From Singulisphaera sp. GP187 (GTDB taxonomy: Bacteria; Planctomycetota; Phycisphaerae; Phycisphaerales; SM1A02): 64,000 nucleotides of DNA. This document shows, one piece after another, positions 1-64,000 of this stretch; within the stretch, counting starts at the first letter, position 1, and the number at the start of each line of letters is the position of its first letter. The notes beneath the pieces are model-generated. The model did not search any database, was not told the origin of the DNA, and saw only the letters and a list, made by a program, of their open reading frames with translations. The DNA lies in the NCBI GenBank assembly GCA_945871445.1, contig CAMBWI010000002.1, positions 1-64,000 of the forward strand. The letters run 5' to 3'. Made by a program: the position numbers and the translations under genes.

Positions 1-160
1 CCAGGCTGATTTCCCGGTTGATTGCCAGGCTGATTTCCCGGTTGATTGCCAGGCTGATTTCCCGGTTGATTGCCAGGCTGATTTCCCGGTTGATTGCCAG
101 GCTGATTTCCCGGTTGATTGCCAGGCTGATTTCCCGGTTGATTGCCAGGCTGATTTCCCG
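1..160. repeat. 24-bp tandem repeat encoding (GNQP)2 units
   Basis: Six identical 24-bp units fill 1-144, followed by a 16-nt partial unit; the array continues out of the window. Read on the minus strand inside the VWA/YceI gene, each unit encodes Gly-Asn-Gln-Pro twice. The length is a multiple of three, so copy-number change keeps the frame. Lack of variation between units points to recent expansion or ongoing homogenisation. Confidence 0.95.
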
Positions 161-2135
161 CACTTGAAGGAGGTGATGGCGTCCCAGTGTTTAATGTGTG
201 GGGACCAAAATTACCGGTGGGGCTATATGCAACAGGACCGGACGGACCCGCCGGAAGTCGAGCTCCCTCGATTGCAAAAATTATTTTCGCAGTCTTTCCA
301 AACTCTGTTGGAGCCGGTTCGATAATCCCATAGTCAGCAAGTTTGATATCTACAACGCCTTCAAACCCAGCACGTCGTCCGGTCGGCGTCTGTGCGAAGC
401 CCGTGCACTCGAAAGGTATGGTTAAGGAACGAGTCACGCCGCACAAAGTAAAATCGCCGGTTATCAAATATTTATCTGCACCATCCTGCACGCCGCTTGT
501 GCTCTGAAATGAAATTGTTTGAAACTTCTTGGCATTCAAGAAATTTGCGTTTAAAAAACGCTTCTCTATAAAATCCGCATTGCAATCAAGGGTTGAAACC
601 TGTGCCGTGAAATCAAACCGCGAAGGTACTAAATTCGTGTATTCAAATGTCCCAGTCATCGCATTGAAGCATCCCCAAAACTCTCCGGCTTTTTTATGCT
701 GAATCCGAAAAAGAGAATTTGAAAACATATCATCAATTTCGTATTTATCTCCACCTGATGCGGCATCGATGAAACGATAAGTCCCATGATTTTCGCTCGC
801 AATCTGCTTCATCGAAATCTCATTGGTGTTGTCGAAAAAACAGACGGTATTAATCTCTGTTTTATGATTTGGATTATTCTGGTTGATCGCCGCAAGCGAC
901 GCATTGGCATCGAAGCCACCATCGGTGAGCAAATAAATTGCATCGGGTTTTAAAGAGTTCAGTGCCAAAGCGAGGGAGTTGCTTGGGTCTGTACCTCCGC
1001 CAGATTGCGGCCCGTAACTTTCTGCATCAGCCCAATCCAGAAATTTTTTCTTATTCGAATTTGTTGCGTTTTGAAGCTTTGCTGCAGGCATTAAAAGCGC
1101 CTCGGTATCAAAAAATATGATGAAAAATGAACTTCCGTCTGTCAGGCGGTTGATGCTCATCTTCAATTCGGAAAGCATCTGATTCATCTTGATTGGGACA
1201 GTGACCATGCTTCCTGAAAAATCCAATATGAAAACTATTGACTTTGCCTTTGTCTGAATTCCCATGAATTCGGTCCCTGAGGGATCTCCACTTTCAGTTG
1301 ATAGTGATTTTCGAGTGCCTCGCTTGTCCACAAGAACGGGCCTCTCTAATTCCGTTGGTTTGGCAATATCTCCAGGAGGGGTCAAGCCAAGACGGGGCCG
1401 TGTCACTTTAGAAACCTCCTTCGGATTACCCAACTGTGGAGGATTGATTGTTGGAGTTGCAATACGAAATCCTTCAAGCGAAATGATGATCTTCACATCA
1501 TCGTGACCCGATCCATTTTCAATCTGGAAAGAGAGTCCGTAGTCCCGTAAGTTGAGAACAAATTCAGCTTCAAATCCAACACGATCGCGTTTTTGTTGTT
1601 CCGAAATACCAGTGCATTGAAACGGGATGACTATCTTCTTGGTGATTGCGCCGATGGTGGCGTTCAAAGTCACAAGAAAATCTTTCTCTGACTTTTTTTC
1701 ATACGAAATACTTTGAAAAGTAAACGCGGGAAAAGTGGCTACGTTCAAACACTTGTTGTCAACAAGTTTGACATCGAGTTCAGGGTGGTCACAGTCAACG
1801 CTCGCAGTCTGAACCTTGAAATCAAATTTCAGCGCGACGTCTGGTTCGTATTCAAAGGTTCCTTCTATATCATTGAAAAATCCCCAGAATTGGCCAGCAC
1901 CATTGTGGTTTACGCGAAAGAGGGCCATCGAGTAAGCGTCGTCAATTTTATATTTCAAATCGTCAACGCCGACCATTGTTTCGGAGGGAGGTGCTGCTGT
2001 AGGTGTGACAGAGGGATTTACAGATGCGGGCACCGTAGAAGATTGGCTGAACGCCTGATTCGTAGTAACTATGCAAAGAATGAAAGGAAGAATGGTCACC
2101 CAAAATAAATTTGAAGAGAAAACTTTTTTGTTCAT
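1..2135 (-). CDS. Exported YceI-VWA-YceI repeat protein (partial, C-terminus outside window)
   Basis: The minus frame is open from an ATG at 2135 (in-frame ATGs also at 2144 and 2153) to the window edge, about 711 residues. Residues ~1-30 look like a signal peptide (FWVTILPFILCIVTT, then small residues). Residues ~55-228 and ~440-640 are both YceI-like and resemble the separate YceI gene just upstream (SMALFRV.H..G.FWG.F, later a PF.C.G strand). Between them, at ~300-440, is a von Willebrand A domain with all MIDAS elements: DFSGS, a Thr in GGGTDPS, and TDGG. The visible end is a (GNQP)n repeat. Known: YceI folds are periplasmic lipocalin-like binders of isoprenoid-type ligands, and VWA domains bind proteins through a metal. 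Inference: a secreted or surface binding protein. I do not know a named family with this order. Confidence 0.75.
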   Translation of the reverse strand, partial: MNKKVFSSNLFWVTILPFILCIVTTNQAFSQSSTVPASVNPSVTPTAAPPSETMVGVDDLKYKIDDAYSMALFRVNHNGAGQFWGFFNDIEGTFEYEPDVALKFDFKVQTASVDCDHPELDVKLVDNKCLNVATFPAFTFQSISYEKKSEKDFLVTLNATIGAITKKIVIPFQCTGISEQQKRDRVGFEAEFVLNLRDYGLSFQIENGSGHDDVKIIISLEGFRIATPTINPPQLGNPKEVSKVTRPRLGLTPPGDIAKPTELERPVLVDKRGTRKSLSTESGDPSGTEFMGIQTKAKSIVFILDFSGSMVTVPIKMNQMLSELKMSINRLTDGSSFFIIFFDTEALLMPAAKLQNATNSNKKKFLDWADAESYGPQSGGGTDPSNSLALALNSLKPDAIYLLTDGGFDANASLAAINQNNPNHKTEINTVCFFDNTNEISMKQIASENHGTYRFIDAASGGDKYEIDDMFSNSLFRIQHKKAGEFWGCFNAMTGTFEYTNLVPSRFDFTAQVSTLDCNADFIEKRFLNANFLNAKKFQTISFQSTSGVQDGADKYLITGDFTLCGVTRSLTIPFECTGFAQTPTGRRAGFEGVVDIKLADYGIIEPAPTEFGKTAKIIFAIEGARLPAGPSGPVAYSPTGNFGPHTLNTGTPSPPSSAGNQPGNQPGNQPGNQPGNQPGNQPGNQPGNQPGNQPGNQPGNQPGNQPGNQP

Positions 2136-2262
2136 ACTTTTCATTTTCTGCATTTCTGTCAACTACACATGAAGTAGGCACAAATTTATACGCAAGAAAG
2201 CACCTATGAACACAAATTCGATAAATGGCTAAAAATTAAGGGCGCTGAAAGTCCAAGCGTAA

Positions 2263-2946
2263 TCACTCCTTCCGCTTGGGAGCACTGCCAGGCTCAATCC
2301 CCTCCAAGGAGACAATAATGCGAGTTTCATCGCCAATCATCTTTTTTTCAACGCCATAAGAAACGCCAAAATCACTGCGTTTTATTTCAAATTCTGCTTC
2401 GAATCCCGCGCGTGTAGCGCCACCCAATTTAGAAATGGCCGTGCATTCAAATGGAACGGTCACTCGTTTTTTTACTCCGCGAATCGACAGATCTCCAACA
2501 ACTTCGAAGTTGCCGTTTTTGATGTGTTTTGCACTCACGCTGACAAATGTCATTTGAGGAAATTCAACGGAGTTAAAAAAGTCTGGACTTTTTAAATGTC
2601 GGTCGAGTTGCTCATTATTGCTATCAACGCTTGCAGTTTCAATTTTTATGACCATCGATAATGATTTCTCCGGTGTGTATTGGATCGTTCCACTGACATC
2701 ATTAAAGAGGCCCCAAAATCTTCCTGCTCCCAAATGTTGAACGCGAAAGAGAGCCATTGAATGCACATCGTCTACTTCAAATGGCTTTGTGATATCCGTG
2801 CTTGATGCTTGTGGTGCTATCACTTCGGCGGGTTTTTCCTGTGAAAAACCCATTGCTGCAACGAGCGTTGCCGCGAGAATCGCAATCAGTATCGTTTGTT
2901 GAATTGGAGAAAATTGCAAATGTTGTTTAAAAAAATTCTGATGCAT
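2263..2946 (-). CDS. YceI-family exported protein
   Basis: Single-domain YceI-like protein of 227 residues from the ATG at 2946; an ATG at 2967 would add seven residues. A hydrophobic N-terminal helix (ILIAILAATLVAAMGF) acts as a signal peptide or anchor. The rest is one YceI domain with SMALFRVQHLGAGRFWG, SVDSNNEQLD, FNSVEFPQMTF and the closing strand IIVSLEGI. It is clearly related to both YceI domains of the VWA protein downstream on the same strand (gap about 127 bp), so this is probably a local duplication. Known: YceI proteins are periplasmic lipocalin-like proteins that bind polyprenyl or amphiphilic ligands. The ligand here is unknown. Confidence 0.85.
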   Translation of the reverse strand: MHQNFFKQHLQFSPIQQTILIAILAATLVAAMGFSQEKPAEVIAPQASSTDITKPFEVDDVHSMALFRVQHLGAGRFWGLFNDVSGTIQYTPEKSLSMVIKIETASVDSNNEQLDRHLKSPDFFNSVEFPQMTFVSVSAKHIKNGNFEVVGDLSIRGVKKRVTVPFECTAISKLGGATRAGFEAEFEIKRSDFGVSYGVEKKMIGDETRIIVSLEGIEPGSAPKRKE

Positions 2947-3450
2947 AGGAGAATCGCTTTCGTTCAATGTGTGGTTGATTGTTTGAGCAAAGAAAATCTA
3001 GTCTTTGACGAAGACAACTTCATAGTAGATCATCGAAATTGCCAATTCGACTTTTGCCCTGGCGATCAATCTGCATCGGAGAATTGGAAATGATCCATCG
3101 GCGAATTTGTGGACCAAATCGGTATCCACCTTTTGCTTCTGCGAAGTTCGAGGAGTTCCGATCCCCAGCCTCCAAATGAATGCTGAACATTTCGAAGCAG
3201 ATCGCTCCATTCTGATTCCGCCGGCAACGGAGAAATAGTTATGTTTGTAGCACGAAGAGTTGTGGACTTCATTCGATATGGAATAGAAGTTCCCGCCGAA
3301 TTTTTTTGTTGCTTCACTTCATCGGCTATCTTTATCTGCGTTTTAGGTCTCAACTTGTGCGCTCCTTTGCGCACAACTCATCGCACTCATTCGAGAGCGA
3401 CTTCAATCAAATTGAAGTTAAAACCGAAAGTGGTGTCTAATAACTCACAA
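2947..3450 (-). other. Spacer between parB and YceI gene with possible broken small gene
   Basis: About 500 bp with no recognised gene. Two short overlapping minus-strand frames cover 3066-3374 and 2998-3210. Read in sequence, the first (ending around LRNVQHSFGGWG) and the second (LVHKFADGSFPILRCRLIARAKVELAISMIYYEVVF) could be one protein of about 115 residues split by a frameshift near 3140-3180. Composition is protein-like, but I recognise no family, so a decayed or mis-sequenced small gene is only a suggestion. Confidence 0.3.
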
Positions 3451-4575
3451 CTAATATGTAAGGTTGTTTGGGTCAAACCCCAACTTATGTAAGATGCCAT
3501 CGAATTGATCAAGAGTAAAGAATTGAATGGAGAGTGTGCCTGTTCCAGCTTTACGCCCCTTCTTGATCTTCACCTTTGACCCAATGTGTAGACCAAGTCG
3601 CTTTTCAAGATCACCAACTTGGGCAGATCCACGGCGTGGCGGCGGCGAAACGGAAGTAGCAGAGAGACCAGAAGCTGTCTTGATTCTCTGGACCTCTCGC
3701 TCTATTTGGCGAACCGACCATTCATCGTGTAAAGCCTTTTCAGCAATTGCTCGACGAGCTTGAAGGTTGTCAATTGCCAACAATGCTTTTGCGTGACCTT
3801 GCGTAAGCCTGCCTTCGCGAACGCAACCAGCTGAGAATGTGTCAAGATCATTCAGACGAAGGAGGTTTGCGACTGTAGCCCTGTCAAGCCCAACCTTTTC
3901 TGCAGCTTGTTGCTGAGTCCACGAAAACTCGGTTATTAGCCTTTGCAGGGCTTTAGAACGCTCTAAAGGGTTCAAATCCTCCCGTTGAACATTCTCGATC
4001 AAAGCAAAGACTGCTGATTGGGCTTCGTCTGCGTCCCTCGTGATAGTCGGAATTGTTGTTCTTCCAAGAGACTCGAATGCCCGCAATCGCCTCTCTCCAG
4101 CGATCAGTTCGTGGGTCTTTCCACTGTGGGGCATTCTCAATTTGCGAATCACAATAGGCTGCAGAAGGCCATGCTGTCGGATTGACTCTGCCAGACCTTG
4201 AATTGCTCGGTCATCAAATTTCTCGCGCGGCTGTCGAGAATTCCTAGCAATGAACGTGATGTTCATTTCGACAATTGCGCTAGCGGCAACAGGTGATACC
4301 TGAGCAGGAATGTTCCCCGTGGAACTATCCTGGCTTTTAATGGCTGGAGATGGCGGCGTTAGTGAAGGCGCCACAGGAGTTGTATCTGTGACAAGGCCAG
4401 TATTTGGCGTTATGGGTGAATGCGCAGGCTTAACAACTGGTTGAAACGGTTGTTGCGTTGCCGGCGGAATGAGTGACCCAAGCCCGCGACCAAGCCTTGA
4501 AGTTATGGCTGGCTTTGCGGCCGTCTGATTGTTTACTTGTGAATTTGACGCTAAATCCTTGCGATTTTCTTGCAT
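3451..4575 (-). CDS. parB: ParB chromosome partitioning protein
   Basis: 374 residues. ParB/Noc CTPase that loads at parS, slides along DNA and organises the origin region for ParA-driven segregation. The N-terminus has the short RGLGSLIP element typical of the ParA-contacting tail, then a long Pro/Thr/Ser-rich linker to ~105. The ParB/Srx-like domain (~108-200) carries NSRQPREKFD, ESIRQHGLLQPI, GERRLRA and ENVQREDLNPLE, the last being part of the CTP-binding region. A helix-turn-helix follows (WTQQQAAEKVGLDRATVANLLRLN, ~225-250), then the dimerisation C-terminus. A parS site sits 18 bp upstream of the start codon, which suggests autoregulation. No parA is adjacent in the window, although parAB is the usual pair. 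Confidence 0.95.
   Translation of the reverse strand: MQENRKDLASNSQVNNQTAAKPAITSRLGRGLGSLIPPATQQPFQPVVKPAHSPITPNTGLVTDTTPVAPSLTPPSPAIKSQDSSTGNIPAQVSPVAASAIVEMNITFIARNSRQPREKFDDRAIQGLAESIRQHGLLQPIVIRKLRMPHSGKTHELIAGERRLRAFESLGRTTIPTITRDADEAQSAVFALIENVQREDLNPLERSKALQRLITEFSWTQQQAAEKVGLDRATVANLLRLNDLDTFSAGCVREGRLTQGHAKALLAIDNLQARRAIAEKALHDEWSVRQIEREVQRIKTASGLSATSVSPPPRRGSAQVGDLEKRLGLHIGSKVKIKKGRKAGTGTLSIQFFTLDQFDGILHKLGFDPNNLTY
4311..4325. promoter_or_regulatory. Degenerate parS-like sequence inside parB
   Basis: TGTTCCCCGTGGAAC within the parB coding region differs from the true parS at 4593 by one core base (CCCGTG instead of CACGTG). The loss of the CACGTG core makes strong binding doubtful; it may be chance. 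Confidence 0.3.
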
Positions 4576-4592
4576 TACGATTCCTTTCGTTG

Positions 4593-4608
4593 TGTTCCAC
4601 GTGGAACG
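4593..4608. promoter_or_regulatory. parS centromere-like site
   Basis: TGTTCCACGTGGAACG contains the perfect 14-bp palindrome GTTCCACGTGGAAC at 4594-4607. It matches the bacterial parS consensus TGTTNCACGTGNAACA at all but the last base. It lies between the divergent parB (start 4575) and STAS (start 4693) genes, a common position for parS. Confidence 0.85.
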
Positions 4609-4692
4609 ATTGTCAAATTAGTATACCCAAAAAAATCAATTCAAATATATTTAATTTTGCATTATCGGACTATAAAACAAATCTATACTTTT

Positions 4693-5031
4693 ATGATGAA
4701 CGACAATGATCCGATTTTGTTCGCTTCGATTTCGGGTGATGTGTTAACGCTTTCTATTCATCACACAACTATTAACGCCGAAAATGCGCTTCGAATGCAA
4801 GTTGAATTTCGAACATTGCTTCAAACTCTTCCGCCCAATATCAAAACGATCCATCTCGAAATATCTGAACTTCTTGCAATGAGCAGTCGCGGTTTCGAGT
4901 CGTTCCTTCTCCTCCATCAAGGATGCGTTGACAAAAAGGTCGCACTGACCGTTTCAAAATTAACGCAAATTTTTCACAGGCTACTCTCGAGAATGGGATT
5001 CCTTCGACTCTTAAAAATCGAAGACGAGTGA
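4693..5031 (+). CDS. STAS-domain protein (anti-sigma factor antagonist-like)
   Basis: 112 residues from the ATG at 4693 (a second ATG follows immediately). The pattern of a short beta strand (FASISGDVLTLSI), helix (ALRMQVEFRTLLQTL), strand (IKTIHLEI), then a Ser-containing loop before a helix (LLAMSSRGFESFLLLHQ) fits the STAS fold of SpoIIAA/RsbV-type antagonists, where a loop Ser is phosphorylated. The usual DSSG motif is only partly kept (MSSRG). It is divergent from parB across the parS region, and no cognate kinase or anti-sigma factor lies nearby. Family assignment is moderate; the partner is unknown. Confidence 0.6.
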   Translation: MMNDNDPILFASISGDVLTLSIHHTTINAENALRMQVEFRTLLQTLPPNIKTIHLEISELLAMSSRGFESFLLLHQGCVDKKVALTVSKLTQIFHRLLSRMGFLRLLKIEDE

Positions 5032-5042
5032 ACTCTTACGAA

Positions 5043-6509
5043 TTAATAAACATTCAGCGATTCGCCAAGAATCGGTAATCGCACATCACTCGAAACATTC
5101 TGGCGGAGTATTGCAGCGAATTCTTCGCGCGCCTCAACAGCGCCGTGGACAAGTGCAATGGATTGAGGCATGCCCGGCATTCGTTTCACCCACGCTAAAA
5201 GATCGTCCGCATCTCCATGTCCAGAGATGCCTGCAATGCGATCAATCTTTGCATTCACATCAAGTGCCGCACCATTGATCTCGACGCGCGTTGCGCCATT
5301 CAGAAGACCATGACCAAGCAAGCCGTCGAGTTGATGTCCAGTAAATAAAATTCTCGTATCTGGTTGATCAATCGCAAGTTTTACATGTCGCAAAATTGGT
5401 CCCGCATCGCAAAATCCAGAACCCGCCATAATCACACACGCGGTTCTGATTCGATCGATGGATTCTGATTCTCGCCGTGACATCAATGTGTGCAGTTCTG
5501 GAAAGTGCAATGGGTTCGTTCCGCGCATACAAGAACGATGCAATGACGCTTCAAGCAGATTGGGATGCCGTGCATACAACTCACTCGCTCGAACTGCCAT
5601 CGCAGAATCGAGATAGACCGGCATCCCTTGAAGAATGCCGTCACGTGATGCGCGCGCGAGTAATTGTAAAATTGTTTGAGCGCGGCCAAGTGCAAAAACT
5701 GGCGCTAAAACCCGTTGATTCTTCAATTTTGCTTCTTTTAATATTTCAACGAGTAATTGATATTGATCCACTTGCGGAAAACGTCTTGCTCCGTTTGTTG
5801 ATTCCATTAACAATAAATCTGGTGCGCAATCTGACCATTGATGTGGAGCCAGCAGGGGGTTCTCAATCGGACCAATGTCGCCAGAAAAAAGAATGCGTGC
5901 GGGTTCCATTCCATTTGTTCGCTGAACCCGCAACTCGATACTCGCCGCACCAATCACGTGCGACGCATGCAAGAATCTCATTTCGACTCCTTCTGTTATT
6001 GATTCCCACTCCATAAAGGGAATCGCACGAATAGATCTTGCGACACGCTCTGCATGACGATGTGTAAAAAGAATTGGCGGCGGATCGCTTCGAATTGGAA
6101 TCGCAGATGCGAGGTGTGGAGGAGCGAGAACTCGAGATGATGGAGATGTCCCAGCGCGATTTTCCTGAATCCGCAATTGTTGGAGCGTGGCAGAACTTGT
6201 CAGCACTCGCGGCAATAATTCTGCGGTTGGTTCTGTCGATAAAACAGGACCTTGAAAACCAAGTCCCGGAAGCATTCCCAAACGCCCGCAGTGGTCGATG
6301 TGCGCATGCGTGACCAACACGGCATCTAGTGTTGCGAAGTCAAGTTCAGGTGCGCGCGTATTGCGCATCTCCTGTTCAGGACCACCTTGAAACATTCCAA
6401 AGTCAACAAGCAGGTGCGCGTGTGGTGTTGTGACTTCATAGCACGAACCAGTCACTTCGCCAGCCGCTCCATGAATACGAATGCTGACACATGGAACAAC
6501 TTCACTCAT
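5043..6509 (-). CDS. Beta-CASP metallo-beta-lactamase RNA nuclease (CPSF/YSH1-like)
   Basis: 488 residues from the ATG at 6509; the frame reaches 6656 but the conserved core begins just after MSEVVPCVSIRIHGAAGEVTGS. It has the metallo-beta-lactamase motif HAHIDH preceded by LLVDFGMFQGG, a middle beta-CASP insertion with FSGDIGP, VYLDSAMA and IMAGSGFCDAGPI, and a late GHGDADDLL motif supplying a metal-ligand His. Known: such bacterial CPSF73/YSH1-like enzymes are zinc-dependent endo/exoribonucleases, although the physiological substrate of this branch is often unknown. The chosen start slightly overlaps a hydrophobic region upstream of the divergent cupredoxin gene's ATG, leaving a very short divergent promoter region. 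Confidence 0.88.
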   Translation of the reverse strand: MSEVVPCVSIRIHGAAGEVTGSCYEVTTPHAHLLVDFGMFQGGPEQEMRNTRAPELDFATLDAVLVTHAHIDHCGRLGMLPGLGFQGPVLSTEPTAELLPRVLTSSATLQQLRIQENRAGTSPSSRVLAPPHLASAIPIRSDPPPILFTHRHAERVARSIRAIPFMEWESITEGVEMRFLHASHVIGAASIELRVQRTNGMEPARILFSGDIGPIENPLLAPHQWSDCAPDLLLMESTNGARRFPQVDQYQLLVEILKEAKLKNQRVLAPVFALGRAQTILQLLARASRDGILQGMPVYLDSAMAVRASELYARHPNLLEASLHRSCMRGTNPLHFPELHTLMSRRESESIDRIRTACVIMAGSGFCDAGPILRHVKLAIDQPDTRILFTGHQLDGLLGHGLLNGATRVEINGAALDVNAKIDRIAGISGHGDADDLLAWVKRMPGMPQSIALVHGAVEAREEFAAILRQNVSSDVRLPILGESLNVY

Positions 6510-6535
6510 ATCAGCGTGTGTACCATTCTTCTCCA

Positions 6536-7342
6536 ATGCTTGTCGCCATAACAATTTGTATTGCGATGGCGAATTCCAACAATCCACCTGCGGATTGCTC
6601 TGGACTTGACTCTCCATCGGCATCCCAAACCGAACGTCGCTCTGCACTTGATGCATGCGCCACAGAAGCGAAGCAAAAACCTCTTGACTATTTTCTTGAT
6701 CGCATTGAACAACTTGGGTGGCATGATTCTCGAACTGAAACTTACGGCGACATCATCGCGACTTGGAACCAAGACGAAATCTCCCAACCAGCCATCGCCG
6801 AGAAGTTGTTCTCGCTCTATAAGAATGAAAGAGCATCGGCTGATGCTCGGGTGGTTGCCTGCAGAGCACTCGCTGGATTGCCCAAAGTGAAACGCCCAGC
6901 TGAAATGTTGCCTATAGAGCAGATCAGGGTTGAAATCACCACGCTTCCATCCCTAATGGCATATGACCGCAAAGAATTCTCCGTCGCACCTGGATGCCTT
7001 GTTCACTTGACACTTCATAATCCAGATGCTCTCGAGCACAATTTTCTGCTTGTTGCACCAAATGCACTTGCTGAGATCGGAATTGCAGGGGACCGAATGG
7101 GGCAGACGCCTGATGGCAAAGTAAAGGAGTTTGTTCCTGATTCTAAAAAAGTCCTTGCGGTTCTCGGCTTGGTTGCCCCAGGAAAATCTAAGTCACTCTG
7201 GTTTATCGCCCCTTCAAAGCCCGCAACATATCCATATGTTTGCACCTATCCAAGCCACTGGCGAACGATGAATGGAAAAATGAAGGTTGTTTCCCCAATC
7301 ACTCCGCCAATTCCAAATCCAGAAAGTGAGAAGAAAAAATAA
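6536..7342 (+). CDS. Exported azurin/plastocyanin-like cupredoxin
   Basis: 268 residues from the ATG at 6536, chosen because a hydrophobic signal-like stretch (MLVAITICIAMA) follows; an upstream ATG at 6491 would overlap the divergent nuclease gene. The N-terminal half is helical, possibly a HEAT-like or c-type-associated segment (SLYKNERASADARVVACRALAGLP). The C-terminal ~130 residues are a cupredoxin domain: LHNPDALEHNFLLVAP supplies the first His, and YVCTYPSHWRTMNGKM supplies Cys, second His and axial Met of a type I copper site. This resembles the azurin-like domain of planctomycete membrane-bound dehydrogenases, here on a short stand-alone protein. Likely a periplasmic electron carrier. 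Confidence 0.75.
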   Translation: MLVAITICIAMANSNNPPADCSGLDSPSASQTERRSALDACATEAKQKPLDYFLDRIEQLGWHDSRTETYGDIIATWNQDEISQPAIAEKLFSLYKNERASADARVVACRALAGLPKVKRPAEMLPIEQIRVEITTLPSLMAYDRKEFSVAPGCLVHLTLHNPDALEHNFLLVAPNALAEIGIAGDRMGQTPDGKVKEFVPDSKKVLAVLGLVAPGKSKSLWFIAPSKPATYPYVCTYPSHWRTMNGKMKVVSPITPPIPNPESEKKK

Positions 7343-7443
7343 TTGAATTACTTCAAAAAAATCCAAAACCATACGAGCCATGAAGTGGCTTGATGAATGA
7401 GCCAGATACCCATTGATACCATACTCAGTCAAAGGAAATTCTA

Positions 7444-8835
7444 ATGTCAACAACAAATCCGCCACAACCATCGCCAACTTCTCAAACTAAAAAACCTCCA
7501 GTTCATAGTGCAACCGCCCGAGAATTGATGCAGAAAATTGAAGCCAAGACCGCAACGATCGCCATCGTCGGCTTGGGGTATGTGGGTCTTCCTCTCGTCC
7601 AAGCAATTCGTGACGGTGGATTTCCCGTCATCGGATTCGATGTCGACCAAAAGAAAATTGATGCTCTCAATAGTGGAAAGCGATACATCCTGCATCTTGG
7701 CGATGATTTTTTTAGCAATTTGAAGGCTGATAAGCAATTCACACCGACTTCGAATGCAAAGGATCTTGCGAAAGCAGATCTCATTGTGCTGTGCGTTCCA
7801 ACACCTCTTGGACAACATCACGAACCTGATCTGACATATGTCTTTGAGAGCACGAAGACCGCGGCGGCATCTCTGCGAAAAGGGCAGCTTGTTGTGCTTG
7901 AATCAACTACATATCCAGGAACAACGCGGGACGAGATGAAGCCGATTCTTGATAAAAGCGGGCTGAAATGCGGTGAAGAATATTTCCTTGCATACAGCCC
8001 AGAGCGTGAAGATCCTGGAAGCGCTGGCCGAAGTGCGCAACACATTCCAAAGTTGGTCGGTGGCGTGGATGATGTTTCGACTGATCTTGCAATGGCTTTT
8101 TATACGAGAGTTGTCAAAGCAGCGCATCGTGTTTCCACTGCTGAAATTGCAGAGAGCGCAAAGCTTCTTGAAAATATTTATCGTGCAGTCAACATCGCCT
8201 TGGTCAACGAAATGAAAGTCGTGCTGACAGATATGAATATCGATGTGTGGGAAGTTATCGCTGCTGCGAGTACAAAGCCTTTCGGATTTCAGGCGTTCTA
8301 TCCTGGGCCTGGCCTTGGAGGACATTGCATCCCAATCGATCCATACTATTTAACGTGGAAAGCAAAAGAGGTTGGACGCAACACGAAATTCATCGAACTT
8401 GCTGGCGAAGTCAACACATCGATGCCTCACTATGTGATCGAACGAACGCAACACGCTCTCAACGAACACTCGAAGTCAATCAAGGGATCAAAGGTTCTTG
8501 TGCTTGGAATTGCATACAAGAAAAACATTGACGATCCGCGAGAAAGTCCATCAGCCGAAATCATTGAACTTCTTCGAGACCGTGGAGCCGATGTTTCGTA
8601 CCACGATCCACATCTTGCCAAATTCCCAGCGATGAGAAAATATCGTGTCGATCTCTCGTCCGTTGCGTTGACAGCCGCCACACTTTCCGCGAGTGATTGC
8701 GTACTGATTCTGACCGATCACGATGCCGTCGATTATTCTTTGATTGGGCAACACGCCAAGATCGTGGTCGACACCAGAAATGCGATGGCGAATGTGCCGG
8801 CGAATCGTGTCAAGTGTGAGGTCATCAAGTCCTAG
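7444..8835 (+). CDS. UDP-glucose/GDP-mannose dehydrogenase family protein (WbpA-like nucleotide-sugar dehydrogenase)
   Basis: 463 residues. It oxidises the C6 hydroxyl of a UDP-sugar (UDP-GlcNAc in WbpA-type enzymes) to the uronic acid using NAD+, for surface polysaccharide. The first ~35 residues are a Pro/Thr/Ser-rich extension. The NAD-binding motif IAIVGLGYVGLPL starts at ~38. The middle domain follows VVLESTTYPGTT. The catalytic Cys lies in YPGPGLGGHCIPIDPYYLTWKA, a version typical of the WbpA/WecC branch rather than UDP-glucose dehydrogenase. The C-terminal substrate domain begins with VLVLGIAYKKNIDDPRESP. It stands alone here, with no glycosyltransferases next to it. The exact sugar cannot be told from sequence. 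Confidence 0.92.
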   Translation: MSTTNPPQPSPTSQTKKPPVHSATARELMQKIEAKTATIAIVGLGYVGLPLVQAIRDGGFPVIGFDVDQKKIDALNSGKRYILHLGDDFFSNLKADKQFTPTSNAKDLAKADLIVLCVPTPLGQHHEPDLTYVFESTKTAAASLRKGQLVVLESTTYPGTTRDEMKPILDKSGLKCGEEYFLAYSPEREDPGSAGRSAQHIPKLVGGVDDVSTDLAMAFYTRVVKAAHRVSTAEIAESAKLLENIYRAVNIALVNEMKVVLTDMNIDVWEVIAAASTKPFGFQAFYPGPGLGGHCIPIDPYYLTWKAKEVGRNTKFIELAGEVNTSMPHYVIERTQHALNEHSKSIKGSKVLVLGIAYKKNIDDPRESPSAEIIELLRDRGADVSYHDPHLAKFPAMRKYRVDLSSVALTAATLSASDCVLILTDHDAVDYSLIGQHAKIVVDTRNAMANVPANRVKCEVIKS

Positions 8836-8876
8836 GCGTAGACTCAACAATCTAGTACGATTTCACGCAGAATTAT

Positions 8877-9131
8877 ATGAAAATTGAACGCTCTAACTTT
8901 GTTGCGCTTCGTTCCAACCGCGAAAGGTTCGCAGTTGCATTTCTTGCAATTTGTATTGCGTTGCTGGCGACAGCGCCCGCACTTGCGCAAGAAGTTAGTA
9001 AAGCTCCTAGACAACCTGCTGCTACCAATTTGTCATCTGCGTGGGTGGGCTATGCAGCAATGACGCTCATCTTTGCGTTGATTCTGCTCATTAGTCTGCG
9101 TAGTTCCGCACGCGGAGAGCAAAAATCGTGA
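8877..9131 (+). CDS. Small exported single-TM protein
   Basis: 84 residues. A signal peptide with likely cleavage after ALA-Q (FAVAFLAICIALLATAPALAQ) is followed by a short polar linker and a transmembrane helix (AWVGYAAMTLIFALILLISL), ending in a basic tail. The stop overlaps the GTG start of the next gene (GTGA at 9128-9131). First gene of a probable operon leading to deoC. The one-helix layout resembles CcmD-like or subunit-type helper proteins, but no family can be claimed. Confidence 0.65.
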   Translation: MKIERSNFVALRSNRERFAVAFLAICIALLATAPALAQEVSKAPRQPAATNLSSAWVGYAAMTLIFALILLISLRSSARGEQKS

Positions 9132-9436
9132 TTCGACGACGCTCTCGGCTATTGGCTCTCACGATTCTCAACGGGGCGCTTCTTGTTGCCATCATTGCGC
9201 TCCCTTTGACTCGAACGGCTGACGGCCAAGATGGTCGCGCATCACGATCGCACGCGACCTATTCGATGGCTGGAGGAAATATTGGTGGCGCTGCAACCGG
9301 CGCGATTTACATCGTTGACGAAACCCACGATGAAATGATCAGCCTGATGTGGAACGACAAGACGAAAATTTTGACAGCAATTGGCTACCGAAATCTTGCC
9401 GCAGATGGCGGTGCATCATCGAGGCCGCAACCATGA
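9128..9436 (+). CDS. Small exported hypothetical protein
   Basis: 102 residues, GTG start overlapping the previous stop. N-terminal hydrophobic signal (LLALTILNGALLVAIIALPL), then a short domain with GAIYIVDETHDEMISLMWNDKTKILTAIGYRNL. The IYIVDETHDEMISL segment resembles VYLLDNRNEMLMIY in the next gene, so the two are probably paralogues. The stop overlaps the following ATG at 9433 (ATGA), which suggests coupled translation. Function unknown. Confidence 0.65.
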   Translation: MIRRRSRLLALTILNGALLVAIIALPLTRTADGQDGRASRSHATYSMAGGNIGGAATGAIYIVDETHDEMISLMWNDKTKILTAIGYRNLAADGGASSRPQP

Positions 9437-9759
9437 AAGCAAATCGACTTGAGTGGAGTTTGGCCACCTCTGCATGCGTTCTTGGAACCATTCTTGTGAT
9501 GCTTTGTCTATTCCAGCCGCTTGATCCCATCGCTCAAGCTGGCGAATCGGTTGGCCCGGCAGCAAACGGAATTGGAGTTATGACGCTTTCGAATGGCGAA
9601 GGTCCCGACAACCGTCCGAGCGAATGTGTTTATCTGCTGGATAATCGAAATGAAATGTTGATGATCTATTCGGTTGAAGTCGTAAGCGGAAATCGCTCCC
9701 TTGCACTGCGTACCGCAGAAAAGCTTCCCGCTCTCTTTCGCGCTGCACGGCCTCGCTGA
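9433..9759 (+). CDS. Small exported hypothetical protein, paralogue of preceding gene
   Basis: 108 residues from the ATG at 9433; an ORF start at 9349 would overlap the upstream gene by 88 bp. An N-terminal signal or anchor helix (WSLATSACVLGTILVMLCLF) is followed by a domain with VYLLDNRNEMLMIYSVEVVSGNRSLALRTAEKLPALF. It shares the bulky-hydrophobic, Asp/Glu, Met-rich strand pattern with its neighbour, as in small beta-propeller-blade-like repeats. deoC starts 4 bp after the stop. Function unknown. Confidence 0.65.
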   Translation: MKANRLEWSLATSACVLGTILVMLCLFQPLDPIAQAGESVGPAANGIGVMTLSNGEGPDNRPSECVYLLDNRNEMLMIYSVEVVSGNRSLALRTAEKLPALFRAARPR

Positions 9760-9763
9760 CGCT

Positions 9764-10738
9764 ATGCGCGCACGCCCGGTCGAGACTGTCACTGCCATCT
9801 CGCGCGCAGCGCGATTTACAAAACGATCGATCAAGGCTGGTTCGAAGCGACACGCGTTGCGTCTCACGCTTTCGATGCTCGACATGACGACACTCGAAGG
9901 AAAAGATTCCACAGAGAAGATTCGTGCCCTTTGTCAAAAGGCAATCTCTCCAAGTGATTTCCCTTTTACGCCACCACTCCCAAGCGCGGCTGCTGTCTGC
10001 GTCTATCCAGCGCTCGTGCCGATTGCGCGCGAAGCAGTTGCAGGAACAAATATGAAGGTGGCTTCTGTTGCGACAGGATTTCCAAGCGGTCAATTTCCGC
10101 TTGATGTTCGCCTTGATGATTGCCGCAATGCGGTCGAAGCTGGAGCGGACGAAATTGATATGGTCATTTCGCGCGGATTGTTTCTTGCGGGACGATATGA
10201 CGATGTGCGACGCGAGATTCGCGAAACTCGTGCAGTGTGCGCTGCGGCATCGAAATCAATCGGCCGCGAACCAGTTCATCTCAAAATCATTCTCGAAACA
10301 GGTGAACTTGGAACGCTGGATTCAATCCGATTCGCAAGCGATCTTGCGATCGAAGCGGCGACGAGTGTTTCGGGCTTGCCAGATCCAACCGACGGTGAAA
10401 TTTTTATCAAGACATCCACTGGAAAAATTCAGCCAGCTGCAACAATGCCTGTCACATTGATCATGCTTGAAGCAATTCGCGATCACTTTCTTGCAACTGG
10501 ATTGCGCATCGGAATGAAGCCGGCAGGTGGAATTCGTACTGCGAAGAGCGCCATCGCATATTTGGTGATGGTGAAGGAAACCCTCGGTGAAGAATGGTTA
10601 ACTCCATCGCTCTTTCGATTCGGTGCATCCACACTGATCAACGATGTTGTGCGTCAACTGATTCGATTGGACATGCCTCGCGCATCGCCAATCGAAGGTG
10701 CAGTTCGATATGCGGCGTCATACGATCCAACTGAATGA
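9764..10738 (+). CDS. deoC: Deoxyribose-phosphate aldolase
   Basis: 324 residues from the ATG at 9764, four bases after the preceding stop. Splits 2-deoxyribose-5-phosphate into glyceraldehyde-3-phosphate and acetaldehyde. The class I aldolase TIM barrel is clear: VASVATGFPSG, GADEIDMVIS (catalytic Asp), KIILETGEL, the Schiff-base Lys in EIFIKTSTGK, and MKPAGGIRT with the second Lys. At 324 residues it matches the longer DeoC type, with ~75 extra N-terminal residues over the E. coli form. Acetaldehyde from this reaction is a plausible substrate for the ALDH16 pair at 22.9-25.3 kb. The stop directly abuts repeat cluster A. Confidence 0.93.
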   Translation: MRARPVETVTAISRAARFTKRSIKAGSKRHALRLTLSMLDMTTLEGKDSTEKIRALCQKAISPSDFPFTPPLPSAAAVCVYPALVPIAREAVAGTNMKVASVATGFPSGQFPLDVRLDDCRNAVEAGADEIDMVISRGLFLAGRYDDVRREIRETRAVCAAASKSIGREPVHLKIILETGELGTLDSIRFASDLAIEAATSVSGLPDPTDGEIFIKTSTGKIQPAATMPVTLIMLEAIRDHFLATGLRIGMKPAGGIRTAKSAIAYLVMVKETLGEEWLTPSLFRFGASTLINDVVRQLIRLDMPRASPIEGAVRYAASYDPTE

Positions 10739-10854
10739 AATGCCTCTGCGGCTGTTTCTGCGGCTGTTTCTGCGGCTGTTTCTGCAGCTGTATCTGCAGC
10801 TGTATCTGCGGCTGTTTCGGGAGCTGTATCAATCGAACTTCCACTTGCGTTCCC

Positions 10855-10980
10855 AGCCGCTGGAAAGTTCTCTCGGGCGAGTTCCGCAGGCGGCCGACGG
10901 CACTTGCATTCGAACATCGATTGAATCGATCGTGTCGGTCGCCGAGGACTGTTTGAGCCCCGAGAGGACTTTCCACGGCT
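10855..10980. repeat. Hairpin element A1
   Basis: Left arm AGCCGCTGGAAAGTTCTCT plus CGGG (10855-10877) pairs with the right arm ending at 10980 (CCCGAGAGGACTTTCCACGG core), with one bulged C and one G.U pair. An inner stem of GGCGGCCGAC (about 10889-10898) with GTCGGTCGCC (10934-10943) contains a G.U wobble at a position that is A-U in cluster B. The terminal loop is about 30 nt. Confidence 0.85.
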
Positions 10981-11074
10981 GACTCAATTTGCTGTCCGAT
11001 TCTGCGGCTGCCCACATATGCGATTCTGTGGCTGCGTCCGCGGCTGTTTCAGTCGCTCTTCAACTTGCGTTCCC

Positions 11075-11200
11075 AGCCGCTGGAAAGTTCTCTCGGGCGA
11101 GTTCCGCAGGCGACTGACGGCACTTGCATTCGAACGTCGATTGAATGGATCGTGTCGGTCGCCGAGGACTGTCTGAGCCCCGAGAGGACTTTCCACGGCT
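11075..11200. repeat. Hairpin element A2
   Basis: Second copy in the same orientation, 220 bp from A1 and nearly identical. In its inner stem the sequence is GGCGACTGAC, where C to T changes a C-G pair to U.G and still pairs with GTCGGTCGCC. The loop is shared with A1 apart from two base changes, so A1 and A2 arose by tandem duplication. Confidence 0.85.
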
Positions 11201-11295
11201 GACTCAATTTGCTGTCCGATTCTGTGGCTGCCCACATATGCGATTCTGCGGCTGCGTCTCCGGCTGTGTCGACAGCTGTTTCAGTTGCGCTTGCG

Positions 11296-13923
11296 CTAAA
11301 GCGTTCCCCACGATGCAAGCAGTATGGCCAAATCCAATCCATCAACAACTCCATTCAAATCAACATCCGCGTTAGAACTTCCATCCCCCCATGATGCCAA
11401 AAGCACGGCAATATCAAGCCCGTCAACCATTCCATCCAAATTGATATCCCCGAGCGCGCGCTCGCATCGATCAGCCTTGCTATCCGAATCTACATCGCTC
11501 AAATGTATTTCGACTCGCGCACCACCCACAAGAATTCCAGATCGCGCTTCTCGATACGCACCAATTGCTGCGTATTCTCCACGCACGGCGACTGCAAATC
11601 CAGCTCGAATGGGACCACGACTCTCCCATCCTGATCCTGTCAACTTAAAACATTCGTGAGCTCCACTACTTTCGGGAGATCCCCACGAGCCGACGAATAA
11701 CAACTCGCCGTCAATCGCAACATGCGATCCAAATTTTCCGCCATTGACTGGTGATGCAGAATAAATTGTCTGTGTGAGTTGCCACTGCGAACCGCTGGGT
11801 TCGAATACAAAGACCGCGCTGCCGTTGAGACTGGATTGGGAGCCAGCGCCTGGAGCACCAACAATTATTCGGTTTTCATCGATAGCAACCGACGATCCAG
11901 CGCGCCCTGCATTCGCGGGGAATCCTTCCAGTCGTGATGCGCTCTGCCAGCCCGTTGAGATTCGACGCGAAACATACACAGCTCCAACTTCAAATTGCCC
12001 ATCAACTATGACATATGGAGCGCCAATCACGATGACTCCATCTGAAACAGCAACGGACAATCCAAAATTTCCTTGATTCGTTGCATCAAGCGGTTCGAGC
12101 ATCTTGACAAACTGCCAGACCGAATTGATCCGCTCGTAAACAAATACGCGCCCGCGCTGTATGGGGCCTCCAGTGACGATGGTCTCTGGAGATCCAACGA
12201 CAATCACATCGCCCTGTATTGCAATCGATGCGCCAAATCTTCCTGATACTGTCGGACTTGAAGAAACTAAAGTTGCATTCAATTGCCACGGCGCACCAGT
12301 TGATGATTTTTGAAAAACAGAAACATCGCCAGCGGCATTCAAGCCTTGTACATCGCGCATCTCGCTACCAATTGCAATGAATTGACCATCAACAGCAACA
12401 GATCTGCCGAAGACATCAAGTGCGGCTGGATTCGTGTGCCGAAGTGTTGCTACAAATTGTGTTGTGCTTCCAGAAATTGAAAAGACGCTTGCACTTCCTG
12501 TAAAGTTGCCGCCCACATCATCGCCGTATGCGCCAACAACTGCGGTTTGTCCATCCGTATCAACTGCATATCCATAAAAATTATCTGCAACGATGGCTTG
12601 TGATGGCAAGCCAGCGATCACTCCACCTTCACAGAGAAATCGAGAGGGATCAGTACAGATCGCAGTAGAGAGCAAATCACATTGATCAAGAACTCCATTG
12701 CCATCGCAATCACTCGCAGAACCATCAGCAAGTTGCAGGATGTCCACTCGACCATCTTGATCACAATCTCCAAATGATCCTGGCGGTGCGGAACAACGAA
12801 ATCCGCGAATTGCATCGTTTGTCAAGACGAGTGATCCGGCATTATCGCGTCCAGCATCTGAACCAACTGGCGCAATTCCTGTTGGTGTATTGTTAAAATT
12901 CACCAAAGGATTTGAAAAGTTGTCGATGCGCGCACCTGGCGAATATGCCATGACAGTTCGATAAACCGTTCCGTTGGATCCACTAAAGCGGTGACCAACC
13001 GATTGCGGAAAGAGTCCGCCAGATGTGCAGCCACCACCATCGTTTGGAGCATGACAACAACCCATGTTGTGTCCAAGTTCGTGAGCAAATGTCTGAGTGG
13101 CCAAACAACTCCACGAAGTCACACTAAAGCCAATTCCAGAAACAGATGGATCATTCGCGGGCATCAAATATGCGATGCCGCAATACTCACCTGTTGAACG
13201 AATCATTGCAACAAGATCCGCGCCTGCCACATCACGGAGTTGATGGATCTCGTCAAGAATTCCGTCGCCACCATTTGCGAGCGTGCTGAGATCTGAACTA
13301 AAACTTACTTCCGTATATTGAATTTCGATGTCCAACACCACTCGAATGCGTGGAGCAATTTCGCTGTTTGAATATGCGGCATTCGCACTTGTTTCCGCAA
13401 GATCGACAAGCGCTGCAAGCGGACCAACTCCACCAGCTTGTTCGCGCGCAGCTGGCGTAGTTATGACCAAGACATCGACTGTTGGAGCATCAACGCATCC
13501 TCCGGCGATTCCACCTTCGGTTTGGCCATTCATCCCAATTTGTCCAAGAAGTTCTGGAGGAGCCTCGACTGCTCCCGCGCAATCCTTCATCGCTTCAGGC
13601 GGAAGAATCTCGAATTGAAGCGGTTTCCCAACAACACCTCGCGCTCCCCATCGAATTCCAGATCCATCAACAAGAGTTGCAGCAAGAAAACCAGCGCGCT
13701 CGACGATGATCGCTTGAATTGGTCCATCAACATCATTGCCGGTCAGAACACACGATCTTCGGCCGACGGCGCGCTCGGTGACTTTCGAAGAGGTGAAATC
13801 AATTTCCAGAGGCCACTGCGCTTGAAGAGCATCCCACCCAGCAACAATCGGAGTCGCTGCGGTTTTTGTTTTCCCCGTTGCCTCCATGCTCAAAAAAAAT
13901 AGGAGCGCGAACGGAATAAACAT
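11296..13923 (-). CDS. Secreted metzincin metalloprotease with FG-GAP-like repeats and C-terminal dockerin-like EF hands
   Basis: 875 residues. An N-terminal signal (FIPFALLFFLS) leads to a propeptide-like region. The reprolysin/M12-type catalytic domain is at ~150-385, with VDVLVITTPAAREQAGG and the zinc site HELGHNMGCCHAPNDGGGC (HExxHxxGxxH). A DCDQDGRVD / DCDGNG calcium-binding stretch comes at ~400-420. Seven or so integrin-like repeats (YGDDVGG, VAVDGQFIAIGS, VAIDENRIIVGAPG) fill ~440-800, and a dockerin-like pair of EF hands ends in LLASWG. Known: such dockerins in Phycisphaerae occur without cellulosomes and probably sort or anchor secreted proteins. Its last three codons and stop lie in a flank of repeat cluster A. 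Confidence 0.88.
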   Translation of the reverse strand: MFIPFALLFFLSMEATGKTKTAATPIVAGWDALQAQWPLEIDFTSSKVTERAVGRRSCVLTGNDVDGPIQAIIVERAGFLAATLVDGSGIRWGARGVVGKPLQFEILPPEAMKDCAGAVEAPPELLGQIGMNGQTEGGIAGGCVDAPTVDVLVITTPAAREQAGGVGPLAALVDLAETSANAAYSNSEIAPRIRVVLDIEIQYTEVSFSSDLSTLANGGDGILDEIHQLRDVAGADLVAMIRSTGEYCGIAYLMPANDPSVSGIGFSVTSWSCLATQTFAHELGHNMGCCHAPNDGGGCTSGGLFPQSVGHRFSGSNGTVYRTVMAYSPGARIDNFSNPLVNFNNTPTGIAPVGSDAGRDNAGSLVLTNDAIRGFRCSAPPGSFGDCDQDGRVDILQLADGSASDCDGNGVLDQCDLLSTAICTDPSRFLCEGGVIAGLPSQAIVADNFYGYAVDTDGQTAVVGAYGDDVGGNFTGSASVFSISGSTTQFVATLRHTNPAALDVFGRSVAVDGQFIAIGSEMRDVQGLNAAGDVSVFQKSSTGAPWQLNATLVSSSPTVSGRFGASIAIQGDVIVVGSPETIVTGGPIQRGRVFVYERINSVWQFVKMLEPLDATNQGNFGLSVAVSDGVIVIGAPYVIVDGQFEVGAVYVSRRISTGWQSASRLEGFPANAGRAGSSVAIDENRIIVGAPGAGSQSSLNGSAVFVFEPSGSQWQLTQTIYSASPVNGGKFGSHVAIDGELLFVGSWGSPESSGAHECFKLTGSGWESRGPIRAGFAVAVRGEYAAIGAYREARSGILVGGARVEIHLSDVDSDSKADRCERALGDINLDGMVDGLDIAVLLASWGDGSSNADVDLNGVVDGLDLAILLASWGTL

Positions 13924-13925
13924 AA

Positions 13926-14396
13926 TTACATTCTAGGAGGGAAATCGCGAGGTGCAAAAGGTTTTGGCGGGAATTTTAATCTTTCTATAGCAACGCACGC
14001 ACGCTCAACATCTGCGAGTGCCGCGCGAACTCTCCGCCATGGCGCAAAGATTGCGTCTAGATCCAATTCTTTTGTGTGTTCAAGCACGCTTGTTGCTGGA
14101 ATTTTTACTCCAGGAGCTGATAACGCTTTTGTTGCATCTTCCAATTCGCGAATCATTCGCTCAAGATCAGCGCGAGCTGCGGCCAATCTCAAAGCAGCGG
14201 GTCTTGCGCGAGGCTCTCCATCTGTCTTCTTCCAAGAACCCATACGAGATGTATTACCTCGAGGTGCGCCACGACCACCACGTGATCCGCCAAATCCGCC
14301 ACCACGAGGACCACTACTCGAACGATCATCTCCAGGCCCCTCATTATTGTTGGGGTTTCCTTGCGGATAAAACGGACGATTTGGCGGGTGAGGCAT
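13926..14396 (-). CDS. RGG-box-containing hypothetical protein
   Basis: 156 residues from the ATG at 14396; the open frame extends to 14756, but that part lies antisense to the CDF gene. Residues ~1-55 are low complexity: Pro/Asn-rich, then GPRGGGFGGSRGGRGAPRGN, an RGG/GAR-like tract that in other proteins binds RNA. Residues ~65-150 are predicted helical (AALRLAAARADLERMIRELEDATKAL) with charged heptad-like spacing. The metalloprotease gene starts 2 bp downstream on the same strand. Function unknown; an RNA-associated role is inference from composition only. Confidence 0.6.
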   Translation of the reverse strand: MPHPPNRPFYPQGNPNNNEGPGDDRSSSGPRGGGFGGSRGGRGAPRGNTSRMGSWKKTDGEPRARPAALRLAAARADLERMIRELEDATKALSAPGVKIPATSVLEHTKELDLDAIFAPWRRVRAALADVERACVAIERLKFPPKPFAPRDFPPRM

Positions 14397-14450
14397 AAAG
14401 AGCAATCGTAGAGACTCGCACCCAACTGTGGTATGACACTTCGTGTGAGA

Positions 14451-15365
14451 ATGACACAAACAACAATTGCGAAGATTGCGGTTGTGGGTTCTTTGGTCAT
14501 TTTGGCGGTGAAACTGATGGCGTGGTGGCTCACTCGCTCCGATGCTGTTCTTTCGGATGCGCTTGAATCGATCGTCAATGTCGTTGCGAGCGTAATGACT
14601 TTGGGTGCAGTCCGGATTTCTGCGAAACCTCCAGATGCAGATCACCCATACGGACACGGGCGTGTCGAATTTGTTAGCGCCGCAGTCGAAGGTGGAATGC
14701 TGATCGCTGCTGGAGCGTTCATCATGATTCACTCGGTTGGTTCGCTGATAGACCATTCACCTCCGATTGAAAACGCACCTTTGGGAATTGCGCTTGTCGT
14801 GGTGGGCGGATTGATCAATCTGAGTCTTGCGTGGATGATGATTTCGGTTGGTCGTCGCATGAACTCCGCGGCACTGACGGCTGATGGCGTTCACATACTT
14901 TCTGATTCGCTCACGACAGCCGCAGTCATCGCCGGTCTTGTCATCATTCACTTCACGGGATTGTGGTGGGTAGATCCAGTGATCGCATTGATGCTTGGAT
15001 GTGTACTGATTTATATGGGATGGAATGTTGCAAGAGGTTCAGTCAATCGATTGATTGATCGTCAAGACGATGGCGACATCGAAAAACTTCAGACGCTCTT
15101 GAGAAGTCATCTGCAAAGCGGATCAAATTCTCCGAAAATTTGTTCGTTTCACAAAGTTCGTTGTCGTCACGATGGAAATATGCACTGGATTGATATGCAT
15201 ATTCAGTTGCCTGGAGACATGAGTGTGGCGCAGAGTCATGACATCGCAACCGTGCTAGAAAAACAGGCTGTCGCAGTACTCGGTGGAGCAGGCAATGCGA
15301 CGGCTCACTGCGAGCCGTGCAAAGATTGTTCGTGTGATCTCAAGCGATCTGCAAGCACGTCATAA
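14451..15365 (+). CDS. Cation diffusion facilitator (CDF) family metal transporter
   Basis: 304 residues from the ATG at 14451 (an ATG at 14433 adds six). Exports divalent metals such as Zn2+, Fe2+ or Co2+ in exchange for protons. Six membrane helices; the metal site in TM2 is LSDALESIVNVVAS and that in TM5 is DGVHILSDSLTTAAV (HxxxD). HPYGHGRVEF lies in the first cytoplasmic loop. A C-terminal cytoplasmic domain (MHWIDMHIQLP) ends in an unusual Cys/His tail, AHCEPCKDCSCD, which may bind metal. It diverges from the RGG protein gene. The 3' end overlaps the next convergent gene by 61 bp. Confidence 0.9.
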   Translation: MTQTTIAKIAVVGSLVILAVKLMAWWLTRSDAVLSDALESIVNVVASVMTLGAVRISAKPPDADHPYGHGRVEFVSAAVEGGMLIAAGAFIMIHSVGSLIDHSPPIENAPLGIALVVVGGLINLSLAWMMISVGRRMNSAALTADGVHILSDSLTTAAVIAGLVIIHFTGLWWVDPVIALMLGCVLIYMGWNVARGSVNRLIDRQDDGDIEKLQTLLRSHLQSGSNSPKICSFHKVRCRHDGNMHWIDMHIQLPGDMSVAQSHDIATVLEKQAVAVLGGAGNATAHCEPCKDCSCDLKRSASTS

Positions 15366-16207
15366 GAACCACAAAAAAGCGCGACAAACTCTGGAAGACC
15401 GCGAGTGAAGAAACCGATCAGGTATCCGAATATCGTTCCGCGAATCAACGCCCATATTGCATAAAGCGCAACCAGAGAAAGCGGTCCATTCTGCCGACGA
15501 GTCATTCGCCACGATTTTGCGATTGCCGGCAAAGCTCCCATACGACCCGATGCTGGATCAATAATTGCGATCCCTGCATACACAAGTCGAAATTGGAAAT
15601 AAATGCTTAGAAAAATAAACGGGATTCCGACAATCAATACCGCCAACAAAATTGTAGCGATTTGCCCTGTCGGATCGCCTTCATTCATTGCAACTACCAA
15701 ACTGACGACGAACGACACAATGCTCGCGACGATAATCCAAAGCAAGAGTGGAATAAATCCAGAAAGAATAAGCACGATCGAGAAGATCGAAAAATCCCAC
15801 AGTCGAATGTATGGCGCGAAAAGATCGGTTGATTGAGGAGCTTCGCTTCGAATTGCGCGCAATCCCAGAAGCGCTGCACCATATGAAAACGGAAGTGCGA
15901 CCAATAAAAAAACTGTAATGCTGATAAAAACATTTGAAACCGCATGACTCATCAAACTAGAGAGTTCTGCGATTGATTGCTCGCTCGATAAATCAATCCC
16001 CTTGGTTGGATCCTCGAATAGGTCAGCGAATGCAGCGTAAATTGCAATCAACAATGGACCACCAGTCATAATCGCTGTAATGATGCCAGACCAAATGAGT
16101 GGGGCGCTCGGCCGAACCAGCGATCCACGAATTCGGTCTTGAATCTCACACAGCAGCGTCGGTGGGTGGGTTGACAAATTGATTGTTGTGTTGATCTGTG
16201 AATCCAT
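15305..16207 (-). CDS. Multi-pass membrane protein (paralogue of next gene upstream)
   Basis: 300 residues with about six hydrophobic helices (for example LIWSGIITAIMTGGPLLIAIYAAF, VFISITVFLLVALPFSYGAALL, IFSIVLILSGFIPLLLWIIVASI, ILLAVLIVGIPFIFLSIYFQF). The segment LVYAGIAIIDPASGRMGALPAIAKSWRMTRRQ resembles LVALDDSIPARGPLASIEMSWKITRGR of the upstream gene, the pattern of glycerophosphodiester-phosphodiesterase-membrane or DUF975-like integral membrane proteins. The start overlaps the end of that gene by 62 bp. Function unknown. Confidence 0.7.
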   Translation of the reverse strand: MDSQINTTINLSTHPPTLLCEIQDRIRGSLVRPSAPLIWSGIITAIMTGGPLLIAIYAAFADLFEDPTKGIDLSSEQSIAELSSLMSHAVSNVFISITVFLLVALPFSYGAALLGLRAIRSEAPQSTDLFAPYIRLWDFSIFSIVLILSGFIPLLLWIIVASIVSFVVSLVVAMNEGDPTGQIATILLAVLIVGIPFIFLSIYFQFRLVYAGIAIIDPASGRMGALPAIAKSWRMTRRQNGPLSLVALYAIWALIRGTIFGYLIGFFTRGLPEFVALFCGSYDVLADRLRSHEQSLHGSQ

Positions 16208-17006
16208 CTCTATTCAGCAACATGTTGTACGCCAATCCAAACATCGTCAATGCAAGTGGATAACCCAGCACAATGGATGGCAGGCAGCAAGCAAAAATCG
16301 TCGCGACCAACAAAACCCACACGGTAATGAAAAGGCCCAAAAGAGAAAGTGCGCGTCCACGCGTTATCTTCCAAGACATTTCAATACTTGCAAGTGGTCC
16401 GCGAGCGGGGATCGAATCGTCGAGTGCCACAAGAGGAGAAAATGAAATTCTCAAGCCAATCCAATACATCACAAAAATGCAGAAGAGTGTCCATATGCCT
16501 GCGGAAACAAGAGCGGCAATTGAAAAGTTATCGAAATCGCTTTTCTGAACACCGTCTTGGAATACCTCGAAGCCAATACCAAAGTAAATGATCGCTGCAT
16601 CAACTGCAGCAGCGAGAACAATAGGAATAAGAATAAAGATGTACATCAAGATGCACGTTCCCAAGATGGTTGGAAATCGACGATAACCACGAAGTATGTC
16701 GCCGATATTTGGAATTTGCCCGCGCGCTGCACGGAGTCCCATCCACATCAAGCCCATGGATAGTGGCACGAGAACAAAAATGTTGTAGATCAACACAAAG
16801 CATCCCAATCCGCCGGTCAATGCTCCCCATATTGGTTGATCTGGATTTTTTTGCTGGCCAAACAGAAGGCCATTTTGCGCAAGATTGATCACTTGTGTTG
16901 GAATGGATGCAGCGATAACTATCGCCACTCCTGCAGTCAACATCAACCAAGACTTCTTGTACATCGCCCAGCTTTGTCCCCAGACATTTGTGAAGGAATA
17001 TTCCAT
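16146..17006 (-). CDS. Multi-pass membrane protein, DUF975/GPDPase-membrane-like
   Basis: 286 residues with six hydrophobic helices. The N-terminus FTNVWGQSWAMYKKSWLMLTAGVAIVI and the conserved MSWKITRGRALSLLGLFI near residue 215 fit families in which a regulator-like W-x-K/R motif precedes the last helices. It is paralogous to the overlapping downstream gene, so the two probably form a heteromeric membrane complex encoded by coupled genes. No partner or substrate is evident. Confidence 0.7.
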   Translation of the reverse strand: MEYSFTNVWGQSWAMYKKSWLMLTAGVAIVIAASIPTQVINLAQNGLLFGQQKNPDQPIWGALTGGLGCFVLIYNIFVLVPLSMGLMWMGLRAARGQIPNIGDILRGYRRFPTILGTCILMYIFILIPIVLAAAVDAAIIYFGIGFEVFQDGVQKSDFDNFSIAALVSAGIWTLFCIFVMYWIGLRISFSPLVALDDSIPARGPLASIEMSWKITRGRALSLLGLFITVWVLLVATIFACCLPSIVLGYPLALTMFGLAYNMLLNRDGFTDQHNNQFVNPPTDAAV

Positions 17007-17026
17007 TGTGTTTTCCTTTGTTTTTA

Positions 17027-17806
17027 TTACCGAATACTTTCACCCTGAATCGTTGCAGATTTGATTGGCTTTTCTAATTTCGCTGCCCAAAGAATTCCTT
17101 GTTTGAGATGTTCACGAAAAAGTGGCTCCGAAAATGATTCTTTGGTGTGACCGCCCGCTGTATACCAACATCGCCCACTCTTCATGGTACGCCACCATGC
17201 ACAAGGATGATCGCCATCCATTCCGCCCCCTTCAAATGTCGATTCGTCCAATCGCGCAAGTACATGAATGCCATCAACCTTGCGCGGATTTCGCTTGAAT
17301 CGATACCACTCATCGGTGCGCGGCCACATCTCTGGCAACATTTCTGTTGATGGATGCTTGCGATCTTCCACAATGACGGTTGCCTGTTGAATCGCAGGAT
17401 GCCCGGCAAAATGTGCGCCAATCATTTCGTCATACCACGGCCATTCGTGCTCGGTATCACTCGCCGCGTGAATACCTGCGAAGCCTCCGCCGGATTCGAC
17501 AAAGTCTTGGAAGGCTATCTGTTGTGCATCATTCAACACGTCGCCAGTTGTTGAAAGAAAGACGATCGCTCGATATTTGGAAAGGTTTTCTTTTGTAAAA
17601 AGCGAACTGTCTTCCGTTTGTTCGACATCTACATCCTGGCCAACTATTTCGCGAACACACTTGATTCCGTCTGGAATCGAATCGTGACGAAAGGTTGCGG
17701 TCTTTGTGAAAACCAAAATTTTCGGCTTCGTTGCGCTGTCGTCAGCACGCAAAGCAACAAACGCAATCCACATAAGACAGACAAGTGCAATTGCTACTCG
17801 GGGCAT
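17027..17806 (-). CDS. Exported ThuA-like domain protein
   Basis: 259 residues. Signal peptide MPRVAIALVCLMWIAFVALRA, then a ThuA (trehalose-utilisation-like) domain of glutamine-amidotransferase-like fold: ILVFTKTATFRHDSIPDGI, FLSTTGDVLNDAQQIAFQDFVESGGGFAGIHAASD, GAHFAGHP and the late CWYTAGGHTKESFSEPLFREH. Planctomycetes carry many exported ThuA proteins linked to sugar degradation, but no sugar gene lies next to this one. The catalytic role is unproven for the family; the usual GATase Cys is absent. Confidence 0.88.
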   Translation of the reverse strand: MPRVAIALVCLMWIAFVALRADDSATKPKILVFTKTATFRHDSIPDGIKCVREIVGQDVDVEQTEDSSLFTKENLSKYRAIVFLSTTGDVLNDAQQIAFQDFVESGGGFAGIHAASDTEHEWPWYDEMIGAHFAGHPAIQQATVIVEDRKHPSTEMLPEMWPRTDEWYRFKRNPRKVDGIHVLARLDESTFEGGGMDGDHPCAWWRTMKSGRCWYTAGGHTKESFSEPLFREHLKQGILWAAKLEKPIKSATIQGESIR

Positions 17807-17851
17807 ACTTCAAGTATCCCACGAATAGCCTTTGTCGACAATATAGAAAGA

Positions 17852-19594
17852 TTACGAACCGGTGACAGAAGGAGTCGATATCGGTGGAATACGCTGCGTT
17901 TGATTCGACTCTCCGGTGGGTTTGCCTTGAGGCGAAGCGCTCGTCTTTGTTGCGTCCTGTTCCTTTGGATTGGTGATTTCCGTTGGCAAACGAGAGATGA
18001 CCTCTTCCGCAGCTGGCTCACGCAAGAGAACTTGTTCACCCTCATCAAGACCAGTCATCACTTCAATATCCATTTCGCTTGATCTGCCAAGCGTGACTTG
18101 GCGTTGACTGAATCCGTCACTGTCTGGGACGTACACAAAGCTCGCGACACCTTGCCGAAAAACCGCTTGCACTGGAATACTCAGCACATCAGTTGCTCGC
18201 CCAAGAAGAATGGACGCTTTGCATCTCATGCTGGGTTTGAGTGCAAGTGACTCGACATCGTCAAGCAGCACACGGACTTTGTAATCGCGACGATTTGGAT
18301 CGCGCCAGCCACCGCTTTCTGCAAGCACACTGACATTCATAACGGTTCCACGAATTGGAACGGTTGGGTTTGCATCGCTGAAAATAGTCACTTCTTGGTC
18401 TGGCTTAATCCGACCAGAGAGAGCCTCGCTTACTTTGAGATACGCAACCATCTGAGAAACATCGGGAATAATCATCACCAACTCATTCGGTTTCAGCTCT
18501 GTTCCGATTCCAGGAGGCGGCGCATCGCCTCCGCGCCCCCAACCACCAGATTCCAAACTGCTTGCATACACAACAAGCCCATCAGTAGGAGAAATGATTG
18601 TTGTGTTTTCGAGTTGCCGTTGACCTTGTGTCAATCTTTCAAGCGCAGTCTTGGATCTGAACTGCGAACTCTCTAAATCAGACTGGGCCTTCACGATCTC
18701 TGAATTCTTTTTCTGTTCAGTTCGATTTTGTTCGGCAAGCGCCTGCTCGAGGTCAGACATTTTCTTCGCTTCATCTTGAGGCATCTGAAATTTTTCATAG
18801 ACATCAATATCGAGTGCAGATTGTTTGACCTTTGCATCAGCTTGAATGAGAGAAATACGATCCTTCTCATATTCGTCGCGGCTGATGAATCCTTTTGCAA
18901 CAAGTGCTTCAGAATCGCCAAATCGCTTGCGTTGACGAGCTGCATCAATTGTCGCTGCCTCAAGTGCGGTCGCCAGCTGTTGGCGCTTCGAGACAAGCTC
19001 TCCATTCTTCCACCCTTCAAGCGCTAATTTCCCCAACTTCACTTGCAGCTCCGCTTTTTCAATTTCGCTCAATCTCTCATTTTGTTTAATCGCAAGCGCC
19101 TGTTCGTTGGCAACCGCTTCTGCCTGCGCGGTCTTCAATTTATCTTGCATATCCTTGATTTTGTCTGTGGATTCTTCGCTTGCGAATTTCACCAACACAT
19201 CACCCTTCTGAACTCGTAGACCTTCAGCAACAATCTCGGTGATGACCGAACGACCTTCGAGCAGATTGCGCACTTCAACTTGACGGAGCGCGGCAAGTTC
19301 TCCAGAGACCGGAATGATCATGTCAAAATCAATTCGATCAACCGTGTGTAGTTCAATTCCACTAAAACTTGCGCCCGAAAGATCCGTAGCACCTCGCTTT
19401 GAATTTGGAATCAAAATCAACGTAGACAATCCTGCGATCACGATGAAAAGCAAGATGAAAATGGTGCGCCGATTACTGAGCACAAAGTTTGTGAGCAGAC
19501 TCTTTCGAGCCTTCGGTGAATCGACTGCAGAATCCCCAAGATTGGCGACTTCGCCAACCGATCCTTCTGGAGGTTGTTCGATCTCAGTGGACAT
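17852..19594 (-). CDS. HlyD/MacA-type periplasmic adaptor (membrane fusion) protein
   Basis: 580 residues. An inner-membrane anchor (RRTIFILLFIVIAGLSTLIL, ~37-56) is followed by a biotinyl-lipoyl-like half (IIPVSGELAALRQVEVRNLL), a long coiled-coil hairpin (~150-340, Glu/Lys/Gln rich), the second lipoyl half (TIISPTDGLVVYASS) and beta-barrel domains (SVLAESGGWRDPNRRDYKVRVLLDD). The C-terminus is Pro/Thr/Ser rich. Connects an inner-membrane exporter to an outer-membrane channel, here the TolC-like protein encoded 18 bp upstream in the same operon. No ABC or RND pump gene is adjacent. Confidence 0.88.
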   Translation of the reverse strand: MSTEIEQPPEGSVGEVANLGDSAVDSPKARKSLLTNFVLSNRRTIFILLFIVIAGLSTLILIPNSKRGATDLSGASFSGIELHTVDRIDFDMIIPVSGELAALRQVEVRNLLEGRSVITEIVAEGLRVQKGDVLVKFASEESTDKIKDMQDKLKTAQAEAVANEQALAIKQNERLSEIEKAELQVKLGKLALEGWKNGELVSKRQQLATALEAATIDAARQRKRFGDSEALVAKGFISRDEYEKDRISLIQADAKVKQSALDIDVYEKFQMPQDEAKKMSDLEQALAEQNRTEQKKNSEIVKAQSDLESSQFRSKTALERLTQGQRQLENTTIISPTDGLVVYASSLESGGWGRGGDAPPPGIGTELKPNELVMIIPDVSQMVAYLKVSEALSGRIKPDQEVTIFSDANPTVPIRGTVMNVSVLAESGGWRDPNRRDYKVRVLLDDVESLALKPSMRCKASILLGRATDVLSIPVQAVFRQGVASFVYVPDSDGFSQRQVTLGRSSEMDIEVMTGLDEGEQVLLREPAAEEVISRLPTEITNPKEQDATKTSASPQGKPTGESNQTQRIPPISTPSVTGS

Positions 19595-19612
19595 ATGTGA
19601 AAGCGTATAGGT

Positions 19613-21397
19613 TCAGACTGGTGGAATCCCTGTTGGTTGTGCAAGAATTCCAGATCCACGTCTATATCGGACCTCCATGCCATCAGGAGCGATAATTTCT
19701 CCATCATCAGAGACCCGTAATTGACCGGTTTGCCGCAAATATTCCAAGATTGCGATCTGAACCTCGCGGAGGGCGCGCGCCTTTTCATTCTCCGCTGTAT
19801 TCAGAGCATCAACGGCATCTGTGCGGTCTCGAGGATCTGCGCGGTCGGGCGCGGCATCAATACTTGCCTGCCGATTGCGGGCGATATCTATATTTTTATC
19901 TTGAAGCGAAAGGGTGTAAAGCGCACGATCAATTCGCCTGATTGCTTGTCGAACCTCAACTGCTGCTGAGTTCTTAGCAAACACGAATCGCCGATCGTTC
20001 TGCTCAAGAATCACTTGTGCCTTGCGAACATTGACTTCTTCAATGGTGCGGTCGAGGGGAATATCGATCTCAATTCCAACCGTGTAATTTCCAAGGGGAT
20101 CATCGAGCTGAATGCCGTTGAAGAAGTCCGGGTTTTTTAACAGTGAAGCGGTCGCAAAGATATCGGCTCCCACAAGAACGGAATTCCGTGCGTTATCAAC
20201 TTGTCGTCGCGCATCTGCGACCAAGTCGCGCGTGTTCTGCAAATCAAGGCGCCACTCAAATGCATTTGCGATCGATCGCTCGTTGTCGATAACGGGTGGA
20301 TCGAGATCGAGCATTTCGGTATCAATAACAACTGGCGCATCTGTCTGATATCCAATTCGTAACTTGAAACGATCAACAGTCAGTTTGTATGTCTCTTCGA
20401 GTGATGAAAGTCGATCAATGACAAAGAGTGCGCGTTGCTTTGCAAGGTCGGCTTGAAACGCAACTTGTCGACCACTGGTCACCAGGGCGTCTTCGCGTTC
20501 GACAATTGATCGCAATCCACTGACTTGGTTTCGTGTGTTTGCGATCACTTGCTGCTGAACAACCAATTCGTGAAAATCACTGAAAATTGCGACATAAAAG
20601 CGTCGTCGGAACTCTTCAAAAGCTCGTGCACCATAGACCAAATTCCTTTTCGATTGAATGAGATCTTCTTGTGCGACCAATCCTGCGCCGCGAAGCAGGG
20701 GGATGTCCAATGAAAGTGCGATATCTAAAGAATTGGCTTGGCCGGTTGCGACAGCACTACTCAATTGATTTGAAGCTTGTGCAAGAATATCCGCACTCAC
20801 TTGACCTCCATACGGAAGTTTTTGACTCACCCCGAGTTGATTCACCAACTGAAGAGCAGTTGACTGAGTTCCATTCAACGAGACGCTTTGGAATTGAGGA
20901 GAAACTTTATCAAAGATACGCGGGCTCCAAATGTGCTGCTGAATGAGCAAATCAAGTGCAAGCAATAGATATGTTTCTTCTGCGACGCGATACTCCAAAC
21001 TTTTTTTGATTGCATATTGCACACTCTTTGCAAGATTGAGATGCTCTGCATTTGCTGGTGGGGTGTATAGCTTCGTCACATCAGCGATAACCTTGTCCAC
21101 ATCGAGCACAGCTCGAGGGCGAGACTGATATTTCAAATCCTCTGGCTTTGGATTCACTGTCGGCGGTTGATTCAGCCCTGGATAATCGGGGGTGAAATTT
21201 TGGCCTTGATAATGAGATTCGGATTTACTGACCGTGGGAACGCTCGATGGCTCGCCAATCGATTCGCTTGTAGTGCGAAGACGCTCTTCCGCGTTCATGT
21301 CAATGACATGAAATTCTTGCTCTTGGCAGGAGATCGCGGTGAATGCGAGAGACAAACCGATGGCGCATTGAAGGATTGATTTCAGCTGGGGCGACAT
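19613..21397 (-). CDS. TolC-family outer membrane efflux lipoprotein
   Basis: 594 residues. N-terminal signal with lipobox-like TAISC (Cys ~24), so probably lipidated, followed by a Pro/Ser-rich linker to ~85. The rest is the two-fold repeated helical hairpin and beta pattern of outer-membrane efflux proteins: NLAKSVQYAIKKSLEYRVAEE, DIALSLDIPLLRGAG, and in the second half NARNSVLVGADIFATASL and GIEIDIPLDRTIEEVNVRKA. It forms the outer channel for the adaptor encoded downstream. Transported substrate unknown. Confidence 0.88.
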   Translation of the reverse strand: MSPQLKSILQCAIGLSLAFTAISCQEQEFHVIDMNAEERLRTTSESIGEPSSVPTVSKSESHYQGQNFTPDYPGLNQPPTVNPKPEDLKYQSRPRAVLDVDKVIADVTKLYTPPANAEHLNLAKSVQYAIKKSLEYRVAEETYLLLALDLLIQQHIWSPRIFDKVSPQFQSVSLNGTQSTALQLVNQLGVSQKLPYGGQVSADILAQASNQLSSAVATGQANSLDIALSLDIPLLRGAGLVAQEDLIQSKRNLVYGARAFEEFRRRFYVAIFSDFHELVVQQQVIANTRNQVSGLRSIVEREDALVTSGRQVAFQADLAKQRALFVIDRLSSLEETYKLTVDRFKLRIGYQTDAPVVIDTEMLDLDPPVIDNERSIANAFEWRLDLQNTRDLVADARRQVDNARNSVLVGADIFATASLLKNPDFFNGIQLDDPLGNYTVGIEIDIPLDRTIEEVNVRKAQVILEQNDRRFVFAKNSAAVEVRQAIRRIDRALYTLSLQDKNIDIARNRQASIDAAPDRADPRDRTDAVDALNTAENEKARALREVQIAILEYLRQTGQLRVSDDGEIIAPDGMEVRYRRGSGILAQPTGIPPV

Positions 21398-21732
21398 TTG
21401 GAGAGTGGAATCGTACGCTGATGGACAAGGGCATTTTTGATTGGATCATTTAGAATCGAATGCTGAACTTATGAATCTGGATTTGGTTGATTCGTGTTAT
21501 TTTATTGCTTTCAACCATTTTATGATCTTTGGCGAATTTAATGTATTTTTCGTGCTTTTTGTGGTCATTTTCGCCGAAAATTCGTGATGCAAGAGCCTTT
21601 TGTGGACTACATGTCTTGAAGTTACTGGTTTTTCGTGAAAGTTAGGGTATATATCGGCGATAAACTATGCTGTACGGCTATTTTTAATCGATCTTCGCCG
21701 AAAACATATCTATATGTCGCAAAAAGCACAAA

Positions 21733-21750
21733 GCCCAGCAATTGCTGGGC
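21733..21750. terminator. Perfect palindrome, possible minus-strand terminator
   Basis: GCCCAGCAATTGCTGGGC forms a perfect inverted repeat. On the minus strand it is followed by TTTGTGCTTTTT, a loose T-rich tail, so it could end a minus-strand transcript. No minus-strand gene just upstream is recognised, which leaves its role open. Confidence 0.4.
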
Positions 21751-22430
21751 CTTGGGCCGTAATCCCCAATCCGTTTGGTGCTGTCACAAGCACCGATTTC
21801 CATTTCCTTCCCAACAATCCCGTTCCACCCTGCAAAAGCCTCTTCCTATCCTCCTAAAGTCCATTTTCCTACCCTCCAAATCTCAATTCTGGCAATCAAA
21901 TTTGGGCTCCGAAATTTCTCGCCTAGCCCACTTTGATCGACAAGCCGGCTCCGAAACGCTCGCCTAGCCGGCTCTCCAAACGAGTTCGAGAATGTCAGGG
22001 GGTTTCCCCGTTCCTTAGTGCGTCGTGATGTAAGCGCTTGGCGCAATCTCGTTTGCTGAACGGGGCGCCTCTTGGATTCTCTAACACAATGACTGTCGAT
22101 TACAAAGCATTCTGTTGCAAGTAGAATCCATCATATTTTGAAAAATGCTGTTTCTTGCATAAAAATGATGATCTGAAGCGAGTGAGGTGGATTCGAACAT
22201 TGTTCGTGCAGATTTTGGCGAATCAAATTCTCGCTTAGCGATATTTCCGATCCGACGCACATCTGTGTGCGTGCCCAGCGGGGTTTTTTCCGAACCAAGC
22301 GAGTGCTCGATTGCCCCTGCGAACCCGCGAGTTTCGTCAGTGAAGGTCGCTGGCGCGGCGTTGATCGTTTCAGCTGTATCAGTGGCTGATTCCGCGGCTG
22401 TGTCAGTCGCACTTACGCTTGCGTCCCCAG

Positions 22431-22550
22431 CCGTGGAAAGTTCTCTCGGGCGAGTTCCGCAGGCGACCGACGGCACTTGTAAAAAAAATTCGTAAACCGG
22501 ATCGTGTCGGTCGCCGAGGACTGTGTGAGCCCCGAGAGGACTTTCCACGG
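22431..22550. repeat. Hairpin element B1
   Basis: Left arm CCGTGGAAAGTTCTCTCGGG pairs with right arm CCCGAGAGGACTTTCCACGG over 20 bp with a single T.G. The inner stem GGCGACCGAC with GTCGGTCGCC is fully paired. The terminal loop (TTGT, a run of A, TTCGTAAACC) is unrelated to the loop in cluster A. Confidence 0.85.
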
Positions 22551-22716
22551 AGGGCCCACTTATGCAATTCCGCGGCTGTATCCGCGGCTGAATCAGTAGC
22601 CGATTCCGCGGCTGAATCCGCGGCTGAATCCACGGCTGTATCAGTGGCCGATTCCACGACTGTATCCGCGGCTATGTCCGCGGCTGTGTCAGTCGCACTT
22701 ACGCTTGCGTCCCCAG

Positions 22717-22836
22717 CCGTGGAAAGTTCTCTCGGGCGAGTTCCGCAGGCGACCGACGGCACTTGTAAAAAAAATTCGTAAACCGGATCGTGTCGGTCGC
22801 CGAGGACTGTTTGAGCCCCGAGAGGACTTTCCACGG
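22717..22836. repeat. Hairpin element B2
   Basis: Copy of B1 in the same orientation, 286 bp away. It differs at one base in the internal loop (CTGTTTGAG versus CTGTGTGAG) and matches cluster A at that base. Arms and inner stem are identical to B1. Confidence 0.85.
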
Positions 22837-22942
22837 AGGGCTCACTTATGCGATTCCGCGGCTGTATCCGCGGCTGTGTCCGCAGCTGTATCCGTCGCTA
22901 TGCCCGTCGCTCGAACTCACTTTCACAACGCTCAACCAAGCA

Positions 22943-23824
22943 TCACAATCCAACCGTATGCCACACCGTCTTCACTTCCGTGACCCCTTGAAATGCGCTC
23001 GGGCTTGACCACGCTAAATCTTCTAGGAACTTCGCTTGTGGATCAACCAGACGAACTCGCTTCAGATTTTCCGCAACACCCAACTGCAGAATCTTCGCCA
23101 TTTCGGGCTGAACACTCGCAACAACTGCGTCGATATCACGGTGCGCCGCAACAACCGGTACCAATTCCTCGCGCAATCCAGTTAATACATTTAATACGCC
23201 CGGCGGAATGTCTGCACTCGGCGCGCATTCTGCGACGATCAACGCCGGAACAGGTTCAACCGAACTCGGCATTGCGATCACCGAACAACCGCACGCAATC
23301 GCAGGTAACGCCAAAGTCAAAAATCCAATCAGCGGAAATTCTTCTGGCGCGAAGACCGCGACAACACCAGTTGCTTCGATCTGCGAGAAGCAGTGAAATG
23401 GTCCAGCGACTGCATTGCGACCACCCACAACGCTGTCCAATTTATCGCACCATCCCGCGAAAGAAAGTGTTCGATCAATTGCAATTTCAACTTCGGTGCG
23501 AGCTTTGCCTTTCCCAACTCGACCACTCATCCGCACGGCGTCGATCAATTCTTCTCTGCGGCCATCGAGCAACTCTGCCAATCGATAGATGATTTGTCCG
23601 CGTAAATATCCACTTGATGCCGCCCACTTTTCCTGCGATGCCCGTGCAGCTTCAACTGCATCACGCAAATCTTTTCGAGATGCTTGCGCGGCATACGCCA
23701 ATGCTTTCCCGCCAGATCGGTTGGTCAAATCATTCACGGGCGCGACACGCCCAGATTCGCTGCGGGGAAATGCTCCACCTATAAAAAGTTTCCATGTCTT
23801 TGTGATTTCTGATCTTTCGGTCAT
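22943..23824 (-). CDS. ALDH16 C-terminal-type non-catalytic aldehyde dehydrogenase domain protein
   Basis: 293 residues. An aldehyde-dehydrogenase-like domain without the catalytic half: it has the N-terminal Rossmann region (FAPEEFPLIGFLTLALPAIACGCSVIAMPSSVEP, PPGVLNVLTG) but no catalytic Cys and no Glu of ELGGK. It ends at TEVKTVWHTVGL. This matches the second, inactive domain of ALDH16 proteins (human ALDH16A1 about 800 residues in one chain). The catalytic first domain is the next gene upstream (gap 31 bp); 483 plus 293 residues equals the usual ALDH16 length. The ATG at 23824 has a GGAG site, so it is a real separate gene and not a read-through product. Confidence 0.8.
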   Translation of the reverse strand: MTERSEITKTWKLFIGGAFPRSESGRVAPVNDLTNRSGGKALAYAAQASRKDLRDAVEAARASQEKWAASSGYLRGQIIYRLAELLDGRREELIDAVRMSGRVGKGKARTEVEIAIDRTLSFAGWCDKLDSVVGGRNAVAGPFHCFSQIEATGVVAVFAPEEFPLIGFLTLALPAIACGCSVIAMPSSVEPVPALIVAECAPSADIPPGVLNVLTGLREELVPVVAAHRDIDAVVASVQPEMAKILQLGVAENLKRVRLVDPQAKFLEDLAWSSPSAFQGVTEVKTVWHTVGL

Positions 23825-23830
23825 CGTATT

Positions 23831-23835
23831 TCTCC
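23831..23835 (-). promoter_or_regulatory. Shine-Dalgarno site of ALDH16 C-terminal gene
   Basis: GGAGA on the minus strand, seven bases before the ATG at 23824. It lies in the 31-bp gap after the catalytic ALDH stop and decides the start over the in-frame codon at 23974. Confidence 0.65.
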
Positions 23836-23855
23836 AAGTTTGATTGCAAGCAGTT

Positions 23856-25307
23856 TCACGCGCAATACGCAGACAATCCAGAGCGACCACCTTCGCGACC
23901 AAATCCAGATTCGCGATATCCACCAAACGGTGCAGCGGGATCAAATTGGTTGAATGTATTGCACCAAACAACACCAGCCTTTATTTGTCGCGCAACTTCA
24001 TATGCCTTGGATCCACGACTTGTCCAAATGCCAGCGCTCAATCCATACATTGTGTTGTTTGCGCGGGCAACGGCTTCATCGGGTGTACGAAAGGTCATCA
24101 CAGCAAGAACTGGACCAAAGATTTCTTCGCGAGCAATTGTGTGTGCGGGTTGAACTTCGGTGAAGAAGCAGGGCTTACACCAAAATCCTTTCGGCGGTAA
24201 TACGACATCCGAAACTTCGTGACGCTGCGCGCCTTCCGCAACGCCAATCTTGATGAAACTTTCAATACGATCGAGTTGCGCACGACTGTTGATCGCACCA
24301 ATATCTGTGTTCTTGTCGAGTGGATCACCAACTCTCAGACTTCGCATTCGCATTCGGAGTTTTTCGATCACTTCATCTGCGACAGATTCTTCGACGAGCA
24401 ATCGACTGCCTGCGCAACACACCTGACCTTGATTCGCCCAAATCGACGAAACAATTCCTTCGACCGCTTGATCAATCGCTGCATCTGCGAAAATAATATT
24501 TGGACTTTTTCCGCCTAATTCCAGCGTTAATCTCTTCTTTGTGCCCGCAACGGTGGACGCAATCGCACGTCCAACATCGGTCGAACCTGTAAATGCGATC
24601 TTGTCAACATCGCCGTGCGCAACAAGTTCGCGTCCTGTCTCTCCAGCACCAGTGATGATGTTGACGACACCTGGAGGGAGATCAATCTCTTGTAAAATCT
24701 CCGCGAGTCGCAAAGCTGTCAGTGATGTTGTTTCGGCGGGCTTCAGTACAACGGTGTTTCCGCACGCAAGCGCGGGCGCAATTTTCCAAGCAGCCATCAT
24801 CAAAGGAAAGTTCCATGGAATAATTTGTCCACAAACTCCAATTGGCTCGGGCGCACTTCCGTTTGCTGTGGGGCAGGCCCATTTCAGTTTGTCGCACCAC
24901 CCAGCATGATGAAAAAAGTGTGCGGCCGACTGGGGGACATCTTCATCGCGTGATTCGCGTATCGGTTTTCCGTTATCCATCGTCTCGAGCACCGCAAGTT
25001 CGCGCGCTCTTTCTTGAATGCGACGAGCGATGCGATACAAATATTTCGCGCGCTCAAGCGCTGGCGCACGCCGCCAATTCTTCAATGCCTTGCGCGCTGC
25101 GACGACAGCGAGATTGACATCTATCGCATCTGCCTCGGAGATTCGCGATAAAGAAACCTCGGTCGCAGGATTGATCGTCTCGATTGAACACCCGGAGCGG
25201 GGCTCGCGAAATGCGCCATCAATAAAAAGTCCATATTGCGGTTTGATTTCCACCTTTGTCGATTCTGGAGCAGGTGCATAATCCCAAATTGTGCTCGGCG
25301 TCTTCAT
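23856..25307 (-). CDS. Aldehyde dehydrogenase, ALDH16 catalytic-domain type
   Basis: 483 residues from the ATG at 25307 (an ATG at 25328 adds seven). Oxidises an aldehyde to the acid with NAD+. The start TIWDYAPAPES is typical of ALDH16. Motifs: IIPWNFPLMMAAWKIAPALACGNTVVLKPAE (cofactor site), FTGSTDVGR, LELGGKSPNI (general base Glu) and the catalytic Cys in NQGQVCCAGSRLLV. It ends with FGGYRESGFGREGG. Together with the downstream gene it equals an ALDH16 protein split in two. A deoC gene lies 13 kb away; deoC and ALDH16 genes are often neighbours in other bacteria, consistent with acetaldehyde oxidation. Confidence 0.9.
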   Translation of the reverse strand: MKTPSTIWDYAPAPESTKVEIKPQYGLFIDGAFREPRSGCSIETINPATEVSLSRISEADAIDVNLAVVAARKALKNWRRAPALERAKYLYRIARRIQERARELAVLETMDNGKPIRESRDEDVPQSAAHFFHHAGWCDKLKWACPTANGSAPEPIGVCGQIIPWNFPLMMAAWKIAPALACGNTVVLKPAETTSLTALRLAEILQEIDLPPGVVNIITGAGETGRELVAHGDVDKIAFTGSTDVGRAIASTVAGTKKRLTLELGGKSPNIIFADAAIDQAVEGIVSSIWANQGQVCCAGSRLLVEESVADEVIEKLRMRMRSLRVGDPLDKNTDIGAINSRAQLDRIESFIKIGVAEGAQRHEVSDVVLPPKGFWCKPCFFTEVQPAHTIAREEIFGPVLAVMTFRTPDEAVARANNTMYGLSAGIWTSRGSKAYEVARQIKAGVVWCNTFNQFDPAAPFGGYRESGFGREGGRSGLSAYCA

Positions 25308-25413
25308 CTTCCTAGTATCCCATGCCAATCCATCGCATGCTTGACGAAATTTTTTATATGTGGAACCAATCTCAATAAAAATTCTTGTCTCAATTGCCGT
25401 GATTCTTATTTAG

Positions 25414-26110
25414 ACTTCGCCAGAAGCCCGACTCGATGTGCTTCCAACTGCGGGGAATTCTGTATGTATTGGAACTTATGGCAGTGGCCGGACATCCGAA
25501 CCGACAAAGAACGGAGATTGGGGGAAATGTGGACGGTGCGAAATCGAAGCGCCTCTTCCAAATGGATATTCCGCGCCAACTCCGCCAGGCGCAATTGAAT
25601 TGAAGTCATATCCATCGGTTCGCTGCGCCGAGATTTCCTCCAAGGGCAGCACTGGAATGGGAATGTCTGCATCATTTTGGCCACTATTCAATCACATCCA
25701 ATCGCAAGAAATTGCGATGACCAGTCCGGTCGAAATGGATTATCGCGGAGTGATGGAGCAGAATTCGAATCAGCTCAGCGAAAAAATGGTTCGTGGACGA
25801 TGTCTTTTCTCTATCGCGAAAACGATATGAGGCCCACAGGAAAAGATGGCGCGGTCACCATTCTGGACACAGCACCGTTCTCTCTGTAGGGTTGAAGGGG
25901 GCATATGGCATAAAGAAAACAAATGAAGGGTTGAATGGGGCATATGGCATAAAGAAAACAAATGAAGGGTTGAAAATTCTCACTGATTGGATTGCCGCAC
26001 ATCCTGCGTGGCGCGCCGTTGGAGATGCATGAACATTCTCGTATAACGGCCCCGCAGTTCGAAATGGTGACAAATGGTGCGAAGTCCAATTACCAATCGA
26101 ACTGAAGTCT
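25414..26110 (+). pseudogene. Decayed SOUL-type heme-binding family gene with 39-bp duplication
   Basis: Three frames together spell a SOUL/heme-binding family protein. Frame one gives ELKSYPSVRCAEISSKG and FWPLFNHIQSQEIAMTSPVEMDY up to an A6 run at 25781-25786. A shifted frame gives WTMSFLYRENDMRPTGKDGAVTILDTAP to a TAG at 25887. A third gives TVLSVGLKGAYG..LTDWIAAHPAWRAVGDA to a TGA at 26030, after which TFSYNGPAVRNGDKWCEVQLPIELK continues in the same frame. So there are two frameshifts and one nonsense codon, the 5' end seems lost, and a 39-bp direct repeat (25889-25927, 25928-25966) duplicates 13 residues. Not functional as read. Confidence 0.75.
25889..25966. repeat. 39-bp tandem duplication
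   Basis: Two adjacent 39-bp units beginning GGGTTGAA and ending AAATGAA, with one base difference (AAGG versus AATG). In the old reading frame they encode GLKGAYGIKKTNE and GLNGAYGIKKTNE, a duplicated segment not seen in the family consensus. Confidence 0.9.
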
Positions 26111-26126
26111 GTTGTATTCTCAAGCA

Positions 26127-26816
26127 ATGGAACTGAAAGTTTTAGCAATTGATATTGGTGGGACAAATGTCAAAATTCGAGTTGACGCTGATCCCGAAAA
26201 GAGATCTTTTCCTTCCGGAAAAACACTAACTCCGCAACAAATGGTTGATGGCGTACTGAAGTTGGCGCAAGGTTGGACATTTGACGCTGTTTCGATTGGA
26301 TTGCCAGCGCCAATCAGCAAGAACCAACCAGCGCATGACCCGACGAATCTCGGCAAGGGATGGGTCGACTTCGATTATGACGATGGCTTTGGAAAAAAAG
26401 TCAAGTTACTCAACGATGCTGCGATGCAAGCGGTTGGGTCGTACGACGGTGGGCGGATGCTCTTCTTGGGGTTCGGCACTGGACTTGGATCGTGTCTGAT
26501 CGCTGATCATGTCATCATCCCGACCGAACTTGCTCATATGCCATATCGCAAAGGAAAAACTTTTGAAGATGCTGTGGGTGTGAACGCACTCAAGAAGCAC
26601 GGGAAAAAAAGGTGGTCAAAGGATGTCCACGAAGTGATCAAAATTCTCTCTGCCGGTCTTCTTCCAGATTATGTTGTCTTGGGCGGTGGAAACGCAGTGC
26701 GATTGAAGGAAATTCCAGAGAACTGCAAGCTTGGTGGTAACGCAAACGCATTCACTGGTGGATTCCGACTGTGGACTCCAGAGTGGGCGAAGTCTGTTGC
26801 GGTTTATCACAACTAA
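26127..26816 (+). CDS. ROK-family kinase, polyphosphate glucokinase-like
   Basis: 229 residues from the ATG at 26127. The ATP/polyphosphate site is LAIDIGGTNVKIRV at the very N-terminus; substrate residues lie in VSIGLPAPISK and VKLLNDAAMQAVGSY (catalytic Asp). The second phosphate loop is FLGFGTGLGSCLI and the adenosine-like motif is YVVLGGGNA. It lacks the Cys-rich ROK zinc site of sugar repressors, which fits the compact polyphosphate glucokinase group that phosphorylates glucose with polyphosphate or ATP. It directly follows the SOUL pseudogene. Confidence 0.82.
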   Translation: MELKVLAIDIGGTNVKIRVDADPEKRSFPSGKTLTPQQMVDGVLKLAQGWTFDAVSIGLPAPISKNQPAHDPTNLGKGWVDFDYDDGFGKKVKLLNDAAMQAVGSYDGGRMLFLGFGTGLGSCLIADHVIIPTELAHMPYRKGKTFEDAVGVNALKKHGKKRWSKDVHEVIKILSAGLLPDYVVLGGGNAVRLKEIPENCKLGGNANAFTGGFRLWTPEWAKSVAVYHN

Positions 26817-26832
26817 TTTTTTACTCACGCAT

Positions 26833-27819
26833 TCATCGGCGATGAAGCAATCCGCCCATTGGTTTGATTGTTTGGCGTGATGACCACACAATCAGCGCGA
26901 TTCCGATTGCAATCATCGCGAGTGATAACAACATTGGAAGTGTCAACAATCCGATCATAAACACGCCTTCGTCGATTTGTCGAAATTGTTCGCTTATCAT
27001 TCGAGCTGCGCCATATGCCACCAAGAAAACTCCCGCAATGACTCCTGGCCGTCGTGGTCTGAACCAAACGATCGCCATCGCAAGAAACAAGATAGGACCA
27101 TCTGTGAAGGCTTGAATAAAATTGCTTGGGTAATACGCTGTCAAGAGCGGCTCAAGTTTCGCTAGAACATCACTGCGGTGAAGATATGCCGCGCGATAGA
27201 CGGCTTCTGGAAGTGGTTCATTTGGATTCACAAGTGATTGAAGTGGCGCAAGTTTTGCAAGTGGAAAATTTGATTCCAGAATTTCCGCCGGATACTTCAC
27301 TGACCACCAAGGAGGATTCACCTGCATTGATTCTGGAAGTGGCTTGCCCCACAATTCGCCGTTCACCCAATTCGCTAATCGACCAAAACATAAACCAAGC
27401 GGCGCAGCGAATGCAACGCAATCAAAGAGATGCAAAATTGGAAGTCGAATGCGGCGCGCGAAGAGCACGCACGCGACCATCGAACCAATTATTCCCCCGT
27501 GACTGGACATTCCACCTTTGTGAATATCAAGAAGACCCCACCACGGCAGCGAAGAGTGAAATGTGATCAAGAGATGCGGTTCGTAAAAAACGACATGGCC
27601 TACGCGCCCACCAATGACGACTCCCACTATTAAATATGTCATCAAGTCGCCAACTTGCAACATCGTCAAACCAATTCGCTCTCGCCGCGCAAGTTCGCGT
27701 AAGAGCAACCAACCAAGAAAAAATCCCGCGGCATACGAAATGCCATACCAGCGGACTCCGAACCCTGACGAAAATTCGATGGCGAATGGATCGAGGGTGT
27801 GAACAAGAACGGCGAGCAT
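26833..27819 (-). CDS. lgt: Prolipoprotein diacylglyceryl transferase
   Basis: 328 residues from the ATG at 27819; an upstream ATG at 27855 would run into trpD. Transfers diacylglycerol from phosphatidylglycerol to the lipobox Cys of prolipoproteins at the inner membrane. Seven or so membrane helices, with FGVRWYGISYAAGFFLGW at the start, the essential His in KGGMSSHGGIIG, the family signature GRLANWVNGELWGK, and a late RMISEQFRQID loop. It is longer than E. coli Lgt (291) because of an insert after WSVKYPAEI (residues ~175-230). Divergent from trpD with 23 bp between starts. Its substrates here include the TolC-like and 56-kb lipoproteins. Confidence 0.92.
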   Translation of the reverse strand: MLAVLVHTLDPFAIEFSSGFGVRWYGISYAAGFFLGWLLLRELARRERIGLTMLQVGDLMTYLIVGVVIGGRVGHVVFYEPHLLITFHSSLPWWGLLDIHKGGMSSHGGIIGSMVACVLFARRIRLPILHLFDCVAFAAPLGLCFGRLANWVNGELWGKPLPESMQVNPPWWSVKYPAEILESNFPLAKLAPLQSLVNPNEPLPEAVYRAAYLHRSDVLAKLEPLLTAYYPSNFIQAFTDGPILFLAMAIVWFRPRRPGVIAGVFLVAYGAARMISEQFRQIDEGVFMIGLLTLPMLLSLAMIAIGIALIVWSSRQTIKPMGGLLHRR

Positions 27820-27842
27820 CTGCGTAGCATCCCCGACTTGTG

Positions 27843-28937
27843 ATGGAAGCGCCACCCTCCCATGGAAGTCTCAGCGAATTTGCTCGACCAGAGCGACCTG
27901 GCGATCTGACGCCTTTCCTTCGGTTGTTAATCCAAGGGAAATCGCTGTCATTTGAAGAATCGCGTGCCGCATTCGGCGAAATCATGACTGGATCGGCTCA
28001 TCACGCAGAAATGGGAGCGTTATTAGCGCTCCTCGCGCGGCGTTTGCCAACCGTCGATGAACTTGCTGGCGCAGCAACTGTCATGCGCGAGCACGCCACG
28101 ACATTTCCAACTTCCATCGATGCGGCGAAAATTCTTGACACTGCAGGAACAGGTGGTGCGCCAAAGACATTCAATGTCAGCACGCTTGCTGCGATTGTTG
28201 CAGCATCAGCCGGAGTATTCGTTGCGAAGCATGGCAATCGATCGCGGACTGGTCGAGGATCTGCCGAAGTTTTGGATGCGCTCGGTGTCAAAGTTGATGC
28301 GAATGCGATGATTCAGCGGCGGTGTCTGGAAGAAGCGCGTGTTGCATTTTGTTTTGCGCCGAATCACCATCCAGCTGCACGACATGCAATGCCTGTTCGC
28401 AAGGCGTTAGGTTTCCCAACAATTTTTAATTTGCTTGGACCACTGACAAATCCCGCGCACGCTCGAAGACAAGCAATTGGTGTTTATGACCGTGCATTTG
28501 TGCCGATTGTGGCTGAAGTACTCCGTCAACTTGGCGCGGTTCGTGCTGTGGTTTATCACGGCTTAGATGGGTTGGACGAAATAACAACGGGCGCGCCAAC
28601 TCTCGTTGCAGAGGTGAAGCATGATGCGCAAGGTGGATCGGTGCGGATCTATGAAACAACGCCAGAACTCTTGGGAATCGCACGCGTCAACCCACTTTCT
28701 ATTGCGCCAGAAAATCTAGCTGCCGCAACTTCTCTTTTTATAGATGTCCTAGAAAACCAGGCTCCAGTTGTTGCGCGCGACATGACACTCATCAATGCAG
28801 CAGCGGCCTTGCTTGCGGCGGGAGTTGTTGATGATTTGCGCGGGGGGGTTGCAGTCGCACAATCCACCCTGACTTCTGGCGCTGCGCGAGCCACTCTCGC
28901 CAATCTTGTTCGCGTTTCGAGCGAGAACAGTGTGTGA
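27843..28937 (+). CDS. trpD: Anthranilate phosphoribosyltransferase
   Basis: 364 residues from the ATG at 27843 (preceded by an in-frame GTG). Joins anthranilate and PRPP in tryptophan synthesis. PRPP-binding GTGGAPKTFNVST, the anthranilate-site KHGNRSRTGRGSAEVLDALG, FCFAPNHHPA and NLLGPLTNPAHARRQAIGVY are all present, and the length is normal. Divergent from lgt and not within a trp operon. It ends 24 bp before the MscS gene on the same strand. Confidence 0.94.
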   Translation: MEAPPSHGSLSEFARPERPGDLTPFLRLLIQGKSLSFEESRAAFGEIMTGSAHHAEMGALLALLARRLPTVDELAGAATVMREHATTFPTSIDAAKILDTAGTGGAPKTFNVSTLAAIVAASAGVFVAKHGNRSRTGRGSAEVLDALGVKVDANAMIQRRCLEEARVAFCFAPNHHPAARHAMPVRKALGFPTIFNLLGPLTNPAHARRQAIGVYDRAFVPIVAEVLRQLGAVRAVVYHGLDGLDEITTGAPTLVAEVKHDAQGGSVRIYETTPELLGIARVNPLSIAPENLAAATSLFIDVLENQAPVVARDMTLINAAAALLAAGVVDDLRGGVAVAQSTLTSGAARATLANLVRVSSENSV

Positions 28938-28961
28938 TTTCGATATAGTGAGCCGTTCTAT

Positions 28962-29780
28962 ATGGAACAGATTGTAAAAGACTCTGGGATTACACCTCAA
29001 GAATGGATTGATATCGCCCTGCTCTATGGCGCGCCGATTCTGTGGTCTTGCGTGATCCTCATCATTGCTTTTTTTGCATCAGTTTGGATGCGACGGTTGA
29101 TTGTCAACGCTTGTGAGCGAGCGGAAATCGAACCAACACTTTCGCGCTTCTTCGCCAAGTTGACGCGATGGGTGATTTTGTTGTTGGCGGGAATATTTGT
29201 GTTAAACAGATTTGGATTCGAAACCGCAAGTTTCTCCGTGCTGATTGGTGCTGTTGGATTAGCGGTCGGTCTTGCATTCCAAGGAACACTTTCTAACTTT
29301 GCGTCTGGAATCATGTTGATGATCTTCCGTCCATACAAGATTGGTGATTCGATCATTGCTGCGGGTCAAACAGGAACGGTCTATGAAATTGATTTGTTTT
29401 CAACAACCCTCGACACGGTCGACAACAAACGAATTTTTATTCCAAACACAGCAATCTTCGGGACGGTGATTACGAATATCAGTTTCCATGAAAAGAGGCG
29501 AGTGGATGTTGTTCTGGTCTTGCAACACAGTGCGGACATCGACAAGACGCGCGCAGCATTAACCGAGGCAGCAACAAAAGTTCCTGGGTGCCTCCCCGAT
29601 CAACCTGAAATTGTGCTTGTCGACATGGCATCTGTGGGAATGACTTGGCAAGTACAAGTGTGGAGCCGGTCTGGAGATTTTCTCTCTGTTCGGCAGGCGA
29701 CAATACGAGAAGTCAAGGTCGCGCTTGATTCAGCTGGAATTGCATTCGCAATGCCACCAACGATTGACCCGAAACGCTAA
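28962..29780 (+). CDS. MscS-family mechanosensitive ion channel
   Basis: 272 residues. Opens under membrane tension to release solutes at hypo-osmotic shock. Three N-terminal helices (IALLYGAPILWSCVILIIAFFASVWM; WVILLLAGIFVLNRFGF; and the pore helix). TM3 carries the small-residue motif VGLAVGLAFQGTLSNFASGIMLMIFRPYKIGD. The beta domain has TVYEIDLFSTTLDTVDNKRIFIPN, and the C-terminal alpha/beta domain ends with FAMPP. Size equals E. coli MscS (286), so it is the minimal type. Confidence 0.94.
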   Translation: MEQIVKDSGITPQEWIDIALLYGAPILWSCVILIIAFFASVWMRRLIVNACERAEIEPTLSRFFAKLTRWVILLLAGIFVLNRFGFETASFSVLIGAVGLAVGLAFQGTLSNFASGIMLMIFRPYKIGDSIIAAGQTGTVYEIDLFSTTLDTVDNKRIFIPNTAIFGTVITNISFHEKRRVDVVLVLQHSADIDKTRAALTEAATKVPGCLPDQPEIVLVDMASVGMTWQVQVWSRSGDFLSVRQATIREVKVALDSAGIAFAMPPTIDPKR

Positions 29781-29792
29781 TTGGATTCCATT

Positions 29793-31283
29793 TTATGGTC
29801 CAACCCAAAGTCCGTTGACTTGGCGATATCTCGGAGCGCGTGGAATGCTGTTCGCAACATTATTGCGATTCCAAATCACATCACCACTGCTGTTGACTTC
29901 GAAAATACGCCCAGTGTTTGTCAGCGTGATCAGTGTTGTATTGTCGAGCGTACGAAAAGCTCCACACTGGGTCGCTCCACCATAAATCTGATTTGGTGAA
30001 CCGTATGTCCACGAGGGAACAATTGGACCAAATGGAAGTATGGGGTCGATTAAATAATTTCCAGATGAATCGCGTGGCGGAATGATCTCCATCACGGTGG
30101 AATAATCATTTGCGCTGCCTGGGCGATCACCATTACAGAAAGACAAAATATTCCCAGCGCCCGGAAGTCCCGCATCAATCCAGGTTGCACTGTGCACAAC
30201 AAAGAATTGTTGATCGGCGGTTGTCCCTCGGTTGTAAGTCAGAGGTTTTCCCCAGCGATACAAAAGATCCCCACCGCGACCTCTCACGCCACCAACATGT
30301 GTGGCGGCTTGCGCGGTTGTGGTGGAATGATCAATGACCCAAAGTTCATTCACCGTGCGCGAACTGACAACGATTTGATCAAGAGAGGGGTTGTAATCGA
30401 TAGAGTTCATGTGAATCCAATCACCAACTCCCATTGGTGCCCCGACCGTTCCTGCATTAATGTTGACCAACTCGGGCTTTGAGCTTATGACCGCATAATT
30501 TGGAAACGCAACACTCGTGTCTTGCACAAGGTGATCCCAAAGATTCCACCGCCAAACAATGTTGAATGTGCTGTAACTGGTTGGTTGAATCTCAAGAATC
30601 GACTCAGACCATATTGGCGTTGTGAGATTCACTCGACCCATCGCAGTTCCTTCGGCTTGTGTATGTCCCTCCCACACAATGCAAAGGATGTTTCCATTTG
30701 GCATCAAACGAATGTCGTGGTGTTGGCAATACTCGGCATTTGAAACGATGAGGTCGTTGATGATTGTGCCTGCGCCATTGAAAACTTGAATGCGGCCTCC
30801 GCGAGCAGCACCGTTGTAAACACCAGGCACAAAAACAGTCGGACGGACAAGCGATCCATCGCCACGCAAATATGCGACACTGGCGCCGCCAGTAGCCCCA
30901 ACCCACGTCTTTGCCACAAGACCCGCAGAGTCATATGCGGTTGTTGTTGTCGTATTGCTCGTCGTAACAAGCAACCATTCAAGAGCTGGGGCGGGACATA
31001 CTCCCCAACCGCCAAGGAGTGATGCGAGATCACTTCCGTCGGTCGTTCCATCGCCCGTGACATCGCCGCCACTTCCTCCCCAATTCGAAAGCAAACTTGC
31101 GAGATCGCCACCATCAACAACGCCGTCACCGTTGAAATCTGGAGGACAATCCGCGCGCGCAGTTTGAGAAATCACCGTGAATTGAATTGCGGCAAGAAAG
31201 ACAACAACAGCGCCAGGGAAAAACACAGCGTGAAATTGATTTGTGATGATTTGTGACTGAAGTCTCATTTGGGATGCAACCAT
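29793..31283 (-). CDS. Arylsulfotransferase (ASST)-like exported protein with N-terminal dockerin-like repeats
   Basis: 496 residues. Signal region (VVVFLAAIQFTVISQTARA), then two dockerin-like EF hands at ~47-95 (PPDFNGDGVVDGGDLASLLSNWG and GDVTGDGTTDGSDLASLLGGWG). The rest is a beta-propeller typical of arylsulfotransferase-like enzymes: YCQHHDIRLMPNGNILCIVWEGH, IVWRWNLWDHL, WIHMNSIDYNPSLDQIVVSSRTVNELWVIDHST, DLLYRWGKP and FFVVHSATWI. The conserved His residues of ASST (HHD, WIHMNS, WVIDHS) are present. Known: ASST moves sulfate between phenols; activity here is inference. Dockerins at the N- rather than the C-terminus are less common. Confidence 0.82.
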   Translation of the reverse strand: MVASQMRLQSQIITNQFHAVFFPGAVVVFLAAIQFTVISQTARADCPPDFNGDGVVDGGDLASLLSNWGGSGGDVTGDGTTDGSDLASLLGGWGVCPAPALEWLLVTTSNTTTTTAYDSAGLVAKTWVGATGGASVAYLRGDGSLVRPTVFVPGVYNGAARGGRIQVFNGAGTIINDLIVSNAEYCQHHDIRLMPNGNILCIVWEGHTQAEGTAMGRVNLTTPIWSESILEIQPTSYSTFNIVWRWNLWDHLVQDTSVAFPNYAVISSKPELVNINAGTVGAPMGVGDWIHMNSIDYNPSLDQIVVSSRTVNELWVIDHSTTTAQAATHVGGVRGRGGDLLYRWGKPLTYNRGTTADQQFFVVHSATWIDAGLPGAGNILSFCNGDRPGSANDYSTVMEIIPPRDSSGNYLIDPILPFGPIVPSWTYGSPNQIYGGATQCGAFRTLDNTTLITLTNTGRIFEVNSSGDVIWNRNNVANSIPRAPRYRQVNGLWVGP

Positions 31284-31460
31284 AAGACATTTGTCGAGTT
31301 GTTCTTTTTAGGGACAAAAAAGATGCAAACAGAGCGCAAATCATTATCAGAATTTTGGTGGGGTGGATTTGTGAGATAAAAACAAACAATACCGTGTCGG
31401 CACAAAAAGAAAAAAGGGAAAACTTTCAGAAAAGCTTGGGCACATTTATAGCGTGCACCG

Positions 31461-34409
31461 ATGCCGCGCAGGATGGGCGGTCACAAAGCAACGCAACACG
31501 CATTCCTTCCTTGGATCGCCGGTGCAATAGTCGCTGGTGCAGCAAGTGCTGGAATTGCAGTGGGCTTGGTGGAGCCAATCGATGCTTTGGATGAACGTGG
31601 TCGACTCATTCTTGTCACCGCGTTGATCACTGTCGCCATCGCCGCGCACGGAATAGCGTTGGCGTGGCGACGGTGGTCTTTTGTGTCTGCACTCTGCCTC
31701 ATGATCGCCGCTGCTGCGTTTGGTGCGTTTCGAGTTGCCGAAGAAAATCAAGAATGGCAGGTATTACTGAAATCGCTTGGTGTGGCGAGGGTTCAACTTG
31801 AAGCATCTCACATTGCGAATCCCATTCGAAAACTTGTTTGTGTTGAAGGGATAGTTGTTTCAACTCCGCGCATTGATGAGTTTGCGTATCGCGACGAATT
31901 GATGAAATGCGATTCGCTTGAAGAAGACACGCTTGCGCGTTTCGTGCCACGAACACCATCGACTCGATTCGATCTTGAAATCGATTCATTCCTTGATAGC
32001 CAAGGAAACCATGTTGAAGTCTTTGCGAAGATTCGAGTGATTGTTGATGGATCGGTCGCTGGTTGTGTGGCTGGTGATCGAGTGCGAACGAAGGGCTTGT
32101 TGAGTGGGTTTGAACTGCCAACAAATCCTGGGGGTTTCAATTCGGTGGCGTGGAGTCAAATGCGTGGAATCGCTGGATTGTTGTCGATACCAAGTGAATA
32201 TCTGATCGAACAGCAGGAATGTCCGCTCTTCTGTGCAACTTCATTTCTTGCTCGATGGCGATCGTATGTCGACGCAAACTTGCAAGATGCGCTCGGTGAT
32301 CAATCCAGACTTGATGCGACAGCGCTCGTTGCTGCATCAACAACCGGCGCAAACTGGCCGGGCTTGCGTTCGGTGTCGAAAGCGTTTGCTGCAAGTGGTG
32401 TCCAGCATCTCGTTGCGATTTCTGGGTTCAACTTCGGCATACTTGCGGCGTGCGCACTTTGGTCTATTCGCCGAATGCGATTGGCACCACGCATCGGCGG
32501 AGTTGTCTTGGTTGTTCTTGCGATTCTCTTTATTGCTTCGATTGAGTCAGAAGTTTCATCGATTCGTGCTGCATTTATGGGGGGAACCACGGCAATCGCG
32601 CTTTCGGTTGGTCGCTCAATGCAGTTTGGATCGTTGATCGGACTGACGGCGATGATTCTTGTTGCGTTTGATCCACTCACTGCATCTCAACCTGGATTTC
32701 AGCTCAGCTTTGGTGCGATCTTTGGACTTCGGTACATCGCACCAATCGTTGCACGGTGGTTGAGTTGTGCAGTCCGAGGCTATGGACTTTTGGCAACAAT
32801 TCTTCGCCGCGCATTTGAACCACTTGCTGCGGGAATTTCTGCGTGGATCGCGACAACGCCAATCGTTGCGTTGCACTTTGGAGTTTGCTCACTCTGGTGT
32901 GTTCCTTGCACGATTGCGCTTTCGCCAAGTTTTGCAGTGATGATTATTTCTTCAAACATTGCTGTCGCTGCACAACCAGTTTGTCCACCAATCGGATTTG
33001 TTGCGGGTTGGGTTTCGGTTGTAAACGCTCGAATGATTCTTTGTGTTGTGCGATTTTGTGCAACACTTCCAGGAGCTTTGGATGAAGGATCATCCGTCAA
33101 AACCATCACAGATGTTGCGGACTGGCGGACACGAATCGACATGATTGATGTTGGAAATGGTTCGTGTTATCTCATTCGGTCTGGCGCTTCGGCGGTGCTA
33201 TTTGATTGTGGAAGTCTTGGTTCGGCAGCGGTTGGTTCACAAACAGTTGTGCCGGCGATGCGAGCATTAGGCGTTCGCTCTCTTGACACCGTCGTGATAT
33301 CGCATCCGAACCTCGACCACTATGGGGCATTGCCAGAAGTTGTGAGAGCATTTTCTGTTCGTCGTGTATTTGTGACTCCACAATTCATTCGGTGGGCACG
33401 ACATGGTGCCGCACACGAAGCGCTGCGCGCTGCACAAATGGGTGGAGCAACCATCGAGGAATTTTCGAGGGGTGATGAACATAAGTTTGGATTTATGTGT
33501 TGGCGTGCGCTGCATCCTCCTGCAAAAAGTTTTTTCGCAGATTCGAACGATGGAAGTCTCATCATTCGAATTTCTGATGGAGGTTTTGCACTGCTTTTGG
33601 TTGGTGATGCAGCGCGAGAAGCGTGTCATGCTGTACTCGAATCATCTCTCATTGAAGATCTTCGGGGGATTACTGTGTTTGAGCTTCCGCACCACGGAAG
33701 TTTTCGACCAGATGCGGCGGCTCTTGCGATGCGTGTTGCAAGTCCGATTGTCCTGCAATCAACTGGACCAAATCGTCTTGTGAAAGACAGGTGGGGGACG
33801 ATCCTTGTTAATACACAAAGACTTGTGACTGCGCGTGATCGCGCTTGTGCGGTTCTTTGGAAAAATGATGGGATGATTTGGATCGGTCGCTGGACCGGAT
33901 TGAGATATGAGTGGTGTAATTCTGGAATCCGGCGAGATTTTCAACAAGGGATCAAAGATATTGATGTGGTCGAATCACAATCGTCGAACACAACTCAATC
34001 ACCCACCAACAGCGACATCTATCAAGATCGCTCTGCGCAAGATGACCGTATCGCCAATGGGACCGCCGGCAGCTTCCTCGATCTCGATTTCGAGTGGGCC
34101 GTTTTGAATCGTGACACGAACACGCTCTTTGGGATTTTTTGTGTTGAGCGAAAAACGCGCGAGTTCTTGGCCGTTTTGGCGAACGACGAATGCGCAATCG
34201 GCCCAACCAAGAACGGCTGGTGGAATTTCTACATCCGCGCTGAACACGGAAAAGCCCTTGGGGATTTCGTAGACGAGCCGTTCAGGCCCCCTGATCTCGA
34301 TTGTGGATGCGCCAAGCGGAGCTTCGATCGTGCTGATGATTGGTGTTGGATATTCCGCGCGCGGGAGAAATATGGTGGTTGGAGCAAAAACTTTTGGCTG
34401 GATCAGTGA
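31461..34409 (+). CDS. comEC: ComEC/Rec2-type DNA uptake channel
   Basis: 982 residues. Inner-membrane channel for single-stranded DNA entry. N-terminal helices and an OB-like domain (residues ~100-240, VCVEGIVVSTPRIDE) lead to the competence domain (~290-520: SGVQHLVAISGFNFGILA, VSSIRAAFMGGTTAIAL, NPLTASQPGFQLSF-like). A C-terminal metallo-beta-lactamase domain (~565-800) has MIDVGNGSCYLIRSG, VISHPNLDHYGALPEV, LLLVGDA and FELPHHGS. Residues ~846-982 have no family support and lie antisense to the convergent gene ending at 33999. Either a true 410-bp overlap or a lost stop codon. Its presence suggests natural transformation capacity. Confidence 0.9.
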   Translation: MPRRMGGHKATQHAFLPWIAGAIVAGAASAGIAVGLVEPIDALDERGRLILVTALITVAIAAHGIALAWRRWSFVSALCLMIAAAAFGAFRVAEENQEWQVLLKSLGVARVQLEASHIANPIRKLVCVEGIVVSTPRIDEFAYRDELMKCDSLEEDTLARFVPRTPSTRFDLEIDSFLDSQGNHVEVFAKIRVIVDGSVAGCVAGDRVRTKGLLSGFELPTNPGGFNSVAWSQMRGIAGLLSIPSEYLIEQQECPLFCATSFLARWRSYVDANLQDALGDQSRLDATALVAASTTGANWPGLRSVSKAFAASGVQHLVAISGFNFGILAACALWSIRRMRLAPRIGGVVLVVLAILFIASIESEVSSIRAAFMGGTTAIALSVGRSMQFGSLIGLTAMILVAFDPLTASQPGFQLSFGAIFGLRYIAPIVARWLSCAVRGYGLLATILRRAFEPLAAGISAWIATTPIVALHFGVCSLWCVPCTIALSPSFAVMIISSNIAVAAQPVCPPIGFVAGWVSVVNARMILCVVRFCATLPGALDEGSSVKTITDVADWRTRIDMIDVGNGSCYLIRSGASAVLFDCGSLGSAAVGSQTVVPAMRALGVRSLDTVVISHPNLDHYGALPEVVRAFSVRRVFVTPQFIRWARHGAAHEALRAAQMGGATIEEFSRGDEHKFGFMCWRALHPPAKSFFADSNDGSLIIRISDGGFALLLVGDAAREACHAVLESSLIEDLRGITVFELPHHGSFRPDAAALAMRVASPIVLQSTGPNRLVKDRWGTILVNTQRLVTARDRACAVLWKNDGMIWIGRWTGLRYEWCNSGIRRDFQQGIKDIDVVESQSSNTTQSPTNSDIYQDRSAQDDRIANGTAGSFLDLDFEWAVLNRDTNTLFGIFCVERKTREFLAVLANDECAIGPTKNGWWNFYIRAEHGKALGDFVDEPFRPPDLDCGCAKRSFDRADDWCWIFRAREKYGGWSKNFWLDQ

Positions 34410-35135
34410 GAGCGGAATGATTCGCTTGGAAGATTGCGAAACACACATTATTTCTTCTGAAAATATTGGCTGCGATGAACGGCTCATACCAAGAGTCATG
34501 CCCTGTAGAACAAATCCTCCACCGAATCCACCTGTGATCGAAGTTCCGTCAACGATTGATCCATCTGACAACCAAATTCGTACCGCTGCAATCTGTGGGG
34601 GAGCCGATACCAACGCAATTCCAGCAACACGATCAAGTGGAACCTCTCGTTTGCTCCCCGCATTTTCGATGATGATTGGGTCGGTAAACGATTCGATAAA
34701 CCCATTCATCCGATCTCCATTACGCAAAACAATCTCATCGAGATCGATTGCGGATGGTGGTTGTGACATTGGTTCAAATTGAATGAATGATGTTCGTTCA
34801 ATCGGAATATCCATCATGCCCATTCCCGGATGCTTCCAACGCACAACGAGATCATCTCGATTGCCATGAAAGCCACCGAAGGATGCGATAATCACTTGAC
34901 CATCAGTTAATTTTGTAAACGAAAACGGACGGCGCACGATTCTTTCAATGGAGTCATCTTGGGGAATCCACGCCAATACGTTCAAGCCAGCATCATTCCC
35001 ATTTTCGAAGCGAAACACGCCGACCTCATCAATTGTCGCATCAACCCACTGACCTTGTAGAGTTAAAACCTCCACATGCGACATCTCGTCAGATGCGCCG
35101 AAAAGAAGCGAGAAAAAACATATGAATGAAATCAT
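33999..35135 (-). CDS. Exported NPCBM-like domain protein, last gene of MoxR operon
   Basis: 378 residues. Short signal peptide (ISFICFFSLLFGAS). Residues ~20-180 are beta-rich with LTLQGQWVDATIDEV and LDEIVLRNGDRMNGFIESF, short SMb/SH3-like strands seen in planctomycete exported proteins. Residues ~235-375 look like an NPCBM (novel putative carbohydrate-binding module) beta sandwich: YEIPKGFSVFSADVEIPP, ADCAFVVRQNGQELARFS, VRVTIQNGPLEIEIEEAAGG. Starts five bases after the stop of the toroid gene. Its last 410 bp lie antisense to the comEC 3' region. Confidence 0.72.
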   Translation of the reverse strand: MISFICFFSLLFGASDEMSHVEVLTLQGQWVDATIDEVGVFRFENGNDAGLNVLAWIPQDDSIERIVRRPFSFTKLTDGQVIIASFGGFHGNRDDLVVRWKHPGMGMMDIPIERTSFIQFEPMSQPPSAIDLDEIVLRNGDRMNGFIESFTDPIIIENAGSKREVPLDRVAGIALVSAPPQIAAVRIWLSDGSIVDGTSITGGFGGGFVLQGMTLGMSRSSQPIFSEEIMCVSQSSKRIIPLSLIQPKVFAPTTIFLPRAEYPTPIISTIEAPLGASTIEIRGPERLVYEIPKGFSVFSADVEIPPAVLGWADCAFVVRQNGQELARFSLNTKNPKERVRVTIQNGPLEIEIEEAAGGPIGDTVILRRAILIDVAVGG

Positions 35136-35140
35136 GTTTA

Positions 35141-36289
35141 TCAGCGCTGGAAAATTGGTAAATACCGATTTGGCATTTGAAGCACAATTAACGCCATCGC
35201 CGTTGCGTATGACTCGCCGGCTTGATGATCAATCCACGAACCGTCGTCACTCTGTATAGCGATCAACTCTTCACGAACTCTCGACCACCATTTTTCCCAG
35301 CGATCTCCACCTGCGAGATACATAGCTTGGGTTGCGTAATACTGTCCATAAAAATAATGTGCGACCATTTGTGTTCCGCCTGTCGTTGCGATTGTGGAAT
35401 TACCGGATAAATATTCCAAACCTCGTTCGATGGAATCATCTTCATACACCCCCGCATAGAAAAGGCTTGTGACTCCTGCGGCTGTTCGTGGCCACGCGCT
35501 TGAACCTGGTTGACGCATATATCGAAAGCCACCATCGGCATTCTGACAATCTCGAACATATCGAACCGCACGGTCAATTGTGTCTTTTGAAATTTTAATA
35601 CCAGCGTTTCGTGCGCTTCGCATCGCCATCACTTGACAAATCGTGACGGAAACATCTGCGTCATACGGAACGGGGTTGTAACGCCAACCACCCTCATCAT
35701 TTTGACTGTTCAAGATTAAATCGATCGCACGAACAAGCGCATCTCGAACGCGCGAATCGGTTGAATTCATTCCATAAATCTCGCCCAGAAAAAGGGTGGC
35801 GAATCCATGACCATACATTGGTCCGGTGGTGCTTTCCGCGGCAAGCAATCCGCTTTCAGATTTGTTTGCAAGAACGAATTCAAGTGCACGGGAAACTTGC
35901 TCACCATAGCGACCTCGACCAGGCAAGTTGCCATCCGCCATAAAAGCAAGTGCGGCCAAAGATGCGATACCAACATGCCGACCATAGCGACCTCTTCCGA
36001 ATGATCCATCATCATTCTGTGATGATGCAAGGAATGCAAGTCCACGCTCTATAGAGCGAGCTAATTCTTTGGTGATTTCATTTTGTGCTGGTTTGTTTTC
36101 TGCCCCACCAACAGCCTTCTTTGATTCTGGCGCCACTGCATCGCTTGGTGATGTTGGAGTGGTGGGTTCGATTGGGGTGTCGGATTTCTTTTGAGGTTCT
36201 TCTTTTTGTGTTGGCTGTGCTGCGACCTTTTCGACAGTTGGTTGCGGCAGAGATTGAAGCGCGAGAATGAGTGTGATCGAATAAATCAT
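35141..36289 (-). CDS. Exported alpha/alpha-toroid (prenyltransferase/squalene-cyclase repeat) protein
   Basis: 382 residues from the ATG at 36289, chosen because a signal peptide (MIYSITLILALQSL) follows; the open frame reaches 36358. A Pro/Glu/Lys-rich linker to ~85 precedes six or so toroid repeats with QxxDGSFG/GGWRY-type motifs: LAFLASSQNDDGSFGRG, LILNSQNDEGGWRYN, YVRDCQNADGGFRYMR, ELIAIQSDDGSWID. Known: this fold occurs in squalene-hopene cyclases and complement C3, but the DxDD cyclase motif is absent. Inference: a binding scaffold for envelope ligands rather than a cyclase. Sixth-from-start gene order position in the MoxR operon. Confidence 0.82.
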   Translation of the reverse strand: MIYSITLILALQSLPQPTVEKVAAQPTQKEEPQKKSDTPIEPTTPTSPSDAVAPESKKAVGGAENKPAQNEITKELARSIERGLAFLASSQNDDGSFGRGRYGRHVGIASLAALAFMADGNLPGRGRYGEQVSRALEFVLANKSESGLLAAESTTGPMYGHGFATLFLGEIYGMNSTDSRVRDALVRAIDLILNSQNDEGGWRYNPVPYDADVSVTICQVMAMRSARNAGIKISKDTIDRAVRYVRDCQNADGGFRYMRQPGSSAWPRTAAGVTSLFYAGVYEDDSIERGLEYLSGNSTIATTGGTQMVAHYFYGQYYATQAMYLAGGDRWEKWWSRVREELIAIQSDDGSWIDHQAGESYATAMALIVLQMPNRYLPIFQR

Positions 36290-36309
36290 ATTGTCTTGCT
36301 GTTTGTGTT

Positions 36310-37131
36310 TTATGGCTTCGATTCTTCTGCAATCCGCCTGTAATACGCTTCGGTCCAACGACGATACACCGAAGACATCTTTTCACGAACACCCTGACGA
36401 ATGATCTCGCGTGTTCTTGGGGGTAAATTTCCCCACTCTTCATCTGTCTCTTGAATCACTCCGCCCTCGATTGCATCAACGACTGGTGGTAGTTCGCCGG
36501 GTTTATCTCCGGTGGGTTGTGATTTCGATGAGCCTGGCTTTTCTCCCTCTTTTTGTGTGGCTCGTTGTCTTGCTTCTTCTCGTCGTTTTTCTTCAGACCC
36601 TGCAGATTCTGATTGATTTGCGCCCTTTTCATCGCCTGGCTTTGCGGATCCTTTTTGTTTGTCACCAGAGGATGAAGATGAGGATGAGGATGAACTTGAT
36701 GATGATTGTTGCTGTTGTTGCTGTGCAGATGCGATCAATGCGTCGAGTCTTGCGAGAACATCTTCTTGAATTCTTTGGACCGCAGTTCCAGAATCTTTTT
36801 CGTTTAACAGTATTGCGCTTCGTCGCATCCCATCGACCGTCGCCTCAAGGGTGTTCTTTGCTTCCTTTTCACTTAAAATTCTTTGGAGTGTTTCTCTTTG
36901 TGTGCGACCACTTTCTGCGCTCGCCTTCTTTGAATCTGTTTCGGCGATACCAAGAAGATCGTCGAGTGATTTTTCATCATCTGCCACCGGTTTTTCTGTC
37001 GTAGATCCCTGGGTGGTCTGTGGTGGTGGTGAACTAGGAGGTGGTGTTTGTGATTCTTGAGAATTGTTTGCACCAACATGCGTGATAGACGCAAACACAA
37101 ACAAGAGTGTTATGGATGTTGTACTTTTCAA
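36310..37131 (-). CDS. Low-complexity exported protein of the MoxR operon
   Basis: 273 residues from a TTG start whose bases overlap the preceding stop (TTGA at 37128-37131). Signal peptide (SITLLFVFASITHVGA). Residues ~25-135 are Pro/Thr/Glu rich and helical (QRIQEDVLARLDALIASAQ). A Gln run then a Ser run sits at ~140-157, a charged Lys/Glu/Gly linker to ~215, then a conserved-looking tail: EEWGNLPPRTREIIRQGVREKMSSVYRRWTEAYYRRIAEE. This tail pattern recurs at the end of such planctomycete operons. Function unknown. Confidence 0.72.
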   Translation of the reverse strand: MKSTTSITLLFVFASITHVGANNSQESQTPPPSSPPPQTTQGSTTEKPVADDEKSLDDLLGIAETDSKKASAESGRTQRETLQRILSEKEAKNTLEATVDGMRRSAILLNEKDSGTAVQRIQEDVLARLDALIASAQQQQQQSSSSSSSSSSSSSGDKQKGSAKPGDEKGANQSESAGSEEKRREEARQRATQKEGEKPGSSKSQPTGDKPGELPPVVDAIEGGVIQETDEEWGNLPPRTREIIRQGVREKMSSVYRRWTEAYYRRIAEESKP

Positions 37132-40100
37132 ATTGGATTCCTCGCTTCTTCTTCTGGTTGAATAGGGGGATCATCCTTGGGGGGGACCAAGACTGGAACT
37201 TCTGCGTTTTCGCGTTCTTTCATCTTCCGCTCTAGTTCTTCACGAAGCTTCTCTGCAATCTTTGCAATGGAATCTTGTCTTTGCGCCAAACCATTTATTG
37301 CATCAACGGGAACTTGTGTGCTTTCGATTGCCTTTGTTCGTTCATAGATGCGCTGCTGAAGCGAACGTATCACCTTCAATTCTGCAAGTGGTGGAATCAA
37401 TGGTTTTTCTTCTTCGCCACCACCGCCTCCGCCACCGCCCGTTTCTTGGTTTGGGTCTGCAAATGGATCGTCGGGTTTCTTTGCGGCCTCACCGAGGGCA
37501 CCAACCAGCCCGCGAAGAATTTCCATCACCTCTCGTTCCATTTCTATTGTTGATTGTGTTGGTGGTCCACTTCTCAAATCTGCTGCTGCACGAGCAGCAG
37601 CGTCAAGAGCGAGTGTCGTTGCTTCTGTGAATGTTGGAGACTTTTGAACATCTTGCGAACTTTCTGATATTGCCGCAATTGCTTGCCGAATGCTTTCTTG
37701 CTCGACACCAAGACGGCGAGCTTCGACAAGTACTCGCCGATCACTCCCTTTATTGAGCAGTGATTCGGACGCTATAAACAATCCCTCTTCGCGGTCATAG
37801 AGATCTTTGTATTGCTTAACGAGTTCGCGCACTCGTTGTTGACGTTCTTGTTCTTTGTTCTTTGTTTCTTGTTGGCGCACAACTTCGAGTGCCTCTTGAA
37901 AGAGGGCGGTTGCACGCACAAGATTTTCGTGACCAAGTGCAACTTGAGATGGTGATGCCCCAAGAGCACTTGCTGCGCGACCGTCAGCCTCTGCTCCGCG
38001 TTCAATAAGGCGTACAACCCGTTGTGCGTTTGGTCCAGCAGAGCGTCCTTCATCCGCTACCGCAGAGGCGTTCAGTGAAAGTGTCGCCGCTTGTTGAGAA
38101 ACAGCAAGTGATGACTTCTCAACCACAGCGCCATCTGCTGTTAAGAGTGCAAGTCCAAGCTCTTCGGTGCTTTGGGATTGAAGAACGAGTTGTTTAAGGG
38201 CATCAACAAGAGTTGCAAGTCGACGGCGCAGAGTCTCGGTTCTCGCTTTTTCATCATCGGCAAGATCGCCAATCATTTTCTGGACGGTTTGCAGAGCTGA
38301 TGCTGATGAGCGTTGTGCTTCATCAAGACGATTTTCTCTTGTCGCTTGTTCTGTTTGTTCCATACGAGCCACGAGTGATTCGTTATCGCCTCGCTCTGCC
38401 GCTTGTCGAAGGTTATCCGCACGAGCCAAGTCTTCCTTTTCAATTTTCTTGGCGCGTTCTTTAAGTTCTTCAATGGTTTCACGCGCGGTTTGAGCTGCAG
38501 TTTTCGCGCCTTCTGCTGCACGATCCAAACTCGCGGATTCATCTGCTGACAACTCCGAGCGATTACGCCCAATCGTATTTGCTCCCGCCCTTGTCCTTTC
38601 TTTTTCTGATTGTGAAATAGCCTCTGCGACTTTTTCTAATTTGCGGGCCGCCATCCACGCATCTTTATCTTTATCGAGGAGTGTTGCGAGATCGTTCAGT
38701 TCGCTGCGAACCTCCCGTTGTGCTTCTTTGGCGTCTTCAATCTTCTTGTTGCTCCGATTCGAATCTTGATTTTCTTTATCTTCTGATTGAATTTGGGCCG
38801 CTTCTTGTAAATTATTTCGAGCCGATTCGCTTTGTGTTTGAGCGGTTTGGAGGATGTCATCTGCGGCTTCAATCATGCTTCGTGTCGCGTCATCTTGAAT
38901 ATCATTTCGATCAAGTCTTTTTTCGAGTCCGTCCATCATTGAGCGGATGGTTGAAATACGCTCACCAATTTCGGTTTGGGGGCGCACTTTGGTTGATGCA
39001 GATTCTTCGCGTGTCATCAAACCTGCTTGTCGCTCGTTTGTTCGTATCGCACCTTGACGAATTGCGGCGATCGTGTTGCGTGTTTCTTCCTCAAACTGTG
39101 GGCGGGTCAACACACGAATACGTCGTGGTGTCGATCGCGTTCCTTCTCGTGCAACACCATCAAGGCGGAAGACATCGTCAGCGATAAGAGTAATTTCAAA
39201 CACATCTCCAGGTTGGGCGTTGGCGGTAGAAAGATCAAAGAGTGTTTCCGTTTCAGCTTCACGCTCTCCTTCGACCAAAACAGAAACTAAATCTTTGCGC
39301 CAGGTTTTTGATTTGCTTACTTGAATGGCGATTCGATCAAGCCCAACATCGTCGCGACCTATGCCTTTGATTGGGATGAGTGCGGTTGCGAGAACAGTTT
39401 CATCTGTGTTTGGTTCGGTCACAAGTGCTTCGGGGGGTACATCTGCCGCAACATCAATCACAGCCTGAATGTCATCAATGTTTTGAACTCCATTCTTGTC
39501 TATCAAGCGGATATTCAGTGAACGAGATTGATCTGCAAGCCATTCAATATGCCATTTCCCATCGAGATCTGAAAATTCGAACTGGGTGTCATCTGGGTCA
39601 TCGCCTTTTTTGTTGTTGGACCAAATCAACGTTGATCGAAGCCAGTTCTCGCGTTGTAATTCATCTGTTGGAACAACAATGGTGCCGGTTGGCAACAAAT
39701 CAAATCCAACCATAGATCCCGCGAGGATTGTTGTGGGAATACGACCATTATTATTTGTGCCATTCCCAAGTTCATAAAATTGTGATTGAATCTTTGTTGC
39801 GTATTGTGGTGGTGTGATAGAGGCGGTCAACGATGTGAGGGTTGGCGCTTCAACAAAATCGATTCGTTGGATGTTTGTTTCAACATCGCGCGTCAAGAAT
39901 TGGAATTCAATCGAATCAGACCCGGCTTCGATCAATCGCTCAAATCGAGTTTCGCTCTGATGAATCAATTGAATTTTTTCCCACACACCAATATTGTCTC
40001 CAACTGTTCGACGAAGTCGAACCCAAACGGGCTCGGTTTCTGGGTTTCCACGAAACAAATCCGATTTCAGGGCTAACGCTGTTTGTTTGGGGTGGTGGGT

Positions 40101-40691
40101 CGCGAATGTTGTGCTACGGATTCCTGTTCGTGCCGGCCACTCCGCTAACACCCAAGGTGTAAGCGTTCTGAGGATTCCGGTTGTAGCAAGCGATGGTGAA
40201 AAAACAAAAAAACCAACCCACAACATAACAACAACGGCGAATGCGACAAATTCTTTCTTGAGTTGTGATGTTGATAACAAACCATAAATATCTTGTGGAG
40301 AGACCAACGCAATTGCGTCCAACTCTACCTTTTTTGCAAATGGATTTTGTGTGAAATTTTGATCTGCCGCAAACTCGACACCAGACGCAAGGCGGCCGGA
40401 CGCTTGGGGGTTACGTTTTTCAACCTCAAGAGCCAATTTGACTCGAGATGATGGTGGAGTCAAAACCGGTAAAAAACGATTTCGGAACAACCAACCAACA
40501 AAGAACACAAGTCCCAACAAAATGAACCAACGAAGCGGAGAGGGGAATCGAATGAGTGCATCAACCGCAACACATCCAGAAAGTGCAAGGATCACTGTTC
40601 GTCCCAAGACTATTGATTTCTCGGCAATGCGTATTGTGCGCATGCGTCGACCAACATCATCAAATTCTTGGGGCAGGTTTCGGGTGATCAT
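37128..40691 (-). CDS. DUF4175-like large membrane coiled-coil protein
   Basis: 1187 residues. Two or three N-terminal helices (VILALSGCVAVDALI, WFILLGLVFFVGWLFRN, FVAFAVVVMLWVGFFVFSPSL ~168-188). Residues ~200-530 hold periplasmic beta-sandwich-type segments (IRLIDKNGVQNIDD, VALDRIAIQVSK). From ~535 to 1090 it is mostly Glu/Gln/Ala/Arg-rich helix, a long coiled-coil region. A Gly run (GGGGGGGG) at ~1112 comes before the Pro-rich tail ending EEEARNPI. Known: DUF4175-like proteins are linked to MoxR/VWA operons, but no function is established. Ends in the TTGA overlap with the next gene. Confidence 0.82.
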   Translation of the reverse strand: MITRNLPQEFDDVGRRMRTIRIAEKSIVLGRTVILALSGCVAVDALIRFPSPLRWFILLGLVFFVGWLFRNRFLPVLTPPSSRVKLALEVEKRNPQASGRLASGVEFAADQNFTQNPFAKKVELDAIALVSPQDIYGLLSTSQLKKEFVAFAVVVMLWVGFFVFSPSLATTGILRTLTPWVLAEWPARTGIRSTTFATHHPKQTALALKSDLFRGNPETEPVWVRLRRTVGDNIGVWEKIQLIHQSETRFERLIEAGSDSIEFQFLTRDVETNIQRIDFVEAPTLTSLTASITPPQYATKIQSQFYELGNGTNNNGRIPTTILAGSMVGFDLLPTGTIVVPTDELQRENWLRSTLIWSNNKKGDDPDDTQFEFSDLDGKWHIEWLADQSRSLNIRLIDKNGVQNIDDIQAVIDVAADVPPEALVTEPNTDETVLATALIPIKGIGRDDVGLDRIAIQVSKSKTWRKDLVSVLVEGEREAETETLFDLSTANAQPGDVFEITLIADDVFRLDGVAREGTRSTPRRIRVLTRPQFEEETRNTIAAIRQGAIRTNERQAGLMTREESASTKVRPQTEIGERISTIRSMMDGLEKRLDRNDIQDDATRSMIEAADDILQTAQTQSESARNNLQEAAQIQSEDKENQDSNRSNKKIEDAKEAQREVRSELNDLATLLDKDKDAWMAARKLEKVAEAISQSEKERTRAGANTIGRNRSELSADESASLDRAAEGAKTAAQTARETIEELKERAKKIEKEDLARADNLRQAAERGDNESLVARMEQTEQATRENRLDEAQRSSASALQTVQKMIGDLADDEKARTETLRRRLATLVDALKQLVLQSQSTEELGLALLTADGAVVEKSSLAVSQQAATLSLNASAVADEGRSAGPNAQRVVRLIERGAEADGRAASALGASPSQVALGHENLVRATALFQEALEVVRQQETKNKEQERQQRVRELVKQYKDLYDREEGLFIASESLLNKGSDRRVLVEARRLGVEQESIRQAIAAISESSQDVQKSPTFTEATTLALDAAARAAADLRSGPPTQSTIEMEREVMEILRGLVGALGEAAKKPDDPFADPNQETGGGGGGGGEEEKPLIPPLAELKVIRSLQQRIYERTKAIESTQVPVDAINGLAQRQDSIAKIAEKLREELERKMKERENAEVPVLVPPKDDPPIQPEEEARNPI

Positions 40692-40710
40692 GTTTGATTC
40701 CTGTGAAATC

Positions 40711-42999
40711 CTACGCCAACCTCAACACTCTTCGGCCGATCCATTCCAACAAAAGAAGTAGAAGAACAAGAAAGAGTGCTGCGGGGCTATTCCAAATAGG
40801 GTCAAGAATGGAGCGCTCTCGACTCGCCGCACGCTTGGGCAAGAGTTGTCGCAATTTTTCGATTTCAACAGGAGCAATAACCGACCCGTTTGTTCGTGTT
40901 GCAAGATCGATGAGTTGGGGGTGGTCTGTTTCTGGGTGAGACAACTCTGTGTCGTTTTGAATAACTTTGACCACCTGTTCCATATTGTTGATTCTTGAAG
41001 ATTCAACACGAACTCTCCAAAGGCCTGGATTCTCTGGAGTCCAAAGCCCAACCCAACCAGATGTTTCGCGAGTAATTTGTATTGCTTGCTCGGTTGGTGT
41101 TCCCGTGGTTTCGATTGGCTGAATCTGAACATCAAGTGGACCGTCGCCCGCGGTGTTTGCGGCTTTGGGATCTTGGATCTCGACTCGAATGATTGCTGGG
41201 GTTCCCACTTCGGGTTGCTTTGGTTCAACGACCAACCGAAACGAGTTTCCATCGGATTGTGTTGTGCCACGAGAAAGGTAGCGAATGAATTGAATCCAAA
41301 ACCTCTCTTGATATGTTTCGCCAATTCCGTGACGCCAACGCCACGTTTCGTCGGTTGCGACATAAACAACTAATCCAGCTCCATATCGCATCGAAAGAAC
41401 AATTGGAGATGATGATTTCCCAGAGAGTGTTCGACCTTGTGCGAGAACTTCGGTGGTTGGTTTCAGTGAACTTTTTTCAATTCGTTGAGCCCACTCCAAC
41501 TGACCTCGTTCACCAGATGGTGAGAGTGTGGCTGGCCATCTCTCTTTTGCAGATTCACCCAAACGCATAACACCTGCTCGCAACGCATTTTCTGTTGGTT
41601 CTACATAAATCGCTTCATCAAATCTTTCTGGAACTCCGTGCATTGGGAGAAGATCTTCCAAATCTGTTCCCTTCCAAGAATTGGGTGTTGATCGTTCTCC
41701 CCCGATCCACAAAAGACCCGCTCCTCGTTCACTTACAGCTTGTTTGATTTGTGTAATTTGTGTTCCCGACAAACTCCCAGATGGCACGTCGCCAAGGATA
41801 AACAAGTCATAATTCATAAACTCATCTTCGGTTTGTGGCAACCGTTCGAGTGGGGCGTTTCCCTCTTGTGCAAAATCGCGATCGGCCGACAAAAGCATTA
41901 CCGAACTTTCGAAAGATGATTCTCGCACCAATAGGTTTTTGAGATACCTGAATTCCCACCTTGGATATCCCTCGATATATAAGACACGAAGTGGTCGATC
42001 AATAAAATCGACTTCAACAGCCTGTTCATCATTCGCACGAACAAGATCTTCTGAACTGGCTCGAACACGAACAACCCACCGAGTTGGTCCCGCTTCGGAT
42101 TGAACGCCGGTCAATACCGCCTCTGCTCTTTGATTGACAAACTCTTCAGGTGTGACCTCGACAGTGTGAATCACCTTTCCTGTTTTTTCGTCTATTAAAT
42201 CGACCTGTATAGAAGTGCGTGGTGCCCCACCAACACACTGCAACTTTGCAACAACCGGAACTTGGTCTCGAATAAATGCGCGAGATGGTGCCTCGGCTTC
42301 GGTAACTGCCAGATCGGTCGTCGCGTCTGCAGATCCAAGCGGCACAACAAACACGGGCACAGCACGAGCTTGAAGTGCTCGTAAAACACCTCTATCAATT
42401 GGACGTGTTGTTCGCCCATCAGAAATAATGACAACCCCACTTGCTGGTCTCCCTGCGAGTTTGCGTAGTGCTGTTTCAATTGGAACCGTTAAGTCTGTCG
42501 ACCAACCATCTGGTTCTTGGAGTTGTTTTGGATCAAGATTGAACGCAGATGCGTGAAAGCCAAGCCAAACAATCTCGCTTTCCTTTTGAATGTCCGACCA
42601 AACATTGTTTTGGAGTATTTGCCGAATCACCCCATCCCGTGATTCAATTGATCCATCTTCGCGGCGGCTATCGCTTACAGACATACTCCGACTTCGATCA
42701 ACCAAAACCGCAACCCAATCTGGCTGGTTCTCTGTGATGGGTAGTTGAAGTAGTGGCCCAGCGATCAGTGCGCTCACAAAAACAAAAAGTATCCCACGAA
42801 TAGTTGCGAGCGTGAATCGAGTGAACCTCGAACCAACCATTCTCCTATAACTCCAAACAACAATAATTATTGTGCCCACAAACATCAAAAACCAACCCCA
42901 AACAGCGGGTGGGTATTGCCAAGTCAACTGAATCCCATCGGCGCCTTCTGGAATCACATCCAATCCAAAGAACCATCGAAAAAAACTTGATGAGGTCAT
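40711..42999 (-). CDS. Membrane VWA protein with glutamine-amidotransferase-like domain
   Basis: 762 residues from the ATG at 42999, which overlaps the BatA-like stop (ATGA); an ATG at 43059 would overlap by 64 bp. Two N-terminal helices (WGWFLMFVGTIIIVVWSY, RGILFVFVSALIAGPLL). A VWA-like region follows (VAVLVDRSRSMSVSDSR with a DxSxS site, VVIISDGRTTRP, ~95-240). A class I glutamine-amidotransferase-like domain is at ~350-480 (VLYIEGYPRWEFRYLKNLL, YDLFILGDVPSGSL, AGLLWIGGERS). C-terminal helix AALFLVLLLLLLEWIG. Typical partner of BatA-like proteins in planctomycetes. Probably a periplasmic binding module. Confidence 0.85.
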   Translation of the reverse strand: MTSSSFFRWFFGLDVIPEGADGIQLTWQYPPAVWGWFLMFVGTIIIVVWSYRRMVGSRFTRFTLATIRGILFVFVSALIAGPLLQLPITENQPDWVAVLVDRSRSMSVSDSRREDGSIESRDGVIRQILQNNVWSDIQKESEIVWLGFHASAFNLDPKQLQEPDGWSTDLTVPIETALRKLAGRPASGVVIISDGRTTRPIDRGVLRALQARAVPVFVVPLGSADATTDLAVTEAEAPSRAFIRDQVPVVAKLQCVGGAPRTSIQVDLIDEKTGKVIHTVEVTPEEFVNQRAEAVLTGVQSEAGPTRWVVRVRASSEDLVRANDEQAVEVDFIDRPLRVLYIEGYPRWEFRYLKNLLVRESSFESSVMLLSADRDFAQEGNAPLERLPQTEDEFMNYDLFILGDVPSGSLSGTQITQIKQAVSERGAGLLWIGGERSTPNSWKGTDLEDLLPMHGVPERFDEAIYVEPTENALRAGVMRLGESAKERWPATLSPSGERGQLEWAQRIEKSSLKPTTEVLAQGRTLSGKSSSPIVLSMRYGAGLVVYVATDETWRWRHGIGETYQERFWIQFIRYLSRGTTQSDGNSFRLVVEPKQPEVGTPAIIRVEIQDPKAANTAGDGPLDVQIQPIETTGTPTEQAIQITRETSGWVGLWTPENPGLWRVRVESSRINNMEQVVKVIQNDTELSHPETDHPQLIDLATRTNGSVIAPVEIEKLRQLLPKRAASRERSILDPIWNSPAALFLVLLLLLLEWIGRRVLRLA

Positions 43000-45224
43000 T
43001 GGTGCTCTCTTGCAGTTTTTGGTGATGTCGCACCCACCGATGAGTATTTCGCGAGCCATGTTTCGCCCAACAACAACAGAAGGAGTGCACTAAAAAACCA
43101 AACAGCAAACGATCTTCCCTGAAATGCACGCGCAATTGAAGTGGTCTGAGTTGTGTTGTTTGTTTGTGTTGTTGTGCTTGATGTAGAAGCAATATCGTTT
43201 GTTATGTCTTTGTTGTTTTGAATGATTGTAGAATTCTTGAATACGCCCATGATCTCTTCTGGAGATGTTGGTTGTGTGGATGCTGCGGTTGGATCAATGT
43301 TGGCAACCACCCAACCAACAGTTCGTCCCGATCTATCGATAGCGGAATAAACTCCGGGGAGCGAAACCGGTTGTGAAAGTGTTCCGTTTGGGTCAACGGA
43401 AATCACGCGTTCGTCATCTGCAACAACCCCCTCGCGCCCAAGTGTGAGTTTCAATCCGATCGCTCCAGAAATTATGTTTGGAAGACGATCACACCCAACA
43501 ATCATTTGCCTTCCCCGTTCTACTTGTGCGACTGATTGTCGAACCAATTCTTGAAACAGTGGAACCATAAGTGGTTTTGTTGGAAGGTTCGTCCAATCAA
43601 GTTCGGGTGGTGCGGAAAAGAAAAGGATAGATCCACGCGAACCATCGCTTGTTCCGCGAGTAAGAAAGGGGATTTTGTTTCCCATTTCAAGAATAACTTC
43701 ACCGCGATTCACCGGCACAGAGATGTCGAACCATTGGCTCACACTGATGGGCTGGATAAGTTCTTGTAGCTCTGAAGAAAGTTGAAAAAGAAGTTGGTGG
43801 GGCGTGGTTGATTTCTGAATGGAAATTGGTGGGTCGCTCTTTGTCGCTTTTTGTGAAATACTCCAACCCAAATCAAACGCCCTCAAAAACACATCTTGCC
43901 AAGCGGAGTTTGTTGTTTGTGGTGGTGGAACAACAATAACCACCAATCCGGATTTGACCGCTTGTGACAAAACTGCCCATCCAGCCATATCAATTGCGTC
44001 TGGTCGGAGAACAATTACACAGTCAAGTCCACGGCAACGCTGTGTGTTTAGCGCTGTTGGTTCAATCATTTCTGTTTCGATTCCAACATCATCTGTTGGT
44101 CGTAGCGCTCGCTCAACCCACGCGCCGCCCCTGGTGTTGGATTCGAACGACTGGTTGTTTGTGTTTATTGAAACACGGTCAACAATTCCAACCCGAACCG
44201 TGTCTCTTGTGGAGAGAATGGCGAAGCGTGAATTATCTGCTGGTTGAGCGTCGGTTTGAAAAAGATTTGCGCGAAGCGCGGTTTCGCTTCGCTGACTATT
44301 TGAGATGGTGATTGTTCCGTTTACGACCGCTTCTGTTTGACCGTCTTTCCACGTTGATGAAATTGAAAGGCGGTTGTTGTCGTCTGAAACAATGTTGATT
44401 TGCGACTTGTCTGATCCAAGGCGACCACCTTCACGTCGAAGTTTTATTTGGAGGGGAACGCCACCCTTTATAGAAAGGGGGCTTTTCGCTTGTGGTTCGA
44501 ATGAGATTATTTGTGTGTTGTTGACATCGGTTTGATTTGGGGGGGTTAAAAGTAACCTGGTTTGACTTGGGGTTTGGGTGGTCGTTTCTTGTGGGTTGGT
44601 GGATTTGGGTGTGGAACTTATGTCTGCGATGCTTCCGCGACGAAATTCACTAATGATGCCTATAAGTGGGGTTGTATTTGTGGCTATATCGATTGTTGCG
44701 GCGATGTTTGATGGTGTGTCTGAAACTTTTGTCGCAACAAGGGTTGCTCTTGCTGCCGAGATGTCTGTGGTTGGTGGCCAAACAAGCGATCGTGGGCCAG
44801 CGGTTAAAAGAAGGCCGACTCGATCGCCTGGTTTCAAATCGTCTATCGACGCAATGGCTTTTGTTTGTGATGTTGTGAAAGATTCTTTTCCTTCATGGGT
44901 TGTTTGTTGAGAAACTCCATCATCAATAACCAATATAAGTTCTTGTGGCATGCTTGAATTTGTGGGGGTTTTTTCTTTGTCGGCTTGAAGAAGTGGGCCA
45001 GCAACAGCCATTCCAGCCAGAACAACAATCATGCATCGCAAAACCAACAAAGCCAACCTTTCTAATCGCCGACGTCGGGTTGTTTGTTGAACGGCTTGCA
45101 ACAACAAATCCATTGCCGCCCATTCGATCTTCTTTTTCCGCCTTCGAAAGAAAAAATGGAGTGTGATTGGGATAATTGTTGCGATCACTCCAATTATTGC
45201 GAGTGTTGGTGTTGCAAAAATCAC
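42996..45224 (-). CDS. BatA-type membrane protein with VWA-like domain
   Basis: 742 residues from a GTG overlapping the preceding stop (GTGA). The N-terminus is the BatA/TIGR02226-type pair of helices with the Arg/Lys loop: IIPITLHFFFRRRKKKIEWAAMDLLLQAV and RLALLVLRCMIVVLAGMAVAGPLL. The VWA-like domain (~95-230) starts LILVIDDGVSQQTTHEGK, where the DxSxS motif is lost. Residues ~300-680 are extracytoplasmic and Thr/Ser/Asn-rich, ending in a single helix, FAVWFFSALLLLLLGETWLA. Known: BatA-like proteins with MoxR and DUF58 are associated with aerotolerance or envelope integrity. The MIDAS loss suggests a structural role. Confidence 0.85.
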   Translation of the reverse strand: MIFATPTLAIIGVIATIIPITLHFFFRRRKKKIEWAAMDLLLQAVQQTTRRRRLERLALLVLRCMIVVLAGMAVAGPLLQADKEKTPTNSSMPQELILVIDDGVSQQTTHEGKESFTTSQTKAIASIDDLKPGDRVGLLLTAGPRSLVWPPTTDISAARATLVATKVSDTPSNIAATIDIATNTTPLIGIISEFRRGSIADISSTPKSTNPQETTTQTPSQTRLLLTPPNQTDVNNTQIISFEPQAKSPLSIKGGVPLQIKLRREGGRLGSDKSQINIVSDDNNRLSISSTWKDGQTEAVVNGTITISNSQRSETALRANLFQTDAQPADNSRFAILSTRDTVRVGIVDRVSINTNNQSFESNTRGGAWVERALRPTDDVGIETEMIEPTALNTQRCRGLDCVIVLRPDAIDMAGWAVLSQAVKSGLVVIVVPPPQTTNSAWQDVFLRAFDLGWSISQKATKSDPPISIQKSTTPHQLLFQLSSELQELIQPISVSQWFDISVPVNRGEVILEMGNKIPFLTRGTSDGSRGSILFFSAPPELDWTNLPTKPLMVPLFQELVRQSVAQVERGRQMIVGCDRLPNIISGAIGLKLTLGREGVVADDERVISVDPNGTLSQPVSLPGVYSAIDRSGRTVGWVVANIDPTAASTQPTSPEEIMGVFKNSTIIQNNKDITNDIASTSSTTTQTNNTTQTTSIARAFQGRSFAVWFFSALLLLLLGETWLAKYSSVGATSPKTAREHQ

Positions 45225-46201
45225 TTGGACAACCTCCGCCGCGCAAACGCTTGGCGTTTGGCGAGAAGCGCAGAAAGAATCGGACCAACAGATTCGTGGG
45301 TGTTAAAAACCGTGCAATCAAATCCAAAGCTTCGGCTAATCCGATTGAGTTCTTGAAGGTGTTTTTGGAGTGCGTTGAGATATGCAACACGCACAACACG
45401 TGAATCAACTTCGATGATTGGTTCGCCCTCAAGTCCTTCAAATGGGGCGTAAACATCAAAATTGAATTTGATTTCTGAGTTGTCGAGAATTGTAAAAAGG
45501 ACAACATCATTTCCACGGTGGCGTAAACGTGCAAGAGCGGCACGGATTTGGTTAAGTGGAGATAAAAAATCAGAGATGATTACAAATAGTGTGTTTCCTT
45601 GATTTTGACTTATTGCTTGTTCGGAGACTTTGGTCCAGTTCACTTTTGTTGCAACTAGTTCTGTTGCAAGACAACGAATAACTGCTCGCCAATGATCGGA
45701 TGTGCTTGAGCGCCGTACGCCGCCGCGAATTCCATCTGAAAAAATCCCGAGGCTTACTCTATCCTTTTGACTGAGCGCGAGAAATGAAATAGCTGCAGCA
45801 ACTGCGGTTGCGTGATCATATTTTGTCCAACGATTGCTCCCCGCTTGTACTTTTGTTCCACCCCAACCAGACTTTGTTTCGAGTGTTCCAAATTTCATAG
45901 AAGCAGAACCATCAACCAAAATAGTTATGTTTAAGTTTGTTTCTTGTTGGTATTGCTTTATATAAAGCTTGTCGTTCCGCGCAAAAACTTTCCAATCAAG
46001 ATGCCGAACGCTATCTCCGCTTGTGTATTGGCGATGTGATGCGAACTCGACTGCTGCGCCTTGTCTGGGTGAAACATGAATGCCGTTCATCGCGCCTTCT
46101 GCGATCATTTTCGCGCGAAGCTCGAATGATGCGAGTTGTAAGAGTGTTTCGGGGGCAAGGTATTGCTCTGCCCGCAAGAGAGTCGTTGATCCCTCTGCCA
46201 T
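45221..46201 (-). CDS. DUF58 domain protein
   Basis: 326 residues. It has the DUF58 core: GMNGIHVSPRQGAAVEFASHRQYTSGDSVRHLDWKVFARNDKLYIKQYQQETN, then a VWA-like fold with ILVDGSASMKFG and LFVIISDFLSPL. The MoxR gene ends four bases upstream, and the BatA-like gene begins in the GTGA overlap. Known: DUF58 is the standard partner of MoxR AAA+ ATPases. Cytoplasmic, no membrane helix seen. Confidence 0.92.
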   Translation of the reverse strand: MAEGSTTLLRAEQYLAPETLLQLASFELRAKMIAEGAMNGIHVSPRQGAAVEFASHRQYTSGDSVRHLDWKVFARNDKLYIKQYQQETNLNITILVDGSASMKFGTLETKSGWGGTKVQAGSNRWTKYDHATAVAAAISFLALSQKDRVSLGIFSDGIRGGVRRSSTSDHWRAVIRCLATELVATKVNWTKVSEQAISQNQGNTLFVIISDFLSPLNQIRAALARLRHRGNDVVLFTILDNSEIKFNFDVYAPFEGLEGEPIIEVDSRVVRVAYLNALQKHLQELNRISRSFGFDCTVFNTHESVGPILSALLAKRQAFARRRLSK

Positions 46202-46204
46202 CTT

Positions 46205-47230
46205 TTACGCTGCACTATCGATTGGGGTGTTTTTGACGAGATCACCAACAAGTCGATCTGTATCGATTCCGTCGGCTTGTGCGTTGAAATTTAACATTAT
46301 TCGGTGACGCATGACAGGCAAAACAACTGCGTGGAGGTGGTGGGGCATTACGTGATGATCGCCAGATATCAACGCTTTTGCTTTGGCTGCAAGAATTAAA
46401 AACTGGCTTGCGCGTGGGCCAGCGCCCCAAGAAACATAATCGCGAATGAACTTTGGTGATGTTTCGTCAAGCCGTGTGGACCTCACAAGTCGTAATGCGT
46501 AGCGGACAACGTGGTCAGCAACAGGAATGTCTCGAACAAGTTGTTGAATACGCAAACATTCTGGTGCGCCAATAACTGGTTCTGGTTCTGATTGTGAGCC
46601 GCCAGTTGTTCTTTTTACAATGTCAAACTCTTGGTTTTCGGTTGGATAACCAATTCGAACGAGAAACATAAAGCGATCAAGTTGTGCTTCGGGGAGTGGG
46701 TATGTTCCCTCTTGCTCGATTGGGTTTTGTGTTGCTAAAACAAAAAATGGTTTTGGAAGTGCGTGTGTGTATCCACCAACCGTAACCTGACCTTCTTGCA
46801 TTGCCTCTAGAAGAGCGGCTTGTGTTTTGGGTGGTGTTCTGTTTATTTCATCTGCAAGAATTACATTTGCGAAAACCGGTCCCTTGACGAAATGCAAACT
46901 TCGGCTTCCTGTTTGTTTGTCTTCTTGAATCACTTCGCTTCCTGTCACATCGCTTGGCATTAGGTCGGGGGTGAATTGGATTCGAGAAAAACCAAGTGAA
47001 AGAGTTTTGGCCACGGTTGAAATAATGAGTGTCTTCGCCAAACCAGGAACGCCTTCAACAAGTGTGTGGCCACCACAAAACATCGAAAGTAGAATTTGAT
47101 CAAGAATCGCGTCTTGACCAACAATAACTCGGCTGATTTGTTGTCGAATTGCTTGTGCGGTTTCGTGAACTGCGGCAGCAGCTTTTATTGGATCGACATT
47201 GTGAAGGTCGGTATGAATTTCAGAAGACAT
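46205..47230 (-). CDS. MoxR-family AAA+ ATPase
   Basis: 341 residues. Walker A HTLVEGVPGLAKT (~60), Walker B VILADEINRTPPKTQAALLEAMQEGQVT, sensor 1 VLATQNPIEQEGTYPLPEAQLDRFMF, and lid domain RDYVSWGAGPRASQFLILAAKAKAL. It acts as a chaperone-like ATPase that remodels or inserts metal into VWA-containing partners. First gene of the eight-gene minus-strand operon. The start lies 35 bp from the divergent mutM start, so the promoter must be in that short gap or within mutM. Confidence 0.95.
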   Translation of the reverse strand: MSSEIHTDLHNVDPIKAAAAVHETAQAIRQQISRVIVGQDAILDQILLSMFCGGHTLVEGVPGLAKTLIISTVAKTLSLGFSRIQFTPDLMPSDVTGSEVIQEDKQTGSRSLHFVKGPVFANVILADEINRTPPKTQAALLEAMQEGQVTVGGYTHALPKPFFVLATQNPIEQEGTYPLPEAQLDRFMFLVRIGYPTENQEFDIVKRTTGGSQSEPEPVIGAPECLRIQQLVRDIPVADHVVRYALRLVRSTRLDETSPKFIRDYVSWGAGPRASQFLILAAKAKALISGDHHVMPHHLHAVVLPVMRHRIMLNFNAQADGIDTDRLVGDLVKNTPIDSAA

Positions 47231-47265
47231 AGAATTTTACCTCGCACAGAGTATAGGGTTGTCAT

Positions 47266-48126
47266 ATGCCGGAATTACCTGAAGTTGAATGCATTCGTTT
47301 ATGTTTACAAAGATCGTGTGTTGGTTCGACCATCACGCTTCACAAACTTACTCGTGAAGATATTGTTGGGTCGCTTTGTTTTCCTCGCGGCCGGCGGGGG
47401 GGGTGTCAAACCAAGACATCAAAATCGCGACTACTTGACGGAACCAAACTTGTAGGATTTGAACGAAAAGGAAAGCAGCTTGCTTTTGTGTGTAGTGGTG
47501 GGCGTTCTTTAATTTTTCGTTTAGGAATGTCTGGGCAAATTTTGCTTGTTGATGTAATCGATCCTGATTTAAAACACGTTCACGTTGCGTGGTTGTTGAG
47601 ATCAAAAGGAAAATCAAAATATCTACTCTTTCGAGATCCCAGAAGGTTTGGATCAATCTTGCCGTGTAAAGATCAACGTGTGTTAAGTGAACACTGGAAT
47701 CGATTGGGACCTGATGCGCTTTCTATTTCGTGTAATGATATTCTTTGTATGACGAAGGGGAAAAGCGTTGGAATGAAGGCTCTTTTGCTAAACCAAAACA
47801 GAATGAGTGGTCTTGGAAATATCTATGTAGATGAAGCGCTTTTTCAAGCTAAAATTCATCCTCAAAAAAAATCAATGTCTTTAAATAACAAGCAAGCTCA
47901 ATTATTAGCTTTCTCTATTCGTAAAATACTTTCGCGATCGATTCAATCTGGAGGGACAACCTTGCGGGATTATTGTGTTCCAAACGGATCGCCTGGAACA
48001 TTTCAGCAAATGCATAAGGTTTATGGCCGACAAGGACTTTTATGCACATCATGTCAATCGATAATCTTGAGCGATTTGATCGCTGGTCGAACAACAGCAT
48101 TCTGTCCAACCTGCCAAGAAAAGTGA
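47266..48126 (+). CDS. mutM: Formamidopyrimidine-DNA glycosylase
   Basis: 286 residues. Excises 8-oxoguanine and other oxidised purines and cleaves the abasic site. The N-terminal catalytic MPELPEVE (Pro1/Glu2 after Met removal) is present, and Lys near GFERKGKQLAF fits the beta-F-alpha loop. The helix-two-turn-helix region has GLGNIYVDEALFQAKIHP and a C-terminal zinc finger, LLCTSCQ..AFCPTCQ. Divergent from moxR; ends in a stem-loop that includes its stop codon. The codon composition is A/T richer than neighbouring genes. Confidence 0.94.
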   Translation: MPELPEVECIRLCLQRSCVGSTITLHKLTREDIVGSLCFPRGRRGGCQTKTSKSRLLDGTKLVGFERKGKQLAFVCSGGRSLIFRLGMSGQILLVDVIDPDLKHVHVAWLLRSKGKSKYLLFRDPRRFGSILPCKDQRVLSEHWNRLGPDALSISCNDILCMTKGKSVGMKALLLNQNRMSGLGNIYVDEALFQAKIHPQKKSMSLNNKQAQLLAFSIRKILSRSIQSGGTTLRDYCVPNGSPGTFQQMHKVYGRQGLLCTSCQSIILSDLIAGRTTAFCPTCQEK

Positions 48127-48139
48127 TCGCTTTTCTTGG
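48114..48139 (+). terminator. Stem-loop terminator overlapping the mutM stop
   Basis: CCAAGAAAAG (48114-48123) and CTTTTCTTGG (48130-48139) form a perfect 10-bp stem with a 6-nt loop that holds the TGA stop of mutM. The right arm is T-rich. It may act for both strands, since dnaA converges from the right. Confidence 0.6.
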
Positions 48140-48420
48140 GTGTGTGACAAATAACTTCTGTTCTCTTTCTATATAAATCTATTACTCCTCCTCGTATAGG
48201 TGTTTGTCGATTGTGGATAACAAACTCATACAAAACACAAACACATATAAGACAAGCACTTACACATTGTTTGGTTATAAAACAAACTGTCTATAAAGCA
48301 AACAAAGTTGTCTGTTGTCGTTCGATAAAGAAGGTATTTGGGTCAAGAGATCAAATTAAGCGCAAATTACTTAATCCCAACACTTAACAAACAGAAGGTT
48401 GTTCACAACAAACAAACAAA
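48127..48420. other. AT-rich dnaA 3' spacer with DnaA box (candidate oriC)
   Basis: About 290 bp without a gene between mutM and the dnaA stop. It holds one exact DnaA box, TGTGGATAA at 48212-48220 (reverse complement TTATCCACA), a two-mismatch box TTGTTCACA at 48399-48407, and A/T-rich stretches between them (about 48225-48330). A second, tight box cluster is not seen. An oriC here is possible, but dnaN, gyrB or rnpA are absent and the box count is low. Confidence 0.4.
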
Positions 48421-49842
48421 TCAATCGACAGGGTTTTCTCGCACAAACGATCCTTCAATTCTGTCGACAGCTCTGGAAACATCAGGGTCTTCGTCTCGCC
48501 GATTTCCTATCGTTCGCACTGCGTGCAAAACCGTAGTGTGATCTCTTCCGCCAAAATATCCACCAATTTCTTCAAGGCTATATCGCGTGTGCTTACGGGC
48601 AAGCCACATACAAACTTGACGAGGAAGAGCAACAGACTTGTGTCTACGTTTTGACATGAGATCAGAAAGTTTTATGTCGTAATAAACAATAACAGCATCA
48701 ATAATCATTTGTATTGTTGGTAGGTTTGATCGACTTGAAGAAGCCCTGTCACCAGCAAGCGCAGCCTTGGCTACATCAAGATTGATTGCAACATTACTTG
48801 CCATCGCATATCCACGAACTTTCGTCAACGCACCCTCAAGCTCCCGAATGTTCGAATCGATTCGTGCAGCAATATATGCACAAACATCATCCGGAACAAC
48901 AATGTTAATGAGTGTTGATTTCGATTTCAAAATCGCTACTCGCGTTTCGTAGCACGGGCGATCAACTCTTGCAACAAGACCACAATTAAATCGACTCACC
49001 AAGCGTTCCTCAAGATCTGGAATGTCGTTTGGAGAAGCGTCTGAAGACAAAATAATTTGCTTTCCAGATTGATAAAGCGTGTTGAATGTATGGAAAAACT
49101 CTTCTTGACTTTGTTCACGCTTCGATAAGAAGTGGATGTCATCAATAACCAAAATATCCAAACTACGAAATCGGTGTCGAAAGTCTTGCATGCGACCAGA
49201 CTTCACACAACCCATAAACATTTCAGAAAAACTTTGACAAGAGAGATATCCAATTCTTGTTGACGGTTTGTGTTTCAAAACCATTTGGCAAACAGCCTGT
49301 AGTACGTGGGTTTTCCCCAAACCAACACCACCATGCACAAAGAGGGGGTTATATGCACCACCAAGATTCGCACTGACAGCGATAGCCGCTGCGTGCGCAA
49401 GCCTGTTTCCAGGGCCAACCACAAAGGTTTCAAACGTGTAATCCGGCGAAAGAGTTAGTTGCTCTTCAAATTCCGTTGTTTCAGAAGTGGGGGAGGAATT
49501 GATTTTTCGCTTTGATTCATCAATGTTTTCATCACCAACAAACCGAACCGCGAGCAACCGCCCAGTGATTGCTTGTGCAGCCTCAGTAAACTGAGTCAAA
49601 CATGTTCGTTGCAGGTATTGACGCCGAACAGGTTCTCGAACCAACAAGCTCAATGTTCCAGAATCAACACCAACCGGCTCAATTTCATCAAACCAATGGC
49701 GACAAATTTCCGGATGGTTCTTCCGTAAATACGCATCAATCTGCACCTTCGTTTCACCAGATGTTTGTATTAATTTTTTCATGAACCGATTCACCACAGT
49801 GGGCGAATGTGCCAAGTTAGAAGACGGTTGTTGAACAGTCAA
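48421..49842 (-). CDS. dnaA: Chromosomal replication initiator DnaA
   Basis: 473 residues from a TTG overlapping the upstream stop (TTGA at 49839-49842); an in-frame ATG at 49782 (MKKLIQTSGETK) would give 453 and is a serious alternative. Domain I (~25-95) has HWFDEIEPVGVDSGTLSLLVREPVRRQYL. Domain III shows the Walker A HGGVGLGKTHVLQAV, Walker B DILVIDDIHFLSKREQSQEEFFHTFN and the arginine-finger region IPDLEERLVSRFNCGL. Domain IV carries ARKHTRYSLEEIGGYFGGRDHTTVLHAVRTI, which binds the TTATNCACA box. Not followed by dnaN. Confidence 0.94.
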   Translation of the reverse strand: MTVQQPSSNLAHSPTVVNRFMKKLIQTSGETKVQIDAYLRKNHPEICRHWFDEIEPVGVDSGTLSLLVREPVRRQYLQRTCLTQFTEAAQAITGRLLAVRFVGDENIDESKRKINSSPTSETTEFEEQLTLSPDYTFETFVVGPGNRLAHAAAIAVSANLGGAYNPLFVHGGVGLGKTHVLQAVCQMVLKHKPSTRIGYLSCQSFSEMFMGCVKSGRMQDFRHRFRSLDILVIDDIHFLSKREQSQEEFFHTFNTLYQSGKQIILSSDASPNDIPDLEERLVSRFNCGLVARVDRPCYETRVAILKSKSTLINIVVPDDVCAYIAARIDSNIRELEGALTKVRGYAMASNVAINLDVAKAALAGDRASSSRSNLPTIQMIIDAVIVYYDIKLSDLMSKRRHKSVALPRQVCMWLARKHTRYSLEEIGGYFGGRDHTTVLHAVRTIGNRRDEDPDVSRAVDRIEGSFVRENPVD

Positions 49843-50786
49843 CCAGTTTCTGTGTTTTCTTGAGTAGAAACTTCCGCAGAATGATCGACATCAAACTCAA
49901 GAGATTGTTGTTCCAACCTTTTTCGGTTTGCACGAAAATCCATAAGCAAATGGACAGAATCTGCGCGGTTTCCAGCAACATCATTCAGTCGCTCCCGAGC
50001 GAAGGACAGCATTGTGCGCCGCGAAGCATGCACAACCACCACGTGTTCCGCTTTCCACTGAGCGAGAAGGGGACGCAAGTCCTCAACATGGATATGTTTA
50101 CCAATCTTCGCTTTGTCTTGGTGTTCCGGATCGAAAAAAGTGCACTCGGTTATGACAACTCGCGCATTTACAAAATCGGCGTGATACAAAAATGGTGCCG
50201 GCTCTGTGTCTCCCGTATAAGCGACAAGCGAAACATCAACGACCCGAGAAACTTCTTCTCCCCCCAACCGCAATTCACGGACACGCTCTTGCGATAGATC
50301 AGAAAGCTCATCACGCAACTTCTTGCGCTTTTCAACAACCGAGTACGCAAGACTTGGTATGGTGTGGCTTGAAGCGTGGGCACGCAAAAATGTATTTGGC
50401 TTGATTTCAACCTCATCACCAGGATCTAATCCAATAATTTCAAATGGTGTTTCTTGACGCTCCAAAGCAACCCAAGATCTCATCATGGCCAAAAGCGGCT
50501 CCGTCATTGATTTTGGGCAATAACAACGGCCCATCGGCAGTTTCTGGAAAAATCGCTGGCTGAAGTAATAAGGCAACCCAGCAACATGATCCATATGGGT
50601 GTGAGAAAGGGCCAATATTTTTGAAGAAATCACAGGTCTTGGGCAAAGGCCAATATCAAAAACAATATCATATTCTGGGACAGAAATTGCGGTTTGTTCT
50701 CCAGCAACAGAAATTCCTTGTACCCGAATGGGCGGCAGATACAAAAAACCAATTTGACCCTCTCGTGGGGCTTGTCGTGGAATCAT
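49839..50786 (-). CDS. RNase Z-like metallo-beta-lactamase fold protein
   Basis: 315 residues from the ATG at 50786; the frame reaches 50900. The motif LALSHTHMDHVAGLPYYFSQRFF (HxHxDH) matches the ribonuclease Z group, with VAYTGDT and VITECTFFDPEHQDKAKIGKHIHVEDL further on and VVVHASRRT near the C-terminus. It could mature tRNA 3' ends or hydrolyse small phosphodiesters. Precedes dnaA with a four-base overlap, so the two may be co-transcribed. Confidence 0.8.
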   Translation of the reverse strand: MIPRQAPREGQIGFLYLPPIRVQGISVAGEQTAISVPEYDIVFDIGLCPRPVISSKILALSHTHMDHVAGLPYYFSQRFFQKLPMGRCYCPKSMTEPLLAMMRSWVALERQETPFEIIGLDPGDEVEIKPNTFLRAHASSHTIPSLAYSVVEKRKKLRDELSDLSQERVRELRLGGEEVSRVVDVSLVAYTGDTEPAPFLYHADFVNARVVITECTFFDPEHQDKAKIGKHIHVEDLRPLLAQWKAEHVVVVHASRRTMLSFARERLNDVAGNRADSVHLLMDFRANRKRLEQQSLEFDVDHSAEVSTQENTETG

Positions 50787-50911
50787 GGTTTCAAACCCAA
50801 TTTCATTAAGACCAAACTCGGACGGGGGAAAGGTTCGATAATAGCAAGCAAACCCCAACAAATTTTTAAAAAAGACTTGCAATTTTCTCGCTGAAACCAA
50901 TATTTAAGTCA

Positions 50912-51253
50912 ATGGAAACAAACCCGAATCCTCCCCCGCACTTCCAAGAAAAAGACCGACTTATCAGTACATACTCAAACGATCAAGAAATAAGAGGTCT
51001 TGTTATTGAGTTTATTAACGAAATGCCCAAACGAATCCGCACTGCAAACGAAGCGTTTATGCGTGGAGATCGGTTAAGATTACAATTGTGGGCACACCAA
51101 ATAAAGGGTGGGGCTGGGGGTTATGGGTTTTTAGAAATTTCAAACATAGCCGCAGAGCTTGAAAACACACTCTCATCAAACAAATCGTCCGAAGAAGTTT
51201 TTTTAGCACTTTTAAAAGTCATCGACATCTGTGAACGCGCATCGGTTGATTGA
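50912..51253 (+). CDS. Histidine phosphotransfer (Hpt) domain protein
   Basis: 113 residues, a single Hpt domain. The phospho-accepting His is in LWAHQIKGGAGGYGFLEIS (~residue 61), a good match to AHxLKGxxGxxG. It passes phosphate between a hybrid histidine kinase and a response regulator. The response regulator-GGDEF gene starts ten bases downstream, so that protein is the probable acceptor. No kinase is encoded in the window. Confidence 0.88.
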   Translation: METNPNPPPHFQEKDRLISTYSNDQEIRGLVIEFINEMPKRIRTANEAFMRGDRLRLQLWAHQIKGGAGGYGFLEISNIAAELENTLSSNKSSEEVFLALLKVIDICERASVD

Positions 51254-51262
51254 GTAAAACAA

Positions 51263-52186
51263 ATGTCAGAAAAAAATCTCCCTAAAGTTCTAATTGTTGA
51301 TGATTCAGAATTAATTCATCGACTTTTACAAATGCGATTACAGAACGAAAGAATTCAATTGCTTTCAGCGCGCAGTTCAACAGAAGGATTGTTGATGGCG
51401 CACGAATTAAAACCAGAAGTGATATTACTCGATATCGATTTACCAAAAATGGATGGGTTTGAGTTCATCACAAGGTTAAAATCAGATCCACAAACACAAG
51501 AAATCGCTGTGGTTTTTGTTAGTTCTGCAAACGAAACCGCAAATCGAGTACGCGGACTCGATCTCGGTGCGGTTGATTTTATCGCGAAACCGTTTGACAT
51601 AATCGAACTCAAAGCCAGACTGCGTTCTGCGCTTCGTAACCAACGCTACATTCGGGTGTTGGAACAAAAAGCACAAATTGATGCCCTAAGTGGATTGGGG
51701 AACAAAAGTTATTTTGACAAACGTATCGAGATAGAAGTTGGAGGATCTGATCGACACGCCCAACCACTTTCTCTTGTCTATTGCGACATTGATCATTTTA
51801 AATCAATAAACGATCGTTATGGGCATCTTTTTGGTGATTTGGTTATTGAGGAGTTTTCAAAAATATTAAGTGGTGGTCGGTTAACCGACATTGCCTGTCG
51901 TTGGGGTGGTGAAGAGTTCGCGGTCATTCTTCCTCAAACAACAATGGAAGAAGCTTTTCGTGTGGCGGAAAAATATCGCAAACAACTGAACGACCTCGTT
52001 TGGCCAGAACACCCAGGCCTTGTAATCACCTCTAGTTTTGGTGTGTGTGATATTAATGGTTGTGAATCACCACCAAACTCTAAGAATCTCTTTAAAAGCG
52101 CAGAAAACGCACTTTATAAAGCAAAAGAAAACGGTCGTAATCGCGTGGAGTTTTTTCAAAAAAAAACACAACTGAGCACAAAGTAA
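51263..52186 (+). CDS. Response regulator with GGDEF diguanylate cyclase domain
   Basis: 307 residues. Receiver domain at ~8-125 (VLIVDDSE acidic pair, phospho-acceptor Asp in VILLDIDLPKMDGFEF, Thr/Ser in VVFVSSAN, Lys in FIAKPFD). The GGDEF domain at ~135-300 has YCDIDHFKSINDRYGHLFGD and the active-site GGEEF. RLTD sits at the RxxD inhibitory-site position (RLTDIACRWGGEEF), so product inhibition by c-di-GMP is likely. PleD-like layout with one receiver. It should make c-di-GMP in response to the Hpt-encoded relay. Confidence 0.93.
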   Translation: MSEKNLPKVLIVDDSELIHRLLQMRLQNERIQLLSARSSTEGLLMAHELKPEVILLDIDLPKMDGFEFITRLKSDPQTQEIAVVFVSSANETANRVRGLDLGAVDFIAKPFDIIELKARLRSALRNQRYIRVLEQKAQIDALSGLGNKSYFDKRIEIEVGGSDRHAQPLSLVYCDIDHFKSINDRYGHLFGDLVIEEFSKILSGGRLTDIACRWGGEEFAVILPQTTMEEAFRVAEKYRKQLNDLVWPEHPGLVITSSFGVCDINGCESPPNSKNLFKSAENALYKAKENGRNRVEFFQKKTQLSTK

Positions 52187-52197
52187 TCTTCCACTGA

Positions 52198-52935
52198 ATG
52201 GATTTCGAAGAAGACGAGGCTGTTTGTATCCGCCACTGGGATTTTTCAGAAACAAGTCAAACGGTTGGCTTGTTTTCTCGAGCACGTGGTTTCATTCGAG
52301 CGATTGCGAAAGGTTCTCGCCGCGAGCGCGGAGGTTTTTCTGGGGGTGTTGATTTGCTTACCAGAGCAACAATCACAATCATCATAAAGCCAGGCGTCGA
52401 TCTCGCCACACTGACCAACTGGTCGATGCTCGAGAACTTTCCGAATACTCGCAGTGACATGCAAGCAAACAAGATCGCCTATTTCGCAGCAGATATTGTT
52501 GGCAGACTGTTTGAGGCACACGATCCACACCCCAACATGTATGGCGCACTTGTTCACCTTCTGCGCCATGTTGGTTCTGGTTCTGAAGGAGAAACAATAA
52601 ATTCCAACAACGAATTTCGTCTTTTAGAGTTTCAGTGGATTGCGCTTTGTGAGGCCGGCCTTCAACCAATCCTTGGGAACAGCCAACCAGGAAGTGAAGT
52701 GATCTACTTCGATCCTCGTGATGGTGGTCGCGTCGTCGAAAACCAAACACCAACATCATGGCGAGCGCGTGTCACAACAATTACTGTTCTTGATGGGCTT
52801 CGAGTCGGCGCGATCGATCCAACCACAAATCTCGAATCTGTTGTGCGAGCGAATCGACTTCTCGCGGCTTACATTCGTGACACAATTGGCGAAGAACCAT
52901 TCACAATGCGAAGCCTGTTTGGTGCTTTAACTTGA
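52198..52935 (+). CDS. recO: DNA repair protein RecO
   Basis: 245 residues. RecO helps RecR load RecA onto SSB-coated gaps. The N-terminal OB domain fits (AVCIRHWDFSETSQTVGLFSRARGFIRAIAKGSRR with FSGGVDLLTRATI), followed by a helical domain (KIAYFAADIVGRLFEAHDPHPNMYGALVHLLRHV, EFQWIALCEAGLQPIL). The Cys zinc cluster found in many RecO proteins is absent. Twelve bases after the GGDEF gene on the same strand. Confidence 0.85.
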   Translation: MDFEEDEAVCIRHWDFSETSQTVGLFSRARGFIRAIAKGSRRERGGFSGGVDLLTRATITIIIKPGVDLATLTNWSMLENFPNTRSDMQANKIAYFAADIVGRLFEAHDPHPNMYGALVHLLRHVGSGSEGETINSNNEFRLLEFQWIALCEAGLQPILGNSQPGSEVIYFDPRDGGRVVENQTPTSWRARVTTITVLDGLRVGAIDPTTNLESVVRANRLLAAYIRDTIGEEPFTMRSLFGALT

Positions 52936-52997
52936 TCACAAATCTCACACACCAACAATAAAAGTTGCGCACAGAAATCCCCTTATAGACTGACAAT

Positions 52998-54224
52998 ATG
53001 AAGACGACATATCGAGAAACCCAACTTCCCAACGGTCTACGAATTGCGGCTGAATGCGCTTCTGATGCAGCAAGCGCAGCTGTTGGGATGTTTGTTCGTA
53101 CGGGCGCGCGTGACGAACCACGCGAATTGATGGGTGTGAGTCACTATCTCGAACACATGATGTTTAAGGGATCAAAGGATCGACCTGCCGGCGAAGTGAA
53201 TGAAGCGTTCGATCGAATTGGCGCTAGAAACAACGCCTTTACATCACACGAAATGACAGCGTATCACGCCCATGTCTTGCCTGATTATTTTGGGCAATCA
53301 TTTTCACTTGTCGCAGACCTGTTGCGCCCAGCGTTGCGTGTGGATGATTTCAACCAAGAGAAGAACGTGATTCTTGAAGAAATTGCGATGTATGAAGACA
53401 ACCCGTTTTGGGTTGTGTATGAGCGTGCCCTTGAGTGTTATTTTCAAGAACACCCACTCAGCTTCCGCGTTCTTGGAACAAAGGAATCTGTAAGCGCCTT
53501 GACACGCGATCAAATGCACGAATATTTTTCCCAGCGATACTCACCATCAAACACCATTCTTGTTGCTGCTGGAAATATTGACTTTGACGCACTTGTAGAA
53601 CAAGCAAAGGTTGAAACGGCAGGTTGGATATCACACGGGATCGCGCGAACATATCCACCACTGCTCCCGCACCACGCATCTTTCACAATAGAAAACGAAA
53701 AAGCAACGCGCGGCTATATGGTTCTCATTTGGCCAGCACCACACCAATCAGATCCCACGCGATATGCGGCCATGTTGTGCGCACAAATTATTGGTGATTC
53801 CGAAGGCTCTCGTTTGTATTGGTCTTTGGTTGAAACCGGAATCGCAGTGCACGCGTCGGTTGGTTATCAGGGTCGCGACGGAGTAGGTGAGTTTGTTGGG
53901 TCTGTGGTTTGTGCAACAGAAGATCTTGACGAGGCAGAGTCGATTTTCAAAGAGGAGTGCAAAAAGTTGAGCGCTTCACTCACCGAGGATGATCTCGTTC
54001 GAGCCCGTCAAAAAATCGCAACCGCCGTTGCGGTCGCGGGCGAGAGCCCATCTGGAAGAATGCAACGACTTGGCACCATGTTGGCTTCGCTTGGAACCTT
54101 CAACCCACTCGAAGCAGAACTTGACCGAATCAACGCACTGACACTTGAAGATTTAAGAGTGTTGCTGAAGCAATATCCATTTGACCCCTATGTTGTTGGT
54201 CGAGTTGTTCCACCAAAAAAGTAG
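52998..54224 (+). CDS. M16 family zinc peptidase (processing-peptidase-like)
   Basis: 408 residues. The zinc site is the inverted HxxEH in GVSHYLEHMMFKGSKDRPAGE with the downstream Glu in ILEEIAMYEDNPFWV. This matches the PqqF/mitochondrial-processing-peptidase branch. The second half (GYMVLIWPAPHQSDPTRYAAMLCAQIIGDSEGSRLYWSLVETG) is the non-catalytic repeat. No signal peptide is visible, so it may be cytoplasmic. Starts 62 bp after recO. Confidence 0.9.
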   Translation: MKTTYRETQLPNGLRIAAECASDAASAAVGMFVRTGARDEPRELMGVSHYLEHMMFKGSKDRPAGEVNEAFDRIGARNNAFTSHEMTAYHAHVLPDYFGQSFSLVADLLRPALRVDDFNQEKNVILEEIAMYEDNPFWVVYERALECYFQEHPLSFRVLGTKESVSALTRDQMHEYFSQRYSPSNTILVAAGNIDFDALVEQAKVETAGWISHGIARTYPPLLPHHASFTIENEKATRGYMVLIWPAPHQSDPTRYAAMLCAQIIGDSEGSRLYWSLVETGIAVHASVGYQGRDGVGEFVGSVVCATEDLDEAESIFKEECKKLSASLTEDDLVRARQKIATAVAVAGESPSGRMQRLGTMLASLGTFNPLEAELDRINALTLEDLRVLLKQYPFDPYVVGRVVPPKK

Positions 54225-54276
54225 GGTTGAAATAACAAACCAAGCAGCGACTCACTGGTTTGCGAACAAAAAGTAT

Positions 54277-54618
54277 TTATAGAAGCCGAAGTCCAGCTTC
54301 CCAATGATCGATTCGACCATCATTATCTCGAATGGCGCGACACCAAGAGATAACGGCAGCGCGATCAAACGAAACAGTCCCCGCCTCGAATACCGCTCGT
54401 CCGGTCATTCCTTCGGGCAATATTGTCTTAGAACTTATTCGAAGCCCACTTTCGCTGAGATCAAGGCCGTCATAACTCACGGATTTGTTGGGGTTATGGT
54501 GCCAAGTGACCACAACAGAACAAGAGATCGTTTTTCTCCCACCATCTCTTCGCTCTTCGGCGAGCGCAAGTTCCGCCGCACGGCGCATTGCTGTTCGAAT
54601 TGATTGGCTTAAATCCAT
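54277..54618 (-). CDS. PilZ domain protein (c-di-GMP receptor candidate)
   Basis: 113 residues. ERRDGGRK (RxxxR) near residue 22 and LDLSESGLRI (D/NxSxxG) near 54 are the two halves of the PilZ c-di-GMP-binding motif. A beta barrel follows, with VSFDRAAVISWCRAI and HWEAGLRLL at the C-terminus. It sits 2 kb from the GGDEF gene on the other strand, a functionally reasonable c-di-GMP output, though the target is unknown. Confidence 0.82.
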   Translation of the reverse strand: MDLSQSIRTAMRRAAELALAEERRDGGRKTISCSVVVTWHHNPNKSVSYDGLDLSESGLRISSKTILPEGMTGRAVFEAGTVSFDRAAVISWCRAIRDNDGRIDHWEAGLRLL

Positions 54619-54743
54619 TTTCTGTTCCTTCGGTTCCTTTCGGCCTACCCAACAAAGTATGTAATTCGATCAATTACAAAGCAAGAAAAACCGCTTCGAT
54701 TTATAACAATCGTCGATTTATCAACAAAATAGAGCAAGGATAC

Positions 54744-55787
54744 TCAAGATAAAATACGGCGCAATTGGATGGCTTGTTCGTCGGCGTGATATGAACTTCT
54801 TACAAGCGGACCGCTTTCACAGACACGAAAACCTCTCGAAAGAGCCTCCGCCTTGAACACCACAAACGTGTCTGGGTGAACCCAACGATCAATAGGAAGG
54901 TGATTTCTGGTTGGCTGAAGGTACTGCCCAATGGTCAGAACATCAGCCCTTGATGCGCTTTGAATGTCATCAAGAATTTCAAGAACCTCATCATCTCGCT
55001 CGCCGATACCAACCATAATCCCAGTCTTTGTCACCAACCCACTCGCCTTGAATTCCGCCAAGACATCGAGGCTTCGTTCGTATTTTGCTTGAGGCCTAAC
55101 CGCGGGATGCATCCGCCGCACAGTTTCCATGTTGTGACTGATGATTTCTGGCTTTGCATCACACACAATACGGATTGCATTTTTGTCTCCACAAAAATCA
55201 CCTACAAGCACCTCAACACTCATCTCTGGGCAAGCCTCGTGGACACGGTGAATTGTTTCTGCCCAAATCGCAGCTCCTCCATCAGAAAGTTCATCACGAT
55301 TTACGCTTGTGATCACAACATGCTTGAGCTTCATAAGTCGAAGACTCTCCGCGACACGACGAGGCTCATCCCGATCAAGTTGTGCGGGGCGACCAGTTTT
55401 CACATTGCAGAATCCACACGATCGAGTGCACGTATCACCCAAGATCATAATTGTTGCGGAACCACGACTCCAACACTCACCCATGTTGGGGCAACTCGCT
55501 TCCTGACAAACAGTGTGTAGTTTGTTTTCGTCAATAATTTTTTTCAGTCGGATGTATCCATCGCCACCAGGCATCTTCGCACGCAACCAATCTGGTTTTC
55601 TGCGTATCCCCAGCTGTTGAATAGCAGAATCTCCCTCGCCTGCCGTTCTGTTATTCAAGATGCGATCGGTCAAGCTGAGGGTTGCCGATCCAACAAAACG
55701 CAACGTATCCCCACCAAGAGGGCGGGGGTGTCGCGCCACCACACAAGCGGCGGTTTCGTTGGAACCAAGAACGGGACGATCTGACAT
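54744..55787 (-). CDS. lipA: Lipoyl synthase
   Basis: 347 residues. Radical-SAM enzyme that inserts two sulfurs into octanoyl groups on E2/GcvH. The auxiliary cluster motif CQEASCPNMGECW (Cx4Cx5C), the radical-SAM CTRSCGFCNV (CxxxCxxC), and the C-terminal RSSYHADE (conserved RSSYxA) are all present. The first ~60 residues are an extension. Starts 9 bp after the lipoprotein gene's stop on the same strand. Confidence 0.95.
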   Translation of the reverse strand: MSDRPVLGSNETAACVVARHPRPLGGDTLRFVGSATLSLTDRILNNRTAGEGDSAIQQLGIRRKPDWLRAKMPGGDGYIRLKKIIDENKLHTVCQEASCPNMGECWSRGSATIMILGDTCTRSCGFCNVKTGRPAQLDRDEPRRVAESLRLMKLKHVVITSVNRDELSDGGAAIWAETIHRVHEACPEMSVEVLVGDFCGDKNAIRIVCDAKPEIISHNMETVRRMHPAVRPQAKYERSLDVLAEFKASGLVTKTGIMVGIGERDDEVLEILDDIQSASRADVLTIGQYLQPTRNHLPIDRWVHPDTFVVFKAEALSRGFRVCESGPLVRSSYHADEQAIQLRRILS

Positions 55788-55796
55788 AATTGAATT

Positions 55797-56618
55797 CTAG
55801 GGGGCTTTCGGTTCAATTCCACCCAAATCTTTTGGTGGAAGAACCACTGGTGGCGGAACGATAAAAATCCTGTCGGGGATTAAGACAATACTTTTGTCAT
55901 CATCAGAAGTGATAACCACATTTTTTTCCACCACACCAAAGGTCCCCAAAGAAAACGGGACACCATCCAAACCACCAGTCTTGATCCCACTCACTTTATT
56001 CCAACTCCACCTTCCATCTTCAACAATCCCATCCCACCAAATTCGCATACGGCCATCACTCAAAAACAAAACAAATTCAGCACGAAGAAAACCAACACTT
56101 GATTTTTCTTGGTCAACTCTCCATTTTCCAAAGAGTTCAGAGGCGGTGTGATCTATCGGCAAAGCTTTCCGCACCCCCCCAACAGGCGGTGCCTTTTTAT
56201 TTTTCTGATCACGACTAGGCATTGATGTTCGTCGTGGTTGGTTTTGGGAATCAGAGACACCATCCAAATTTCCTTTCGGTGGATTGCTTTTTGATGGATC
56301 GGTCGCCGCGCCTTGTCTAACACCACCCTGTTCTGCCACCCCATCCTCTGTGGGTGATGTTTGTGCGACACCACTCTCGCTCAACCTCACCCTGGAATTT
56401 GATGTTGGCATACGCGCGGAAGGATCTGATGCGCCGTACAACACAACAACAACATCATCTTCGTGTTGAATTGTTGTTTCAACTATTGGCGCCGGCTCTG
56501 GGCTTGGGATTTCGTCTATGTCTTTCGGCGAGGTATTACACCCAACACATCCAACAAAAATTACGCCCACAAAAACGGTGTGTCGCCCCCAAAGAATCGT
56601 TTGTGAAAAGTATTTCAT
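55797..56618 (-). CDS. Putative lipoprotein
   Basis: 273 residues. Signal with lipobox GCVGC (FVGVIFVGCVGCNT), so lipidated at the second Cys region. A low-complexity Pro/Ser/Thr/Lys linker follows to ~165. The C-terminal ~100 residues hold a compact beta-rich domain with GKWRVDQEKSSVGFLRAEFVLFLSDGRMRIWWDGIVEDGRWSWNKVSG, similar to lipocalin-like or TIGR03067-type repeats common in planctomycetes. Ligand unknown. Confidence 0.7.
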   Translation of the reverse strand: MKYFSQTILWGRHTVFVGVIFVGCVGCNTSPKDIDEIPSPEPAPIVETTIQHEDDVVVVLYGASDPSARMPTSNSRVRLSESGVAQTSPTEDGVAEQGGVRQGAATDPSKSNPPKGNLDGVSDSQNQPRRTSMPSRDQKNKKAPPVGGVRKALPIDHTASELFGKWRVDQEKSSVGFLRAEFVLFLSDGRMRIWWDGIVEDGRWSWNKVSGIKTGGLDGVPFSLGTFGVVEKNVVITSDDDKSIVLIPDRIFIVPPPVVLPPKDLGGIEPKAP

Positions 56619-56669
56619 TGATTCAAAGATTCCATATCAACATCCGAACAAATCCCAATCGACAGAATC

Positions 56670-58511
56670 TTACATGGTTGGTGGAAGGGGAATTGACAAT
56701 CGTTCCGAGAGCGCCCGCAGAAGTAAATACTCACGGTCTGTCGTGATATTGTCTGTTGCAACACAAACAAGAGCAGCTTGAAGAAAGATTCCCGCAGCAG
56801 ATGGGCGAAGGGTTTCCAGCTGATCCATATCCTTTGCCAAGCAATCAAGCGAACACTCTTCTTGGGGCGGGATGGTTGTTGTTTGAAGGCCCGCAATACC
56901 CAAAGCTTTCTCAAATGATCCTTGAGCCACATTCCTATCGTCCGATCCTTGAAGCGCAATAACGCCCAAAGTTCGCTGAGCACTCGCGACGACACCCGAG
57001 ATACTCGCACCACGAGTTCGCGCAACCTTTTCTCCACGATTTGACATTGGTAACTCAACGCGCATGCGAAGTATCTGCATTACAACCCACTCAAAGAGAT
57101 CGATGGATCTATCACACCGAACAGATTCCGAAAGAGTCTTTCGGAAAATCTTGTATGTGTCTATTTGTCCAAATACAAGTGTTGCACAAGCCACATCGAT
57201 CAAAGCGAGACGTTGTTGCAAATTCATTTGTCGAACGAATTTTTCGAATCCACTCACAGCGTTTTCGATTTGTGGAATACTTTTGGAGATGATTCCAATT
57301 TGCGCTCTCGCCTTAACTTGATTTTGCGACAGTGTCATCGCAAGAACAATTGCTTGTGCTCCAATTGGATCGTGAGCAGCAGAGTGCATCGATTCTTCAC
57401 ACCCAGAAAAATCCGAATGAACGCGCACAAGGTTTTCTGCTGGGACAGATCCAACAGCTGCAAATTGAGCCACAAGATTGTTTGTGATTGGGTTTGCGCG
57501 CCCACCCCTCTGCTCTTGAGCACCAATTGATGGCGGTGTGTTCGAAGGGATTTGACCCGTCGATTCTGGAAGCACTCCACCCGCAATCGCCTCTATTCTC
57601 TTGATTCTTTCTGCAATAGGGGGATGAGAAGCAAACAGAGTGTTGATCCCCTGTGAAAAAAGCATGTGGTTGAATTGACTCGCCTCTGCGTGCTGCATTA
57701 TTCCAGATGCTTGCGCACCAATCTTGCGAAGAGCACCACCAATTCCCGCAGGGTTTCTGGTGTATTGCACGGCGCTCGCGTCAGCAAGAAATTCACGCTG
57801 TCGGCTGATAGCGGCTTGCATAAGTCTTCCAAAGAAAGTGCCAACACATCCAATCACAATCAAGCCAAGTCCAAAGAGTGCTATTGCAGCAGTTGACTTC
57901 CCATCCGACTTTCTTGTTCTTGGTCCATGCATCGTTGATCGGAGAATGAAATATCCCACATACCCAATTGCCATCAACCCGAAGATCGCAGCAATAGCAC
58001 GCATGTTGATGCGCATATCTCCATGGAAAATGTGGCTGAATTCGTGCGCCATAACTCCCTGAAGTTCGTCGCGAGTTAATGATTCAACCGCTCCACGGGA
58101 TACACCAATAACAGCGTCTTGCGGAGTTTTCCCAGCAGCAAATGCGTTGATGGAAACTTCATCCAAAATAAAGACCGGAGGAATTGGCATCCCGCTTGCG
58201 ATCGCCATCTCCTCGACAATGTTTAAAATTTTGCGTTCGTGTGTGCCTTGTGATGCGGGGTCAATTCGAATTCCACCGAGCGATTCAGCCACAAGCGAGC
58301 CACTCGAACTAATTGTGCACAACTTAAAAACAAATGGAATTCCAACCATCAAAAGGCCAATTAAAATCGCCGCAGGAACAGCATTGGGCATAAACAAAGC
58401 CGTCAATAACGCAATAGAGAGCGTTATTCCAATGACACCAAACACAAAGAGAAAAACAAGCCAGCCAGTTCGACTTTGAGCGCGATCTTGATGTTCAAAG
58501 AAATTCGCCAC
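56670..58511 (-). CDS. M48 family membrane zinc metallopeptidase (HtpX-like)
   Basis: 613 residues. Two N-terminal helices (TGWLVFLFVFGVIGITLSIALLTALF, VPAAILIGLLMVGIPFVF), the zinc motif VMAHEFSHIFHGDMRINM (HExxH) and the third ligand Glu in ISRQREFLADASAVQYTRNP, with a helix pair between. The C-terminal ~300 residues are a helical extension lacking in E. coli HtpX (293 residues). Forms the usual pair with the LemA gene eight bases upstream. Role: membrane protein quality control (inference). Confidence 0.9.
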   Translation of the reverse strand: MANFFEHQDRAQSRTGWLVFLFVFGVIGITLSIALLTALFMPNAVPAAILIGLLMVGIPFVFKLCTISSSGSLVAESLGGIRIDPASQGTHERKILNIVEEMAIASGMPIPPVFILDEVSINAFAAGKTPQDAVIGVSRGAVESLTRDELQGVMAHEFSHIFHGDMRINMRAIAAIFGLMAIGYVGYFILRSTMHGPRTRKSDGKSTAAIALFGLGLIVIGCVGTFFGRLMQAAISRQREFLADASAVQYTRNPAGIGGALRKIGAQASGIMQHAEASQFNHMLFSQGINTLFASHPPIAERIKRIEAIAGGVLPESTGQIPSNTPPSIGAQEQRGGRANPITNNLVAQFAAVGSVPAENLVRVHSDFSGCEESMHSAAHDPIGAQAIVLAMTLSQNQVKARAQIGIISKSIPQIENAVSGFEKFVRQMNLQQRLALIDVACATLVFGQIDTYKIFRKTLSESVRCDRSIDLFEWVVMQILRMRVELPMSNRGEKVARTRGASISGVVASAQRTLGVIALQGSDDRNVAQGSFEKALGIAGLQTTTIPPQEECSLDCLAKDMDQLETLRPSAAGIFLQAALVCVATDNITTDREYLLLRALSERLSIPLPPTM

Positions 58512-58519
58512 GTTTGGAA

Positions 58520-59107
58520 TCAGAATTTCACTTCTGGAAGTACACGATCTGCATCGTTTGCCTCAAAAAGTGTGAGTTGTGAAAACCCCAAGAGTGCGGC
58601 GACAAAATTTGATGGGAACACCGCAATGTTTGTGTTGAACACCATGACCGCATCGTTGTATGCCTGCCTCGAAAACGCAATTCTGTTTTCGGTTGATGTC
58701 AGTTCTTCTTGAAGTCCAAGAACATTCGTGCTTGCTTTCAGGTCGGGGTAGTTTTCGATCGAAACACGAAGACTCATCAACAATTGATCAAGTTGTCCGC
58801 TTGCTCCGGCGACGCTTTGAATCGCAAGTGCATTTCGTGGATTTGCACCAAGAGATTGAAGGCCAGCAACCGCAGAATTGCGAGCGGCGATGACGGCCTC
58901 AAGAGTTTGTCGTTCGTGCGCCATATATCCCCTGACCGCTTCAACGAGATTTGGGATCAGATCGCATCTTCGTTTCAGTTGCACATCAATTTGACTCAAT
59001 CCATTTTCCGCACGAACGCGCCCGCGAACGAGACGGTTATAAATAGCAATCCCCCAAATCAACGGGATGAGCAACACAACAAGAACAGAAACAAAGATAG
59101 GCACCAT
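58520..59107 (-). CDS. LemA family protein
   Basis: 195 residues. N-terminal membrane helix (VPIFVSVLVVLLIPLIWGIAIYNRLV), then the LemA helical bundle: VRAENGLSQIDVQLKRRCDLIPNLVEAVRGYMAHERQTLEAVIAARN, ending in ARYNDAV-like (SRQAYNDAVMVFNTNIAVFPSNFVA). A partner of M48-type proteases; LemA-M48 pairs are widespread. The gene runs opposite to the DEAD-box helicase, 36 bp away. Confidence 0.92.
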   Translation of the reverse strand: MVPIFVSVLVVLLIPLIWGIAIYNRLVRGRVRAENGLSQIDVQLKRRCDLIPNLVEAVRGYMAHERQTLEAVIAARNSAVAGLQSLGANPRNALAIQSVAGASGQLDQLLMSLRVSIENYPDLKASTNVLGLQEELTSTENRIAFSRQAYNDAVMVFNTNIAVFPSNFVAALLGFSQLTLFEANDADRVLPEVKF

Positions 59108-59143
59108 GCCGAAAGAATACGGTCACACTACTCTTGTGTTGAA

Positions 59144-60550
59144 GTGACCGAAGACACTAAAGAACCATCCGTTCCCACGCACATCCTTGAGAACTTGAAT
59201 CGCCTGGGATTTGGCGAACCCACCGAGATTCAGTCTGTGATGCGCGATCCAATCTTGTTGGGGAAGGATGTTCTTGCTCTTGCTCCAACTGGAACTGGAA
59301 AGACCCTCGGATTTGGCATTCCTCTTATTGGAAACCTGTTGAACAACCCACCCAAAGGGAAGCGAGGCCCCGGCGGTGTGCGATTTGTCGAATCTTTCGA
59401 TCGACTTCGTGCAGTTGTTGTTTCGCCAACTCGGGAACTCGCCCAACAAGTCGCACTGGATCTTTCTGTCGTTGTGAAAGGTGCCGTCTTGAAAATTGGT
59501 GCTGTGTATGGGAAAAGTCCTGCCGCCCCACAACGAGAAATGGTTCGAGGCGGGTTGGACATTCTTGTTGGAACCCCCGGTCGATTGCGCGAGTTCTTTG
59601 ATGAGGGCTCACTCTCATTTTCGAACGTTCAAACATTCGTTATAGACGAAGCGGATCGAATGGCGGACATGGGATTTCTTCCACAGATCGAACAACTTCT
59701 GAGTGCGATCCCCGCAAAGCGACAAGTGATTTGCTTGAGTGCAACCCTGCCATACTCAATTGAATCACGCGTGCTTTCACTTCTGCGTGATCCAGTCAAA
59801 GTTGAAGTTGGTACACGCAACTCTCCGATTAATCGCAAAAACGCTCGCTGCGATGTTGCGGATGATGACAAGGTTGCACTTCTCCTCGCATTGATCCGCG
59901 AGAAGAAACTTCGTGGCATTGTGGTTTACACCCGTACTCGGCGCCGCGCTGGTTGGGTTGCAGAAGCACTTCGACGAAATGACATAACAGTTGGTTTACT
60001 GCACGGAGATCGCTCACAGCGATGCAGAAATGAAGCACTTTCCGCCTTTTCTGATGGAAAGGTCGAGTGTCTTGTCGCCACCGATGTCGCCTCACGCGGA
60101 TTGCATGTGCCACGAATTCGCACAGTCATAAATTACGATGTGCCATTAATGCCAGAAGATTTTGTCCACCGAGTTGGGCGTGCGGGTCACGGAGGCGGTG
60201 CGGCGGAAAGCTTTACATTTGTTGATCAGCTCGAGGCAACCGCTTGGACCCGAGTTGTGGAACTTGTCGGTGAGGAAATTCAATCGATTCCTCTTCCAAC
60301 ATTCCCATCATCAAACCGCCGTTCAGTTGTTCGAAAACCAACCACAGTCATAAAGCGCTCGCCAATCAAACTGAAATTCGATTTGCCGCCAACGCCCAAA
60401 CCAAATCGAAAAAAGAAACTTTTTCCACTTACTGGAAAGGATTCGTTTTCCAGCAAGACGAGAATGAAGCGTTTGCGTTCTACGCCTATTAGCCGCGATA
60501 CAAAACCCGGAGGCGGCATTCGTCGCCCTGGACCAAAGTCTTCGGGATGA
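59144..60550 (+). CDS. DEAD-box RNA helicase
   Basis: 468 residues from the GTG at 59144, because the upstream open frame to 58709 is antisense to the LemA gene. Motifs: PTEIQSVMRDPILLGKDVLALAPTGTGKTLGFGIPL (Q/I motifs), PTRELAQQV (Ia), GTPGRL (Ib), VIDEADRMADMGF (II, DEAD), SATL (III), VVYTRTRRRAG, ATDVASRGLHVPRI (V) and HRVGRAGHGG (VI). The C-terminal ~80 residues are basic and Pro/Lys-rich, likely RNA binding. ATGA overlap with the next gene. Confidence 0.9.
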   Translation: MTEDTKEPSVPTHILENLNRLGFGEPTEIQSVMRDPILLGKDVLALAPTGTGKTLGFGIPLIGNLLNNPPKGKRGPGGVRFVESFDRLRAVVVSPTRELAQQVALDLSVVVKGAVLKIGAVYGKSPAAPQREMVRGGLDILVGTPGRLREFFDEGSLSFSNVQTFVIDEADRMADMGFLPQIEQLLSAIPAKRQVICLSATLPYSIESRVLSLLRDPVKVEVGTRNSPINRKNARCDVADDDKVALLLALIREKKLRGIVVYTRTRRRAGWVAEALRRNDITVGLLHGDRSQRCRNEALSAFSDGKVECLVATDVASRGLHVPRIRTVINYDVPLMPEDFVHRVGRAGHGGGAAESFTFVDQLEATAWTRVVELVGEEIQSIPLPTFPSSNRRSVVRKPTTVIKRSPIKLKFDLPPTPKPNRKKKLFPLTGKDSFSSKTRMKRLRSTPISRDTKPGGGIRRPGPKSSG

Positions 60551-61140
60551 AATTTTTTCACGGTCCATACATTCTTGGGCTTGCATTGATCTTGGGAGTG
60601 ATGACCACAGCACTATGTACTCTCCTCTTTCTTTCGCTGGTGTTAAATCCAAGATCGATTCAAAATGACATTATTGTCCGTGGTGGGACGAGTGTTTGGC
60701 TGGTGAGTGGCTCTGATGCCACCGGTCTTTCTTGGAGAACCGCAGAGCAAACCACTAATCTTCAAGTACCAAGCCTCGATCTTGATGCAAACAAGGGTCA
60801 GTGGAGTGATGGCGTTTCAGATGGGTGGTGTGAGTTGTTGCCGGCTCCAACACGAAGCGGCGCACTTGCAGTTGGCTGGCCATTTCCTTGGATAATTTGG
60901 CGGTTTTCAAACGAAAAGATTGGCGAGTGGTTCCCAAGACCACTCGACAACACAGATCAGGTTGTAGAGATTGCGGCTGCGACAAAACGCATTTTTGATG
61001 GTGGTCACATCACAATGAATTCTGCAACATCGCTCGTTGCTGTGGCGGTTATTCTGACATTATCAACACTTTGGTTGATTCTGATTCGAGTTGTGATTGC
61101 TTCTAGAAAGAAATCTAATTCGTCTGCAATATCGGAATGA
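60547..61140 (+). CDS. Hypothetical two-helix membrane protein
   Basis: 197 residues, ATG in the stop of the helicase (ATGA). Two membrane helices, at the N-terminus (YILGLALILGVMTTALCTLLFLSLVL) and at ~165-188 (ATSLVAVAVILTLSTLWLILIRVVI), with a ~130-residue Trp-rich domain between (TSVWLVSGSDATGLSWRTAEQ, GWPFPWIIWRF), presumably periplasmic. I recognise no family. Its 3' end overlaps the convergent gene by 26 bp. Confidence 0.72.
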   Translation: MKFFHGPYILGLALILGVMTTALCTLLFLSLVLNPRSIQNDIIVRGGTSVWLVSGSDATGLSWRTAEQTTNLQVPSLDLDANKGQWSDGVSDGWCELLPAPTRSGALAVGWPFPWIIWRFSNEKIGEWFPRPLDNTDQVVEIAAATKRIFDGGHITMNSATSLVAVAVILTLSTLWLILIRVVIASRKKSNSSAISE

Positions 61141-61384
61141 CCCAATAAACAAACAGATACATCGCCACGGCGAGCGATCCCATTGCGAGTGTCGATTTCA
61201 AATCAAACAAGAAAACACGCTTCCAGAATTGCTCAATAGAAGCGTCGTGAGTCGCTCGGTATGCGACCGAGATCCCTAAAATGAGAGGAACCATCAGAAG
61301 CCACCAGAAGTTTCCCAGAGATCCAGCGGGCTGCAGAAATGGGATCCAACCAAGAATAAGCATCAGATTGGTGGTGGGGATCAT
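61115..61384 (-). CDS. Small membrane protein
   Basis: 89 residues from the ATG at 61384, which overlaps the stop of the gene upstream (ATGA). Three hydrophobic helices (TNLMLILGWIPFLQPAG, FWWLLMVPLILGISVAY, LAMGSLAVAMYLFVYWVIPIL). Probably forms a complex with the preceding membrane protein. Function unknown. Confidence 0.72.
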   Translation of the reverse strand: MIPTTNLMLILGWIPFLQPAGSLGNFWWLLMVPLILGISVAYRATHDASIEQFWKRVFLFDLKSTLAMGSLAVAMYLFVYWVIPILQTN

Positions 61385-61860
61385 GACGCGCCACCTTCTT
61401 CGCCACGGTCGATTGGTCGGCGCTTGAGTGCGTCGAGCAGAACAACAATGTTCATAAGACCAGCGAGAGCGCAATACAGAGTTCCGATTTCGCTGGCAAC
61501 GGTCACGGTTTTGAACGAACTTACGAGAGGAGCGGTGGCTCTGGGATTGGAAGGAGGAGATTCGATCAATTCGCCAACCTTTCCAGTCTTGAGAAGTGCG
61601 GAATTTGCCCAGTCAGCCGCGAAAGCAATTGGTCCACTGCCAGCCTGTGCGTAAAACCATAGCGGATCTTCGCGGCGATCAACACAATCAACACCACCAA
61701 TCAACAGTCCAGATAGAAATAATCCCAACACTCCAGACATCGCCAAGAAACCGCGACGACGATGTCCGAGCATAATTTGACCTAATCCAGGGCAAATCCA
61801 AGTAAAAAAAGCTGCTCCCCAATTCAGTGGTTCATCAAATTGGTTAGAGTCGTTTGTCAT
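61381..61860 (-). CDS. DUF6677-like membrane protein
   Basis: 159 residues. AAFFTWICPGLGQIMLGHRRRGFLAMSGVLGLFLSGLLIGGVDC resembles the TM2-domain/DUF6677-like motif (PGxGQ, G-x-G) of planctomycete membrane proteins. A periplasmic loop follows (WFYAQAGSGPIAFAADWANS), and a final helix, GTLYCALAGLMNIVVLLDAL. Coupled to the small membrane protein downstream. Family name is by motif resemblance only. Confidence 0.65.
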   Translation of the reverse strand: MTNDSNQFDEPLNWGAAFFTWICPGLGQIMLGHRRRGFLAMSGVLGLFLSGLLIGGVDCVDRREDPLWFYAQAGSGPIAFAADWANSALLKTGKVGELIESPPSNPRATAPLVSSFKTVTVASEIGTLYCALAGLMNIVVLLDALKRRPIDRGEEGGAS

Positions 61861-61907
61861 CGATGTCGAGTGAATGAAAGGAATAGAGTACCCTTGACGA
61901 TGAATAG

Positions 61908-61913
61908 AAGGAG
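61908..61913 (+). promoter_or_regulatory. Shine-Dalgarno site of 61923 gene
   Basis: AAGGAG nine bases before the ATG at 61923. It is one of the clear Shine-Dalgarno sites in the window and supports this start. Confidence 0.65.
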
Positions 61914-61922
61914 TTCGTCAAG

Positions 61923-62333
61923 ATGACCAAGAAAACACCAGCCGCTGCCAATTCGGGAGAACAACCACAAGATCAAAAAGAATCTGTGGTTGATCGCAGG
62001 CTTGGAGTGGATCGCCGCGATATAACCCCACCAAGCCCGTCAAATCTGGAACGCCGTCGTGGCCCCGGTCGTCGATTGACAGATTTTGTGAAGTCAGCCG
62101 AGGAAGGGGAGATGTCCCGCGAGCAATACACCTTCTTACTGGCAATTGATGTCTTTAAGAGAGTGAATCACAAGACATTTCCCAGCTGGACAGATGTCCT
62201 CGAAGTGATTCGTAAGTTGGGATACCGTAAGACGATGCCATCAGAGCTGAATTTGGGTGACAAGAGCCAGGATTGGATTGAAAAACCAGATGCCGCAAGC
62301 GGTGTCAACAAGGCTTCTGCGGAAACCGAGTAA
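61923..62333 (+). CDS. Hypothetical basic protein with DRR repeats
   Basis: 136 residues. The N-terminal ~60 residues have two Arg clusters (VVDRRLGVDRRDI and LERRRGPGRRLTDF). A helix-rich part follows, with SREQYTFLLAIDVFKRVNHKTFPSWTDVLEVIRKLGYRKTM, which looks like a DNA-binding wing or winged-helix-like fold. I do not recognise a family. Stands alone on its strand. Confidence 0.7.
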   Translation: MTKKTPAAANSGEQPQDQKESVVDRRLGVDRRDITPPSPSNLERRRGPGRRLTDFVKSAEEGEMSREQYTFLLAIDVFKRVNHKTFPSWTDVLEVIRKLGYRKTMPSELNLGDKSQDWIEKPDAASGVNKASAETE

Positions 62334-62442
62334 GCGATTCAGCCAAGGGTTTTGGGGTGCGTTGCGAGGGGGCGTTCTGACCACACAACCCGAAGTGTTT
62401 TGGGAGTGATTTTGGGTCAGTTTTTGGGGGGGAAAAAATTTT

Positions 62443-62712
62443 TTAAATTTTTTCCTTTTTGAACCAGTTTGCATTGATTTCGATGTACTTGTGCCACTCA
62501 GCAGGCAAATCATCTTTTGGAAAAATTGCTTGCACTGGACATTCATCAACACACAAACCACAATCAATGCAAGTCTCGGGATCAATGTAAAGCTGATCAA
62601 CCTTCTCGTGATGCTCACCTTTTTTTGTTGGGTGGATGCAATCAACGGGACACACCTCAATACACGAAGCATCTTTTGTTCCGATACATGGTTCAGCAAT
62701 GATGTGCGGCAT
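62443..62712 (-). CDS. Ferredoxin, 7Fe/8Fe (FdxA-like) type
   Basis: 89 residues. Two cluster sites: CIGTKDASCIEVCPVDC (an early Cys, then CxxxCP) and CIDCGLCVDECPVQAI (CxxCxxCxxxCP). This is the FdxA/NADH-linked bacterial type with [3Fe-4S] or [4Fe-4S] clusters, about 90 residues. A low-potential electron carrier; partner enzyme not evident in the window. Its downstream region has G-runs on the opposite strand (62351-62430). Confidence 0.92.
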   Translation of the reverse strand: MPHIIAEPCIGTKDASCIEVCPVDCIHPTKKGEHHEKVDQLYIDPETCIDCGLCVDECPVQAIFPKDDLPAEWHKYIEINANWFKKEKI

Positions 62713-62759
62713 AGTCGAAAAATACTATCAAATAAGGGGAAAATTTGGTCCTGAACGCA

Positions 62760-62788
62760 CCGAAAGCCGGCAACATGCCGGCTTTCGG
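62760..62788. terminator. Perfect 12-bp stem-loop downstream of tiny basic peptide gene
   Basis: CCGAAAGCCGGC, five-base loop AACAT, then GCCGGCTTTCGG: a perfect 12-bp stem. Lies after the stop of the 18-residue gene (62813) and before the ferredoxin start (62712) on the minus strand. There is no T-run, so it may be a terminator or mRNA-stabilising hairpin. Confidence 0.6.
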
Positions 62789-62812
62789 TACAAATCATTC
62801 AGTCACTACGAA

Positions 62813-62869
62813 TTATCGACTCTTCTTAGCCTTCTTCGCAGTCTTCTTAGCAGCTTTCTTCTTTGCCAT
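62813..62869 (-). CDS. 18-residue lysine-rich peptide (histone-tail-like)
   Basis: MAKKKAAKKTAKKAKKSR is encoded between an ATG at 62869 and a TAA at 62813. AAGGAAG at 62877-62883 is a strong Shine-Dalgarno at 7-base spacing, and a perfect stem-loop follows. The sequence is of KKA/AKK type, as in H1-like histone tails and planctomycete small basic proteins. It could bind nucleic acid. Too short for usual gene finders; function is inference from composition and signals. Confidence 0.65.
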   Translation of the reverse strand: MAKKKAAKKTAKKAKKSR

Positions 62870-62876
62870 GGTGTGG

Positions 62877-62883
62877 CTTCCTT
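62877..62883 (-). promoter_or_regulatory. Shine-Dalgarno site of lysine-rich peptide gene
   Basis: AAGGAAG on the minus strand, seven bases before the ATG at 62869. It decides this very short reading frame in favour of translation. Confidence 0.6.
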
Positions 62884-62985
62884 TAGTTACGCTTGTGCGT
62901 CGGAGAGAGTGAACGTCAGCGTAACTAAGACGTCCACTCAGTAACAGTCAGTTATGTTATCGACAAATCAAGAACAGAACTTGAC

Positions 62986-63723
62986 ATGGTGCCATTAAAA
63001 TCAAATTCGACCCGCCATACCATCTCCCTGCGAGTCTGTCTCAATGGGGCATCTGGACGCATGGGACAACGCGTAGATCGGGCGTGTAATGAGTCCGCTG
63101 GCATCGCAATTGTGACCGCTCGAAACTCTCTTGAAGCACCAATTGATGGTGCGACAACAAACTTTGATGTTGTGATCGATTTTTCGAGTGATGTTGGCAC
63201 TCAAAAGGCTGTTGGGTTGGCATTGCACGCTCGGTGTCCAATTCTGATTGGCACAACCGGCATCACTGATACAACTCGCGAAATCTTGCGATCAGCTTCA
63301 GTTCAAATACCAGTTTTGGTTGCTCCCAATACATCTATTGGCGTTGCGGTGATGCGGTATCTCATCAGCGAGGCTGCCCGATTGTTGGCGGATGACTTTC
63401 AGATTTCGATTTCAGAGGTGCATCACACGCAGAAACGCGATCAACCTTCTGGAACAGCTCTCGCGTTGGCGGATTCTGTTGCAAGCGGTCGCGGAAAACC
63501 ATTTCCAACAAACGAGATTCAGTCGATTCGTGAAGGTGATGTCATTGGTGATCACGAAGTCGTGTTGTCTGGGCCGGGAGAAGTTCTGACGGTGCGACAC
63601 CACGCACGTGATCGGGATCTCTTTGCTCTTGGGGCGATTCGGCTTGCGATCTGGATCGCAAAACAACCCCCCGGAATGTATGGTTTGGATGATTGGTTCG
63701 CTCAGTTCAAGAAAGCAAAGTAG
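62986..63723 (+). CDS. dapB: 4-hydroxy-tetrahydrodipicolinate reductase
   Basis: 245 residues. NAD(P)H-dependent reductase of the diaminopimelate/lysine pathway. The nucleotide motif VCLNGASGRMGQRV lies near residue 18; VVIDFSS, ILIGTTGI, VAPNTSIGVAVM, the signature EVHHTQKRDQPSGTALALAD and VVLSGPGEVLTVRHHARDR follow. The DapB catalytic His/Lys in HHTQKRD is present. Ends in the GTG of the next gene (one-base overlap). Confidence 0.94.
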   Translation: MVPLKSNSTRHTISLRVCLNGASGRMGQRVDRACNESAGIAIVTARNSLEAPIDGATTNFDVVIDFSSDVGTQKAVGLALHARCPILIGTTGITDTTREILRSASVQIPVLVAPNTSIGVAVMRYLISEAARLLADDFQISISEVHHTQKRDQPSGTALALADSVASGRGKPFPTNEIQSIREGDVIGDHEVVLSGPGEVLTVRHHARDRDLFALGAIRLAIWIAKQPPGMYGLDDWFAQFKKAK

Positions 63724-64000
63724 TGAAAAAACAGAACATCGAAGTTTTTACAGTTGCGGGCGGCATGAAGTTGGCGATCGAACCGATCGATGGCTCAACA
63801 ACCGCCACAATCGTTTGGACCGTCCCCGTGGGCTCGGCTGGGGATCCAATCGGAGATCTTGGCGCCGGCGAATCAAATGTTCTTTCGGAAATCATTCTTC
63901 GAGGCGCCGGCGATCGTACGAGTCGAGAATTTAGTGACGCGCTTGATCGATTGGGTGTTCAGCGCGCAACATCGAGTTCGGGATATGCAATAACAGTTTC
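63723..64000 (+). CDS. M16 peptidase-like protein lacking the zinc motif (partial)
   Basis: GTG start inside the dapB stop (TAGTG). 92 residues are visible, cut by the window edge. VFTVAGGMKLAIEPIDGSTTATIVWTVPVGSAGDP matches the M16 N-terminal strands, but where HxxEH is expected the sequence reads VLSEIILRGAG, so the metal ligands are missing. This is typical of the non-catalytic M16B partner subunit. It may pair with an active M16 subunit encoded beyond the window. Confidence 0.7.
   Translation, partial: MKKQNIEVFTVAGGMKLAIEPIDGSTTATIVWTVPVGSAGDPIGDLGAGESNVLSEIILRGAGDRTSREFSDALDRLGVQRATSSSGYAITV

What the first reader, a model, noticed from the sequence alone, without database searches (positions are those of the whole stretch)
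22360..22920. Cluster B: same element, with substitutions that keep the hairpin paired
Seen: two further copies of the hairpin next to the 3' end of the ALDH16 C-terminal gene. Arms are conserved between clusters while the loops differ completely. In the inner stem, B has GGCGACCGAC, A1 has G for A and A2 has T for C; each change gives a G.U wobble instead of a mismatch against GTCGGTCGCC. That pattern suggests selection for the folded RNA or DNA hairpin, not for coding.
Basis: partly seen in the sequence, partly recalled or inferred. Interest (0 to 1): 0.74.

Follow-up and report, generated by a model that had tools for sequence, protein, structure and literature searches.

The report
REP-like hairpin repeats between convergent genes
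The four hairpins in this window belong to a large, previously uncatalogued family of roughly 100-150-base folding repeats found dozens of times per genome in a group of lake-dwelling planctomycete bacteria; they sit mostly where two genes run into each other, evolution has kept them folded by matching mutations on both sides of the stem, and an unpaired loop in the middle is almost frozen, which points to a dedicated protein that recognises the fold.

Summary
Observation confirmed. Cluster B holds two tandem copies of a ~129-nt hairpin (22427-22555, 22713-22841), related to two copies in cluster A. The covariation claim, weak on four copies, holds on 99: 11 of 29 pairs show compensatory double changes (0 of 500 shuffles). 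Stems vary about 1-5%, the terminal loop 20%, and an unpaired internal loop (GCGAGTT, facing TGTYTGAGC) least of all (0.1% on its 5' side). That argues for sequence-specific recognition of a folded strand, beyond mere pairing.

The family is broad. At least 50 copies lie in this 2.26-Mb MAG and dozens in each of several congeners. Other congeners and two further genera carry hairpins with entirely different but still paired stems around the same loop. It was found in 3 of 45 sampled genera of the family. No Rfam match, no phage copy, no RAYT transposase (19 congeners).

Copies prefer convergent gene junctions (21 of 31 sites; background 18%). 31 of 35 sites are shared with other species, while several relatives have the empty junction (25-57 bp).

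Best reading: a REP-like hairpin family, spread by an unidentified factor and now held in place under selection on its fold. Termination or mRNA 3'-end roles remain open. New variant of a known kind.

The parts
22427..22555 (+). hairpin element copy B1
   Evidence: nhmmer/blastn/CM match (R2 88.9 bits, E 1e-18); fold -71.2 kcal/mol, z -6.35
22713..22841 (+). hairpin element copy B2 (98% identical to B1; tandem unit of 286 bp)
   Evidence: 91.8 bits
22431..22450 (+). B1 outer stem, 5' arm (CCGTGGAAAGTTCTCTCGGG)
   Evidence: fold; covaries across copies
22530..22550 (+). B1 outer stem, 3' arm (CCCCGAGAGGACTTTCCACGG; one bulged C common to most families)
22450..22456 (+). B1 invariant internal-loop motif, 5' side (GCGAGTT)
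   Evidence: 0.1% variation over 115 copies; shared by families with unrelated stems
22522..22530 (+). B1 internal-loop motif, 3' side (TGTGTGAGC; consensus TGTYTGAGC)
22462..22471 (+). B1 inner stem, 5' arm (GGCGACCGAC)
22506..22515 (+). B1 inner stem, 3' arm (GTCGGTCGCC)
10853..10982 (+). hairpin element copy A1
   Evidence: 92.7 bits
11073..11202 (+). hairpin element copy A2
   Evidence: 92.2 bits
10745..10842 (+). 12-bp tandem repeats (TCTGCGGCTGTT) that accompany the hairpins, cluster A
   Evidence: the repeat finder D1
22569..22702 (+). 12-bp tandem repeats (TCCGCGGCTGTA type) between B1 and B2
   Evidence: the repeat finder D1
22855..22904 (+). 12-bp tandem repeats after B2
22202..22279 (+). 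flank of the composite unit (GTTCGTGCAGATTTTGGC + GAATCAAATTCTCGCT ... CTGTGTGCGTGCCCAGC) from which the second, oppositely oriented hairpin (type II) seen in congeners is missing
   Evidence: comparison with G011/G012/G007 loci
22943..23974 (-). ALDH16-type C-terminal ORF, 3' end next to cluster B
   Evidence: orthologues in 17 of 19 genomes
9701..10738 (+). gene ending at cluster A (deoC-like by reading of the translation)
11296..13923 (-). convergent gene on the other side of cluster A

Best explanation
The element is one copy of a lineage-specific family of long REP-like hairpins. SHOWN: copies form a long hairpin whose helices are kept by compensatory mutation and whose middle carries a nearly invariant asymmetric internal loop. 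They are dispersed, often in tandem or head-to-head pairs, with species-specific stems. They lie preferentially at gene 3' ends, above all convergent junctions, and arms are conserved at orthologous sites better than the neighbouring genes. INFERRED: a trans-acting protein recognises the folded single strand through the GCGAGTT/TGTYTGAGC loop. The family spread in the past by copying of the folded strand by an enzyme not identified here (a REPIN/MITE-like process without RAYT). Local copy number changes by unequal recombination. Insertions survive mainly between convergent genes, where they break no promoter. Resident copies are now held by selection on the fold, probably because the hairpin acts at transcript 3' ends or on single-stranded DNA during replication.
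For: Dispersal: 50 or more copies in own genome, many contig ends inside copies; dozens in 5 congeners. Structure. Invariant unpaired core. Stems specific to each species, different between species. Empty sites: junction A is 25-57 bp in G004, G018, G005, G008, G010, G007 but 262-924 bp with elements in G000, G011, G012, G016, G015. Copy number change by deletion of one exact unit, G011 vs G012. Sharply bounded near-identical copies with inverted ends GCGGCCGTCGC/GCGACGGCCGC in genus g18. Site preference: 21/31 sites convergent against 17.8% background, p 1e-9. Constraint in place: orthologous G000-G011 copies 92.5% identical in arms and core, flanking genes 84%, loops 72%; 31 of 35 G000 sites are shared with another species.
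Against: No mobilising enzyme was found: Y1 transposase PF01797 is absent from all 19 congeners while controls ring. No clean target-site duplication could be read at empty sites, because flanks are too diverged. Most sites in the own clade are old and shared, so mobility is past, not observed. Neutral relics of a selfish element should decay evenly, which these do not, so some in-place function must be added. Protein recognition is inferred from conservation only.
Confidence: 0.5

Rival explanations
1. A cis-acting RNA element of transcript 3' ends: read from either convergent gene, the long hairpin stops or slows RNA polymerase, shields the mRNA end from 3' exonucleases, or blocks read-through into the opposite gene; its spread is secondary.
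For: Strong preference for convergent junctions; stable fold with covariation; conservation in place. In non-convergent tandem sites of G000 the element is antisense to the genes in 7 of 8 sites, so one strand (the minus strand) would be the one usually transcribed.
Against: No T-run follows either end (0 of 94 and 0 of 87 copies with 7 or more T in 12), so it is not a canonical intrinsic terminator. The same junctions work without it in several relatives. Orientation differs at a few orthologous sites (7 flipped pairs against 261 same).
Confidence: 0.27
2. A DNA-level chromosome site: the hairpin or its core is bound by a nucleoid, replication or topoisomerase protein (as bacterial interspersed mosaic elements of REPs bind gyrase or IHF), with polarity set by replication.
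For: Orientation is biased against local GC skew in G000 (19 of 24 sites, p 0.007) and G011 (18 of 20, p 0.0004), and reversed for type II hairpins (11 of 11).
Against: No significant bias in G007 (8 of 13). Gene orientation is confounded with skew. Many congeners have few or no detected copies, so no essential genome-wide role.
Confidence: 0.13
3. A recombination/attachment site like integron attC: folded hairpins delimit exchangeable gene cassettes.
For: In G010 and G008 two outward-facing hairpins at the same chromosomal place enclose different restriction-modification systems (C5 methylase; EcoRI methylase + GmrSD/HNH endonuclease). Adjacent outward-facing pairs without cargo occur.
Against: Integron integrase is over the cut-off in only one of 19 congeners, although many carry the family. 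Most copies flank no cargo. Only one cargo locus was seen.
Confidence: 0.07
4. Ordinary palindromic MITE debris, conserved only because the spread was recent.
For: Inverted ends and dispersed identical copies in genus g18.
Against: Loops are diverged (20% minority bases) while stems and unpaired core are not; compensatory changes; sites shared across species with 84% identical flanks.
Confidence: 0.03

Closest known systems
REP / REPIN elements with RAYT (GTAG and CGTC palindrome superfamilies; PMC3733652, PMC3116915)
   Same: Dispersed intergenic palindromes, tens to hundreds per genome, species-specific stems with a shared unpaired signature, head-to-head dimers, preference for convergent and 3' locations; CGTC REPs likewise lack a dedicated transposase (PMC3733652).
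   Different: About 75-150 nt instead of 20-40; the shared signature is an internal loop in the middle of the hairpin (GCGAGTT/TGTYTGAGC), not a GTAG or CGTC tag at one end; no Y1 transposase in any of 19 congeners.
ERIC, bcr1 and similar 100-200 bp intergenic palindromic repeats (from own knowledge; bcr1 papers located but not read)
   Same: Size, long imperfect hairpin, intergenic, probably transcribed, no known transposase.
   Different: No sequence relation was tested directly; Rfam has no match. Here one core loop is shared by several families with unrelated stems and pair types.
Integron attC sites (own knowledge)
   Same: Imperfect ssDNA hairpin with conserved unpaired features and freely varying stems.
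   Different: Conserved part is mid-hairpin, not the base; integrase over cut-off in 1 of 19 congeners; generally no cassettes.
Bidirectional intrinsic terminators (own knowledge)
   Same: Hairpin between convergent genes.
   Different: No T-run on either side; 40+ bp imperfect stem with conserved internal loop; junctions work without it in relatives.

Membership tests
REP (GTAG/CGTC superfamilies, RAYT-mobilised) | short 20-40 nt palindrome with GTAG or CGTC unpaired tag at one end (PMC3733652) | tested here: not met
   elements are ~75-150 nt; no terminal tag stands out in alignments of 99 and 21 copies
REP (GTAG/CGTC superfamilies, RAYT-mobilised) | Y1/HUH REP-associated transposase in the genome | tested here: not met
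   PF01797: 0 of 19 congeners, 5 of 14 control genomes positive
REP (GTAG/CGTC superfamilies, RAYT-mobilised) | intergenic, mainly convergent/3' location, head-to-head dimers | tested here: met
   21/31 sites convergent; type II/type I outward pairs
MITE | terminal inverted repeats at sharp borders | tested here: met
   clear in genus g18 (GCGGCCGTCGC/GCGACGGCCGC); in G000 CAGCCG...CGGCTG
MITE | target-site duplication and parent transposase with the same ends | tested here: inconclusive
   flanks too diverged to read duplications; parent element not found, no full transposase survey possible
Integron attC | integron integrase in genomes carrying the sites | tested here: not met
   TIGR02249 over cut-off only in G000 of 19 genomes
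Intrinsic transcription terminator | G+C hairpin followed by a run of T | tested here: not met
   no copy has 7 or more T in 12 nt on either side
Known Rfam RNA family | covariance-model score over gathering cut-off | tested here: not met
   no match in window; only a spurious miRNA hit, 20.5 of 100 bits

The most novel reading that the evidence does not exclude
A separate superfamily of structure-defined bacterial hairpin elements, unrelated to REP/RAYT. A fixed asymmetric internal loop is read on the folded single strand by an unknown protein. The surrounding helices are free to change as long as they pair, so that each species carries its own stem versions, placed at convergent gene ends, oriented with replication, and occasionally bounding exchangeable defence cassettes.
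Probability: 0.25. Interest if true: 0.8.

Novelty: new variant of a known kind. Interest (0 to 1): 0.6.

Why it matters
Palindromic intergenic repeats are usually explained either as RAYT-driven mobile REPs or as transcript 3'-end devices. Here is a family without RAYT in which a single unpaired core has stayed fixed while the stems were replaced wholesale in each species. That gives a natural saturation mutagenesis of a nucleic-acid recognition motif and a direct way to fish out the protein that reads it. It also offers natural filled/empty junctions in sister species to test what such hairpins do between convergent genes.

Tried and rejected
Coding: arms conserved at all codon positions, loop indels, no conserved frame; rejected. 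Rfam membership: none. RAYT/REP: PF01797 absent in 19 genomes. Integron attC: integrase only in G000. Phage origin: the type I pattern has no match in viral contigs; the looser core pattern matched 4 contigs, but these fold into no such hairpin and are chance. A generic hairpin scan over syntenic regions was too noisy to use. A regex scan for cores next to cargo failed for technical reasons. Loop similarity at orthologous against other sites: higher only for the closest pairs (G011/G012, G009/G011, G009/G016), so loops do not track site history at larger distance.

Full report
1. The observation. Cluster B holds two + strand copies of one hairpin, 22427-22555 and 22713-22841, in a 286-bp tandem unit; cluster A holds two related copies, 10853-10982 and 11073-11202. 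B1 folds at -71.2 kcal/mol, z -6.35 against dinucleotide shuffles.

2. How many and where. The own genome (a 2.26-Mb MAG in 96 contigs, 82% complete) has about 52 copies by blastn and at least 55 by covariance model; many contigs end inside a copy. Five congeners have dozens each (G007, G009, G011, G012, G016); others have few or diverged copies. Public titles of carrier records are planctomycete MAGs, with inconsistent names, one labelled Phycisphaerales from Lake Baikal. The type I pattern has no match in viral contigs. The looser core pattern matched four viral contigs, but none folds like the element, so these are chance.

3. Covariation. On 99 copies found by similarity search (A1), 98.4% of pair cells are standard, 11 of 29 pairs have double compensatory changes (shuffled mean 1.7, 0/500 shuffles), and sliding the register destroys the signal. 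Examples: TTCTCTCG/CGAGAGGAC becomes TTTGCTCG/CGAGCGAAC; GGGC/GCCC becomes GTGC/GCAC in G007; G015 copies have an unrelated but paired outer stem. Caveat: the shuffle control does not model relatedness; the slide control does.

4. Constraint is not only pairing. Mean minority-base frequency over 115 copies: 5' internal loop CGAGTTCCGCA 0.1%, inner stem 3.4% and 0.6%, outer stem 4.0% and 5.2%, 3' internal loop 2.8%, terminal loop 19.8%, flanks 24-31%. The unpaired internal loop is thus the most fixed part.

5. A broader family. The model R1 and then core patterns recover hairpins with completely different stems in nearly every congener and in genera g2 and g18, all with GCGAGTT on the 5' side and TGTYTGAGC on the 3' side. 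Over 21 representatives (57% mean identity) the outer helix is 89% paired, with 47 double-change cells against 16.6 expected and covariation 0.555 against 0.189. Caveat: these 21 were collected with a pattern that demands the core, so the core's invariance there is by construction; in A1 it is not. A second hairpin type (core GCGAGTTTGCAAG...GCAGCATGTTTGAGC, two outer-stem versions) lies next to type I in opposite orientation in several species; in window cluster B its flanks are present without it. Model R2 finds the family in 3 of 45 sampled genera of the taxonomic family and in none of the others. A wider class sample by exact pattern gave only this genus; that pattern is narrower than the models and misses, for example, genus g18.

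6. Context. With a simple codon-based gene caller, 31 of 43 resolvable copies in the own genome, or 21 of 31 independent sites, lie between convergent genes, against 17.8% of all gene pairs in a 464-kb sample (64-kb window plus 400 kb; p 1e-9). No T-run follows either arm.

7. History. 31 of 35 own sites have an element at the orthologous place in at least one other species, and 261 of 268 orthologous pairs have the same orientation. At orthologous G000-G011 sites flanking genes are 84% identical, arms plus core 92.5%, loops 72%: selection acts on the resident copies. Yet junction A is empty (25-57 bp) in G007, G010, G008, G004, G018 and G005, against 262-924 bp with elements in five others. 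Copy number changes by loss or gain of one exact unit (G011 vs G012). In g18 near-identical copies end in sharp inverted repeats.

8. Mobiliser and polarity. No Y1/RAYT transposase exists in 19 congeners; an integron integrase over the cut-off occurs only in G000. Element orientation is biased against local GC skew in G000 (19/24) and G011 (18/20), reversed for type II (11/11), but not significantly in G007 (8/13). Gene orientation is a possible confounder, so this is suggestive only.

9. Interpretation. It works like a REP family: dispersed, structure-defined, gene-end hairpins with species-specific stems, and dimers. It is not a member of the RAYT/GTAG REPs: size, position of the signature and transposase were tested and not met. 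The most likely mechanism is recognition of the folded strand through the fixed internal loop by a protein still unknown, historical spread by an unidentified enzyme, survival mainly between convergent genes, and present selection on the fold. Whether RNA or DNA is the acting form is open; the lack of T-runs speaks against plain intrinsic termination but not against other 3'-end roles.

Noticed in passing
L267:2163-4684 (G010) and L268:2283-5004 (G008): At the same chromosomal place two congeners carry different restriction-modification systems (C5 methylase; EcoRI methylase plus GmrSD/HNH endonuclease), each enclosed by outward-facing hairpins of this family.
   Followed up: partly
G000:C71:7062-8006 (L479): The window's own genome has an integron integrase (365 bits, over the cut-off), the only one among 19 congeners; whether attC arrays follow was not checked.
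   Followed up: no
window 22943-25328: The ALDH16-type protein is split into two overlapping ORFs, and the same split is seen in congeners.
   Followed up: no
window 10745-10842, 22569-22702: 12-bp tandem repeats (TCCGYGGCTGTA) flank the hairpins and resemble the hairpin's right end (CACGGCTG); in genus g18 the right end of that family's hairpin is likewise repeated downstream.
   Followed up: partly
L153:1890-2018, L162:5449-5576, L216:1501-1635: Some hairpins carry an additional nested hairpin module (TTGTCTTGGCGCGCGCC...GGCGCGCTGGATTTCAG) inside the terminal region.
   Followed up: no
window 1-192: 24-bp repeat array (CCAGGCTGATTTCCCGGTTGATTG) at the left edge of the window.
   Followed up: no
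window 25885-25962: Two direct 39-bp repeats, 95% identical.
   Followed up: no
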